From a virus: a DNA stretch of 37,707 nucleotides. The notes beneath the pieces are model-generated. The model was not told where the DNA came from. It did not search any database and was given only the letters and a program-made list of their open reading frames with translations. Below, one piece after another: positions 1 to 37,707 of this stretch (position 1 is the first letter of the stretch; each line of letters begins with the position of its first letter). The stretch lies in IMG/VR virus record IMGVR_UViG_3300021197_001397, positions 1-37,707 of that record; one strand, written 5' to 3'. Position numbers and translations under genes: made by a program.

Positions 1-86
1 AAATTGACCAATCTAAACTTGTGCCTCTTCTTATTGCTGCGGTGAAAGAATTGAAAGCAAAAGTTGAGGCACTAGAAAACGCATAA
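1..86 (+). CDS. Tail fibre C-terminus, S74-chaperone type (5' end outside window)
   Basis: The reading frame is open from the window edge (first full codon at base 3) to TAA at 84-86. It encodes IDQSKLVPLLIAAVKELKA followed by a short Lys/Glu helix ending in ENA. This is the coiled-coil tail typical of fibres that end in an S74 self-cleaving chaperone. The complete fibre at 33936-37148 ends with the same IDQSKLVPL start and a related helix. I infer a second fibre gene that lies mostly upstream of the window. Its catalytic part is not visible, so its length and receptor domain are unknown. Confidence 0.75.
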   Translation, partial: IDQSKLVPLLIAAVKELKAKVEALENA

Positions 87-106
87 TTTTAAAATATTAG
101 AAAACA

Positions 107-496
107 ATGATCGAAATTAATACATTACCTACAGCAGAGCTAAATGTTTCTAAAGTAGCAGTATCACTTAACTCAGCCCAAGAGTTTGGAATGCAATTCA
201 GCGTAGTTGGTTGGGGTAAATTCAAGAATGCAGAAGGCGAAGATGTTTGGGGAACTAACCCACTCGTTTCAACTCTACTGAATGTAACCGGCCCAACTTG
301 GGACGCTTGGGGGTCTGATAAAAGTGACGCTATTTATGTTGGCGATTTAGCTTTAGCCCAACTTGGACTACAACGTGATCCTGATGCTGTTATCGAAGTT
401 GAAGAAACTCCAGTAGTAGCACCAGCGGAAGAATCTGATGATGTTACAGTTGATGATTCATCTGATGCAGACGATTCTGAAGAGGCGGCAGAATAA
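107..496 (+). CDS. Small acidic protein of the fibre cassette, copy 1
   Basis: 129 residues, function not recognised. Residues 1-62 are a compact, probably beta-rich segment (MIEINTLPTAELNVSK...). The last 35 residues are almost entirely Asp, Glu, Ala and Val, a disordered acidic tail. A paralogue at 37168-37527 shares the first ~60 residues with very few changes and diverges in the middle. That copy lacks about ten residues of the acidic tail. Both follow directly after an S74 fibre and start in an A-rich leader (AGAAAACAATG) without an obvious Shine-Dalgarno sequence. A fibre-associated or assembly role is inferred from position only. Confidence 0.8.
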   Translation: MIEINTLPTAELNVSKVAVSLNSAQEFGMQFSVVGWGKFKNAEGEDVWGTNPLVSTLLNVTGPTWDAWGSDKSDAIYVGDLALAQLGLQRDPDAVIEVEETPVVAPAEESDDVTVDDSSDADDSEEAAE

Positions 497-554
497 GCTG
501 TTAGTCTTTTTAATTTGTCTTTTGGCTATTTTAGTTCGGGAAAAAGCTAAGTGA
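465..554 (+). CDS. Hidden 29-residue membrane peptide, copy 1
   Basis: ATG at 465 opens a 30-codon frame to TGA at 552-554. The product starts MQTILKRRQNK, continues with a hydrophobic stretch LLVFLICLLAILV and ends REKAK: a basic head, one membrane helix and a basic tail. It overlaps the 3' end of the acidic gene by 32 bases. Its stop overlaps the next gene's GTG start (GTGA at 551-554), a translational-coupling arrangement. The copy at 37496-37585 keeps the same frame, length and stop/start overlap, with one Arg-to-Lys change. This explains why the 54-base apparent spacer (497-550) is identical in both cassettes. Candidate roles are a holin-like or fibre-export helper peptide; neither is proven. 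Confidence 0.6.
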   Translation: MQTILKRRQNKLLVFLICLLAILVREKAK

Positions 555-703
555 ATTTTACTGATATTAAAGTGGCAATCGCTAGTGCTGCTGGGATTTT
601 TAATTGGATGGTAGAGATTGATCTGATTTTAAAAGTTGGAATAAGTTTAGCATCTTTAATTTATGTAATTTTAAAGATTAAACATTTAATAAAAAATAAA
701 TAA
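551..703 (+). CDS. 50-residue single-helix membrane protein, copy 1
   Basis: GTG start at 551, stop at 701-703. The start is supported by the second copy at 37582, which uses ATG at the same point. The N-terminal part (VNFTDIKVAIASAAGIF) is amphipathic. Residues ~25-45 (LILKVGISLASLIYVILK) form a membrane helix, and the end is Lys-rich. Differences between the two copies are mostly synonymous over the 42 shared codons, so the protein is under selection. Small membrane proteins next to fibres and a holin-like gene in phages are often lysis-related. That is inference here; no family was recognised. Confidence 0.7.
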   Translation: MNFTDIKVAIASAAGIFNWMVEIDLILKVGISLASLIYVILKIKHLIKNK

Positions 704-704
704 C

Positions 705-848
705 ATGAGTTTATATAAAAATATTCACGCTAAGAAAAAGCGTATTAAATCTGGTAGTGGAGAAAAGATGAGAAAGCCAGGCTCTGCTGGTGCACCCACT
801 GCTAAAGCTTTCAAGAAATCTGCAAAAACAGCAAAAAAGAAATATTAA
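705..848 (+). CDS. Small basic conserved phage protein (MSLYKNIH type)
   Basis: 47 residues starting MSLYKNIHAKKKRIKSGSGE and ending in repeated Lys-Lys. About a third of the residues are Lys or Arg and there is almost no acidic residue. Small proteins with this start (Ser-Leu-Tyr-x-Asn-Ile-His, then GSGEKMRKPG) recur in marine podoviruses from memory, with no function assigned. Its charge suggests binding to nucleic acid or an acidic partner. It starts one base after the TAA of the membrane protein upstream and is followed at once by the holin-like gene, so all are likely cotranscribed. Confidence 0.75.
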   Translation: MSLYKNIHAKKKRIKSGSGEKMRKPGSAGAPTAKAFKKSAKTAKKKY

Positions 849-850
849 TT

Positions 851-1087
851 ATGTGGAAAAGTAAAACATTATACGCGGGACTGGCAGGAATTATCACAAG
901 TTTAGGACTATACATGTCTTCAGAGATAAACCTAGCCGAGTTTTTAAACGCAACATTCACAAGTCTTTTGGCGATCTTTTTGCGGCACGGAATCAAGAAG
1001 ACCCAAGACGCCGCTGAAGCGGCAGTTGAGGCGGCAAGCAGTGTCACCCCAGCGCCGAAGAAGAAAGTCGTTAAGAAGCAAGATTAG
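851..1087 (+). CDS. Holin-like small membrane protein
   Basis: 78 residues. The first ~45 contain two hydrophobic stretches: LYAGLAGIITSLGLYM at about 7-22, and LNATFTSLLAIFLRHGI at about 32-48, separated by a short polar turn. The remaining 30 residues are an Ala/Glu helix ending in PKKKVVKKQD. This two-helix layout with a cytoplasmic basic tail fits a class II holin that would permeabilise the inner membrane. The assignment rests on topology and size, not on a recognised family motif. It could instead be a minor virion membrane protein. It ends 9 bases before the next gene. Confidence 0.5.
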   Translation: MWKSKTLYAGLAGIITSLGLYMSSEINLAEFLNATFTSLLAIFLRHGIKKTQDAAEAAVEAASSVTPAPKKKVVKKQD

Positions 1088-1096
1088 GAGGCTTAA

Positions 1097-2239
1097 ATGG
1101 CAGGATTAACAACCACTCAGACATTCAGCGATGGTGATACGGTTACTGCCGCCAAACTGAATAACATAATTGCAAACGCTTCAATTAGTGATGGAGGCAT
1201 TGCACCTGACAAGTTAGCTCCTAATTCAGTTAAAGAAGCTAACATGGCTAATAACTCGGTAGATACTAATGCGTTAGTTAGTGATTCTGTTACTAATAGC
1301 AAACTAGACACGATGGAAAAGCGGCGGGTGAAAGTTAATGCTACTGATGCCACTGCTAATCCGACTGATTTATTTGTAGATGCAAACCAGTTACTCGTAG
1401 GAACAAGCAGCACAATTAATGCGGTTAGTTTTTCTGATGATTTGGCTTTAGATAACGCCGGAGCTACTGCAAGTAAGATTATTGCTGCACCTAGTTTAAT
1501 TAATGGCAAATCTACGGTAGCCGCATCTAACCTGGATGAGTTGTTACTATACGATCAGGACGCTACGACTGTACTGAAGAAAACAACAGCAGGATCAATT
1601 GTCGCTAGTCTTAAAGCCACTACAAGCCAAGCTGGATCAATACTAGTAGCAAGCGGATCTGCGGTTAGTGATCCGCTTAATGCAACGGTAGTTGAAGAAG
1701 CTTTTACACCTACTCAAGCAATCAACTGTCCAATATTTGCAAAAGCCTGGGCAAGTATAAGTAGTAATCTTAATTACGAAGCAGGAATCGGAAAATTTTC
1801 TTTAGATAGCTCTTATAATATTGGAACAGAACAAAGCTCTGGGACACTAACAAGTGCCACAAAGTACAAGATTATAGAGTACAAAAGTGGTGATAATTTT
1901 ACAACTGTAGGAGCTTCTTCAAACGCTACAGGAGTTCAGTTTACAGCCACAGGAACGTCTCCAACTTGGTCAAACGGAAGTAGACTTGTTCCTGTTCCAA
2001 TAGTAGCTAGTAGAGGAGTAGTAGACTTTACTTTTTCTGATGCTGTACCGTCAGACAACTTTATTGTTTTAGTTTCTAATGCTAAGTACGGAAACGGATC
2101 GGTAATTACAGAAGCAGGCAGAGCAACAGTTTCAAATGAAAGTACTGGAGGATTTCGTGTAACATTTCACGAAATTGACGATGGAGATGACACTTTAAAT
2201 ACTCCAATGGTTGCCACAATATTAGTCTTTGGAACCTAA
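1097..2239 (+). CDS. Tail-fibre-like structural protein
   Basis: 380 residues preceded by a strong Shine-Dalgarno (AGGAGG at 1086-1091). The N-terminus (MAGLTTTQTFSDGDTVTAAK followed by LNN) is a start often seen on phage fibre or appendage proteins. Residues ~20-75 repeat Asn/Ser-rich elements (SVKEANMANNSV, SVTNSKL). At about 256-295 lies a module of the GDNFTTVGASSNATGVQFTA kind, which recurs in marine phage appendage proteins. The C-terminal ~80 residues look like a compact beta domain. No catalytic motif is visible. It precedes tubular protein A with its stop overlapping the next ATG (TAATG). A baseplate or fibre adaptor role is likely. Confidence 0.65.
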   Translation: MAGLTTTQTFSDGDTVTAAKLNNIIANASISDGGIAPDKLAPNSVKEANMANNSVDTNALVSDSVTNSKLDTMEKRRVKVNATDATANPTDLFVDANQLLVGTSSTINAVSFSDDLALDNAGATASKIIAAPSLINGKSTVAASNLDELLLYDQDATTVLKKTTAGSIVASLKATTSQAGSILVASGSAVSDPLNATVVEEAFTPTQAINCPIFAKAWASISSNLNYEAGIGKFSLDSSYNIGTEQSSGTLTSATKYKIIEYKSGDNFTTVGASSNATGVQFTATGTSPTWSNGSRLVPVPIVASRGVVDFTFSDAVPSDNFIVLVSNAKYGNGSVITEAGRATVSNESTGGFRVTFHEIDDGDDTLNTPMVATILVFGT

Positions 2240-3411
2240 TGACTTTAACCGATATTTCTACATACGTTTGTAACCTGGTTAACAAAACGGATGACACATC
2301 CAAATCTAGGTGCAAAGAATTTATACGGCAACATCACGAGAACATCATTAACTCTGGGTTATGGAGAGAGACAATTGATGTTGAACAAATGACACTGCCG
2401 TACGATGGTAGGATAACTCAGATTATTTTAGACAATGGAGGATCAGGATACACCTCAGCACCCACTGTTGGTTTTTCTGGTGGTGCTGGGAGCAGTGCTA
2501 CTGCTGCTTGTGAGATTGGTGGGGGAGCAGTTGCAAAAGTTTACATCCAAAACTCAGGATCAGGATACACCTCCGCACCAACAATAACATTTACTGGGGG
2601 AGCAGGAGATGGAGCAACTGCAACTGCAATTGTAAGTGAGTTAGCTGATGAGATGGTTTGTCCTCAGAAATTTGAGACTATTTTAGGTATTAGTTATAAC
2701 GAACAAAATCTGTTACCAACACAACTCATAACTGAGTTAATGACTGACCCAGATTCATTTAAGAAAAATGCAAACACTGCTCAGTTTTCTGTTATTGATA
2801 GCTCAGGTATTAATTTTGATCCTGCTTATGGTGCTATTGAGTTTCTTTCCTCGGACAGTTCTGACAACGGTAAGAAAATCACAATTGTTGGTGAACTATA
2901 CGGGCAGGAACTAACCATGCAGAAAGAGACAGTAACACTAGCCTCTAGTGTCACCACATCAAATGTATGGTCAGCAGTTCATTCAATAAGCAAAGAAACT
3001 ACCACAGGACATGTCCAGGTTAGAAGTGCTACTGACGCAAGTAAGTATTTCTTTTGGCCTGAATGGGAGAATGTAAGTAAATTCCAAAGAGTTAAGTTTT
3101 TTGACAAACCTAAATATGACGCAAGTGATCCTAAGAACTTGTATGTTATTGGTAAAAGAAAAACTCAGCCTATGATTGGTGATTATGATTCACCAATGAT
3201 TAGCGGCATTGATAATGTGCTGATTCATTTTGCAACTGGTGACATGTTGAAGAGGTCGAGACAATTTGGTAAAGCTCAATTAGAACACCAACAGGCTAAT
3301 GCATTAATGCAAGTGGCTCGTGATCAAGAGAACAACCAGTCTGCAAAACAAACTCGATTGATACCGGATGTCTATGGCATGGGTTACAGTAGAAATGATT
3401 TTGGATTTTAA
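2239..3411 (+). CDS. Tail tubular protein A-like (T7 gp11 position) with inserted repeats
   Basis: 390 residues. The helical N-terminus (MTLTDISTYVCNLVNKTDD, then SRCKEFIRQHHENIINSGLW) resembles the head-tail adaptor part of T7 gp11-type tubular A proteins, which sit under the portal. T7 gp11 is only about half this length. The extra mass includes two tandem beta repeats at about 61-91 and 101-132, each carrying GSGYTSAPT. The same repeat type is in the following tail gene. The rest is mixed alpha/beta with YPE/WPEW-like aromatic stretches. Identification relies on the N-terminus, on position directly before tubular B, and on gene order; family membership was not verified by search. Confidence 0.6.
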   Translation: MTLTDISTYVCNLVNKTDDTSKSRCKEFIRQHHENIINSGLWRETIDVEQMTLPYDGRITQIILDNGGSGYTSAPTVGFSGGAGSSATAACEIGGGAVAKVYIQNSGSGYTSAPTITFTGGAGDGATATAIVSELADEMVCPQKFETILGISYNEQNLLPTQLITELMTDPDSFKKNANTAQFSVIDSSGINFDPAYGAIEFLSSDSSDNGKKITIVGELYGQELTMQKETVTLASSVTTSNVWSAVHSISKETTTGHVQVRSATDASKYFFWPEWENVSKFQRVKFFDKPKYDASDPKNLYVIGKRKTQPMIGDYDSPMISGIDNVLIHFATGDMLKRSRQFGKAQLEHQQANALMQVARDQENNQSAKQTRLIPDVYGMGYSRNDFGF

Positions 3412-3414
3412 GTT

Positions 3415-5550
3415 ATGCCTGTTTATTATAACGATGGACTTGATGACCCGGTTCAATATGATCGTCAGGCTAGTTTCGTAGGTGGGCAAATATCTAACTT
3501 CCGCGAGAATCTTCTAAACGAATCTCAAGCAGAATCACTTAAAGATCTAGACGCTCCAAAGAATGGTGTTCTAAAATCTAGACGAGGATTTCACAGGTTT
3601 GCTAATTTACTAGGCAGTTCATCAGCCTCAACCAACACACAAGCGTTAGCCTATTATGACACTGATGCTAAAGAGTCGTTAATTGCGTTTGTTAATTCTA
3701 ACGCTTACGCAATAAATTCTAGTGGCACTGTTAGCGTGTCAGGACTAGGAACTGGTTTTACAAACAGCACAACTAACCGGGTTTACACTTGCCAAATTGC
3801 TGACAAGTTGTTTTTTGCTAGTCATTCTAATAATAACAGAATAGGTCAAATTTCTTGGGATAACAGTGCATCTGCATTTGTTGTAAAAGAAATAGCTGAT
3901 GGACCAATTAACTCTAAATATTTAGTTAACAATAATTTTAGGATATTTGCTTATCAACCCAGCGATGATCAAATACATGTTTCTGAATTTCTTCCTAATT
4001 ATACCCAGGCAATTGGATCTTTAACGATCACTAATGGGGGCACTAGTTATCCTAATGATGGGACACTTAGTGCTATTGGAGGAGGAGGATCAGGTTTTGC
4101 AGGAACCTATACAGCAGATAGTGGAGTGATAAAAACAGTCACGATAACTAATCGTGGTAGTGGTTACACATCTTTGCCAACAATAGTTCCCGCTCCCGCT
4201 GGAGACGGCAATGCTGCCATAACTCCAGCCTATGAAACTACATTTGGGGGCACAGCAAATTTGCCATTTAAAGTGGGACTAGGTGACCCAGTAACCGGGT
4301 TAGCAAGTTGGGTAGCTTTTAACATAGTAGTTTTTTGTAAAAACAGTTGTTATGTAGTTGATACTGGAGGTGCACCTGCTGCAAGTGGAACTGCTCCGAC
4401 TACAGCAGACTTCACAATTAGAACAATCTCAGCGACCACAGGATGTGTTGCTAATGGTTCTATAGCTCAGGTTGGAGAAGATCTATTTTTTCTTTCTCGC
4501 ACAGGAGTCCGATCAATTAGACGGACCATGGAAGAAAACATGGTGGCATCTGACGTAGGTGTTATCAGTTACCCAATACAAGATGTTATTGATAAGATTA
4601 ATTGGGCTGCGGTTGAAAATGCTACATCAGTATTTTGGAATAACAGATATTTACTATCTGTCCCAACTGGGGCAAGCACAGTCAACGACACTACAATAGT
4701 CTTCAATACTAACACCCAGTCCTGGATGGGTATTTGGAATGGAGATGTGACTGTTACAAGCGGAGTTCCATCAAGTTACATAAATCCATACCAGTATGCG
4801 GTGACTCAGTTTAGTGGAGGCAAACCGTATTTAATTAGCCTGGATAAAATTGGTAATCCATTGCAATACCGGGATTTTGTTGAAGATAGAAATTTAGTAG
4901 ATACGGATTTTCAAGATAAAATAAGAACTTCTACGGGAGTTGATGATGTTCGGATTAAAAACGGAGGCACTGGTTATTCTGCTGGAACATTAAGCGCATC
5001 AGGTGGAGGCGGATCTAGCTTTGCTGGAACCTATACCGTGAGCGGGGGAGTAATTAATTCTGTTACAATTACAAACAGTGGAACGGGTTACACTTCCGCT
5101 CCTACGATTGTTACTAGTCATGCAGGAGCAGGTAATGCTGATTTTAAAGTTTTTCTCTCAATGGACACCGGGTGGGAAGCGTTAACTAGAGCCTTCACAT
5201 TCAACGAGCAGACTACTAGTAAAGATGCTGAGTTCGCTGAGTTTGAGTTTGATCGAAGTAATGCAGTTATTGACATTGGGGTTATCCTCGATGGAGCAGA
5301 ACAGACAGACAATTTAGCTGATGAACTAGACACCGGAACAGGAGAATTAAGATTAACTTTCCCACTGCCATCAACGCTTGGAAGCGGATTGTTAACTAGG
5401 TTCAGATATTCAATGACTCAATACCCAGAGTTCCGTGAGTTGCAGTTCAAATTTCAGCAATCAGATAACGCTGGAACAGACAGTAAATATTTAGCATTAA
5501 GATCAATTTATGCTGGAGGATTTCTTAACAGTGTGGGGGTAGAATCGTGA
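3415..5550 (+). CDS. Tail tubular protein B-like / stabilisation protein
   Basis: 711 residues. The N-terminus has the GGQISNFRENLL...NGVLKSRRGF pattern shared in style with T7 gp12 and P22 gp10-type tail nozzle proteins (a GG-S signature, then Asn-Gly and Arg-Arg-Gly). Much of the body reads as beta-propeller-like strands. Two insertions at about 202-270 and 511-578 each hold a paired repeat (GGTSY or GGTGYSAGTLS, a Gly-rich turn, GTYT, then SGYTS or TGYTSAPTI). They match the repeats in the tubular A-like protein. The stop overlaps the GTG start of the next gene. It probably forms the distal tail tube through which the ejection proteins and DNA pass. Confidence 0.7.
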   Translation: MPVYYNDGLDDPVQYDRQASFVGGQISNFRENLLNESQAESLKDLDAPKNGVLKSRRGFHRFANLLGSSSASTNTQALAYYDTDAKESLIAFVNSNAYAINSSGTVSVSGLGTGFTNSTTNRVYTCQIADKLFFASHSNNNRIGQISWDNSASAFVVKEIADGPINSKYLVNNNFRIFAYQPSDDQIHVSEFLPNYTQAIGSLTITNGGTSYPNDGTLSAIGGGGSGFAGTYTADSGVIKTVTITNRGSGYTSLPTIVPAPAGDGNAAITPAYETTFGGTANLPFKVGLGDPVTGLASWVAFNIVVFCKNSCYVVDTGGAPAASGTAPTTADFTIRTISATTGCVANGSIAQVGEDLFFLSRTGVRSIRRTMEENMVASDVGVISYPIQDVIDKINWAAVENATSVFWNNRYLLSVPTGASTVNDTTIVFNTNTQSWMGIWNGDVTVTSGVPSSYINPYQYAVTQFSGGKPYLISLDKIGNPLQYRDFVEDRNLVDTDFQDKIRTSTGVDDVRIKNGGTGYSAGTLSASGGGGSSFAGTYTVSGGVINSVTITNSGTGYTSAPTIVTSHAGAGNADFKVFLSMDTGWEALTRAFTFNEQTTSKDAEFAEFEFDRSNAVIDIGVILDGAEQTDNLADELDTGTGELRLTFPLPSTLGSGLLTRFRYSMTQYPEFRELQFKFQQSDNAGTDSKYLALRSIYAGGFLNSVGVES

Positions 5551-5975
5551 CCTACGACGAGAAAGTGCATGAAGCAATTAGGTTAAGTTCCAACGGCAAC
5601 ACTGACGCTTGGAACTATTTGTCTATCATCTCGCGGGTCGCAAGAATTATTGATGATTTAGTAGACAAGCCTAATGAAGTTGATGTTGATTCTAAATATA
5701 AATTAGCACAATTATTATTAGTAGATCTACCGAGCAACCCATTCTTTCACGTTCATAAAACAACTTTACTTCCATTACATTTAACAAGTTTAAATGCGTG
5801 GATCGATAGTAACGATTGGATGGAAAAAGATACAACTAGAAAGAATTATGCTCTAGTTATTAGAGACCAACTTACTGAGTTAGTTCTGCTAGTTGCATAC
5901 CTAACTGGGGGAAACGAATATATGAGAAAAATAAGTTTACAGATTAGAGAATTGTTTTTGAAGGAGGAATTTTAG
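5547..5975 (+). CDS. Hypothetical helical protein in the T7 gp13 position
   Basis: 142 residues with a GTG start overlapping the previous TGA. Mostly helical with an acidic centre (IDDLVDKPNEVDVD) and a Leu-rich middle (KLAQLLLVDLPSNPFF). No family was recognised. It lies between tubular B and the ejection proteins, where T7 carries gp13, an assembly factor for the internal core. Equating the two is positional inference only. The gene ends just after AGGAGG (5962-5967), which serves the next start. Confidence 0.6.
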   Translation: MTYDEKVHEAIRLSSNGNTDAWNYLSIISRVARIIDDLVDKPNEVDVDSKYKLAQLLLVDLPSNPFFHVHKTTLLPLHLTSLNAWIDSNDWMEKDTTRKNYALVIRDQLTELVLLVAYLTGGNEYMRKISLQIRELFLKEEF

Positions 5976-5977
5976 AT

Positions 5978-6820
5978 ATGGGAGCATATTCAAACGAAGA
6001 ACCAGAAGCTCCGAACATGGCTGGAGCAAACGAAGCCGGAGTGTGGGCAGATGCTGAAACATTGGCGATTAAAAAAATGATCAACAATGCCGCTAAGTTC
6101 GGTAAGAAAATTGATTTAAGAGTTCCAACATTTGACGGTAAAGGCAACAAGACTGGATTCAAAGATGTTACCTATGATTTCAAAGGCTTTTCAGATGAAG
6201 ATTCAACAAGAGCAGACATGGATTTTGCTGCTGAGTCAGCAGATAAAATGGCTAAGACAATGCTCGATGTGCAGAAGAAATACGGGAAAGATTATGTTAA
6301 GCAACGTATGGAAGAACTGAAAGCAGCAGACCCAACTGGTTATGAAATTCGAGAGATGTTAGGTGATGACGCTAAACGAGGTTTAATGGCAGGAGGTCGA
6401 TTGTCACCAGAGATGGATAAACAAGTAGAAGAGGCTGAACAATACGCACAGACATCTAGAGGTAATGTTTATGGGACAGCAGCAGTTGCATCTGAAGCTA
6501 TGAGCAAAGGCTACGCTGGTCTAGCATTGAAACAACAGAACCTGGCTAATGCTGCATCATTTTTAAGTGGCAACACACCGATAAATCAAATTGGAGCATT
6601 AAGTGGAGCACAAGCAGGTGCATCACCGTTTAACCCAGTAGGTATTCAATCAGGTTTAGCATTAGACCCAAATGCAGGAGCAAGAGGTGAAAGCTACATG
6701 ATGAGCGGGTACAACACTCGAATGAATTACGCCGCTAATCAGCAACCAATTGGGGCACAACTTTTAGGTTTAGCGACTGGTGTAGCAACTGGAAAAATAA
6801 CAGATAAATTATTAGCATAA
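5978..6820 (+). CDS. Internal virion (ejection) protein A-like
   Basis: 280 residues with a strong Shine-Dalgarno 11 bases upstream. The N-terminal 40 residues are Ala/Glu/Asn-rich. The central part is helical and charged (AESADKMAKTMLDVQKKYG). The C-terminal 90 residues are rich in Ala, Gly, Gln and Asn and end in a hydrophobic Ala/Gly segment (QLLGLATGVATG). It is the first of three consecutive genes after the tail tube, as in the T7 gp14-gp15-gp16 block whose products are ejected ahead of the DNA. Function is inferred from order and composition. The stop overlaps the next gene's ATG (TAATG). Confidence 0.6.
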   Translation: MGAYSNEEPEAPNMAGANEAGVWADAETLAIKKMINNAAKFGKKIDLRVPTFDGKGNKTGFKDVTYDFKGFSDEDSTRADMDFAAESADKMAKTMLDVQKKYGKDYVKQRMEELKAADPTGYEIREMLGDDAKRGLMAGGRLSPEMDKQVEEAEQYAQTSRGNVYGTAAVASEAMSKGYAGLALKQQNLANAASFLSGNTPINQIGALSGAQAGASPFNPVGIQSGLALDPNAGARGESYMMSGYNTRMNYAANQQPIGAQLLGLATGVATGKITDKLLA

Positions 6821-8478
6821 TGAGCGCAGGATCAGCATTTGCAAGTGGGCTAAGAGCGGGGCAGGCTATATGGAATAGTGCTGCTAATAATGCCATGCAG
6901 AAGAAACGTCTAGACATGGTCAAGACGCAATTCAAATATGAGCAACAACAACGGAAAGAAAAGATTGATAATGAATTAGCTGCACAAACGGCAAAAGACA
7001 AATTTGTTGATTATCTGCCAGAAGCACTTGCTTCAGGTGAAATTGATTTTTCTACTCTTGAAGGACGGGAATTCTATGCAAATTTAAAATCATCAGTTGA
7101 GCCAACTATTCTTAGAGATCCGGCTACTTGGAAACAATACGGAAATATAACAAAAGCATTTGAGGAAAAAGAAGGATACCCAGTATTATTAGCACAGGAT
7201 CGTAACCGTTTGCTTACAATTGAAAATTACAAAACAGTCAGTGGAGAAATTGATCCAATTTATAAGAGAGACAAAGATGGAAGTTTCATTCTAAACCCAG
7301 ATGGGAAAACTCAGTTTGATATGCCAGCAATGAATAATTTTATTGATAATTACAAACTTGAGAAAGAAGTAGATGCCATAAAGAAAAAACAAAAAGCTTT
7401 ATATGGAGGAGACGCATTTGAAAGCATGATTATATCTGGTGCACCAACTGCTGGAATGCCTAAAGAAATGCAAACACCAGTCATTGTTGCTCGACAAAAA
7501 CGGTGGGCAAATGCGGTTAAAAGTAACGACACTGACACAATTATTGGAGCGTCAAATGTTCATACAAAAGCACCTGATGGGAGTGAGCGTCTAGCATTAA
7601 GTAAATATAAATTCACACTTGCTCGATTGGAAGAACTTGACGAACAATTAAAAGTAGTGGGAGACACCGGGCCAATTGTTGGAATTTTTCGATCTGCTAA
7701 TCCATGGGATGTGAAAGCTCAAAGGCTTAAAGCTCAGATAACAACAATTATTCCCGGTTTCGCTCGTGGTGTATTTGGAGAGGTTGGCGTTTTAACTGAT
7801 GACGATGTAAAGTTGTATTCTAGAACACTTGGGACGTTAAATTCTCCTGAAGAAATCAATAAACTTTTGACCTCAGCAGCAATTAAAATGGTTTCTAATT
7901 CTTACGAAGACAAACTTAGAGGTATGGCTGAAAGTAAAATTGACGTTTCAGGACTTCTTCCAGGTTTGAAATCTTTGAGGTCTACTGCAAACAGACTCCT
8001 CGGTGAAGAAGAAGCAGAAGAAGCATCCCAAGACAGACCAGTAGTTGAGGTTGAAGAATTTAGAGGTAAAGATCAGCTTAGCGATGAGGAAAAAGCTGAA
8101 ATAATTTCTACTGGAGCAAACAAAGTTCAGATTCTAGATAAGAGCACAGGCAAGACGCATAACATTAATCTTGAAAGACGGACTGACTCTACAACTCCAC
8201 CTGCACCTAGACCAGACCCAGCTAACAGTTTATTACCTAAACCTGCGCCTAGTTCAGATGAGATAGATAAAAAGCTGGACAGAAAATTAAAAATAAAAAA
8301 TAGGATTAAATTTCTTCAAGAGCAATTAGATAAGTTGCCATCTCCACCAAACCCAAATAGAGGCTCATCTTACGTTCCAATTACTACTAACACTAAATCT
8401 GATCGAGACACGGAGAAGAGAAGAAAACAACTTATTGAATCTATTAAGAAGAACAAAGAAAACCTGTCTAAACTCTAA
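6820..8478 (+). CDS. Internal virion (ejection) protein B-like
   Basis: 552 residues. The N-terminal ~65 residues form an amphipathic helix region (SAFASGLRAGQAIWNSAANN). A central element (ARGVFGEVGVLTDDDVKLYS at about 320-340) matches a Gly-Glu-x-Gly-x-Leu-Thr-Asp-x-Asp motif common in phage virion proteins. The last 150 residues are charged and Pro-rich with a Lys-rich coiled-coil end. Position and size correspond to the middle ejection protein of T7-like phages. The stop overlaps the start of the giant gene downstream (TAATG). No enzymatic motif was seen. Confidence 0.6.
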   Translation: MSAGSAFASGLRAGQAIWNSAANNAMQKKRLDMVKTQFKYEQQQRKEKIDNELAAQTAKDKFVDYLPEALASGEIDFSTLEGREFYANLKSSVEPTILRDPATWKQYGNITKAFEEKEGYPVLLAQDRNRLLTIENYKTVSGEIDPIYKRDKDGSFILNPDGKTQFDMPAMNNFIDNYKLEKEVDAIKKKQKALYGGDAFESMIISGAPTAGMPKEMQTPVIVARQKRWANAVKSNDTDTIIGASNVHTKAPDGSERLALSKYKFTLARLEELDEQLKVVGDTGPIVGIFRSANPWDVKAQRLKAQITTIIPGFARGVFGEVGVLTDDDVKLYSRTLGTLNSPEEINKLLTSAAIKMVSNSYEDKLRGMAESKIDVSGLLPGLKSLRSTANRLLGEEEAEEASQDRPVVEVEEFRGKDQLSDEEKAEIISTGANKVQILDKSTGKTHNINLERRTDSTTPPAPRPDPANSLLPKPAPSSDEIDKKLDRKLKIKNRIKFLQEQLDKLPSPPNPNRGSSYVPITTNTKSDRDTEKRRKQLIESIKKNKENLSKL

Positions 8479-11400
8479 TGGCTGACCCATTGAAACCATC
8501 TGCTGATAGATTGTCTAGGCAGTTATCTTCTCCCACAATAAGTGAACCTATTGAGGAGTACACGTTCACACTTGATGAAGAACAACCGATACAAGATTTT
8601 GAGGAAATTGAGTTTGAAGAGACTATTCCATGGATAGATTCCAGTGGAAAACAAACTGATGTTCCAGTCTACGATAATAATAAAAAAAAGATATACCGTC
8701 CTACTTACAATAAAGACGGCATTGAGACCCACGATGACCGTGGGATAATGACGTTTGAGGAGTGGAAAAGAAAAAAAGATGACGGAGTTGATTGGTATCC
8801 CATAGCAAAACAAGCAGTAATTGGATTAGCGGGTGGGTTTGGAAAGATACCCGGTAAGATCAAAGAAGAAGGCTTGCTTGAAGCATCAGCCAACATACCA
8901 GAATCATTCTTAGCAGCAACTGAAGGCTTGAGACTAATTGGTGGAGGTATTGGTAGATTTGCAGCAAAACCATTTCGTAATAAAGAAGAAGAAGATCAGG
9001 CAAGTTACGCGGCATATAAAGAATTTGGAAATGAGATTTTCAGACAACTTGAGCTGAGAAAATCACGACTAGGCGATGTTGCCAGGTATTTTGGTGCTGA
9101 TGAGTTGGCTGAGGTTTATGATGATGGAATTGATCCAGAGGTAGCAGATTCACTCAGTTTGATATTTGACCCCACTTATTTAGTTGGAGGAGGTTTGGTA
9201 AAAGTTGGTGCAGCAGTAGCAAGAAAAGCACCTAAAATTACTAATCAATACGCTAAGAAGATGATTAAAACTGCTGGTGCCGCAGCAGGTTCTAAAGCAG
9301 CAAAACAACTTGGAGAATTTTTAGCAAAGCCAATTACTACTAGTGTTAGTGGTATTGGTTCTGGAGTAGAAAAAATTGGTCGTGGTGTTCAAAAAGCAGG
9401 TACTAAAGCAGCAATCTTTGGGGCTAAAAATCCAAAATTAGCACAGACTCTTCAATATGGAATTGGTGCAGGTGCAGGTGCGTATTCTGCCCCAGAAGGA
9501 CAAAAGATTGCAGGTGCAGTTGGTGGAGCACTTGGTGGTAGGTTTGCGTTAGAGTCAGGAAAAGTTATTGGGCTTGGTGAAGTTATTGAAAAAGGCGCAC
9601 AACGCATTGGAGGTGCTGCACAAGCTGCAAAAATCAACTCAATCAGAACTAGTGGTCTAGGTACAGTTGCCAAGATTAGGCCAATGCGTGAAGACGTAGC
9701 AAAACAGTTTGTAACAGTCGATAATAGATTAGCAAACAAACTACTCTCTGGTGCAGGACAAATGGCTGACACGGTCACTATTGGCGCAGGAATAGGTGCA
9801 GGTTTGGGTGCTATGATGCCGTATGACCCAACTAACCCAGGATGGATAGCTGGGATGGGTTTAGGCACAATTGCAGCTCCTGCTGGTTTACTCTCAGCTA
9901 AAGCATTTAATCAGTTAGCAAGAGTTGAAATCAGTCGAGGTGGTGTACCTGATGCGGGGATGAGGTTACGCCTCAAAGAGACGCCAATGCATCAAATGGC
10001 ATCTGAGGCAGTTGTTAAAAGATTTCTCTCTGGTTTACCAGAGCAACAAAGAGCCAGATTTGTAGATCCAAACAGAAACTTATCAGTTGATGATTTAGCT
10101 TCTCAGGCTGAAGCAGTTGATTGGCTCATGGGTGCTAGAAGAGATACTGGTAAAGATACTAATTTTTTTATTGGAGACACTCAGGAGATCCAAGCAAAGA
10201 CTGGTGGTATTGCTAGAGACGGTGTGGCTGGATTCTATGATTCAGACAGTAACACGGTTTACATTAACACTGATGCAGAGACTCCTAGTTTTACATTATT
10301 TCATGAAGTGTTTCACCCAAGCGAAAAATGGAGTTCGTTAAAGAAAAAATTAGATGAAGAATCTGGGGAGTCATTTAAATCTGATCCATTACAAGATATT
10401 CAAACTGACCTAGCACAAACTATCTTTGGTACTTATGCGCCAGATGGTGGAATGATGAAGCCAGGTCTTTACTCACAGTCAGACATGTTAAGTTTTGCTG
10501 ATCAATATAATGGTCAGTTATACCCAGATCTAACCAGTGAGATAATTTCAAAAAAAGCAGAGATTAAAAAAGTTAAACCTGAGAGCACTGCTGAGTTGGC
10601 AAAAAAACAGGATGAACTGAACAAGCTTTTAGAAGATCAAGAACTAAACAAGAAAGAGCTGGACGCATTCAATGCGTTACCTGATTCATCAAAACGTGAC
10701 TACATGGCACGAGAGTTGATGTCTGATTATTTTGCTATGTTTGGTGAATCAGCCAGACACGGTATTATTCGCAAAGCTAGAAACATCACTCTCAAGAAAG
10801 ATTATTTTAAAGATAAATTTCTTGGGATGAACATCGACAAGTTGAAGTTTAACGTGCTTGGCAGGTTAAAGAAAACGCTTGAGGCTCGTGGTGTAGAATT
10901 TGATTTGGCAGGAAACCCACGGGGAGAAATGACTGCCACTAGTGCGTTGTTTAAATATCCTGATCAAAGCAAAAGCATCTCTGATGTTAAGAATAAGATA
11001 AAAGATGAACGTGCCAAACCTGAAGCTGATGAACCTACTTTAAGACTACTTGAAAAAGAACTTTCTGGTCTTGAAGCAAAGCAGAAACTAGCAGGTAAAG
11101 AAGTGTTGATGTCACCTGAGATTGAACATCTTCTTGCACAATACATCACTGAGAAAGATAAGCTAATAGATCGAGTTTCTGAGACAAGCGACACGGGTGG
11201 ATCAGAAGTAACGGTTAACGCAAAAGATTTACTAAAGAAAAACCCAGACGGCACACCAAAGATCCCAGAGACAGAAGTAAAACGCTGGGCTAGGAGTGGT
11301 TGGCTGAAGACTGATAAAGACGGGAATGTTTTAAACTCAACTGGTGGCAAATGGCAACCTGGACAGAAACCTGCATTTACAACACCAGCAGAAAGAACAC

Positions 11401-14400
11401 GCATGGAGAAGAAGCGTGTTGAGATGTTAGTTGCTGCGCTTAAAGATGTTACTGATGACGTTAACGATGATGCACCTGACACTCCTATTGTAAAAGCTAA
11501 GACTAACGAGAAGACAGGTAAAACAAATTTTAGAGGCTCATATTTTGATGACCGACAGATGGATGCAATTATGGGTGCTGATGATGATGTTGTTCATCCT
11601 GACTTAAAAGCCACTATCAAGATGATGAATGATGCCATCAAAGAAGGCACTGGGGCACCATTCTTGGCAGACTATTGGAAAGCTATCTCTGGTAGAGGTT
11701 ATGACTCAAAAGCACGGATGAAAGTGCAACTGTTCACACCATTTGGCATGGAGATCAGTGGGGCAGGAAATTTTAATGCTAAAGTTTTTAACATTGGCTA
11801 TTTTGAAAACAAGATAAACAGGTGGTTAGGTCAGACGGGAAAAAGAAAGTTTTGGTCAGACTGGGCTGATTCAGACGGTAGAGTGAATGTAGATGAGTTC
11901 CGCACAGATATGATGAAACTGTTAGATACTCATTACTTGAACGATACAACAGTTAAATTTCCTGATGGAATGAAGAAAGAAAAATTATATTCATTCTTAG
12001 GAGTAAAACCAGATGATCCTAGTGTAAGAGATTGGAACAGATCAAAACAAGATTCTAAACTCTTTATTAGTCTCAGGTTTGACAGGATGAGAGAAGTTGC
12101 TCGTGGCATGGGCCAAAGTTATCCTGTCAATTACCACAAAGCTAAGACTAGATATATGCCGGGGAAAACAGCAGAACCTCGCCCGGTGCAAGATGATTTA
12201 GGTTTCTTCAGTCGAGTAGAGCAGGTAGCCATGGGAGACAAGATCCCAAATCGAGGATCGGGCGATCAGATGCTGGCTACGATCAAGAAACAACCAGGCG
12301 TAAAAGAAGAAGAATTAAAATGGCTAGGCTTGGAGGATTATTTACGAGGCAAGAAGCAAGTCACTAAACAAGAACTAACTGACTTCATCCGAGAGAACGA
12401 TATCCAGTTGGAAGAGACTATGTTTAGTGGTGATCGGTATACTCCAATTGATCCTAACAAAGAAACTTCCCCAACCCAATACGAAGAATACCAACTACCC
12501 GGCTCAGAAGATGGTAGCTACAAAGAGATGCTGTTAAGAATGCCTAATGAGAAAGAAAGTGCTAGAGATTTATTAGGTGAACCTAAAAAAATATCAGTTG
12601 AAGAAAGCGTTGAATACGAAGGAGCAAATGATTATTTTGATGAAGATAAAACAATTGATAATTATTTCATTCCTGAAGGCTATTCTATTGAAAACAAAAA
12701 AGATTTTGACGATGGAACAGGCAATGTTCCAGAATACATAACTAGTGAATGGAATATTTTGGATGACAGAACTGATGTTGTAGCAGAAGGCAACACCCCA
12801 GAAGAAGCAGTTGCAAACTTGCACAGAAAATACTCTAGAAATTACTTAGGTGATTTAAAACCTGTTTCACTTGGATCAGCATTTAACCCAGCTAGAATTG
12901 ACCACGTTCTTAAATATGATGGTGGTTTTGAAATAGGTGTTAGGGCTGATGGTAAATATGATTTAGAACTTAGAGACCTAGATTCCATCAATTCATCTGA
13001 TGTCATCTCTGATGATTTAGCTAAATTTGAGAGAAGACTTGCTGATTTCGCTATAGATGAAGGCATGATAGATGGGGTTAAATCCAAAAACTTCAGATCA
13101 TCTCATTTTAATGAAAAAAACATTTTAGCTCATGTGCGATTCAACACCCGCATTGGGCCAAATGGTGAAAAGATTTTATTCATTGAGGAGCTACAATCTG
13201 ATTGGCATTCAGAAGGACGGAAGCGTGGGTATGGAGAAGAAGTCCCAGACGCACCATTCAAATCATCATGGCATGAGTTAGCAACCAAAAGAATGCTGCG
13301 CTATGCCGCTGAGAACGGATATGACAAGTTGGCGTTTATCGATGGGAAACAAACATCTGATCGGTACAATTTAGGAAATAAAATAGACAGACTAGTTGTT
13401 CACAAAAATGATGAAAGCAACACCATTGCACTTGAAGCAGATGGCAATCTGGTTAAATCAGGAGTTAAAGAATCAGAGCTTGAAAGCTATGTAGGAAAAG
13501 AAGTCGCTAAAGATATTATTGAAGGACTTTCAGAGGAGCGTCCTGACATGGGAGGCACTCGAACTGTTGAGCTTTACGGGGATGATCTTCAAATTAACAA
13601 AGCTTGGGCATTCAACTTGTACGACAAAATGATCCCGCAATTCCTCAAGAAATACGGCAAGAAATTTGGTTCGAAAGTCGAGGATGTGAAGGTTAGTACA
13701 ACTGACGCTGAGTTTAGAGATCAGTTTGCTAATTTAAAGAATTTCAAAGCAATAGACATCACACCTCAAATGCGAAGTGAAGATGGAGTGATGGGAGGTC
13801 AGGTTAGGTTTATGCCGGGGATTGAAAAAGTTACTTCAAATGAACCTGGAATAGTTACTAACAATGTTAATATTAAATCTGGAGCATTTAATGGTGTTAG
13901 GTTCATGCCTGGTACATCAGTGCCCAAGATTACACTAGATAAGATAGCTAAATCTAACCCATTTATAATAACTGCTGATTCAATGGCAGACATGACCTAC
14001 ACTGTTCCAGACTCAGGTGTTGAAATTAAACTGCACGGAGGTCCAATGTTTTCATATCGTCCCGGTAATGCAGTTTGGGCATCCAATAAAAGTGCAGCAG
14101 GTAGAATTGGTAACCATGTTGATCGAACTGGTCAGCGTTTCGCATTGATCATGTTGCAGAATGGTGTGAATCATGCAAAAAACAAAAGTATGGGGCGTGT
14201 ATTTGTTGAGGAATTAAAAGCTAGAAAAGAATCAAAAAAAATTAAATCTGGCGATCTGAAAAAGATGCTGACATACGCTAGTGAAAGAGCAGGTTTAGAA
14301 AAACCAATTAAAAACTTAACGGAACTTGAAGATTTTTATTCATTTTGGGATTGGGATGTTCGCGGGAAATTCTTTGACACATTTGGGCTTGTAAGAACAC

Positions 14401-14780
14401 CAATTGGAGATCCCAAAAAAGCAGGTTTTTTCGATTATAAAAAAATAATTAGAGACACAACTCAACCTCAATTTTTAGATAAACCAACAGGTACAATAGT
14501 AGGTGCTATTGAATTTAAAAGCGGCAAACGATTCAATGCTGATGAGTTGGGTGCAGAACCTCACAGCAGTTATGACACTATGTTAGAAGGACGAGGAGTT
14601 GGATTATTTAAAAACCCACCTCATATTAGTGATGTGCTTGATGTTCCTGATAATCAAAGATCAGTGTTCACTCTGCAAAAACGTCTTTCATCTCCTAATA
14701 GACTGAAACAAGCGGCAGATGCTGAGAATAAACTTAATACTATCCGTAAAAAATTTAAAAATAAAAAGATTCTAAAATGA
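8478..14780 (+). CDS. Giant polyvalent ejection protein with HExxH metalloprotease motif
   Basis: 2100 residues; third gene of the ejection block, in the position of T7 gp16. Residues ~1-100 are acidic. Residues ~110-500 hold several Gly/Ala-rich hydrophobic glycine-zipper stretches (for example VTIGAGIGAGLGAMM) that could span the host membrane. A zinc-protease motif HEVFH is at 609-613, preceded by GFYDSDSNTVYINTDAE. Coiled coils follow. About 1240-1775 is the module known from large polyvalent phage proteins: LPGSEDGSYKEMLLRMP, SSHFNEKNILAHVRF, ELQSDWH at 1571-1577 and RYAAENGYD at 1608-1616. A last module (LHGGPMFSYRPGNAVWAS) is at about 1855-2090. R[FY]MPG tags occur at 1225, 1777 and 1808. 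No T7-type transglycosylase domain was recognised. Confidence 0.75.
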   Translation: MADPLKPSADRLSRQLSSPTISEPIEEYTFTLDEEQPIQDFEEIEFEETIPWIDSSGKQTDVPVYDNNKKKIYRPTYNKDGIETHDDRGIMTFEEWKRKKDDGVDWYPIAKQAVIGLAGGFGKIPGKIKEEGLLEASANIPESFLAATEGLRLIGGGIGRFAAKPFRNKEEEDQASYAAYKEFGNEIFRQLELRKSRLGDVARYFGADELAEVYDDGIDPEVADSLSLIFDPTYLVGGGLVKVGAAVARKAPKITNQYAKKMIKTAGAAAGSKAAKQLGEFLAKPITTSVSGIGSGVEKIGRGVQKAGTKAAIFGAKNPKLAQTLQYGIGAGAGAYSAPEGQKIAGAVGGALGGRFALESGKVIGLGEVIEKGAQRIGGAAQAAKINSIRTSGLGTVAKIRPMREDVAKQFVTVDNRLANKLLSGAGQMADTVTIGAGIGAGLGAMMPYDPTNPGWIAGMGLGTIAAPAGLLSAKAFNQLARVEISRGGVPDAGMRLRLKETPMHQMASEAVVKRFLSGLPEQQRARFVDPNRNLSVDDLASQAEAVDWLMGARRDTGKDTNFFIGDTQEIQAKTGGIARDGVAGFYDSDSNTVYINTDAETPSFTLFHEVFHPSEKWSSLKKKLDEESGESFKSDPLQDIQTDLAQTIFGTYAPDGGMMKPGLYSQSDMLSFADQYNGQLYPDLTSEIISKKAEIKKVKPESTAELAKKQDELNKLLEDQELNKKELDAFNALPDSSKRDYMARELMSDYFAMFGESARHGIIRKARNITLKKDYFKDKFLGMNIDKLKFNVLGRLKKTLEARGVEFDLAGNPRGEMTATSALFKYPDQSKSISDVKNKIKDERAKPEADEPTLRLLEKELSGLEAKQKLAGKEVLMSPEIEHLLAQYITEKDKLIDRVSETSDTGGSEVTVNAKDLLKKNPDGTPKIPETEVKRWARSGWLKTDKDGNVLNSTGGKWQPGQKPAFTTPAERTRMEKKRVEMLVAALKDVTDDVNDDAPDTPIVKAKTNEKTGKTNFRGSYFDDRQMDAIMGADDDVVHPDLKATIKMMNDAIKEGTGAPFLADYWKAISGRGYDSKARMKVQLFTPFGMEISGAGNFNAKVFNIGYFENKINRWLGQTGKRKFWSDWADSDGRVNVDEFRTDMMKLLDTHYLNDTTVKFPDGMKKEKLYSFLGVKPDDPSVRDWNRSKQDSKLFISLRFDRMREVARGMGQSYPVNYHKAKTRYMPGKTAEPRPVQDDLGFFSRVEQVAMGDKIPNRGSGDQMLATIKKQPGVKEEELKWLGLEDYLRGKKQVTKQELTDFIRENDIQLEETMFSGDRYTPIDPNKETSPTQYEEYQLPGSEDGSYKEMLLRMPNEKESARDLLGEPKKISVEESVEYEGANDYFDEDKTIDNYFIPEGYSIENKKDFDDGTGNVPEYITSEWNILDDRTDVVAEGNTPEEAVANLHRKYSRNYLGDLKPVSLGSAFNPARIDHVLKYDGGFEIGVRADGKYDLELRDLDSINSSDVISDDLAKFERRLADFAIDEGMIDGVKSKNFRSSHFNEKNILAHVRFNTRIGPNGEKILFIEELQSDWHSEGRKRGYGEEVPDAPFKSSWHELATKRMLRYAAENGYDKLAFIDGKQTSDRYNLGNKIDRLVVHKNDESNTIALEADGNLVKSGVKESELESYVGKEVAKDIIEGLSEERPDMGGTRTVELYGDDLQINKAWAFNLYDKMIPQFLKKYGKKFGSKVEDVKVSTTDAEFRDQFANLKNFKAIDITPQMRSEDGVMGGQVRFMPGIEKVTSNEPGIVTNNVNIKSGAFNGVRFMPGTSVPKITLDKIAKSNPFIITADSMADMTYTVPDSGVEIKLHGGPMFSYRPGNAVWASNKSAAGRIGNHVDRTGQRFALIMLQNGVNHAKNKSMGRVFVEELKARKESKKIKSGDLKKMLTYASERAGLEKPIKNLTELEDFYSFWDWDVRGKFFDTFGLVRTPIGDPKKAGFFDYKKIIRDTTQPQFLDKPTGTIVGAIEFKSGKRFNADELGAEPHSSYDTMLEGRGVGLFKNPPHISDVLDVPDNQRSVFTLQKRLSSPNRLKQAADAENKLNTIRKKFKNKKILK

Positions 14781-15580
14781 GCAGAAAGAAACTTGGTCAG
14801 AGACTCATGGAAATGTCGCAGAGGAAATCTGCGCCAGTGGTTGAAGAGGTCACGACAGTAAAACGATATACTGATAGTGACAGGTTCAAAGCACCTCTGG
14901 CTGAAAGCATCGATGAATATGATTCAGACTATTCAGTCCCAGCACCTAAGCGTGATGATTTTATTAGCAGGATGTTTCCTAACCTAACTGCTGCTGTTGG
15001 ACTCTTTGGAAAAATTAAAGACAATGTTCAAGACAAGTACACTAAAGCTGAACTAAAAAAACTGGATGAGAGTGTTTTAGATTCAGTTTTAGTTGATCAA
15101 CTGTCTAAATTGGAAAATATGCTTTCCATGAATAGTTTGGAAAAAAACTTGGCCCCAGTTGACAGCAGGATCAACAAACAGCAGGTCAAGAATGACATCA
15201 TAGCGCAGAAAGACTCAAATGCCGTAGACGCAAGACTGGAGGCAGCATTAGCCAATCCGCAAAAAGTGCAGACTAATGATGAAGCTTTAGAGCAATTAGA
15301 TCAGGTTGAGGAGCAGATTGAGGCTTTTTCTGATGTTGAGCTAACCTCATTGATCAAAAACGAGAGAGGTACAGGTTTTGCAAATATTATTCTACCATCC
15401 GGGGAGGAGCTTAAAATGATGGAGGATATGGCAGACACCTATTTTAGATTTGCTGGTGTAAAAAGAACCCCGTTACAATTGTGGGTCTCAGTTCATTATC
15501 CAGATATGGATGAGACGTTCAGTGATTGGTTGGCACATAATTTTGAACCTAATAACGATGCCGAAGAAGATACACAATAA
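14777..15580 (+). CDS. Hypothetical virion-associated protein
   Basis: 267 residues, starting within the end of the giant gene (ATGA overlap). The N-terminus is basic (MSRKKLGQRLMEMSQRK). The middle is helical and acidic with coiled-coil character (EALEQLDQVEEQIEAF). The last 60 residues include a possible small folded domain (LQLWVSVHYPDMDETFSDWL) and an acidic end. No family was recognised. Coupling to the ejection genes suggests a virion or assembly role. The next small basic gene overlaps its last 23 bases. Confidence 0.6.
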   Translation: MSRKKLGQRLMEMSQRKSAPVVEEVTTVKRYTDSDRFKAPLAESIDEYDSDYSVPAPKRDDFISRMFPNLTAAVGLFGKIKDNVQDKYTKAELKKLDESVLDSVLVDQLSKLENMLSMNSLEKNLAPVDSRINKQQVKNDIIAQKDSNAVDARLEAALANPQKVQTNDEALEQLDQVEEQIEAFSDVELTSLIKNERGTGFANIILPSGEELKMMEDMADTYFRFAGVKRTPLQLWVSVHYPDMDETFSDWLAHNFEPNNDAEEDTQ

Positions 15581-15707
15581 ATTGAAAAGCTCCGCGAAGA
15601 AACGCGGATTGACGGGGGATCGGGCCAATGCCTACATCTACGGATCGATGGCAAAAATCAAGAGTGGGCGCAGTGGGCGAGCTACTGGTAGCCGCAAGGC
15701 TAGTTGA
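15558..15707 (+). CDS. Small basic phage protein (MPKKIHNKL type)
   Basis: 49 residues starting at ATG 15558, inside the end of the previous gene. Sequence features are MPKKIHNKLKSSAKKRGLTG, DRANAYIYGSMAKIK and a Ser/Arg/Gly-rich end. Short proteins with Lys-x-Leu, Lys-Lys-Gly-Leu-x-Gly-Asp-Arg and Ala-Tyr-x-Tyr-Gly-x-Met-x-Lys-Ile are common in marine phages and lack a known role. I chose this ATG because the conserved-looking part begins here. It overlaps the nuclease frame downstream by up to 80 bases. Confidence 0.6.
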   Translation: MPKKIHNKLKSSAKKRGLTGDRANAYIYGSMAKIKSGRSGRATGSRKAS

Positions 15708-16032
15708 GCTTGGCTTTGAAATCTTCTGGGCGGCGAACAAAGCCACTGCCGGGGTAGATTTTATTTGCTCCTGGGGTGGCAAACTCAGCCGAGTACAAAT
15801 CAAAACCAAATTCGTTCCTAGGACAAATGCGAGTGGGCAAGATGTCAAATGTGCCTCTGATCCTAAATTGTACGATTATTTGATTTGCTACCTACACCAC
15901 CACCATGCTACCTACGTCTTGCCTGCTGATGCAGCGCAGACCAAGAACCTAACATTCTATCCAGACGGGTTAACCTCCCGCGCTAATGCTAACTATGAGA
16001 AATACAGAGACGCATGGCATCTATTGAAATGA
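15628..16032 (+). CDS. PD-(D/E)XK nuclease-like protein
   Basis: 134 residues. The nuclease signature is visible as GELLVAARLVELGFEIFWA (Glu18), GVDFI (Asp44) and VQIKTK (Gln57-x-Lys59). This is the order used by small PD-(D/E)XK endonucleases with an E-D-QxK active site. A histidine run (LHHHH) follows at about 89-93. The ATG at 15628 overlaps the preceding basic gene by 80 bases. A GTG at 15664 directly before the Glu18 helix is an alternative start. The gene ends 10 bases before the attP arm repeats. Possible roles are junction or end processing during replication or integration. Confidence 0.65.
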   Translation: MPTSTDRWQKSRVGAVGELLVAARLVELGFEIFWAANKATAGVDFICSWGGKLSRVQIKTKFVPRTNASGQDVKCASDPKLYDYLICYLHHHHATYVLPADAAQTKNLTFYPDGLTSRANANYEKYRDAWHLLK

Positions 16033-16042
16033 TTTGGTTAAA

Positions 16043-16068
16043 GTGTGGTGAGTTTGTGGTGAGTTTCA
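16043..16068 (+). repeat. attP left arm: 26-bp direct repeat, copy 1
   Basis: A 26-base unit containing two adjacent copies of GTGGTGAGTTT and ending in CA. Copy 2 at 16295-16320 has the same orientation and differs at two positions by eye. The two copies flank the tRNA-like core at a spacing of 252 bases. Such repeated 11-mers fit arm-type integrase binding sites. Confidence 0.7.
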
Positions 16069-16118
16069 GCAATTGAATGGTAAATAAGTCTTTTTCCTAG
16101 AAAAAAAGTTAAATGGCT

Positions 16119-16168
16119 TAGGATTGAAAATCCGTGTGTCCCCGGTTCGATTCCGGGTCCAGCCACCA
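16119..16168 (+). other. tRNA-Phe 3' half, likely att core
   Basis: From 5' to 3' the segment has: a 5' anticodon arm TAGGA; loop TTGAAAA (anticodon GAA at 16126-16128); TCCGT; variable GTGTC; T stem CCCGG; loop TTCGATT; T stem CCGGG; acceptor strand TCCAGCC; discriminator A; and CCA. The D arm and 5' acceptor strand are absent, so this is not a complete tRNA. Phage integrases commonly use such 3' halves, so that integration restores the host tRNA. The anticodon-stem bases TAGGA/TCCGT pair imperfectly, which suggests identity to the host starts near 16121. The GAA loop points to tRNA-Phe. Confidence 0.75.
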
Positions 16169-16263
16169 CTCTTTCTTCTAAGAAATCTTCTTCTTTCCTC
16201 AATGTACCAACAATAAAACGGATTTAATGGTCCTAACTGATTACCAGTTTACAGTGCCACTGA

Positions 16264-16280
16264 GTGACATAGAGTGTCAC
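16264..16280. promoter_or_regulatory. Inverted repeat in attP
   Basis: GTGACA (16264-16269) and TGTCAC (16275-16280) form a perfect 6-bp dyad around TAGAG, between core and right arm. This could be an excisionase or regulator site. Function is inferred only from symmetry and location. Confidence 0.4.
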
Positions 16281-16294
16281 ATGGTGCCTCATTT

Positions 16295-16320
16295 GTGTGG
16301 TGAGTTTGCGGGGAGTTTCA
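16295..16320 (+). repeat. attP right arm: 26-bp direct repeat, copy 2
   Basis: Second copy of the left-arm unit: GTGGTGAGTTT (16297-16307) followed by the imperfect GCGGGGAGTTT and CA. It lies between the tRNA-like core and the integrase gene, as expected for a P' arm site. Confidence 0.7.
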
Positions 16321-16355
16321 AACTGAAGAAAAATAAATATTTTACATAAACTGTG

Positions 16356-16383
16356 TTGACAGGTGTACATACAGGTGTATGGT
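16356..16383 (+). promoter_or_regulatory. Candidate integrase promoter
   Basis: TTGACA (16356-16361), a 16-base spacer and TATGGT (16378-16383) resemble a sigma-70 promoter, with a perfect -35 and a weak -10. It overlaps the two AGGTGTA copies (16361 and 16373) and lies 27 bases before the integrase ATG. Binding at the GGTGTAT element would therefore control this promoter. Confidence 0.4.
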
Positions 16384-16387
16384 CACC
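16374..16387 (+). promoter_or_regulatory. Candidate shared operator, site A (integrase)
   Basis: GGTGTATGGTCACC, one of three matches to GGTGTATNNNCRCC in the window. The GGTG/CACC ends are inverted, giving partial dyad symmetry. A further AGGTGTA lies 12 bases upstream (16361). It is 22 bases before the integrase start codon. Confidence 0.4.
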
Positions 16388-16409
16388 CCAGAGGCATTAA
16401 AAAGCTAAA

Positions 16410-17504
16410 ATGATTCAAATACCAATCCACGGCAATCGTGCCATTCAAAAGAAGCTTGAGAAGACTAAGCGGGGTTGGTGGTCTTATCGCTTGAGGCATA
16501 GAGCGAGGAAGATTGACAAGTTCATCAAGTCTAAAGCGGATAACAAGTATGATGCTGCTGAGGACATTATTGAGGAGATTAAAAGATTCAACAATCCTCA
16601 AATTGACTTGCCTAAGCTTGTTCTACCTCAGCAGTTGCACACTTGGTCACAAATATTCCATCTGCTAGACATTCATTCAGACAATGGTGAGAAGCAGGTT
16701 AGTAGTGCTAAAACTGCCATGAGAAGATTCCTACGAGGCATAGGACATACTGAGTCCCACCACCCACATGAGTGCACCAAAGATCTGTGCGAGAGGTGGA
16801 TGGAGGCTGAGATTAATCGAGGCAAAACTCCTGAGCAGAAACTCACAATAAAGAAGAAACTCAATGTGTCATTGCGCCAAGCCAAGTACGGTTTGTTCAA
16901 GCGCAGCATGATGAAATATTACAACATTGCTGACTCATTTAATTTTACTGATCTGAAAGTTCTTCGTTTCAAAGCCACCAAATACAAACGACCACAAGAT
17001 GATAGACATTTTAGAGCAGACAAGTATTTCCGTGAGGTTGTTAAGCGTGAAGATCCAATCATGTTTGGGTTTTATGAATTGATGCGAATTAGTGCTCAGA
17101 GAAACATTGAGGTGGCTCATGCTAAACGAAGCAACTTATTGCCTCACTGCATTGTGAATGATCGTATTGTGCCCAAGAAAAATGAGGTAGAACGAGAGAT
17201 ACCATATCCTGATGGGTTCAGTGAGGCTGATCGTCAGTTTTTATTGAATTTAAATCCTGACGGTGAGTTTGTTCTTCCTGGCACAGATTATGACCGTGAA
17301 TATGGATTTACTAAAAAGATTAATTCACATTTGAAACAATTTGGATTTACTGCATATCAATTGCGTAAAGAGTGGGCATGTCAGTTATTAGAGGCTGATG
17401 TGCCATTGCATGTTGTCGCAGAAATGATGGGCAACACTGTGCAAATCTTAGTTGACCACTATGTGGCATCTGAAAAACCGAAATACAAACTACAACGAGG
17501 ATAA
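16410..17504 (+). CDS. int: Tyrosine recombinase integrase
   Basis: 364 residues. The N-terminal ~60 are basic (QKKLEKTKRGWWSYRLRHRA), as in arm-binding domains, followed by a helical core-binding domain (~70-175). Catalytic-domain landmarks are RISAQRNIEVAHAKRSNL (Arg231), AYQLRKEWACQLLEADVPLH (Arg319) and EMMGNTVQILVDHYV (nucleophile Tyr351). The usual first His of the H-x-x-R box is Tyr316, and the usual second His/Trp is Asn342. Such variants occur in divergent phage integrases. It would integrate phage DNA at the tRNA-Phe-like core next to it. AGAGG near 16390 can serve as ribosome site. The whole catalytic order is intact, so it is probably active. Confidence 0.85.
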   Translation: MIQIPIHGNRAIQKKLEKTKRGWWSYRLRHRARKIDKFIKSKADNKYDAAEDIIEEIKRFNNPQIDLPKLVLPQQLHTWSQIFHLLDIHSDNGEKQVSSAKTAMRRFLRGIGHTESHHPHECTKDLCERWMEAEINRGKTPEQKLTIKKKLNVSLRQAKYGLFKRSMMKYYNIADSFNFTDLKVLRFKATKYKRPQDDRHFRADKYFREVVKREDPIMFGFYELMRISAQRNIEVAHAKRSNLLPHCIVNDRIVPKKNEVEREIPYPDGFSEADRQFLLNLNPDGEFVLPGTDYDREYGFTKKINSHLKQFGFTAYQLRKEWACQLLEADVPLHVVAEMMGNTVQILVDHYVASEKPKYKLQRG

Positions 17505-17606
17505 AATAAATAATAAAAAGCTAATGACACTAAAAACGAATCAACGTGTGTTGACTATAGGCCAAATGCTTAATGGTGAGAGTCTGCTGACTAAAACTAC
17601 AAGACC

Positions 17607-17798
17607 ATGCCAAATCAAAGACACCCAAACAAAAAGCAGTTTTCAGTATGGAGACATGAAAAAGATATGGAAGTACTTCGAGAGATTGCTAACAGAAACC
17701 AAATATCTATGTCAGAACTCATGGAAATTTTAATTGAGGATTTCCAAGAAAGAAACAACTCAGATCAAGTAAAATATTTAAAATCAAAGAGAAAGTAA
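17607..17798 (+). CDS. Small ribbon-helix-helix-like protein
   Basis: 63 residues. After a basic start (MPNQRHPNKK), one strand (QFSVWRHEK) is followed by two helices (DMEVLREIANRNQ, MSELMEILIEDF). This is the strand-helix-helix layout of CopG/Arc-type DNA-binding proteins. The C-terminus is Lys-rich. A longer frame covering the same DNA in another phase (from 17524) lacks such organisation and is treated as a shadow. It lies 102 bases after the integrase and may regulate the lysogeny genes. The family call is by pattern only. Confidence 0.55.
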   Translation: MPNQRHPNKKQFSVWRHEKDMEVLREIANRNQISMSELMEILIEDFQERNNSDQVKYLKSKRK

Positions 17799-17801
17799 TA
17801 A

Positions 17802-17960
17802 ATGAGTCTTGGGGATACAGAAATAAAGTTACGGGAGTTACAGCATGTGGAAGAGCAGAACCACAAAGACATTACTAGAATGATTGCCAGCAGATCAGTA
17901 ACCAGATTTGAGTTTTATGCAGGAATAATCCTGATCTTTATTACAACTCTATTAACGTAG
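17802..17960 (+). CDS. 52-residue coiled-coil plus membrane-helix protein (XhlA-like topology)
   Basis: ATG at 17802, TAG at 17958-17960. Residues 1-30 are a charged helix (IKLRELQHVEEQNHKDITRM). Residues ~36-52 are a C-terminal membrane helix (FYAGIILIFITTLLT). This layout is that of XhlA-type lysis-associated proteins, though no signature residue confirms it. It starts three bases after the upstream stop. A terminator hairpin overlaps its stop codon, so it closes the integrase-side transcription unit. Confidence 0.55.
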   Translation: MSLGDTEIKLRELQHVEEQNHKDITRMIASRSVTRFEFYAGIILIFITTLLT

Positions 17961-17969
17961 AGTTTTTTT
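17945..17969 (+). terminator. Rho-independent terminator after integrase unit
   Basis: AACTCTA (17945-17951), loop TTAACG and TAGAGTT (17958-17964) form a perfect 7-bp stem running into a T tract up to 17969. It overlaps the stop codon of the membrane-protein gene and is followed at once by operator site B. This supports a transcription-unit boundary here. Confidence 0.7.
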
Positions 17970-17975
17970 GTTCCA

Positions 17976-17989
17976 GGTGTATAACCACC
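17976..17989 (+). promoter_or_regulatory. Candidate shared operator, site B
   Basis: GGTGTATAACCACC, with inverted GGTG/CACC ends, lies between the terminator and the ATG at 18005. It matches the 14-base pattern also found before the integrase and at 23072. It probably marks the start of the 18,005-20,433 unit. Confidence 0.4.
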
Positions 17990-18004
17990 AGTCTTAAAAA
18001 TTTA

Positions 18005-18154
18005 ATGAGTAAAGAAGTAGAAATTAAGCAGAAGAAGATATCATGTCATTTCAGACTAACTCCATGGCACAGAGATAAGCTCAAACGCATTGCAGTGATA
18101 AACAGAAGAGACATGACAAGTGTGATTGAAGAATTAATAGAGAAAGCAAAATGA
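18005..18154 (+). CDS. Small ribbon-helix-helix-like regulator
   Basis: 49 residues: Lys-rich start (MSKEVEIKQKK), strand ISCHFRLT, then two helices (PWHRDKLKRIAVINRR and MTSVIEELIEKAK). This again is the CopG/Arc strand-helix-helix arrangement, with polar residues in the strand that could contact DNA. It is the first gene after a terminator and operator site B, which suits an autoregulated repressor. Its stop overlaps the ATG of the RlpA-like gene (ATGA). No classical CI-type repressor is visible in the window, so this or the protein at 17607 is a candidate lysogeny regulator. Confidence 0.55.
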   Translation: MSKEVEIKQKKISCHFRLTPWHRDKLKRIAVINRRDMTSVIEELIEKAK

Positions 18155-18534
18155 AAATACTAATAACAATAATAGCAAGCGTAGCAGTTTTTAGCTGGGT
18201 GATCAGCAGACCATACGCAGAACAACCAACCGTAAAAGCATCTTGGTATGGCAAAGCTTACCGGGGGAATTTATGCGCTGATGGCAAGACGGTCTTTGAT
18301 GAGCGTGACCCCACAATAATAGCGCATCGAACATTACCATTTGGAACTAAGCTAAAAGTAAATATAACTAAAAATCGTTATATTATTGGCACAGTTTTAG
18401 ATCGTGGCCCGTGGACTAAGGACAAATCTGGACGGTACAAAAGAGAGGTAGACCTAAGTAAAGCTGGGTTTGTTCAACTCTGTGGAGACTCTGACGCTGG
18501 AGTTATTTCTGTAAAACTAACTATCGTGCCATGA
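18151..18534 (+). CDS. RlpA-like secreted cell-wall enzyme (double-psi beta-barrel)
   Basis: 127 residues. A signal peptide is clear (MKILITIIASVAVFSWV, cleavage probably near residue 23, PYAEQ). The mature part has RlpA landmarks in order: ASWYG (30-34), AHRTLPFGT (58-66), DRGPW (84-88) and VDLSKAGF (100-107). In RlpA these belong to the lytic transglycosylase barrel that cuts denuded glycan strands. There is no SPOR domain, so only the catalytic barrel is present. It could act as the phage lysin, exported by the Sec system, or alter the wall of lysogens. It lies between two DNA-binding proteins, not next to a holin. Confidence 0.75.
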   Translation: MKILITIIASVAVFSWVISRPYAEQPTVKASWYGKAYRGNLCADGKTVFDERDPTIIAHRTLPFGTKLKVNITKNRYIIGTVLDRGPWTKDKSGRYKREVDLSKAGFVQLCGDSDAGVISVKLTIVP

Positions 18535-18845
18535 TTGAATATCTATCTGCACAAGAGGTAGCTGAAAAGCTGAACATGTCTCTGAGAAACATAAGACGGC
18601 ACATCAAGACTGGTAAGTTGAGGAGTCACAAGATTGGTAAACTTAGGAGGATCTCGATTCAAGACTTCACGTTGTTTGCTGAAGGACGAAAAAGAAGACA
18701 AGAGAACCAAAAGATAATCGATGAGATGGCAGCAGCAGACTGGGCTAAGGCAGTCAAATGGATGAATGAGAATATGGACAAGATCCCAACTCAGCCATGG
18801 TACAGACAATCAAGTCCACCAGTTTTATCAATTGGGAGTAGATGA
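18531..18845 (+). CDS. Excisionase-like helix-turn-helix protein
   Basis: 104 residues. Residues ~3-50 (YLSAQEVAEKLNMSLRNIRR, then TGKLRSHKIGKLRRISIQDF) are a MerR/excisionase-type winged helix: helix-turn-helix, then a short Gly/Lys hairpin and an Arg-rich wing. The C-terminal half is a charged helix (AAADWAKAVKWMNENM) followed by a Pro/Ser tail. Start overlaps the RlpA-like stop (ATGA); the end overlaps the methyltransferase start (ATGA at 18842). With an integrase nearby, a role in excision is likely, though this fold also serves in general regulation. Confidence 0.65.
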   Translation: MIEYLSAQEVAEKLNMSLRNIRRHIKTGKLRSHKIGKLRRISIQDFTLFAEGRKRRQENQKIIDEMAAADWAKAVKWMNENMDKIPTQPWYRQSSPPVLSIGSR

Positions 18846-20098
18846 ATGTGGATACTACCCAAACAAATCATCTCAGCTTCTGCGCTGGGTACGGAGGCAT
18901 TGATCTCGGACTGCGAAGAGTTCTCCCAACTTGCCGAACAATCGCTTATGTGGAGATCGAAGCCTTCGCAGTTGCGAACTTGGCGGCAAAGATGGAAGCG
19001 GGAGAGTTGGATCAAGCACCTATCTGGACGAATCTTAAAACATTCAATGCAGAACCATTTCGTGGCTTGGTGGACATCCTGTCAGGTGGCTATCCGTGCC
19101 AACCATTCTCAGCAGCAGGAAAACGACTCGGCAAAGAAGACCCAAGACACCTCTGGCCGTTTCTGCGCCGATCAGTTCGAGTTATTCGCCCCAGAAGAGT
19201 GTTCTTCGAGAATGTCGAAGGACACATCTCGCTTGGACTCTCCACAGTCATCAGCGATTTGGAAGAAGATGGTTACAGAACAACGTGGGGAATATTCAGC
19301 GCGGCTGAGTGCGGCGCGAGCCACCAGAGAAAGCGAGTCTTCATCTACGGAGAATTGGCCGACAGCAGCAGCACGGGATTGGAAGGACAGTCCAGGTCCA
19401 TGGATGTACAACGCAACCAACCCGGATGGAACGGACAGAAACCGAACGGATCAACTAGCGAGAGCAGTTTACCACCGGCAATGGCCGACCCCAACAGCAA
19501 GCGAAGTGAAGGATCAAGGCACAGACTGGGAGAAACTTGCGAAGTACGACAATGGCGGCAGGATTCTGAGGAGAATAGCCAACATGGAGGTCAACAATTG
19601 GCCAACCCCAACGACAGCGGAGGCACAGAAGATCAGCAACAAAGCCAATTACGGTCAGAAATGTCTGAGCAATCATCCTGCAATTCGTGGCCTTCCAGAC
19701 CGGGAGAAGCTCAAAAAAGATGGGAAGAACCAAGAACAATGGCCGACCCCAAGAGCCGGAAATCCGGGAAGTCGGAAACCGGGAACGGGGGGGAAGATAT
19801 TAGAGGAGGAAGCGAAGAAGAATTGGGGAACACCAAGAGCATCAAAAGCGATGTCTGCAACAATAACGGAGAACCTAGTGAATCGCAATGTGGGGAATCT
19901 GGAGGAGCAGCACCCGTCATCAGTGGGACAGAAGTTGAACCCAGATTGGGTGGAGCAACTGATGGGTGTGCCAGTGGGGTGGACACAACTCCCCATCCAT
20001 TGGTTAACAGAGTTGATAGGCTCAGATTGCTTGGAAATGGAGTTGTCCCAGCAGTTGCAGCAAAAGCCTGGAGTGAACTAAGTAACAGATTTAAATGA
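18842..20098 (+). CDS. DNA cytosine-5 methyltransferase
   Basis: 418 residues with all main C5-methyltransferase motifs. These are SAM-binding FCAGYGGIDLGL (motif I), GGYPCQPFSAAGKR with nucleophile Cys86 (IV), FFENVEG at 121-127 (VI), HQRKRVF (VIII) and RLRLLGNGVVPAVAAKAW at the C-terminus (X). Residues ~170-370 form the target-recognition region. It is low in hydrophobic residues and repeats a short unit five times (LADSSS, MADPNS, LANPND, MADPKS, LGNTKS). It would methylate cytosines in a specific site, probably protecting phage DNA. The same DNA is open in a second frame (18846-20081). The stop overlaps the start of a nuclease gene. Confidence 0.85.
   Translation: MNVDTTQTNHLSFCAGYGGIDLGLRRVLPTCRTIAYVEIEAFAVANLAAKMEAGELDQAPIWTNLKTFNAEPFRGLVDILSGGYPCQPFSAAGKRLGKEDPRHLWPFLRRSVRVIRPRRVFFENVEGHISLGLSTVISDLEEDGYRTTWGIFSAAECGASHQRKRVFIYGELADSSSTGLEGQSRSMDVQRNQPGWNGQKPNGSTSESSLPPAMADPNSKRSEGSRHRLGETCEVRQWRQDSEENSQHGGQQLANPNDSGGTEDQQQSQLRSEMSEQSSCNSWPSRPGEAQKRWEEPRTMADPKSRKSGKSETGNGGEDIRGGSEEELGNTKSIKSDVCNNNGEPSESQCGESGGAAPVISGTEVEPRLGGATDGCASGVDTTPHPLVNRVDRLRLLGNGVVPAVAAKAWSELSNRFK
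18846..20081 (+). CDS. Overlapping second-frame ORF of the methyltransferase gene (WPTP-repeat protein)
   Basis: 411 codons open inside the methyltransferase gene, starting four bases after its ATG and ending 17 bases before its stop. The product is Trp-, Ser- and Arg-rich. In order it carries LRTWRQRWKRESWIKHLSGR, QRGEYSARLSAARATRES, five units starting at 170, 212, 251, 298 and 326 (NWPTA, QWPTPTA, NWPTPTT, QWPTPRA, NWGTPRA), and KLNPDWVEQLMGVPVGWT near 363. From memory these same elements recur, in this order, in proteins annotated in phages and prophages. That may mean real double coding, or repeated annotation of a shadow frame. Conservation in one frame partly forces the other. Translation is unproven. 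Confidence 0.4.
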   Translation: MWILPKQIISASALGTEALISDCEEFSQLAEQSLMWRSKPSQLRTWRQRWKRESWIKHLSGRILKHSMQNHFVAWWTSCQVAIRANHSQQQENDSAKKTQDTSGRFCADQFELFAPEECSSRMSKDTSRLDSPQSSAIWKKMVTEQRGEYSARLSAARATRESESSSTENWPTAAARDWKDSPGPWMYNATNPDGTDRNRTDQLARAVYHRQWPTPTASEVKDQGTDWEKLAKYDNGGRILRRIANMEVNNWPTPTTAEAQKISNKANYGQKCLSNHPAIRGLPDREKLKKDGKNQEQWPTPRAGNPGSRKPGTGGKILEEEAKKNWGTPRASKAMSATITENLVNRNVGNLEEQHPSSVGQKLNPDWVEQLMGVPVGWTQLPIHWLTELIGSDCLEMELSQQLQQKPGVN

Positions 20099-20433
20099 AC
20101 AGTAGAAACAAAGGCGCAAGAGGAGAACGTATGTGGAGAGATAAATTACGAGAGGCTGGATTTGAGGCTATTAGAGGATGTCAGAATGCTGGCAGAGATG
20201 CTGGTGGTGGAGAAGCACCTGACATTATCTGTCCCAGTCTGCCAGGTCTGCATCACGAGGTTAAATTCGTAGAGAAACTAAACATCCAAAATGCGATGGA
20301 TCAAGCAGTCAGAGACGCAAAGCCAAATCAGATCCCGGTGGTAGCACACAAGAAAAAGAATTGCGATTGGCTGATTACTGTAAAGGCTGAGGATTGGCTG
20401 AAAATCATAAAAGAAAGTGATTCGCTTATATAA
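20095..20433 (+). CDS. PD-(D/E)XK (VRR-NUC/resolvase-like) nuclease
   Basis: 112 residues. The N-terminus NSRNKGARGERMWRDKLREA places Glu11 in the first helix. APDIICPSLPGLHHEVKFVE supplies Asp43 and the Glu55-x-Lys57 pair, and AMDQAVRDA follows as the closing helix. This is the E-D-ExK order of small phage nucleases of the resolvase/VRR type. The start overlaps the methyltransferase stop (ATGA), so the two are translationally coupled. It may resolve recombination junctions, or act as a restriction partner of the methylase. The sequence alone does not decide. Confidence 0.7.
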   Translation: MNSRNKGARGERMWRDKLREAGFEAIRGCQNAGRDAGGGEAPDIICPSLPGLHHEVKFVEKLNIQNAMDQAVRDAKPNQIPVVAHKKKNCDWLITVKAEDWLKIIKESDSLI

Positions 20434-20556
20434 ATAATTTAGTGGGGAGTGGTTTGCTTGGAGGCTATCTCCTCACTGCCTCAACTCAGTTTTACTTTCT
20501 CTCTGAGTTGGGGTGTCAATTTCCTACGGGAATAAACAGAAAGACTAATAAAACAA
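20434..20556 (+). other. Leader with two tandem hairpins before the SSB-like gene
   Basis: Hairpin 1: AGTGGGGAG (20441-20449) with CTCCTCACT (20469-20477), 9 bp with one G-U pair. Hairpin 2: CCTCAACTCAG (20479-20489) with CTGAGTTGGGG (20503-20513), 11 bp with one G-U pair and a 13-base pyrimidine-rich loop. No T tract follows, so this is not a typical terminator. The following ATG at 20557 has an A-rich leader. It may be a structured 5' leader, processing site or regulator binding site. Confidence 0.5.
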
Positions 20557-21090
20557 ATGATAATAGCAGAAACGAAAAATGAGTTCGAGCTGACACCAAC
20601 AGGACCACAAAATTGTGTGTGTGTTGATGTCATCGATTGTGGCGAGGCATATGGTATCGAGGCTGATCCCAAATCTGGGATGAGACTTGTTCCATCTACC
20701 AATCCACAATACCCAAAACCAAAAGCCAAGGTTCGTCTGATGTTTGAATCAGATAAACTGATGGAAGATGGAAGACCATTCATCATTGACCGCACATTCA
20801 GTGCTACATTGAACGACAATGGTCATCTAAAGCCATTTTTAGACAGTTGGGGGGTAGAGTTAGAGATGACTCCTGCTGGTCCTGACATGGTTAAGTCATT
20901 GGTTGGCAAGAATGCGCTGATCAACATTATTCACAATCCTGACAAAGTAGATCCAGAAAAGAAATGGGCTAATATAGGATCAATAATGCCATCTCAAACT
21001 GATCTCAAACCATCAGGCAATTACGATCCTGCTGGGACAAGAGACAGGATGAAAACCTCATACGAGAAACGCCAGTCTTCACCATTCTGA
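20557..21090 (+). CDS. SSB-like replication/recombination protein
   Basis: 177 residues. Beta-rich central segment with KAKVRLMFESDKL, a Thr/Ser-rich strand (RTFSATLNDNGHLKPFLDSW), then a helical part and the strand motif NALINIIHNPDKV. The end is Pro/Lys-rich and polar. Phage proteins with this FTATLH...L..FL..W...LLNI.HN layout are usually found beside recombination nucleases and are thought to bind single-stranded DNA. That link is from memory and not tested. Its TGA is followed directly by the ATG of the RecB/Cas4-like nuclease, which supports a shared recombination or replication job. Confidence 0.55.
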   Translation: MIIAETKNEFELTPTGPQNCVCVDVIDCGEAYGIEADPKSGMRLVPSTNPQYPKPKAKVRLMFESDKLMEDGRPFIIDRTFSATLNDNGHLKPFLDSWGVELEMTPAGPDMVKSLVGKNALINIIHNPDKVDPEKKWANIGSIMPSQTDLKPSGNYDPAGTRDRMKTSYEKRQSSPF

Positions 21091-21905
21091 TGATCATCCC
21101 ACTGCCCAATAAATCTAACGCACAAACATCTAGCCAGCATTGGTACACAATGGATGGGAATGCGTGTCATAGGCAGTCAGATGGTAAACCTACTACTCTC
21201 AGACATGCTAGGAAACAGAATCTTGTTCCTAGTGTGTCTGGGATACTAGGCATGATTGAGAAACCTCAATTAACCAAATGGAAAGCTGATATGATGGTGC
21301 GTAAATGCATCGAGAACCCATACAAGCCTGGTGAGGCTGAACAAGACTACATTGACAGAATGCATGGTTTTGCCAAACAGGATAAGAACGAGATCCTAGG
21401 ATTTGGCACAAAAGTGCACAATGCCATTGAGATGTGGAATCTAGGTAAATATGACGAGGCTGAAGATCCTGAGATATTTCCATACTTAGATACATATATC
21501 AGATGGGCACAGAAAAACCTCAAGCGAGTGATCGCAGTAGAGAAAACGGTTGTTAATAAGAAGCTAGGTTATGGTGGAACTATTGACCTAGTGGCTGAGA
21601 TCAATGGGGTCCGTGGCGTGTGTCTGATTGATTACAAGACACAACGCTGGAACGCTGAAAAGAAACCATCTTTTCACGATTCATGGGTGTGGCAGTTAGC
21701 TGCATATAGGAAAACAATGAGGCCAAATCCTAATTGTATGAGTTTGGTTATAAGTGCCACAGATCCTAGACCAGTCATTGAGAAGAGGTGGACACCAACC
21801 GAGCTACAAGCGGCATGGAGGCTATTCAGTGCAGCTACCACTATCTGGCAAGAATCAAAGAAATACATTCCTAATCATGAGTTTAATCAACCAAGCGATA
21901 ACTGA
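21090..21905 (+). CDS. RecB/Cas4-family PD-(D/E)XK exonuclease
   Basis: 271 residues. Active-site landmarks in order are GTKVHNAIEMW (His110), Glu151 in AVEKTVV, GYGGTIDLVAEI (Asp166), IDYKTQ (Asp181-x-Lys183), and WQLAAYRKTM (Gln202, Tyr206). This H-E-D-DxK-QxxxY set is characteristic of the RecB-like nuclease family, which degrades DNA ends in recombination and replication. The length is typical for a phage exonuclease. It follows the SSB-like gene with abutting stop and start, as in lambda-like recombination pairs. No annealing protein was recognised. Confidence 0.8.
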   Translation: MIIPLPNKSNAQTSSQHWYTMDGNACHRQSDGKPTTLRHARKQNLVPSVSGILGMIEKPQLTKWKADMMVRKCIENPYKPGEAEQDYIDRMHGFAKQDKNEILGFGTKVHNAIEMWNLGKYDEAEDPEIFPYLDTYIRWAQKNLKRVIAVEKTVVNKKLGYGGTIDLVAEINGVRGVCLIDYKTQRWNAEKKPSFHDSWVWQLAAYRKTMRPNPNCMSLVISATDPRPVIEKRWTPTELQAAWRLFSAATTIWQESKKYIPNHEFNQPSDN

Positions 21906-22104
21906 GTATGAAGCTAAAGAAATGGGTGGTGTGGCAATATCGTTTCCATGCCGCCAGCAAGATGAACTGTGGATAATTAGTAATATGATAAAAGATTTAG
22001 AAAGAAACGGAGATAGGTGGGTGGTAGTCAAAAGCACCTACAAAACTAGAGGCAGTGACAGAAACTACGAAACCCCAGCACTGGAACTATGGAAACTGAA
22101 CTGA
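21877..22104 (+). CDS. Small hypothetical protein
   Basis: 75 residues from ATG 21877, overlapping the nuclease end by 29 bases. A helix (MSLINQAITEYEAKEMGG), a strand (AISFPCRQQDELWIISN), a helix (MIKDLERNGDR) and a strand (WVVVKSTYKTRG) form a small alpha/beta arrangement. No family was recognised. The frame is open further upstream within the nuclease gene, but this start removes most of the overlap. Its end overlaps the DnaA-like gene by 16 bases, so it belongs to the replication operon. Confidence 0.55.
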   Translation: MSLINQAITEYEAKEMGGVAISFPCRQQDELWIISNMIKDLERNGDRWVVVKSTYKTRGSDRNYETPALELWKLN

Positions 22105-22442
22105 AGTCATATCCAGCATTACCTCCTAGTGGTGGTCGAGAACTCAGGTTGCTTGCTGAAGCAGCAAGTGAGTTCTGGGATATACCACTAGAGGAACTCA
22201 AGTCAAAGACTCGTACAATGGAAATTGTGTGGCCCAGGAACGTGTGCATGTCGATAGCAAGAAGCTCAGGATGTACATGTAATAAAGTGGCTAAGTGGTG
22301 GAAGAAGAAAGAACATGGCACTGTAATCAATGCAACTAGGATGGTGCAGAACCTAAGAGACACTAGACCAGCTTATGACAAACAGTTCAGACAATTCTCA
22401 GAGTTCGCCAAGAGTTATATTAAGAAGAGAAAATTACCATGA
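22089..22442 (+). CDS. DnaA domain IV-like DNA-binding protein
   Basis: 117 residues. Residues ~20-92 follow the DnaA C-terminal domain: a helix (LLAEAASEFWDIPLEELKSK), RTMEIVWPRNVCMSIARSSG, a helix-turn-helix (CTCNKVAKWWKKK), then EHGTVINATRMVQNL. The EHGTV element corresponds to the Asp-His-Thr-Thr-Val loop of DnaA, which reads DnaA boxes. The ATPase domain is missing, so this is a DNA-binding module on its own. It sits immediately before an AT-rich repeat tract, and could bind the phage origin, recruit host factors or compete with host DnaA. Its stop overlaps the next ATG. Confidence 0.7.
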   Translation: METELKSYPALPPSGGRELRLLAEAASEFWDIPLEELKSKTRTMEIVWPRNVCMSIARSSGCTCNKVAKWWKKKEHGTVINATRMVQNLRDTRPAYDKQFRQFSEFAKSYIKKRKLP

Positions 22443-22552
22443 AGAGACACTATGACATCATGCCAGTGGACTATGTTTATGACGATCATATGATCTATTT
22501 CTGGCATGTAAAAAAAGATAAAAACTACAAGAGAAGAAGAACATCACTGTAG
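22439..22552 (+). CDS. 37-residue hypothetical peptide
   Basis: ATG overlaps the previous stop (ATGA), TAG at 22550-22552. MKRHYDIMPVDYVYDDHMIY is Tyr/Asp-rich and the end is basic (KKDKNYKRRRTSL). No family was recognised. The coupling to the DnaA-like gene and the contrast in composition with the AT-rich tract that follows argue for a real small gene. Confidence 0.45.
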   Translation: MKRHYDIMPVDYVYDDHMIYFWHVKKDKNYKRRRTSL

Positions 22553-22714
22553 AAAAAATAAAAAACTACATTGGTAAACAACTACTAAACAATAACTTAG
22601 ATGCATTTATTTCGTAATAATAGTAATAGTAGTAATAGTATATATATATCTATATATATTAATACTCTCTCTATTATCTCTATTATTGCAACTATAGCTA
22701 CAGTCTAGATAACT
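22553..22714. other. AT-rich repeat tract, candidate replication origin
   Basis: This gene-free 162-base tract is the most AT-rich in the window. It contains short repeats (TAATAGTAATAGTAGTAATAG around 22615-22639), a near-palindromic TA block (22637-22666, starting AGTATATATATA and ending AATACT) and two CTCTATTAT repeats. It follows the DnaA-like gene directly. Easily melted repeats beside an initiator gene are typical of unwinding elements. No consensus DnaA box (TTATCCACA) was seen, so an origin is inferred from context. Confidence 0.45.
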
Positions 22715-23059
22715 ATGAAAATACTATCATCCAAAGAAACCTACTCCTACAAGCTGCAACTGGACACAGTTCGAGAGCAGATGAGGCAGATTGAGGAGAA
22801 TGGCATTTACGACATTGCTGGCAACAAGATCAAGAAACAAGACCGAGAGCAGTACAAGCAGTTGAAGGCTATGGAGCATCACCTGCGACAGTTGGCTAGT
22901 GGCATTGAGTCACCTAGTCCGTACAAGAAACCAAAGCAGGTGGAGGCTAAACCTGAGACGAGGAGACAGATGACAGATGATGAGAGAGCACAGTTTGCTA
23001 AAATGCTTTCTGAGACACGTTTGTCTATTACCCGCTGTGGCTACCATGATGGGGAATAA
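22715..23059 (+). CDS. Hypothetical helical protein
   Basis: 114 residues, highly charged and largely helical, with coiled-coil character (YKLQLDTVREQMRQIEENG). A mid segment (DREQYKQLKAMEHHLRQLAS) is followed by a Pro/Lys linker and a C-terminal helix (MTDDERAQFAKMLSETR). No membrane segment and no recognised family. It follows the AT-rich tract and may be a replication accessory or regulator by position only. Confidence 0.6.
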   Translation: MKILSSKETYSYKLQLDTVREQMRQIEENGIYDIAGNKIKKQDREQYKQLKAMEHHLRQLASGIESPSPYKKPKQVEAKPETRRQMTDDERAQFAKMLSETRLSITRCGYHDGE

Positions 23060-23071
23060 AAATTGATTGTA

Positions 23072-23085
23072 GGTGTATGTACGCC
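23072..23085 (+). promoter_or_regulatory. Candidate shared operator, site C
   Basis: GGTGTATGTACGCC, preceded by TA and followed by TC. With flanking bases it reads AGGTGTATGTACGCCT, a near-perfect dyad. It matches the pattern at 16374 and 17976 and lies 19 bases before the ATG at 23105. Confidence 0.4.
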
Positions 23086-23104
23086 TCAAGAAAGACATAT
23101 AATA

Positions 23105-23272
23105 ATGAAGAATGAGACAGAAGATATAAGAATATTAGGAATAGAGAACGGATGTGTGGTGAGTGTGAAAGCTACCAATGCAGAAAAGATGAAGAACTGG
23201 AAGAAGCTAAGTAGCCCCAGTGACAAAGAAGATAGCCGCAACAATAAACGGGGAGATAACCTGCACAGATAA
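23105..23272 (+). CDS. Small hypothetical protein
   Basis: 55 residues from ATG 23105. The first half is a plausible small fold (DIRILGIENGCVVSVKATNA); the second half is a Lys/Ser/Asn-rich, probably disordered tail. No family was recognised. The frame stays open upstream to a TTG at 23063, but that would run through operator site C, so the internal ATG is preferred. The 119 bases after it (23273-23391) hold two short hairpins (TTGAAG/CTTCAA and CCACT/AGTGG) and no gene that I can see. Confidence 0.45.
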   Translation: MKNETEDIRILGIENGCVVSVKATNAEKMKNWKKLSSPSDKEDSRNNKRGDNLHR

Positions 23273-23391
23273 GAATGATTTAAGCAACTGGGTTTGAAGC
23301 ACACTTCAAGTCCACTCCTACAGTGGCCAATGGTAAGCTGATACAATGGTTAAGGCTCAGGCTCAGTTGTGAATTTAGATAAATAATAATT

Positions 23392-23637
23392 ATGGCAATA
23401 ACAAAAACAGAAATAGAAGACAGTGATGCAGTAGACATTCCAGTGTTTCAATGCAATCGAGTGATGTGGGAGGACGGTATTGAGCGACTAGCTTTTGTCT
23501 GTCCTAAGTGCAACAAAACAAACATCCACACAACGAACCCCGAAGACAGTGATGGTCACAGACATTCACATTGCAAGTGTTGGGGGCAAGAAGGCTACTA
23601 CATCGAGGAAGCTGAAGTAACCTATAGGAAATACTGA
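23392..23637 (+). CDS. Zinc-ribbon-like small protein
   Basis: 81 residues. Potential metal ligands cluster as FVCPKCNKTNIHTT (Cys37, Cys40, His46) and DGHRHSHCKCW (His56, His58, His60, Cys61, Cys63). The spacing resembles the CxxC...H...HRxxHC pattern found in small phage zinc proteins. The N-terminus is acidic and the C-terminus Tyr/Glu-rich. Its stop overlaps the start of the small terminase candidate (TGATGA). It may aid transcription or packaging, but no function is established. Confidence 0.6.
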   Translation: MAITKTEIEDSDAVDIPVFQCNRVMWEDGIERLAFVCPKCNKTNIHTTNPEDSDGHRHSHCKCWGQEGYYIEEAEVTYRKY

Positions 23638-24407
23638 TGACAGCAAAGAAAGCAGCAAGAAAAAAGTCTACATCCAAGCCACCTGTGCCCGGTAAAGTGG
23701 TGAAACTAACTGAGGAGGAAGTAGCAGAGAGAAGAAAGAACCTCGATGATCTGCACAGTGCACCAATCCAAATGCCTCCTAGTGTCTATGATGCCAGGAG
23801 GAAGCAATTAGAGAAGAATGGGACTGGTAAGATTGGAGGAAGACCAACGACCTATACTCCTGAAAGAGTTGAGTCATTTCTGAAGAATCTACGGAGTGGA
23901 CTGCCTGTGAATAGAGCAGCAGCAATGGTTGGGATCAGTAATACTGCTTTGTATAGTTGGCTAGATACCTACTCTGACTTTAGGAGTTCTCTCCTGCAAG
24001 CAGAGACAGAATACCAAGCATTTGCTCTAAGAACTGTTAACGATGGGATAGCTAATGGGGATGGGCACCTAGCCATGAAGCTTCTGGGAGCACGGTTCAG
24101 TGATGAGTATGCAACCTCAAAGAAAGTTGATGTTAGAACTCAGAAGATCGATTCAACTATTACGTCTGATCAGCTTATGCATCTCCAGTCTGCTCGTTTA
24201 AATACGGATGTTGTATCCGCTGCAAATGTTATTGGAACGGAGGAACCAGATGCATCTGAGTCCAGACTCACCACTGATCCACCACCACCTGACCATCCTG
24301 CTGAAAATGACCATGGGGGTACCCATATATCGGGGGGTACCAATCCCAACACCCCACCCCCATTAAAAGCCTCACACACGGGGGATTCTGCAAACACACC
24401 CACATAA
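23637..24407 (+). CDS. Small terminase subunit candidate
   Basis: 256 residues. The N-terminal 60 are basic and disordered. Residues ~68-130 hold GGRPTTYTPERVESFLKNLR, a helix-turn-helix (NRAAAMVGISNTALYSWL) and a following helix (FRSSLLQAETEYQAFA). This is the layout of phage TerS DNA-binding domains. The C-terminal 60 residues are Pro, Thr, His and Gly-rich low complexity, encoded by a GC-rich segment that contains two GGGGGTACC copies. TerS recognises the packaging site and loads the large subunit, which is encoded 2 kb downstream. A DNA-binding regulator of another type is the main alternative. Confidence 0.6.
   Translation: MTAKKAARKKSTSKPPVPGKVVKLTEEEVAERRKNLDDLHSAPIQMPPSVYDARRKQLEKNGTGKIGGRPTTYTPERVESFLKNLRSGLPVNRAAAMVGISNTALYSWLDTYSDFRSSLLQAETEYQAFALRTVNDGIANGDGHLAMKLLGARFSDEYATSKKVDVRTQKIDSTITSDQLMHLQSARLNTDVVSAANVIGTEEPDASESRLTTDPPPPDHPAENDHGGTHISGGTNPNTPPPLKASHTGDSANTPT
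24315..24341. repeat. Paired GGGGGTACC repeats at the TerS 3' end
   Basis: GGGGGTACC at 24315-24323 and again at 24333-24341, 18 bases apart start to start, separated by CATATATCG. The first extends to GGGGGTACCC with partial dyad symmetry. The surrounding sequence is unusually G/C-rich for the window. Packaging sites often lie in or near small terminase genes, so this is a candidate pac/cos element. Confidence 0.35.
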
Positions 24408-24412
24408 GCACC

Positions 24413-24955
24413 ATGGTCATAGGAATATCAGGTAAGAAGCGTAGTGGTAAGAACACTGTAGGCGGCATAGCAGTGGGATGGTTATGGGACAACTCTATCC
24501 CAGCTAAACAGATGGCAATTGCTGATCAGTTGAAACATGAGGTTGCTGAGGCTACTGGAATGTCGAAGAAATGGCAGGAGGACCACAAAGATCGCTGGAG
24601 AACTATATTGCAGTGGTGGGGGTCTGAGTTCAGGCGGCATTACTTTGGTGATGATTATTGGGTCAATATGATGACTAAGAAGCTACTAGCAATGGATGAG
24701 GATGTTGCGGTCTTGACTGATGTCAGGTTCAAGAATGAGGCTGATTATGTCAGGAAGACAGGTGGTTTTGTTATTCGTGTAGAGAGAGGAACAGGCTTGG
24801 TTGATGTTCACAGCAGTGAGACCGACCTAGACCACTACAACTACTTTGAGCATGTTGTTAATAATGACGGCAGTATTGATGATCTTGAGAGGCAAGTTGT
24901 CAGCATATTGGAGAATAATAAGAATCTTCCTAAGCTTAATGAGAAGCCACTATGA
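24413..24955 (+). CDS. Deoxynucleoside monophosphate kinase
   Basis: 180 residues. The P-loop GISGKKRSGKNT is at residues 4-15. DRWRTILQWWGSEFRR (about 60-75) and DVRFKNEADYV match the substrate-binding and DVRFxNE elements of phage dNMP kinases (T4 gene 1 type). These convert dNMPs to dNDPs to feed DNA synthesis. The length is normal for the shorter phage versions. It is the only nucleotide-metabolism gene seen and is followed by an ATGA-coupled small gene. Confidence 0.75.
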   Translation: MVIGISGKKRSGKNTVGGIAVGWLWDNSIPAKQMAIADQLKHEVAEATGMSKKWQEDHKDRWRTILQWWGSEFRRHYFGDDYWVNMMTKKLLAMDEDVAVLTDVRFKNEADYVRKTGGFVIRVERGTGLVDVHSSETDLDHYNYFEHVVNNDGSIDDLERQVVSILENNKNLPKLNEKPL

Positions 24956-25179
24956 CACCTCCACCTCCAGTTCATCATTTTATCCTGACCAATAACCGTA
25001 GTGGCAAGTGGTTTAGGCTGAAGGCTATTTGCTCTCCTACCGGGATGGAGACACGAGTGCAGACTAACTTTGAGCCAGACGATGAGTTTGATGATTATGT
25101 GTTTAATTGGCAGGAGATGGTTATGGAGGAGTATCAGGATGTTACTGGGGTAGACATAGATTGTGACGATTTACGCTAG
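24952..25179 (+). CDS. Small hypothetical acidic protein
   Basis: 75 residues, ATGA-coupled to the kinase. Begins MTPPPPVHHFILTNNRSGKW and continues with strands (FRLKAICSPTGMETRVQTNF) and a strongly acidic end (EPDDEFDDYVFNW, DVTGVDIDCDDLR). No family was recognised. The acidic surface suggests a DNA-mimic or protein-binding role, which is speculation. It overlaps the next GTG start by 17 bases. Confidence 0.55.
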   Translation: MTPPPPVHHFILTNNRSGKWFRLKAICSPTGMETRVQTNFEPDDEFDDYVFNWQEMVMEEYQDVTGVDIDCDDLR

Positions 25180-25402
25180 GCAGAATGATGATGGATCATG
25201 GAGGTTATGGGTGAACAGTCACGGCATGGATTCACCTGCTGGGACTAGGTTGGATAGAGGTGCATTGTTCCCCCAGGAGACACTGTACGATCACGAGGAT
25301 GAGGCTGAGGCTAAGATTAGTGCGGCTAAGTTGCAGAAGTACATAGACGAGAGAGAAACAGCTTTATGGGTGAATAGGAGAAGAAAACACAAATGGAAAT
25401 AA
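25163..25402 (+). CDS. Small hypothetical protein, GTG start
   Basis: 79 residues from GTG 25163. The N-terminus is a short beta unit (TIYARQNDDGSWRLWVNSHG). A helix (DHEDEAEAKISAAKLQKYID) follows and the C-terminus is basic (WVNRRRKHKWK). No family was recognised. It overlaps the genes on both sides (17 and 10 bases), consistent with a continuous operon from the kinase to the large terminase. Confidence 0.5.
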   Translation: MTIYARQNDDGSWRLWVNSHGMDSPAGTRLDRGALFPQETLYDHEDEAEAKISAAKLQKYIDERETALWVNRRRKHKWK

Positions 25403-26130
25403 AAGATTATTACGACAAGTTCAGTGATGCGTATTTGAACGAGTATGGTTCATTAATTCAATCAACACTGTTTGCTGAGAAACCTAAAGACTTTGCTGAG
25501 GTAATGATGAGCAGAGCAATGATTGCCCCACAGCATAGTGTGCTTGATGTTGGTTGTGGCGTAGGTGGTGTGATGCTTGGCCTCATGGAGAATGGGGTTT
25601 TAGATGTGACTGGGGTGACGATTAGCAGCAGGCAGATTGAGCTTGGTAGGCAGTTGGATGCTGATTTGAATATGGAATTGGCTGATTTTATAGATTGGGA
25701 TGATCGTGGGAGGAAGTTTGATAGAATTATATTCTGCGAGTCTTATGGGTATTTTGCTGAACCTGGCAAGCTGATTGAGAAAGTCCGTGGATTATTGGCC
25801 CCAGGAGGAATGGTTTATGTGAAAGACTTGTGTGCTGTGAATGATCCAGACTTGATGCAGCAGGTTGGTCTCGAATCTTTAGGTAATTTGTGGAAATGGT
25901 ATAAAATATATACTACACAAGAACTAGCATGGATGTGGGGTATGAGGCGAATAGGTGGAGGAGATAATTTATGGAGAGAAACTTCTTGCCGTAAATTTAT
26001 TGATTTTGTTATGGGTGCTGGATCATTTGCTAAAGCTCATGGTGATCAGTTAGCTAAAGCAGGAATGAAACAGCAACCAGCGTGGAATGGGCAAGTGCCA
26101 GTGAAGACGAGTGACTTTTTATTTGCGTGA
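25393..26130 (+). CDS. SAM-dependent small-molecule methyltransferase (cyclopropane-synthase-like)
   Basis: 245 residues. SAM-binding motif I is VLDVGCGVGG at 50-59, followed by GVTISSRQIELGR at 74-86 and CESYGYF at 115-121, then LLAPGGMVYVKD. The GVTIS plus Gln/Ile/Glu helix is typical of cyclopropane-fatty-acid-synthase, sterol and sarcosine methyltransferases, not of DNA methylases. No DPPY or PCQ DNA-methylase motif is present. It would modify a lipid or small metabolite of the host, so it is a candidate auxiliary metabolic gene. The substrate cannot be told from sequence. It lies in the packaging operon and overlaps the next start by four bases. Confidence 0.7.
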   Translation: MEIKDYYDKFSDAYLNEYGSLIQSTLFAEKPKDFAEVMMSRAMIAPQHSVLDVGCGVGGVMLGLMENGVLDVTGVTISSRQIELGRQLDADLNMELADFIDWDDRGRKFDRIIFCESYGYFAEPGKLIEKVRGLLAPGGMVYVKDLCAVNDPDLMQQVGLESLGNLWKWYKIYTTQELAWMWGMRRIGGGDNLWRETSCRKFIDFVMGAGSFAKAHGDQLAKAGMKQQPAWNGQVPVKTSDFLFA

Positions 26131-26585
26131 TCGAGCAGGCTGAACAGGAGTGTGTAGATATTATCTTAGGTAATCATCCCGGTGATAACTGGGTTTATAC
26201 GAATGATCAATATTCATACTTGGACGGCATGTTTGTTAGAGGTGGAGTGATTAAGGCGGTGGCAGAGATTAAGAGCAGAGAGTGTGCATTTGGGACACAT
26301 GAGAAAGAGATGCTTAATTGGAACAAGATGGAGGCAGGACAGTGGGCTAGTAGGTCATTTAGGTGCCCATTCTATCTGTTCAGCTATCATGCTGTGAGTG
26401 ACGTTGTGGCTTGTTATCAAGTGACAAATAGTTTGGGAGAGTTTGTGAGAAAATATGATGTAAGTGATTATGGGCAAAACAGAAACAAAAACGAAAGAGA
26501 CACCAAAACCGTCAGAAGAACAGTCTGGCTCAACAGCAAAGACCCCAGTCTCCTCAAGAGATGCGGATTGCGATGTCTTTACTGA
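26127..26585 (+). CDS. PD-(D/E)XK nuclease-like protein upstream of TerL
   Basis: 152 residues, GTG start overlapping the methyltransferase stop. The core YLDGMFVRGGVIKAVAEIKS gives Asp33 and Glu47-x-Lys49, the PD-(D/E)XK pair. The following FGTHEKEMLNWNKMEAGQWA and CPFYLFSYHAVSD fit the later helix and strand of the fold. The C-terminal ~40 residues (DYGQNRNKNERDTKTVRR and on) overlap the start of the large terminase gene in another frame by about 116 bases. A role in DNA processing near packaging is possible. Confidence 0.6.
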   Translation: MIEQAEQECVDIILGNHPGDNWVYTNDQYSYLDGMFVRGGVIKAVAEIKSRECAFGTHEKEMLNWNKMEAGQWASRSFRCPFYLFSYHAVSDVVACYQVTNSLGEFVRKYDVSDYGQNRNKNERDTKTVRRTVWLNSKDPSLLKRCGLRCLY

Positions 26586-27924
26586 GAAATATTTTGGGAT
26601 AAAATTGTATGATTGGCAGAAGAAAGTTCTTCTCGATCTAAGCAAGCCCGGTGCACGAGTTGCATTGAAAGCTGCAAATGGCTCAGGAAAAACGGCAATG
26701 ATAGCTGCACCTGCTGCACTGTGGTATGCGCTTATCTATCCCGGTAGCATAGTTATCACTACATCAGGTGTGTATAGGCAGGTCAAAGAGCAGATGTGGC
26801 CTCAGATTAGATCATTAGCCAGCAAAGTAGCTGGGCTAGGTATGACGATTAATCAGACTGATCTGACTATGGATAATGGCAGTAGGATCTTGGGGTTTGC
26901 AACTGACTCACCAAACCGTTTTGAAGGCTTTCATGGTAATGTTTTTATAGTGTTGGACGAGTGTAAATCAATTGATTCTGACCTGTTTGAGGCGGTGGCT
27001 CGTATTCAGCCAAATCGCATCCTAGCCATGAGTTCTCCAGGTGGAACTACTGGTAAGTTTTATAAAATTTTCTCCAAAGAACAGAAATGGTGGAAGCTGC
27101 ACACTGTTACTTCTTACGATTGTCCACATATCAAGAAAGAATGGATAGAAGAACAAATGGAGATGTGGGGCAAAGACCATCCATTAATCAGATCCATGAT
27201 CTTTGGAGAGTTCCAAGAAACTTCTGGAGAAGGCTTGGTGGTTACATGGGACAGTCTTATGCAGTGCTTAGATAGTCCACCCAGCAAAGACGGTAATGAG
27301 GTTGTAGCCTCGTGTGATTTTGCAGCAGCAGGCGATGAAAGTGTTTTTTGTATGAGAGTAGGAAACAAGATCACTAAGCTGATTGCATGGAGAGAGGCTA
27401 ATACTATGGCAGGTTGTGCCCGATTTGCTTTGGAGTTTGAGAAAGCAAAACTGAAACCTGAGCAGATATTTGGTGATGCAGGTGGACTAGGATTGCCTAT
27501 GTGCCATCAGCTTGCAGAGATGGGTTGGCCAATTCATCAAGTGAATTTAGGAGGAAGAGCGCATGATCCAGACAAGTATGTTAACCGGGGCACAGAGATG
27601 TGGTTTGAGGCATCTAGACAAATAGACCGTTTAGAGTGTATATTGCCGGATGACGAGATTTTGCACAGTCAACTGACCACTAGACGGGTAGCAGCAAGTA
27701 AGAACGGTAAACTGAGCTTAGAAAGCAAGAAAGAGATGAAGGCACGAGGTTTCTCCTCACCTGACCGGGGTGATGCGGTGGTCATGACATTAGCAAGTTA
27801 TAGTAACCAATACATGTGGAACAGACGTTATCAGCCTAGCCTGGAAGAGATTGTTGAAGCGGGTATGCATGAATGGACAGATGACAGTAAACTAAGAGAA
27901 AGTATGGGATTAAACACGGGATAA
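26470..27924 (+). CDS. terL: Terminase large subunit
   Basis: 484 residues from ATG 26470; a GTG at 26464 is an alternative start. ATPase: Walker A KAANGSGKT at ~67-75 and Walker B VFIVLDE at 158-164. Nuclease: Asp283 in VASCDFAAAGD, Asp336 in FGDAGGLG and Asp435 in RGDAVVMTLA, the RNase H-like triad that cuts concatemers. It packages DNA through the portal, whose gene follows 660 bases later. The first ~35 residues are Lys/Thr/Ser/Pro-rich and lie over the nuclease gene upstream, so they are probably a disordered extension. The adaptor-like segment begins at YFGIKLYDWQKK. Confidence 0.9.
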   Translation: MGKTETKTKETPKPSEEQSGSTAKTPVSSRDADCDVFTEKYFGIKLYDWQKKVLLDLSKPGARVALKAANGSGKTAMIAAPAALWYALIYPGSIVITTSGVYRQVKEQMWPQIRSLASKVAGLGMTINQTDLTMDNGSRILGFATDSPNRFEGFHGNVFIVLDECKSIDSDLFEAVARIQPNRILAMSSPGGTTGKFYKIFSKEQKWWKLHTVTSYDCPHIKKEWIEEQMEMWGKDHPLIRSMIFGEFQETSGEGLVVTWDSLMQCLDSPPSKDGNEVVASCDFAAAGDESVFCMRVGNKITKLIAWREANTMAGCARFALEFEKAKLKPEQIFGDAGGLGLPMCHQLAEMGWPIHQVNLGGRAHDPDKYVNRGTEMWFEASRQIDRLECILPDDEILHSQLTTRRVAASKNGKLSLESKKEMKARGFSSPDRGDAVVMTLASYSNQYMWNRRYQPSLEEIVEAGMHEWTDDSKLRESMGLNTG

Positions 27925-28017
27925 TTGAAAAGAAAAAAGCGGCGGGCCAGCCAGCCACACCGCAAGAGTCAAATAACTCAGAAAATAGTAATTTAAATTA
28001 GAGAGTTTGACAAGTCT

Positions 28018-28212
28018 ATGAGGATAACAGAAATAATAACGCTAGTACTCACAATTTTAAAAGAATTATTTGCATATGGAAAAAAAGCTGAAAAAGAGAA
28101 ATTGGAAGCAGATATTAATGATCGTGCTGATGACAAGCTTGATTGGGTTAGGAAGCGGATGCAGGACACCGATCAAGCTGGACGCGACGAAGAGACTGAT
28201 TCTGGGGAATGA
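28018..28212 (+). CDS. Rz-like inner-membrane spanin candidate
   Basis: 64 residues. An N-terminal membrane helix (ITEIITLVLTILKELFAY) is followed by a long charged helix (KKAEKEKLEADINDRADDK and on) with an acidic end. This is the layout of i-spanins such as lambda Rz, although it is short. A lipoprotein gene starts inside it in another frame (28076), as in nested Rz/Rz1 pairs. Spanins join inner and outer membranes in the last lysis step of Gram-negative hosts. The call depends on topology and on the nested partner. Confidence 0.65.
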   Translation: MRITEIITLVLTILKELFAYGKKAEKEKLEADINDRADDKLDWVRKRMQDTDQAGRDEETDSGE

Positions 28213-28330
28213 GAGAGGCTTTCAAGACGCATATATGGCATCACCACAGGCTAAATCGTTTGTTGAAGATTGCTTGGAACAGATAATCCAGTACGAGAAA
28301 GACTTGGAAAAAGCCAGCATACGCAACTAA
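28076..28330 (+). CDS. Rz1-like outer-membrane lipoprotein spanin candidate
   Basis: 84 residues from ATG 28076; the frame could also start at TTG 28070. Residues 1-28 are a lipoprotein signal: basic MEKKLKKRNWK, hydrophobic QILMIVLMTSLIGLG, then SGC with Cys as the modified residue. The mature part is about 56 residues and has a C-terminal charged helix. It begins inside the Rz-like gene and extends 118 bases beyond it. Unlike classical Rz1 it is not Pro-rich. The nested arrangement and lipobox are the evidence; biochemical pairing is inferred. Confidence 0.65.
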   Translation: MEKKLKKRNWKQILMIVLMTSLIGLGSGCRTPIKLDATKRLILGNERGFQDAYMASPQAKSFVEDCLEQIIQYEKDLEKASIRN

Positions 28331-28362
28331 CAACGCCTAAATAAATTGCATAAAAGCAGCAG

Positions 28363-28391
28363 GACGCACCAAAAATGGGTGCGTCTTTTTT
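28363..28391 (+). terminator. Rho-independent terminator before the portal unit
   Basis: GACGCACC (28363-28370), a 7-base loop and GGTGCGTC (28378-28385) form a perfect 8-bp stem followed by six T residues. It separates the terminase/spanin genes from the head genes and touches the ATG at 28392. Confidence 0.85.
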
Positions 28392-28586
28392 ATGAGAATG
28401 AAAGACCAACTGGAGTGTTTCTGCACTGACATTGAAAAACTAGTGGATCGTTATCAGGAAGAATTTGATTTAGACGATGCAACTCTAATTGGTGGTCTTC
28501 AGATGTATTCATGTCTCATGTCATTGCAAGCGATGGGTTACCTCCTCGAAGATGATGAAGATGAAGAAGACGATTTTACAATATGA
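28392..28586 (+). CDS. Small acidic protein before portal
   Basis: 64 residues starting directly after the terminator T tract. Helical (MRMKDQLECFCTDIEKLVDR, LIGGLQMYSCLMSLQAMGY) and ending in a run of Asp and Glu (LLEDDEDEEDDFTI). Its stop overlaps the portal start by four bases (ATGA). Similar small acidic proteins before the portal are seen in other marine podoviruses from memory, without a known function. The short leader between terminator and ATG leaves no room for a ribosome site other than the stem region. Confidence 0.55.
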   Translation: MRMKDQLECFCTDIEKLVDRYQEEFDLDDATLIGGLQMYSCLMSLQAMGYLLEDDEDEEDDFTI

Positions 28587-30481
28587 AATCTCGCGATGAT
28601 TTAAACGCATCAGTTCTGCAAGATCTGGCTGATCGTAGCGTTTGGGATACAAGGCAGCGCATGTTTTACGAGATGCGCCACCATGGACTAAGACGAAAAA
28701 ACAAACCTTGGCCCGGTGCTTCAGATGTACATTTTCCTCTAGTAGACACCACAATAAGCGAATTAAAACCTGCTTATTTTCAGCAGTTATTTGCTACTGA
28801 TTTAATTGCTCAGTTTGTACCTACAACTCCACAAGTTGCCGAATACACAACAGCAGCAGCACAGTGGTTTGACCATAAAATAAAGCAGAAAACTAATTTA
28901 GAGACAGAAGTTTTAAGTACTGTTGATGCTATGCTCATGAGTGGTAATGGCATTTTGAAGGTTCTTTGGGACACTAAAGCCAAGAAAATAAACTATTATT
29001 CAATAGAACCTCAGCATTTTGTCGTTCCTAGCTGGACTAGGAGCTTAGAAGAGGCAGACAGAATGTGTCATATTTCAGTTTACTCAGTTGATTCGTACAA
29101 ACGGCAAAAACACTTAAATCAAGATCCAGAAGTAATTAGACAGATTTCTGGAAGCTACAACAATGACGCTGGGGATATGGATACTGAGTATACCAAATTC
29201 GAGCGTGAAGGACTCACATTTACAGATGAGTCCAGCATCATTGTGTGGGAGGTATATTTCCGCGAAGAGAAAACTGGGCAGTGGTGCATTTGTACATTTT
29301 CACCTACTCAGCCTGATATTGATCTCAGACCCACAATGAAAATGCCATATAATCATGGCAAACCACCATTTGTGGCTTTTCATTATGAGGTTAAAGATCC
29401 CGGTTTTTACTCAGCCAGAGGTGTGGTTGAACTTCAAGCAACCATGGAAGCTGATCTGACAAAGCTTCTTAATGACAAGAATGATTTCATGACTCTCGCG
29501 AACAGACCACTGTTTCGTGCTGAAAGAGATATGCCTAATACTGGCAATCTCAGAATGACTCCTGGGAGCATTTTACCATTTGGAATCCAACCAGTCGCAC
29601 ACCAAGCTCCTCCAATTTCGTTTGATACTCAGATGAATATTATGCGGGAATTGGCTCAAAATCGTGTATCTACACCAGATTTTGGTCTTACTCAAACTTT
29701 ACAAAACACTGAAAGAAGGACCGCAACTGAGATCCAAGCTATTGGAGGTTTGTACCAGCAAAGCAGTGATCTACGGATGCGAATATTCCGTATAGCACTC
29801 GGCAAACTTTACCGCATGAGTTGGTCCGTTTTATTGCAATATGACAAAACTTCTTTGGATTATTGGTATTTAGACACCGCACAGCAAATTCCACAGGAGG
29901 CTTTGCATCAAAACTACGGCATTCAGCCAACTGGATCAGCAGATGGAGTGAATAAGCAGTTACTAATGCAGAAAGCAATCACTCGTTTTCAGATGTTTGC
30001 AAACGATCCATTCATTAATCAAGGACAGCTCAGAAAGACTATTTTGGAATCAGACGATGCCACTCTAGTTAAAAGATTATATCAAGACCCAATGGATCAA
30101 CAAGCTACCCAGGCAGAAGATCAAGCCAATGAAATCACGTTCCTCAGACTTGGTTTCCCAGCAGTAGTTAAACAGTCAGATGATGATGCGGTACACATCC
30201 AGACAGTTATGACGTACATTAACAATCGATCTCAATCAGGCGCACAACCTGAGCCAGCAGAAGGACAAATGCTAGAACAGCATATAGTTCAACATTTAGA
30301 AGCTTTAAAAGAAAAAGATCCAAAAGCTGGTAGACAGATGGAAGCTGAATTAAAGAATTTATTTGCACAACTGCAACAAGCGGCAGAGCAACAAACACAA
30401 CAAAATGTTGAACAAACTGAGGAGAATGTTGGGAGCGTTGAGAACATTTCGGCAAGTGCCCCAATGGGTCAACCCGCCTGA
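28583..30481 (+). CDS. Portal protein
   Basis: 632 residues. The N-terminal part is helical with Arg/Trp-rich RKNKPWPGASDVHFPLVD, a start seen in podoviral portals, followed by the wing and stem regions. LQATMEADLTKLLNDKNDFM (~290-310) and TATEIQAIGGLYQQSSDLRM (~380-400) are the helices expected around the portal stem and crown. The C-terminal 100 residues are Gln/Glu-rich. It forms the dodecameric DNA gate to which TerL docks. Position between terminase and scaffold agrees. The specific portal subfamily was not determined. Confidence 0.8.
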   Translation: MKSRDDLNASVLQDLADRSVWDTRQRMFYEMRHHGLRRKNKPWPGASDVHFPLVDTTISELKPAYFQQLFATDLIAQFVPTTPQVAEYTTAAAQWFDHKIKQKTNLETEVLSTVDAMLMSGNGILKVLWDTKAKKINYYSIEPQHFVVPSWTRSLEEADRMCHISVYSVDSYKRQKHLNQDPEVIRQISGSYNNDAGDMDTEYTKFEREGLTFTDESSIIVWEVYFREEKTGQWCICTFSPTQPDIDLRPTMKMPYNHGKPPFVAFHYEVKDPGFYSARGVVELQATMEADLTKLLNDKNDFMTLANRPLFRAERDMPNTGNLRMTPGSILPFGIQPVAHQAPPISFDTQMNIMRELAQNRVSTPDFGLTQTLQNTERRTATEIQAIGGLYQQSSDLRMRIFRIALGKLYRMSWSVLLQYDKTSLDYWYLDTAQQIPQEALHQNYGIQPTGSADGVNKQLLMQKAITRFQMFANDPFINQGQLRKTILESDDATLVKRLYQDPMDQQATQAEDQANEITFLRLGFPAVVKQSDDDAVHIQTVMTYINNRSQSGAQPEPAEGQMLEQHIVQHLEALKEKDPKAGRQMEAELKNLFAQLQQAAEQQTQQNVEQTEENVGSVENISASAPMGQPA

Positions 30482-30752
30482 ATGGTCAAATGAACATGCT
30501 GTAAAATTGCAGCAATTCTTAAAATCTGAGACTGGTGTTGTAATGCAACAACACCTAAGAAACTTGCACATCACCAATTGTGATAGATTAATCTCATCTC
30601 CAGCAGATTTGTCCTACAAGACGGGTCAAGCGTTTGGCTTTAAATCTGCATTGGCAACAATAGATGGTTTAGCCGCGATAAGATCGCAACCAGATGAAGT
30701 TGTCACGGGTGTGACCGATGACCTGGAATGGTTGAGGCAACCTAGTAATTAA
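30426..30752 (+). CDS. Portal-adjacent hypothetical protein
   Basis: 108 residues from ATG 30426, chosen because GAGGAG lies just upstream; ATG codons at 30363 and 30405 are alternatives. It overlaps the portal end by 56 bases. The core is WSNEHAVKLQQFLKSETGVV and MQQHLRNLHITNCDRLISS, an amphipathic helical protein with a Trp-Ser start that recurs in marine phages between portal and scaffold. No catalytic motif. A head-assembly role is plausible from position. Confidence 0.55.
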   Translation: MLGALRTFRQVPQWVNPPEWSNEHAVKLQQFLKSETGVVMQQHLRNLHITNCDRLISSPADLSYKTGQAFGFKSALATIDGLAAIRSQPDEVVTGVTDDLEWLRQPSN

Positions 30753-30757
30753 AATTT

Positions 30758-31708
30758 ATGTCTGAGGCTATAACAGATGCACCAGTCACGGTGGATAACG
30801 AGCGCGAGCAATTGCTAAAATCATTAGCGGAAGCTGATGATAGCGCGTTCAATTTAACTGCGAAAACTACCTCGATGCCGCAGGTCGAGGAACCTGACAC
30901 GGAGTCTGCCAAAGTGGAAGACACCCCCAGAGAAGAAGCACCGGATCAACCGGGAGAGGAAAAGTCACAAGAAATTGAGGAGGAGGAACAATCCAAATCC
31001 AAATATTCTAGGACTAAAAAAGCACAGGACCGTGCAAACAAATCTTGGCGTGAAGTCAATGAAGCGAAAGCTAAATTGAAAAAAGAACGTGAAGAGTTGG
31101 AAGCACAAAAAAAAGCGTATGAAGATGGGCACCAGCAAAGCCTGGAAGAGATCCAACAACGCACCAATACTAGTCGTTATTCACCTGATGAGTATGAGTC
31201 AGTAGCTCAGGAATTTGAAGATGAAGGCGATCATGCCAATGCTGAAGCAGCACGAAAAGCAGCACAGCAGGCTAGGCAAACTGCAACTGAACAGCAGGAG
31301 AAGAAACAACAGGCTGAGTTTGTGTCTAAATGGGATACAAATTGGAAACAAGCCACTTCTGCACACAAAGACTTGAATGATCAAGACAGTGAACTGTTCA
31401 AGAAGGTTGGCCAATTATTGGAGAAAAAACCTGTACTAACTCAATACCCGGATGGGATCACAGATGCCGTCGAAGCGGCGGCAATGTATCTCAGAGCAAA
31501 CCAGTCTTCTAATTTGGAAAAACAGGTCAGCGACTTAAAAAAACAAGTTGCTGAGTACGAAGAAAAATTAACACTGAACGGTAGCCAACCCGGCAACGTG
31601 TTGCAGGTTGAATCGTTTAACAATCTCCCCGTGGAAAAACAACGGGCAGAGTTGGTTAAAGCGATGCAAAGTGCAGACGAGTCAGGTGTTGGCATGTTCG
31701 CAAATTAA
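30758..31708 (+). CDS. Capsid scaffolding protein
   Basis: 316 residues, highly charged. The first 95 residues are acidic and Pro/Glu-rich. Long coiled coils follow (KSWREVNEAKAKLKKEREEL; EAARKAAQQARQTATEQQEK; SSNLEKQVSDLKKQVAEYEE). The C-terminus is a shorter helical segment ending GMFAN, likely the capsid-binding part. Composition, length and location directly before the major capsid gene fit a scaffold that is lost on maturation. No protease domain was seen. Confidence 0.8.
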   Translation: MSEAITDAPVTVDNEREQLLKSLAEADDSAFNLTAKTTSMPQVEEPDTESAKVEDTPREEAPDQPGEEKSQEIEEEEQSKSKYSRTKKAQDRANKSWREVNEAKAKLKKEREELEAQKKAYEDGHQQSLEEIQQRTNTSRYSPDEYESVAQEFEDEGDHANAEAARKAAQQARQTATEQQEKKQQAEFVSKWDTNWKQATSAHKDLNDQDSELFKKVGQLLEKKPVLTQYPDGITDAVEAAAMYLRANQSSNLEKQVSDLKKQVAEYEEKLTLNGSQPGNVLQVESFNNLPVEKQRAELVKAMQSADESGVGMFAN

Positions 31709-31719
31709 AATAAAACAAT

Positions 31720-32697
31720 ATGGCAGGAACAACTCTCACGACAACTGGATCAGCAACAGCAGGACCAGAGTCAACACTACAAGATTATTTCAATAAGAAA
31801 TTACTTGAGCAAACTCTAAAGACAATTGTCTTGGATCAGTTTGCCTATAAATCACCTCTCCCCGCAAAAGCTGGGCACAAATCGGTACGGTTCTTCCGTT
31901 ACCCAGAATCAGTAACTACTGATGTGCAAGCATTGACTGAAGGAACAGCAGTAACAGTTGGTAATTCTAAACAATTATCGATGACCACTGTAGACGTAGA
32001 TCTCGCTCAATTTGGACAGACAGTTACAATTTCTGATCTCTTGAGCAATGTGGAATTGTTCAACACAATGGAGCAAGCAACTGTCCAAAATGGACAAGAT
32101 GCAGCACTAAAAGTTGACGAATTACTCCGCAACACACTTGGTGATTCTTCTGCGACTCAAGCACGTTATGCTGGTGCTGCTACATCATATGCCACTGTTG
32201 ATGGTTCTGATGATGCAATGACAGCATTGGACGTTCTAGATGCTTCTACAAACCTACGAGTCAATAACGCTCGCCCAAGTAACGGATACTTCACTGCTGT
32301 TATGGCCCCAGAAGTCGCTCGTGATTTGATGAACGATGATGATTGGCTGGAAGCAAGCAAGTACGGAGCACCAGATCAGTTATTCCGTGGTGAAGTAGGG
32401 AGGTATGCTGGGGTTCGCGTCGTAACCACAACAAATCCATACAGGCAGAACACTCAACGCACTTACAATGCTGCTGGTACTAAATACAGCACATTTGTTG
32501 TAGGTGACCAGGCATATGGTGGTGTAAACCTAGCAACAATGAGTGCTTACTCACCTAAGATGATCATTGCTCAAGGACCAGATAAAAGTGATCCATTGGC
32601 GCAATTAACAACTGTTGGTTTCAAATTCTATTACGGTTCTACCGTATTGAATGGGGCACATGCAGTGAACATTTACTCAGTCACTAACTATAGCTAA
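31720..32697 (+). CDS. Major capsid protein, N4-gp56 family
   Basis: 325 residues. Family landmarks are LQDYFNKKLLEQTLKTIVLD near the start, KSVRFFRYPES, ALTEGTAV, the strand pair DLAQFGQTVTISDLL, and GEVGRYAGVRVVTTTNPYR in the second half. These correspond to the N4-gp56 type HK97-fold capsid protein; length is slightly short for that family. The start lacks a Shine-Dalgarno and has an A-rich leader (AAAATAAAACAATATG), unexpected for a highly expressed gene. A strong terminator follows the gene. Confidence 0.85.
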   Translation: MAGTTLTTTGSATAGPESTLQDYFNKKLLEQTLKTIVLDQFAYKSPLPAKAGHKSVRFFRYPESVTTDVQALTEGTAVTVGNSKQLSMTTVDVDLAQFGQTVTISDLLSNVELFNTMEQATVQNGQDAALKVDELLRNTLGDSSATQARYAGAATSYATVDGSDDAMTALDVLDASTNLRVNNARPSNGYFTAVMAPEVARDLMNDDDWLEASKYGAPDQLFRGEVGRYAGVRVVTTTNPYRQNTQRTYNAAGTKYSTFVVGDQAYGGVNLATMSAYSPKMIIAQGPDKSDPLAQLTTVGFKFYYGSTVLNGAHAVNIYSVTNYS

Positions 32698-32704
32698 TCA
32701 ATTT

Positions 32705-32738
32705 GACTGGGAGGTCAATAGCCTCCCAGTCTTTTTTT
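32705..32738 (+). terminator. Strong rho-independent terminator after the capsid gene
   Basis: GACTGGGAGG (32705-32714), loop TCAATAG and CCTCCCAGTC (32722-32731) form a perfect 10-bp stem followed by seven T residues. It is 8 bases after the capsid stop. It probably reduces read-through into the small head genes and stabilises the capsid mRNA. Confidence 0.9.
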
Positions 32739-32742
32739 AATT

Positions 32743-33012
32743 ATGCCAAAAGTAGAAATACCAATTACCTCACTGCAAATTGCAGATGAAGAAGGTGTGA
32801 TGGTTCTTCCAGAAGTGGGAGATGCTGTCAGTTTTACCATCGAAGGAGCTGTTGAATCACTTGGAGACGAGTATGCGACAGTCGGAATGGAAACTGTTAA
32901 CGGTGAACCAGCATATCCAGAAGAGATGGAAGAGTCAGTTGAAATAGAAGCACCATCTAGAGATGAGATGATTGCTACCATGGAAGAATTAGATCAGGCA
33001 CAAGGATTATAA
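32743..33012 (+). CDS. Small acidic head-associated protein
   Basis: 89 residues: strands (KVEIPITSLQIADEEGVMVL; AVSFTIEGAVESLGDEYATV) followed by a Glu-rich C-terminus (EEMEESVEIEAPSRDEMIAT). First gene after the capsid terminator. No family was recognised. Small beta-rich proteins at this place are often capsid decoration or completion proteins, which is inference. Confidence 0.6.
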   Translation: MPKVEIPITSLQIADEEGVMVLPEVGDAVSFTIEGAVESLGDEYATVGMETVNGEPAYPEEMEESVEIEAPSRDEMIATMEELDQAQGL

Positions 33013-33014
33013 TA

Positions 33015-33305
33015 ATGAGTACATCAAACATAGGTAACCCAATTCAAGGCCGCCGATTGAAAAGCGGAAATAATGGTCAAGAACCAATCGAGATAAAAGC
33101 ATCGATCGGTAATGGAACAACCGCAAATTCTGCTACTCCGTTTCTGAAATTAACAGGAACGGCAGCTGCTACAACTGATGGTGATAATAATGTCACTACG
33201 ACAGATGTGACCGGCAGCGGCGCAGCACCAGGTGGAACTAATAAAGCCATTCTAGTTGATGTTGGTGGAACAAACTACTGGATTGCATTGTACGCAGTTT
33301 CGTAA
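33015..33305 (+). CDS. Small Gly/Thr-rich virion protein candidate
   Basis: 96 residues, beta-rich and low in charge, with Thr/Gly/Ala-rich middle (TGTAAATTDGDNNVTTTDVT) and a hydrophobic closing strand (KAILVDVGGTNYWIALYAVS). No Cys and no recognised motif. The stop overlaps the next ATG (TAATG). Such compact Thr-rich proteins behind capsid genes are frequently head decoration proteins; this is positional inference. Confidence 0.55.
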   Translation: MSTSNIGNPIQGRRLKSGNNGQEPIEIKASIGNGTTANSATPFLKLTGTAAATTDGDNNVTTTDVTGSGAAPGGTNKAILVDVGGTNYWIALYAVS

Positions 33306-33565
33306 TGCCATTAGTTGAGTTTCAGAATCACGAGACAGGTGAGATCAAAGAGTATTTGGTCTCATCTGATCTCGATAAATTTAGTGATGGCACAGGAACC
33401 TGGGCGAAAATTGAGGTTCCTACGAGTTTTGCCATAGGAGGTATGAAACAAGCACCATCTCAGAAGCAGATGATGAAAAATGGATACCACCGACAAGAAA
33501 ACTCAAAGAAAGGCTGGAAGAGTGAATACTCCCGGCAAAAAATAAAAAAGATTTGGGGATTATAA
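33305..33565 (+). CDS. Small protein with FmdB-like start but no cysteines
   Basis: 86 residues. The first residues (MPLVEFQNHETGEIKEYLVS) recall the start of FmdB-type zinc-ribbon proteins, which begin MPxYEF and then use CxxC. Here the Cys positions are absent. A Lys/Gln-rich C-terminus follows (QKQMMKNGYHRQENSKKGWK). It could be a former zinc protein that kept its place in the head-gene block. The resemblance is short and may be chance. Confidence 0.5.
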   Translation: MPLVEFQNHETGEIKEYLVSSDLDKFSDGTGTWAKIEVPTSFAIGGMKQAPSQKQMMKNGYHRQENSKKGWKSEYSRQKIKKIWGL

Positions 33566-33568
33566 GAA

Positions 33569-33934
33569 ATGGCACGACAAAACGATACACTGGCGAATTT
33601 CGGAGCAACAACAAACGAAGAATTATCTGTTGCAACTAGCAGCACTGTTCCGGTAAACACAGATTTAAGATCAGAATGTTCTCCTGCATTTTTGCTTTTG
33701 CAAAATGTTGGAACTGTTCCGGTTTACTACAGATTAACATTGGTTAATGACGCTCCTAATTCTTGCTCTACCGCGAGCGGAAAATACACAGGAATTTTAG
33801 CAGCTTGTACTTCAGACGAAGACGGCACTGGGGGTGCTATTACATTTGCAGGATATACCGGAGGTTTGGCTTTTTGTACAGCATCAGGAACCGGCAAAGT
33901 GAACATCGCATTTAGCGGCAGACTAGGAGAATAA
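33569..33934 (+). CDS. Small beta-rich virion protein candidate
   Basis: 121 residues with alternating strands (SPAFLLLQNVGTVPVYYRLT; GAITFAGYTGGLAFCTASGT) and four Cys (Ser-Glu-Cys, Ser-Cys-Ser, Ala-Cys-Thr, Phe-Cys-Thr). No membrane helix or signal peptide. It lies immediately before the fibre gene, which starts one base after its stop. A neck, decoration or fibre-attachment role is possible; no family was recognised. Confidence 0.55.
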   Translation: MARQNDTLANFGATTNEELSVATSSTVPVNTDLRSECSPAFLLLQNVGTVPVYYRLTLVNDAPNSCSTASGKYTGILAACTSDEDGTGGAITFAGYTGGLAFCTASGTGKVNIAFSGRLGE

Positions 33935-33935
33935 A

Positions 33936-36900
33936 ATGGGAATAGCCAACATAATTAACACCTCCACATCAAGTGGAGGAGGCGGTGGAGAAATAATCCG
34001 CGAACTCGTCAATAGTTCAGACGGTCAAGGACTGCATTTTAACGGTGCTAGTTCACATATTTCAATAGCCAACAGTGCCGGAGCAGAATTTGGTACAAGC
34101 GATTTTTCGCTTGAATTTATTTTAAACCAAACTAAAGCCAGCAATAACGAAACTTATTATTTTACAGCCCCATACACCGGAGACAATCGAATGGGGTTTT
34201 GGTACGACAAAACAAATACCACGCTTAAAATATATTTTCGAACATCCTCAAACACTCATTATGATTTTGGCTATGACATAGCAACAGACTTTGGTTCACC
34301 TACTCATTTTGTAGTTTCTGCGGATAGAAGTGGAAATGCAGTTTTATATCGTAACGGAACAGAAGTAGCGTCTGTAGATATTAGCGGATCGAGTGCGGTA
34401 AACATTGGAGACAGCAATGCTAATCCGTTTCACATTTCGACCAATTCAGCAAACACCGCTATAATCGGTTCGCTTTACAGATTTCGGACTTGGAATAAGG
34501 CACTCACACACGACGAAGTAGGCACTTGTTTTCAGAGGGCTGACGTTCCGTTTGCAGACCAGTACGGTAGTCAGACCTCTTTAGTAGACGCTAATGCTTC
34601 GACATTTGTTGGAACATCAACTTACGGTTGGGTTAAATACGGCAACAACACAATAGCCAACACGAGTAACCAGTTAGTTGTCACGTATGTAGACAATTCA
34701 CAAGGTGCTTATAATTACTTAAAAGACTCAACCGACTTAACAACAAATTTAACTGTTGGGAAAAAATATAAAGTTAAGATTGATGCTAAATATGCAGGTG
34801 GTTCGGCGGGTGCATATCTTCAAGTTTATGACGGGGTGAACTATATTGACGCATCCGTTTTAACAACTTCACTGACTACTTATTATATTGAATTTACTGC
34901 TCAACACGCAACTAATGTCCTTGTTAAAGTTAGAGATTTAAGTGCGAGTAATGTAATCACGATTGATAATTTTTACGTCTACCGTTGCGGCGCAGTCACA
35001 GATTACGACCTCGCATTTTCAAATCCAACTCAGTCGCTAATGGTGCAGGATCGTGCAGGAGTAGCAGACGGAACAGCTTCAGCCGGAGTTTCACAGACTC
35101 AGAAGATTCCTCAACTCAATGCGGTCGCGGCTCGAATTGGTTCAGGAGCGGTAACGCCATCGGATAACGAGTTGATTGCTGGCAAGCTAACCGTAGGCGA
35201 TTCGACCTCAAACGAGTTGCTCGTTGGCTTTGAATCTTCATCGCAAGATTTCGGCATAGGTGCAAATGGTGCAAACTTTATGATTGGAACCAGTGCAACC
35301 GATTTAGACACTGGTAATTTGGTGAGTATTACCTCGGCGGGAATAGTAGGCATTGGAGATGCTACTCCCGATGCCGAAGGTTTGGAAATTGCAAAAGCAA
35401 GTGCTGACACTAGCTTCAACCTTAATTCACAATCAGACAATTTACTTGTATTGAGGAACAGTGATGATGGCTCTGCTAACACTGGTCGTTTTGCTGGTCT
35501 TCAGATGAAGATAAACAGTAGCTCAAATGCCGCTGAAGGAACGATACGAACAGAGTACACAGGCAACGGAAATTCTAGTCTGATTTTATCAACAACTGCC
35601 GCTGGTACGGGTGCAGACCATTTATCGATTGATTCGTCTGGGCGTGTAATAATTGGAGCGGGTGCAATGCCGTTGAAGTGGTGGAACGGTTCGACTTACG
35701 GATGTAAATTCCTCGTGGAGAATAATGGTTCAACTGCTCCTGCTGACTATGTAACGGCTGGAGTTGTTCGCAATACCAACGACGGAGAAGCTCCTCAATT
35801 AGGCTTTGCAAAGAGTAGAGGAACTGCAACGGGAGCAGTGACTGTAGTTCAAAGCGGCGACCCGCTTGGGACAATGACATTCCAAGGAGCCGACGGTACA
35901 AATTATGTCGAAGCTGCAAGAATAAATGCAATAGTTGACGGCACACCCGGCGCGGATGATATGCCCGGTAGATTGCAGTTTTCAACCACCGCTGATGGTG
36001 CAGCATCTCCAACGGTGCGGATGACTATAAATTCGTCTGGCACTGTAACAATAGGAGCATTTACTCTTCCAGCTACAGACGGAACAAATGGTCAAGTATT
36101 GCAGACTAATGGCAGTGGAACCGTAACGTGGCAGACTGCTTCGGGAGGCTCTGGAGTCACTGGATCTGGGACGAACACTTATGTGCCTCGTTGGGACGGA
36201 ACCTCTGCGCTGGAAGATTCTGTCATCGTTGCCGCAGACAATGGCAGCGTCGGATTTGGCATTGCTAGTCCCAGCTATAGAATACACTCTACAAGTGTAG
36301 TCTGTTGTGAGGACGGAGCACCTGCATTTCGTTTAAGTGGCACAGCTATTACTGCTAAACTAATAGACCTAAAATGTAATATAGGAGTTTTCCAATTACG
36401 AGACGTTAACGCTGGAGCAGAGTTTTACAACGTTACGAACACCTATCACAAGTGGTATATAAATAATAACGAAGTGATGCAGATGAATTCTTCGGGTAAT
36501 TTGCTCGTTGGATGCACTAGTGTGCCAGATGCCTCAAATGCAGGAATAACATTAAACGGTTTAACAGGAGGAAACAGGTCGTCAAGTGGTGCGCCTACAA
36601 CTGCCTATAATCATTGGGTTTTTTATAACGGCAATGGAATCGTAGGATCAATTAGCACAAGCGGATCAGCAACTGCTTATAACACCTCTTCAGATTATCG
36701 TTTAAAAGAAAATGTAGTGCCTCTCACAAATGCACTAGATCGAATCGACGAGATACCAGTTTACCGTTTTAATTTCAAAAAAGAACCAGATATAACAGTA
36801 GACGGATTTTTAGCTGACGAAGTTGCTCCGTATGTGCCTGAAAGCGTTACGGGAACAAGAGACGGAATGAAGACTGTCGTCATTCAAGAAGGCAAAGAGC

Positions 36901-37148
36901 AACGCGATTATGTAGCTCCAGAGTTCTGGGGTGAAGATGACGAATTACCTAAAGACGTAAAAGTTGGAGATTTAAAAATCGCTGAAGTTCAAGCGCAAGA
37001 ATACCAAGAAGAGATCACTGAGGAGCAACCCGATTATCAACAAATTGACCAGTCCAAACTTGTGCCGCTGTGCCTAAAAAGCATTCAGGAACTTAATCAA
37101 ATCGTTAAATCGCTTAGAGCAGAACTCGACGAACTAAAGAACTCATAA
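33936..37148 (+). CDS. Tail fibre with LamG-like domain and S74 self-cleaving chaperone
   Basis: 1070 residues. A Gly/Ser-rich start (SSGGGGGEIIREL) is followed by a LamG/concanavalin-like domain at about 28-195 (LHFNGASSHISI, TYYFTAPYTGDNRMGFWY, GSLYRFRTWNKAL). A second jelly-roll, carbohydrate-binding-like domain lies at about 225-350. Then come long Gly/Ser/Thr/Asn-rich repeats of the fibre shaft. The C-terminal part has the S74 motif SDYRLKENV (Ser919 region), DRIDEIPVYRFNFKK and DGFLADEVAPYVPE, and a coiled-coil tail with IDQSKLVPL. The S74 domain trims itself after trimerisation. The two lectin-like domains are the likely receptor binders. The start at 33936 has AGGAG just upstream. Confidence 0.85.
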   Translation: MGIANIINTSTSSGGGGGEIIRELVNSSDGQGLHFNGASSHISIANSAGAEFGTSDFSLEFILNQTKASNNETYYFTAPYTGDNRMGFWYDKTNTTLKIYFRTSSNTHYDFGYDIATDFGSPTHFVVSADRSGNAVLYRNGTEVASVDISGSSAVNIGDSNANPFHISTNSANTAIIGSLYRFRTWNKALTHDEVGTCFQRADVPFADQYGSQTSLVDANASTFVGTSTYGWVKYGNNTIANTSNQLVVTYVDNSQGAYNYLKDSTDLTTNLTVGKKYKVKIDAKYAGGSAGAYLQVYDGVNYIDASVLTTSLTTYYIEFTAQHATNVLVKVRDLSASNVITIDNFYVYRCGAVTDYDLAFSNPTQSLMVQDRAGVADGTASAGVSQTQKIPQLNAVAARIGSGAVTPSDNELIAGKLTVGDSTSNELLVGFESSSQDFGIGANGANFMIGTSATDLDTGNLVSITSAGIVGIGDATPDAEGLEIAKASADTSFNLNSQSDNLLVLRNSDDGSANTGRFAGLQMKINSSSNAAEGTIRTEYTGNGNSSLILSTTAAGTGADHLSIDSSGRVIIGAGAMPLKWWNGSTYGCKFLVENNGSTAPADYVTAGVVRNTNDGEAPQLGFAKSRGTATGAVTVVQSGDPLGTMTFQGADGTNYVEAARINAIVDGTPGADDMPGRLQFSTTADGAASPTVRMTINSSGTVTIGAFTLPATDGTNGQVLQTNGSGTVTWQTASGGSGVTGSGTNTYVPRWDGTSALEDSVIVAADNGSVGFGIASPSYRIHSTSVVCCEDGAPAFRLSGTAITAKLIDLKCNIGVFQLRDVNAGAEFYNVTNTYHKWYINNNEVMQMNSSGNLLVGCTSVPDASNAGITLNGLTGGNRSSSGAPTTAYNHWVFYNGNGIVGSISTSGSATAYNTSSDYRLKENVVPLTNALDRIDEIPVYRFNFKKEPDITVDGFLADEVAPYVPESVTGTRDGMKTVVIQEGKEQRDYVAPEFWGEDDELPKDVKVGDLKIAEVQAQEYQEEITEEQPDYQQIDQSKLVPLCLKSIQELNQIVKSLRAELDELKNS

Positions 37149-37167
37149 TTTTAAAAATTAGAAAACA

Positions 37168-37527
37168 ATGATCGAAATAAATACAATACCTACGGCAGAG
37201 CTAAATGTTTCTAAAGTAGCGGTATCACTAAACTCAGCTCAAGAATTTGGAATGCAATTCAGCGTAGTTGGTTGGGGTAAATTCAAGAATGCAGAAGGAG
37301 AAGATGTCTGGGGTACTACACCTCTGGTTTCCACGTTACTTTCTGTGACGGGAGAAGCTTGGGACAATTGGCTAGACGTAGATGACGCTACTTATATAGG
37401 AGATCTCTCGCTGGATCTGCTTGGACTACAACGTGATCCTGATGCAGTTATCGAAGTCGAAGAGACTCCAGTAGTAGCACCAGCGGAAGAATCTGATGCA
37501 GACGATTCTGAAGAAGCGGCAGAATAA
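37168..37527 (+). CDS. Small acidic protein of the fibre cassette, copy 2
   Basis: 119 residues, paralogue of the gene at 107-496. The first ~60 residues are nearly identical. The middle differs (EAWDNWLDVDDATYIGDLSL against a PTWDAWGSDKSDAIY segment). The acidic tail is about ten residues shorter. It starts 19 bases after the fibre stop in the same A-rich leader (AGAAAACAATG). Conserved ends with a changed middle suggest the variable part matches its own fibre; this is inference. Confidence 0.8.
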   Translation: MIEINTIPTAELNVSKVAVSLNSAQEFGMQFSVVGWGKFKNAEGEDVWGTTPLVSTLLSVTGEAWDNWLDVDDATYIGDLSLDLLGLQRDPDAVIEVEETPVVAPAEESDADDSEEAAE

Positions 37528-37585
37528 GCTGTTAGTCTTTTTAATTTGTCTTTTGGCTATTTTAGTTCGGGAAAAAGCTAAATGA
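37496..37585 (+). CDS. Hidden 29-residue membrane peptide, copy 2
   Basis: Same frame, length and product as the ORF at 465-554, with Lys in place of one Arg (KKRQNK). The TGA at 37583-37585 overlaps the ATG of the next gene at 37582 (ATGA). The upstream deletion in the acidic gene removed possible earlier in-frame ATG codons, which supports the ATG in ATGCAGACG as the start. Confidence 0.6.
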   Translation: MQTILKKRQNKLLVFLICLLAILVREKAK

Positions 37586-37707
37586 ACTTTGACGATATTA
37601 AAGTTGCAATCGCCAGTGCTACTGGGATTTTTAACTGGATGGTGGAGATAGATTTAATTCTAAAAGTTGGAATAAGTTTGGCGTCTTTAATTTATATAAT
37701 CTTGAAG
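37582..37707 (+). CDS. 50-residue membrane protein, copy 2 (cut by window end)
   Basis: 42 codons to the window edge, beginning MNFDDIKVAIASATGIF. It matches the protein at 551-703 with four residue changes (including the start codon), most base changes being synonymous. Here ATG replaces the GTG of copy 1. The 3' end lies outside the window. Confidence 0.7.
   Translation, partial: MNFDDIKVAIASATGIFNWMVEIDLILKVGISLASLIYIILK

What the first reader, a model, noticed from the sequence alone, without database searches (positions are those of the whole stretch)
8478..14780. 2100-residue ejection protein assembled from polyvalent modules, with a zinc protease motif
In the place of T7 gp16 lies a protein with glycine-zipper membrane stretches, HEVFH at 609-613, and the ELQSDWH / RYAAENGYD module known from large polyvalent proteins of phages and prophages. 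It has no recognised transglycosylase. Polyvalent proteins are thought to be delivered into the host with the DNA. A protease plus further effector-like modules behind a possible membrane channel suggests an injected toolkit acting on host defence or on the protein itself.
Basis: partly seen in the sequence, partly recalled or inferred. Interest (0 to 1): 0.7.

Follow-up and report, generated by a model that had tools for sequence, protein, structure and literature searches.

The report
Tagged modular phage ejection polyprotein
A marine phage encodes one giant protein that joins a likely zinc protease to exchangeable effector modules, one of them with the fold of an acetyltransferase, and the same short peptide tag sits at the module borders as if marking where the protein is cut apart.

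Summary
The ORF, HEVFH and the ELQSDWH module are real. The 2,100-aa protein (8478-14780) has a Gly/Ala-rich N-terminus, a zincin-like domain (H609, E610, H613; conserved downstream Glu746), a conserved middle domain, then exchangeable cassettes. Profile comparison with zincins of other polyvalent proteins supports the protease (91.8%, E 7.5e-7), but AlphaFold2 of that region failed (pLDDT 53). The ELQSDWH module, modelled with high confidence, matches GNAT acetyltransferases (Z up to 9.7). Cassette borders carry R[FY]MP three times (0.04 expected). In relatives the C-terminal module is swapped three residues after that motif, and other cassettes are inserted or removed between copies. Unrelated polyvalent proteins carry their own repeated border tag (FMPA, FSPK, FSRT, FSED, YSLR, FAV). 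Tag flavour is protein-specific, also in a held-out set, and tag codons differ, so selection acts on protein. Best reading: a polyprotein cut at these tags, probably by its own zincin, to release injected effectors. Self-processing was already proposed (Iyer 2017); the passages read name no sites. Cleavage and injection are untested here, and one related clade keeps the tags with a degenerate EELGH motif.

The parts
8478..14780 (+). whole polyvalent ejection-type protein, 2,100 aa
8805..9917 (+). Gly/Ala-rich, weakly hydrophobic N-terminal region (aa 110-480)
10095..10757 (+). zincin-like metallopeptidase region (aa 540-760)
   Evidence: profile-profile match to zincin stretches of other polyvalent proteins, 91.8%, E 7.5e-7; reversed-profile control 0.07%; AlphaFold2 model low confidence
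10302..10316 (+). HEVFH (aa 609-613)
   Evidence: H, E, F and H invariant in 8 aligned orthologues, V/L at the third position
10713..10715 (+). candidate third zinc ligand Glu746 (MARELMSDYFA)
   Evidence: same column is Glu in L018, L056, L195 and L164
11595..12149 (+). conserved middle domain (aa 1040-1224), shared by the core of divergent relatives
   Evidence: alignment; BLAST matches W-L018 and W-L164 there
12150..12164 (+). junction tag 1, RYMPG (aa 1225-1229)
12189..13805 (+). ELQSDWH module with GNAT fold (aa 1238-1776)
   Evidence: invariant columns in 58 rows
13806..13820 (+). junction tag 2, RFMPG (aa 1777-1781); module swap point
   Evidence: pLDDT falls from 96 to about 30 here
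13899..13913 (+). junction tag 3, RFMPG (aa 1808-1812)
13914..14777 (+). C-terminal cassette (aa 1813-2100), function unknown; replaced by a DUF7178 cassette in L001, L003 and L004
   Evidence: Pfam hit tested on L001 only

Best explanation
The gene encodes a phage polyvalent protein built as a polyprotein: a core (Gly/Ala-rich N-terminus, zincin, conserved middle domain) followed by exchangeable effector cassettes, here a GNAT-fold acyltransferase-like module and a C-terminal module. The R[FY]MP[AG] tags at the borders are recognition or cleavage sites. The zincin in the same chain most likely cuts at them, in the head or after ejection, so that the cassettes act as separate proteins in the host. 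Shown here: architecture, conserved zincin residues, GNAT fold by predicted structure, tags at swap points, tag flavour specific to each protein. Inferred: packaging, ejection, cleavage at the tags, the zincin as the enzyme, acyltransferase activity.
For: (1) Three R[FY]MP in 2,100 aa against a mean of 0.037 in 3,000 dipeptide-preserving shuffles, none of which reached 3; none in the 21 other window proteins read. (2) In orthologues the C-terminal cassette is swapped three residues after RFMP (L001, L003, L004 against W, L002, L005); L021 holds an extra cassette between two tags; L007 lacks the ELQSDWH module but keeps GGQVKFMPG; L199 carries a further cassette between KFMPG and RFMPA. (3) In L018 the ELQSDWH part is a separate gene, split near tag 1; in L194 and L195 the core protein ends at that border. 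(4) The tag recurs in other polyvalent proteins with a protein-specific flavour: ELQ set 50 own extra sites against 27.4 by permutation, p 0.0004 (38 proteins); held-out ART set 33 against 20.3, p 0.0044 (24 proteins). (5) In the held-out loci 8 of 36 ART starts have their own tag within 60 aa upstream, always 12-17 aa before WFG, against 1.73, p 0.0004 (ORFs of 500 aa or more, not de-duplicated). (6) BLAST-match ends cluster at tags: 54 against about 21 expected over seven proteins. (7) Tag codons differ between copies, including TCN/AGY serine switches. (8) The modelled module ends at the tag and disorder begins there. (9) Zincin profile match. (10) GNAT folds fill the structural hit list.
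Against: L056 and L193 keep FMPA tags, but the HExxH position reads EELGH, as it also does in L194/L195. L195 ends in NYSPPSK with nothing downstream to release. GNAT and ART modules end by themselves in an aromatic residue, so part of the tag is intrinsic. The held-out scan of repeated tetrapeptides was not led by [FY] tags; 'proteins with at least one extra site' was not significant there (p 0.26), nor was the small ELQ subset (7 proteins, p 0.24), nor the set-A ART starts (2 of 8, p 0.29). Motifs in the boundary test were chosen after seeing them. Zincin-tag association could not be shown (Fisher p 1.0 and 0.75). P1 DdrB, reported as processed, has no clear tag.
Confidence: 0.5

Rival explanations
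1. The tags are not cut. They are the conserved ends of domains plus the start of a flexible linker, kept as a structural cap or spacer, and the whole chain acts as one protein.
For: GNAT-fold ELQSDWH modules end in an aromatic residue in many phages, also in short proteins; L195 keeps NYSP at its C-terminus without any cassette; the tag sits on the last strand and the linker start.
Against: The two or three residues after the aromatic one are shared by unrelated modules in the same protein and differ between proteins, also in held-out proteins. A structural cap need not match across unrelated folds.
Confidence: 0.3
2. The tags are recombination footprints: short shared DNA at which cassettes are exchanged between phages.
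For: Cassette swaps break exactly at the tags.
Against: Codons at the copies differ, including serine TCN/AGY switches, so the DNA is not the conserved part.
Confidence: 0.07
3. The tags are cut, but by another protease (a host protease or another phage protease), and the zincin has a host target.
For: L056 and its close relative keep tags with a degenerate EELGH motif. Iyer 2017 (section 8 read) also allows MPTases to act on host proteins.
Against: No second protease was recognised among the ten window proteins scanned; tag flavour is specific to each protein, which fits an enzyme in the same chain better.
Confidence: 0.13

Closest known systems
Polyvalent proteins of phages and conjugative elements (Iyer et al. 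2017, PMC5512222)
   Same: Large multidomain phage protein with a zincin and disparate modules; autoprocessing by the zincin was proposed there (abstract, sections 8, 11 and 29 and passages read).
   Different: No cleavage site or border motif was found in the sections and passages read. The ELQSDWH module matches no recurrent Pfam family in 58 members and is not identified here with either GNAT family they describe.
GNAT N-acetyltransferases, including KacT, AtaT and TacT toxins, RimI, NatD, GCN5
   Same: Predicted fold; VIA Z up to 9.7 with rmsd 2.7-3.5 over 130 residues.
   Different: Large insertions; the acetyl-CoA loop is only partly conserved; no sequence-level match; the hits are tied, so no substrate can be read from them.
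T7 gp16 and pelagiphage HTVC028P gp34/gp33
   Same: Position in the virion gene block. HTVC028P gp34 carries the same ELQSDWH module (32% identity, aa 1536-1739).
   Different: No transglycosylase; in HTVC028P the module lies in a separate 954-aa protein next to gp33, annotated 'putative internal virion protein'.
Phage P1 DdrB and the Dar proteins
   Same: Virion head proteins with an HExxH; DdrB processing is cited by Iyer 2017.
   Different: No repeated border tag in P1 DdrB.

Membership tests
Polyvalent protein (Iyer 2017) | several domains of disparate activity in one phage-encoded chain | tested here: met
   zincin, GNAT fold, exchangeable C-terminal cassettes; virus record
Polyvalent protein (Iyer 2017) | delivered into the host with the DNA | not testable with these tools
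   only gene order supports it
Zincin of polyvalent proteins (MPTase) | HExxH | tested here: met
   HEVFH aa 609-613
Zincin of polyvalent proteins (MPTase) | conserved Glu on a downstream helix as third ligand | tested here: met
   Glu746 column is Glu in all seven aligned cores; the ligand role is inferred
Zincin of polyvalent proteins (MPTase) | zincin fold | tested here: inconclusive
   model mean pLDDT 52.8, H-E-H-E-E-H order up to HEVFH; structural matches mostly to its helices; profile match 91.8%; no Pfam hit
GNAT acyltransferase | GNAT fold | tested here: met
   nearly all 50 rows are acetyltransferases by title, best Z 9.7; Foldseek E no better than 0.015
GNAT acyltransferase | acyl-CoA pyrophosphate loop Q/R-x-x-G-x-G/A (motif recalled) | tested here: inconclusive
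   R1581 in 51 and G1584 in 54 of 58 rows, last Gly in 14 of 58
GNAT acyltransferase | Tyr general acid in helix 4 (role recalled) | tested here: inconclusive
   Y1715 invariant in 58 of 58 rows; its position against solved GNATs was not measured
GNAT acyltransferase | acetyl transfer activity | not testable with these tools
   no assay
T7 gp16 ejection protein | lytic transglycosylase domain | tested here: not met
   no Pfam or PHROG hit

The most novel reading that the evidence does not exclude
Phage polyvalent proteins are true polyproteins with a private cleavage code: each phage uses one short tag ([FY] plus two to three fixed residues) at its cassette borders, read by the zincin in the same chain, and any cassette that acquires the tag can be added. 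[quoted passage not shown]
Probability: 0.35. Interest if true: 0.82.

Novelty: new variant of a known kind. Interest (0 to 1): 0.62.

Why it matters
Self-processing of polyvalent proteins was proposed in 2017, but the passages read name no cleavage site. The tags give concrete, testable sites, a simple rule for finding cassette borders in giant phage proteins that annotation leaves blank, and a way to cut out single effectors for assay. Reading the widespread ELQSDWH module as a GNAT fold gives a first functional lead for a module found in at least 563 viral-contig stretches.

Tried and rejected
Pfam, PHROG, PADLOC and PDB sequence searches of the whole protein found no domain. AlphaFold2 of the zincin region failed, and its structural matches concern mostly helices. 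Zincin scans in viral contigs with this domain reached only orthologues; the C-terminal cassette likewise. P1 DdrB gave no tag. A first clustering for the flavour test was too coarse (17 clusters of 55 proteins; 27 own sites against 9.2 by shuffling and 8.6 across proteins) and was replaced. The unsupervised tetrapeptide scan put [FY] tags near the top in the ELQ set but not in the held-out set. A tripeptide scan was noisy and showed no zincin association; 86 of 97 large polyvalent proteins hold HExx(x)H anyway. The DNA-footprint idea was rejected on codons. In one search, 28 of 69 BLAST ends in the family lie within 12 residues of a tag; many of the rest lie in variable insertions inside the ELQSDWH module. 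Literature: nine searches of the held library listed no paper whose title or abstract start concerns a border tag in polyvalent proteins; only passages or sections of four papers were opened. So 'not in print' is not claimed beyond these.

Full report
What is there. The ORF 8478-14780 encodes 2,100 aa without interruption. The record is a virus contig of 37,707 bases with portal-, capsid-, terminase- and tail-like genes and an integrase. The gene follows two tail-tube-like genes and further genes placed like internal virion proteins, as in pelagiphage HTVC028P, so a role as ejection protein rests on gene order. No library names any part of it.

The zincin. HEVFH by itself could be chance (61 of 3,000 shuffles hold an HExxH). 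It is kept, as HE[VL]FH, in every orthologue seen that covers it. In seven aligned cores, including the divergent L018 (HEMMH) and L164 (HEITH; its HExxH is not placed in the HEVFH column by the alignment), a downstream Glu (746) is invariant. A profile of this region matches a profile of zincin stretches from other polyvalent proteins, with L018 and L164 left out: 91.8%, E 7.5e-7, HExxH on HExxH. A reversed profile of the full group, L018 and L164 included, gave 0.07%; a second, smaller zincin group gave 0.3%. Both sides were chosen for HExxH, which favours the match. AlphaFold2 did not settle it (mean pLDDT 52.8).

The ELQSDWH module. With 58 sequences AlphaFold2 models it at pLDDT mostly above 90. 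VIA-align gives Z up to 9.7, and nearly all 50 rows shown are N-acetyltransferases by title; ICL2/Rv1916 C-terminal domains are GNAT-like from recall, and one row is titled only 'bacterial toxin'. Foldseek E-values are weak (best 0.015), but its top rows are the same families. E1570, E1571, Q1573, S1574, D1575, W1576, R1554, R1558, W1598, G1623, R1629 and Y1715 are invariant in 58 of 58 rows. The rows are tied within 1 Z or so, so no substrate follows. No GNAT Pfam model appears among the 25 families shown (of 34) for the 58 members.

The tags. R[FY]MP occurs at 1225, 1777 and 1808, against 0.037 expected. RYTP at 1320 resembles it but lies at no border. W, L002 and L005 share one C-terminal cassette; L001, L003 and L004 have another (DUF7178 by Pfam in L001, E 1.6e-30), and the break is three residues after RFMP. 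L021 has an extra cassette (ASCH-like by eye, recalled, no Pfam hit) between two tags. L007 lacks the ELQSDWH module and goes on from GGQVKFMPG with other sequence. L199 has yet another cassette between KFMPG and RFMPA. In L018 the module is a separate gene. In L194 and L195 the core ends at the first border, and none of the frames listed downstream in L195 continues it.

Beyond the family. In 80 non-redundant large proteins, the repeated tetrapeptides with the highest enrichment include [FY]MPA (L053, L056), FSRT (L040), [FY]SPK (L047), FSED (L094) and RFSP (L106). L164, from the ART scan, has the same layout as the window protein, with KLFMPA-type tags between modules. Tag flavour taken from the ELQ tail recurs elsewhere in the same protein more than in others: 38 proteins, 50 against 27.4, p 0.0004. 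In the ART scan, made afterwards with redundancy to the first set removed, 24 of 68 ART proteins had a readable tail: 33 against 20.3, p 0.0044, though the count of proteins with at least one site was not significant (p 0.26). Two smaller cross tests gave p 0.036 and 0.24 (all). Eight of 36 ART starts in the held-out loci have their own tag 12-17 aa upstream, against 1.73 (p 0.0004; ORFs not de-duplicated); in the first set 2 of 8, p 0.29. Across 86 ART starts, [FY][SMQA] falls 9-18 aa upstream in 24, against 10-13 in the other five windows. BLAST-match ends cluster at tags in seven proteins (p 0.008 to 0.08 each, motifs chosen after inspection). Codons at the tags vary between copies.

Reading. 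Borders marked by the same peptide in unrelated modules, differing between phages, are what a protease recognition site would look like, and a zincin sits in the same chain. That is inference: no cleavage has been seen here. Against it stand the EELGH clade with intact tags, the L195 protein that ends at the border, and the aromatic residue that these modules carry at their ends anyway.

What is known. Iyer et al. 2017 (PMC5512222; abstract, three sections and passages read) proposed that zincins process polyvalent proteins; 'linker' occurs 0 times and 'cleavage site' only in a reference title. They describe two RimI-like GNAT families; whether the ELQSDWH module belongs to one of them was not tested. 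The jumbo phage review PMC7824862 (passages) mentions the phage GNAT Rac acting on host RNA polymerase, a precedent for a GNAT as a takeover effector.

Verdict. The protein is a new variant of a known kind; the border tags and the GNAT fold are the new parts.

Noticed in passing
88-676 and 37149-37707: Diverged direct repeats (85-91% identical) near the two ends of the record, holding a paralogous pair of small genes (107-496 and 37168-37527).
   Followed up: partly
2239-3411 and 3415-5550: Both tail-tube-like proteins contain Gly-rich GSGYTSAPT-type repeats that match many PHROG virion and baseplate families; DNA repeat D4 at 2439-2621.
   Followed up: no
16410-17504: Integrase (phrog_1, E 1e-16), so the phage is probably temperate; a DNA methyltransferase gene lies at 18842-20098.
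   Followed up: no
L056, L193, L194, L195: A clade of related core proteins has TEELGH where HExxH is expected, conserved at 45% identity, which suggests a retained function rather than decay.
   Followed up: partly
large ORFs of the loci: 86 of 97 large ELQ- or ART-bearing proteins (1,500 aa or more) hold HExx(x)H, well above the 36% with MPTases that Iyer 2017 gives for all polyvalent proteins; the regular expression is loose.
   Followed up: partly

Follow-up and report, generated by a model that had tools for sequence, protein, structure and literature searches.

Two almost fully overlapping reading frames of a phage locus very probably encode the two chains of one C5-cytosine methyltransferase

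The methyltransferase locus of the viral DNA analysed here (the window, a stretch of 37,707 nucleotides from IMG/VR record IMGVR_UViG_3300021197_001397) very probably encodes a single C5-cytosine DNA methyltransferase as two polypeptides, alpha and beta, read from almost fully overlapping frames that we call frame 1 and frame 2. Sequence comparison across homologues shows that both frames are open and selected, that the functional parts of the enzyme are divided between them, and that they share a start region. A first-pass annotation of this DNA had proposed that the repeat array may be constrained in both frames, an interpretation that is supported by the results below; that complementary parts of one enzyme are spread over the two frames had escaped it.

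Frame 1 (18842..20098, plus strand) encodes 418 residues, with an ATG at 18842 or a GTG at 18848 as candidate starts. Profile matches to PF00145 (E 2.6e-31) and phrog_363 (E 6e-55), together with an M.HhaI-like model, identify its product as the putative catalytic, alpha-like subunit carrying motifs I-VIII and X. Frame 2 (18846..20081, plus strand) lies in +1, begins four bases later and encodes 411 residues; from its openness in homologues and its match to phrog_1008 (E 2.3e-22), its product is predicted to be the recognition, beta-like subunit, with an N-terminal helical domain, WPTP modules and motif IX. The first-pass remark that frame 2 resembles annotated phage proteins was right: besides phrog_1008, whose profile matches 69/69 members of the frame-2 alignment, phrog_26627 also matches it. 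Pfam yielded no family for frame 2. The two open frames reported over the methyltransferase gene were borne out against a synonymous-shuffle null, which does not keep codon-boundary dinucleotides and for which controls come from the third frame and from neighbouring genes: none of 200 shuffles of frame 1 reached an open +1 run of 411 codons (shuffle mean 151), and the same test gave P 0.17-0.94 for 18 other genes of the window, so that chance is excluded as the source of frame-2 openness. Stops in the +1 frame of the other window genes number 599 observed vs 559 expected.

The same frame is open throughout a family of homologues that was assembled without reference to it. A frame-1 query of viral contigs returned 80 loci (66 distinct genes), frame 2 being ignored in their choice, and over deciles 1-8 of the 66 genes frame 2 holds 1 stop vs about 318 expected from synonymous shuffles, a count that covers related genes rather than independent events. 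The few remaining frame-2 stops lie near the start, mostly in the ATGA overlap, or past motif IX. Third-frame stops in the 66 homologues (901 observed vs 988 expected) and stops in the flanking genes of the loci (1268 vs 1288) are near expectation, and a frame-2 query gave stop depletion similar to that of the frame-1 query. Because frame-1 amino-acid identity between the homologues and the window is mostly 45-60%, the openness of frame 2 is old and maintained.

Divergence by codon position, measured over 50 independent close pairs of 70-97% identity (42 pairs for finer windows), reveals which frame is under selection in each segment. In motif X it peaks at frame-1 position 3 (0.32 vs 0.09 and 0.05), and in motif IX at frame-1 position 1, which is the wobble position of frame 2 (0.27 at frame-2 position 3 vs 0.06 and 0.05 at positions 1 and 2). 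In the recognition region, which is poorly aligned, the frame-2 wobble position is again the fastest (0.32 vs 0.21 and 0.25), except at frame-1 codons 286-300. Over the catalytic region the frame-1 wobble position is fastest, yet its divergence is lowered (0.16 overall, with 0.07-0.12 in codons 16-75 and 0.07-0.24 across the N-domain), and frame 2 therefore constrains this region too. A BLOSUM-similarity z test gave z 4 in motif X vs 21-65 in the N-domain and motif IX; frame 3 also has a high z, because shuffling breaks shared ancestry, and only the contrast between segments is usable. The two marks of an overlapping gene pair selected in both frames, a shortage of stops and a lowered rate of synonymous change with respect to frame 1, are thus both found, and on these patterns both frames are real and under strong selection. 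The first-pass annotation had named these two signals, in homologues with an intact frame 1, as checks on its idea that the repeat array may be constrained in two frames; frame-2 stops proved near-absent, and frame-1 third positions are held where frame 2 is functional and free elsewhere, which supports that idea.

Frame 1 carries the catalytic motifs I-VIII of a C5-methyltransferase (PCQ, ENV, QRKR), with P85 C86 Q87, E123 N124 V125 and R163/R165 invariant in 68 sequences. Near its end lies motif X, NRVDRLRLLGNGVVPAVAAKAWS (20009..20077, plus strand), with invariant R, D, R, G, N and G; within it, RVDRLRLLGNGVVP includes the invariant G398 N399 G400. An AlphaFold2 model of frame 1 consists of a confident catalytic core (residues 8-172) and two confident motif X helices (390-417), with mostly low confidence or disorder between them. 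The modelled catalytic fold resembles those of M.HhaI (Z 20.0, rmsd 3.1, 205 residues aligned) and M.HaeIII (Z 18.0), each of which is one chain with its own small domain, whereas the frame-1 model has no confident small domain. A target-recognition domain and motif IX were sought in the frame-1 chain and are absent from it. The first-pass statement that frame 1 has complete methyltransferase motifs therefore stands for I-VIII and X and fails for motif IX and a recognisable target-recognition domain; since the recognition region and motif IX are coded by frame 2, frame 1 alone would lack a DNA-recognition domain. A single conserved element within the recognition region, WPSRPGExQxxWExPR (19686-19739), belongs to frame 1 itself; it may contact the partner chain, because the truncated frame 1 of two homologous loci, L139 and L180, ends just after it.

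The N-terminus of frame 2 (18846-19105; MWILPK...SLMWRSKPSQLRTWRQRWKRESWIKHLSGRILKHS) is strongly conserved over about 75 residues and predicted to be helical. Pfam gave no match to this domain, and the N15 and Redbud lineages lack it; possibly it is a dimerisation or DNA-binding domain. Further along, QRGEYSARLSAARAT, five repeat units and KLNPDWVEQLMGVPVGWT were all found in frame 2, as the first-pass annotation had reported. The units, all on the plus strand, are WPTAAARDWK... (19356..19481), WPTPTASEV... (19482..19598), WPTPTTAEA... (19599..19739), WPTPRAGNPGSRKPGTGGK... (19740..19823) and WGTPRASKA... (19824..19931). They had been said to coincide with five LAD/MAD units of frame 1, and for four of the five this is accurate, their DNA fitting TGGCC[GA]AC (WPT over LAD, MAD, LAN and MAD); the fifth is TGGGGAACACC (WGTP over LGN).

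Motif IX, KLNPDWVEQLMGVPVGWT (19932..19985, plus strand), follows the array; it is identified from its invariant residues, its frame-2 wobble pattern and its alignment to the single-chain enzyme of Mycobacterium phage VRedHorse. In the consensus LNPxWVExLMGxPxGW, the residues L, N, W, V, L, M, G and G are invariant in 68 sequences. The structural model of frame 2 is poor (mean pLDDT 57), save for helices at the N-terminus and one at motif IX, and with it a Foldseek search of the PDB gave chance matches only; phmmer and hmmsearch of frame 2 against the PDB returned nothing relevant.

Frame-2 proteins carry 2-6 WPTP-type units with a median length of 42 residues, and the types are not fixed in place. 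The type of unit 4 recurs at other positions in nine other arrays, the type WATPRAGKTTDENP... occupies array positions 3/4, 4/5, 2/5 and 3/5, and some types precede several different units. The sequence of the array thus fits a set of swappable recognition modules rather than the simple repeat expansion first suggested. An unusually long array is found in the frame-2 ORF of L180 (2474-4363), which has some 630 codons and around ten WPTP-type units. Multispecific phage methyltransferases combine several recognition domains in one enzyme. The window's frame 2, with several recognition-like modules, is comparable to such phage and prophage C5-methyltransferases, of which BCE_0393 is an example (PMC3459991), in that several specificities may reside in one phage enzyme.

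The start region places both frames under one putative ribosome-binding site. A Shine-Dalgarno-like GGGAG (18834..18838, plus strand), read directly, is followed at a distance of 7 nt by the frame-2 ATG and of 9 nt by the frame-1 GTG, and these two codons overlap as ATGTG (18846..18850, plus strand). The surrounding ATGTGGAT is conserved among loci, being present at 83/129, with ATGACATGGAT at a further 22. Within 60 nt upstream there is no other frame-1 start at 48 of the 83 ATGTGGAT loci and no other frame-2 start at 61 of them, and 73/103 homologues have a Shine-Dalgarno-like motif ahead of the frame-2 ATG. The TGA stop (18843..18845, plus strand) of the upstream HTH gene (18531-18845) abuts the frame-2 ATG and overlaps the frame-1 ATG as ATGA. 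The open stretch of frame 2 begins deeper within the gene in the N15 and Redbud lineages.

From these features we infer that ribosomes start at both codons of ATGTG from the one Shine-Dalgarno site, possibly with initiation coupled to the upstream HTH gene at ATGA/TGAATG. Frame 1 would yield the catalytic subunit, with the AdoMet-binding and catalytic motifs I-VIII and the C-terminal motif X helix, and frame 2 the recognition subunit, in which an N-terminal helical domain precedes the WPTP modules, acting as the target-recognition region, and motif IX; the two chains would then join as one enzyme. The WPTP modules may read the DNA, in which case a module swap would change specificity. Where frame 1 crosses the recognition region, and along parts of frame 2 that cross the catalytic region, the reading frame would stay open so that the ribosome reaches the functional part downstream. 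Orphan methyltransferases of phages usually protect phage DNA from host restriction, and by analogy methylation by this enzyme would shield the phage DNA in the same way.

This interleaved form occurs in Paenibacillus larvae phages, in E. coli phage N15 (gp58), in Burkholderia BcepC6B, Salmonella SEN4 and Klebsiella, and in Acinetobacter ABMM1, Lacticaseibacillus R9.1 and Xanthomonas PhiXhv-28; both frames are annotated in the last of these and in the Paenibacillus larvae phage Redbud, where the frame-2 ORF is called 'g50 internal gene'. Outside the actinophages, 3/3 lineages selected by frame 1, N15 gp58 included, have it. An N15 frame-1 query found motif IX in +1 at 5/5 loci, and a Redbud frame-1 query at 53/80 (43 distinct genes of the Paenibacillus-phage lineage), with 1 frame-2 stop vs 199 expected in the 43 genes over the second half of the catalytic N-domain and the stretch from the recognition region to motif IX. 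A further 26/80 Redbud-query loci were missed by the motif IX regex, and 22/22 of those checked show frame 2 open over an unusual length (P <=0.04 each). A scan of bacterial and archaeal genomes with frame 2 placed motif IX in +1 of a methyltransferase at 70/80 loci and in line at 0; frame-2 stops in these 70 prophage or bacterial loci number 1 vs 218 expected, which, since the loci were selected by frame 2, is not an unbiased stop test. In a tblastn search of plasmids the frame-2 query gave weak matches only and a Paenibacillus protein query did better. Plasmids of Bacteroides finegoldii and Paenibacillus bovis (L171, L172) have two-frame methyltransferase genes whose catalytic frame is absent from the gene table used, and a Porphyromonas phage record (L175, 1444-2058) shows the reverse of the usual omission, the frame-2 ORF being annotated as a hypothetical protein and the overlapping methyltransferase frame not.

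The frame-2 type also exists outside the two-frame arrangement, which the first-pass annotation had suggested looking for: it lies in line in actinophage methyltransferases and in conventionally split genes elsewhere. The VRedHorse enzyme is one 433-residue chain that matches phrog_363 over 1-430 and phrog_1008 over 276-432 (E 6e-61), with LPTPVARDFKG, LPTPSASDG and motif IX (EWMMGWPAGW) in line, and its gene has no unusually long second frame. A profile comparison of frame 2 with VRedHorse aligned motif IX (E 6e-5) and the WPTP units (E 6e-7), in short stretches only. Single-chain actinophage C5-methyltransferases (VRedHorse, Gordonia phage Gudmit) therefore share with the window the same PHROG families for the catalytic part and for the recognition region and motif IX, and differ in having all parts in one frame. 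The in-line arrangement is found in 23/32 relatives of the VRedHorse enzyme. Several of the 32 are split by a frameshift into two overlapping ORFs (L364, L365, L366, L368), which may mark the beginning of a path to the interleaved form or may reflect sequencing or assembly error.

The existence of such a complete protein in one frame lends some appeal to programmed frameshifting, by which one polypeptide would pass from frame 1 (motifs I-VIII) to frame 2 (recognition, IX) and back to frame 1 (X), since, joined in this order, the parts add up to a whole C5-methyltransferase. Two shifts would be needed per protein, and openness would be predicted near the shift sites only, whereas no stops interrupt frame 2 in the catalytic region or frame 1 in the recognition region; frame 2 also has its own conserved start and conserved N-terminus. 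Because both frames are open throughout, we regard a programmed double frameshift as improbable.

In six loci (L106, L139, L154, L158, L180, L200) motif X lies in the frame-2 ORF together with the recognition region and IX, and frame 1 is shorter, ending shortly past motif VIII (L106, L154, L158, L200) or after the WPxRPG element (L139, L180). The actinophage, six-locus and window layouts thus represent three arrangements of the same parts: in line, split in the manner of M.AquI, and interleaved. This bears on the suggestion that both frames are translated and that frame 2 has a separate function, for example as an anti-restriction or DNA-binding protein reusing an old recognition domain. The extra conserved helical domain at the frame-2 N-terminus in the window's subfamily is in keeping with such a role, which would however leave frame 1 without motif IX and a recognition domain; moreover, nearly all examined frame-2-type loci lie in +1 of a methyltransferase, and in the split forms the same motifs are divided between the two chains, so that a separate function appears as improbable as frameshifting. 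Least probable is that frame 2 is an untranslated shadow frame, open through frame-1 composition or DNA-level constraint and annotated by mistake, a caution raised by the first-pass annotation that fits the high Trp content and the frequent lack of annotation of frame 2 but was not borne out, given the stop depletion beside a normal third frame, the frame-2 wobble pattern at motif IX and the in-line presence of the same region in actinophage enzymes. Composition as the cause of such a shadow was rejected by the synonymous shuffles and by the third-frame and neighbouring-gene controls.

Two subunits of one methyltransferase, the reading that we prefer, have precedents. The small-subunit gene of M.EcoHK31I lies inside its large-subunit gene, in another frame. 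In this two-polypeptide enzyme (YGGCCR) the larger subunit has motifs I-VIII and X and the smaller motif IX (PMC3404938), which, compared by motif description, is the division between frames 1 and 2 of the window. The window's type differs from M.EcoHK31I in its near-complete overlap, which spans nearly all of the gene and comes with shared start codons, in having recognition modules on frame 2 (the target-recognition domain of M.EcoHK31I is assigned to the large subunit), and in its wide spread. M.AquI (CYCGRG) is a naturally split C5-methyltransferase with the catalytic motifs and recognition/IX on separate polypeptides (PMC3404938), as in the window; its motif X is in the small subunit, whereas that of the window stays in frame 1, and its division, with IX and X on the small chain, is seen in the six loci above and not in the window. 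Our search of the literature for an overlapping phage C5-methyltransferase, with most subscription journals outside its scope, found only two-polypeptide enzymes.

The two-frame arrangement recurs in hundreds of phages and prophages, and at the loci examined usually one half is annotated. It seems likely, if less firmly so than for the locus itself, that such C5-methyltransferases form a very common class among phages and prophages, in which two subunits come from one DNA stretch with overlapping starts on one ribosome site, interchangeable recognition modules evolve in one frame while the catalytic chain stays readable through the same bases, and half of each enzyme is largely unannotated. 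Outside small viral genomes it is rare for two selected frames to overlap over several hundred codons, and here such an overlap recurs in unrelated phages, the well-studied N15 included, and in prophages of many bacterial phyla; the locus is also a test case for the evolution of two proteins on one sequence. Gene finders penalise overlaps (PMC6070908), and therefore only one frame is annotated in most records examined; a phage methyltransferase that was recoded for cloning, or studied through frame 1 only, would in that case be incomplete. Methylation specificity, and hence the host restriction systems evaded, may be predictable from how many frame-2 modules there are and of which type.

Among the other genes of the window, a small secreted-looking protein with a DPBB_1 match (lytic transglycolase, RlpA-like; 18151-18534) is encoded two genes upstream of the methyltransferase, and a PDDEXK/RusA-like resolvase gene (20095-20433) overlaps the last bases of the methyltransferase gene as ATGA. 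A second, unrelated protein with a methyltransferase fold (Methyltransf_23, E 1e-14) is encoded at 25393-26130.
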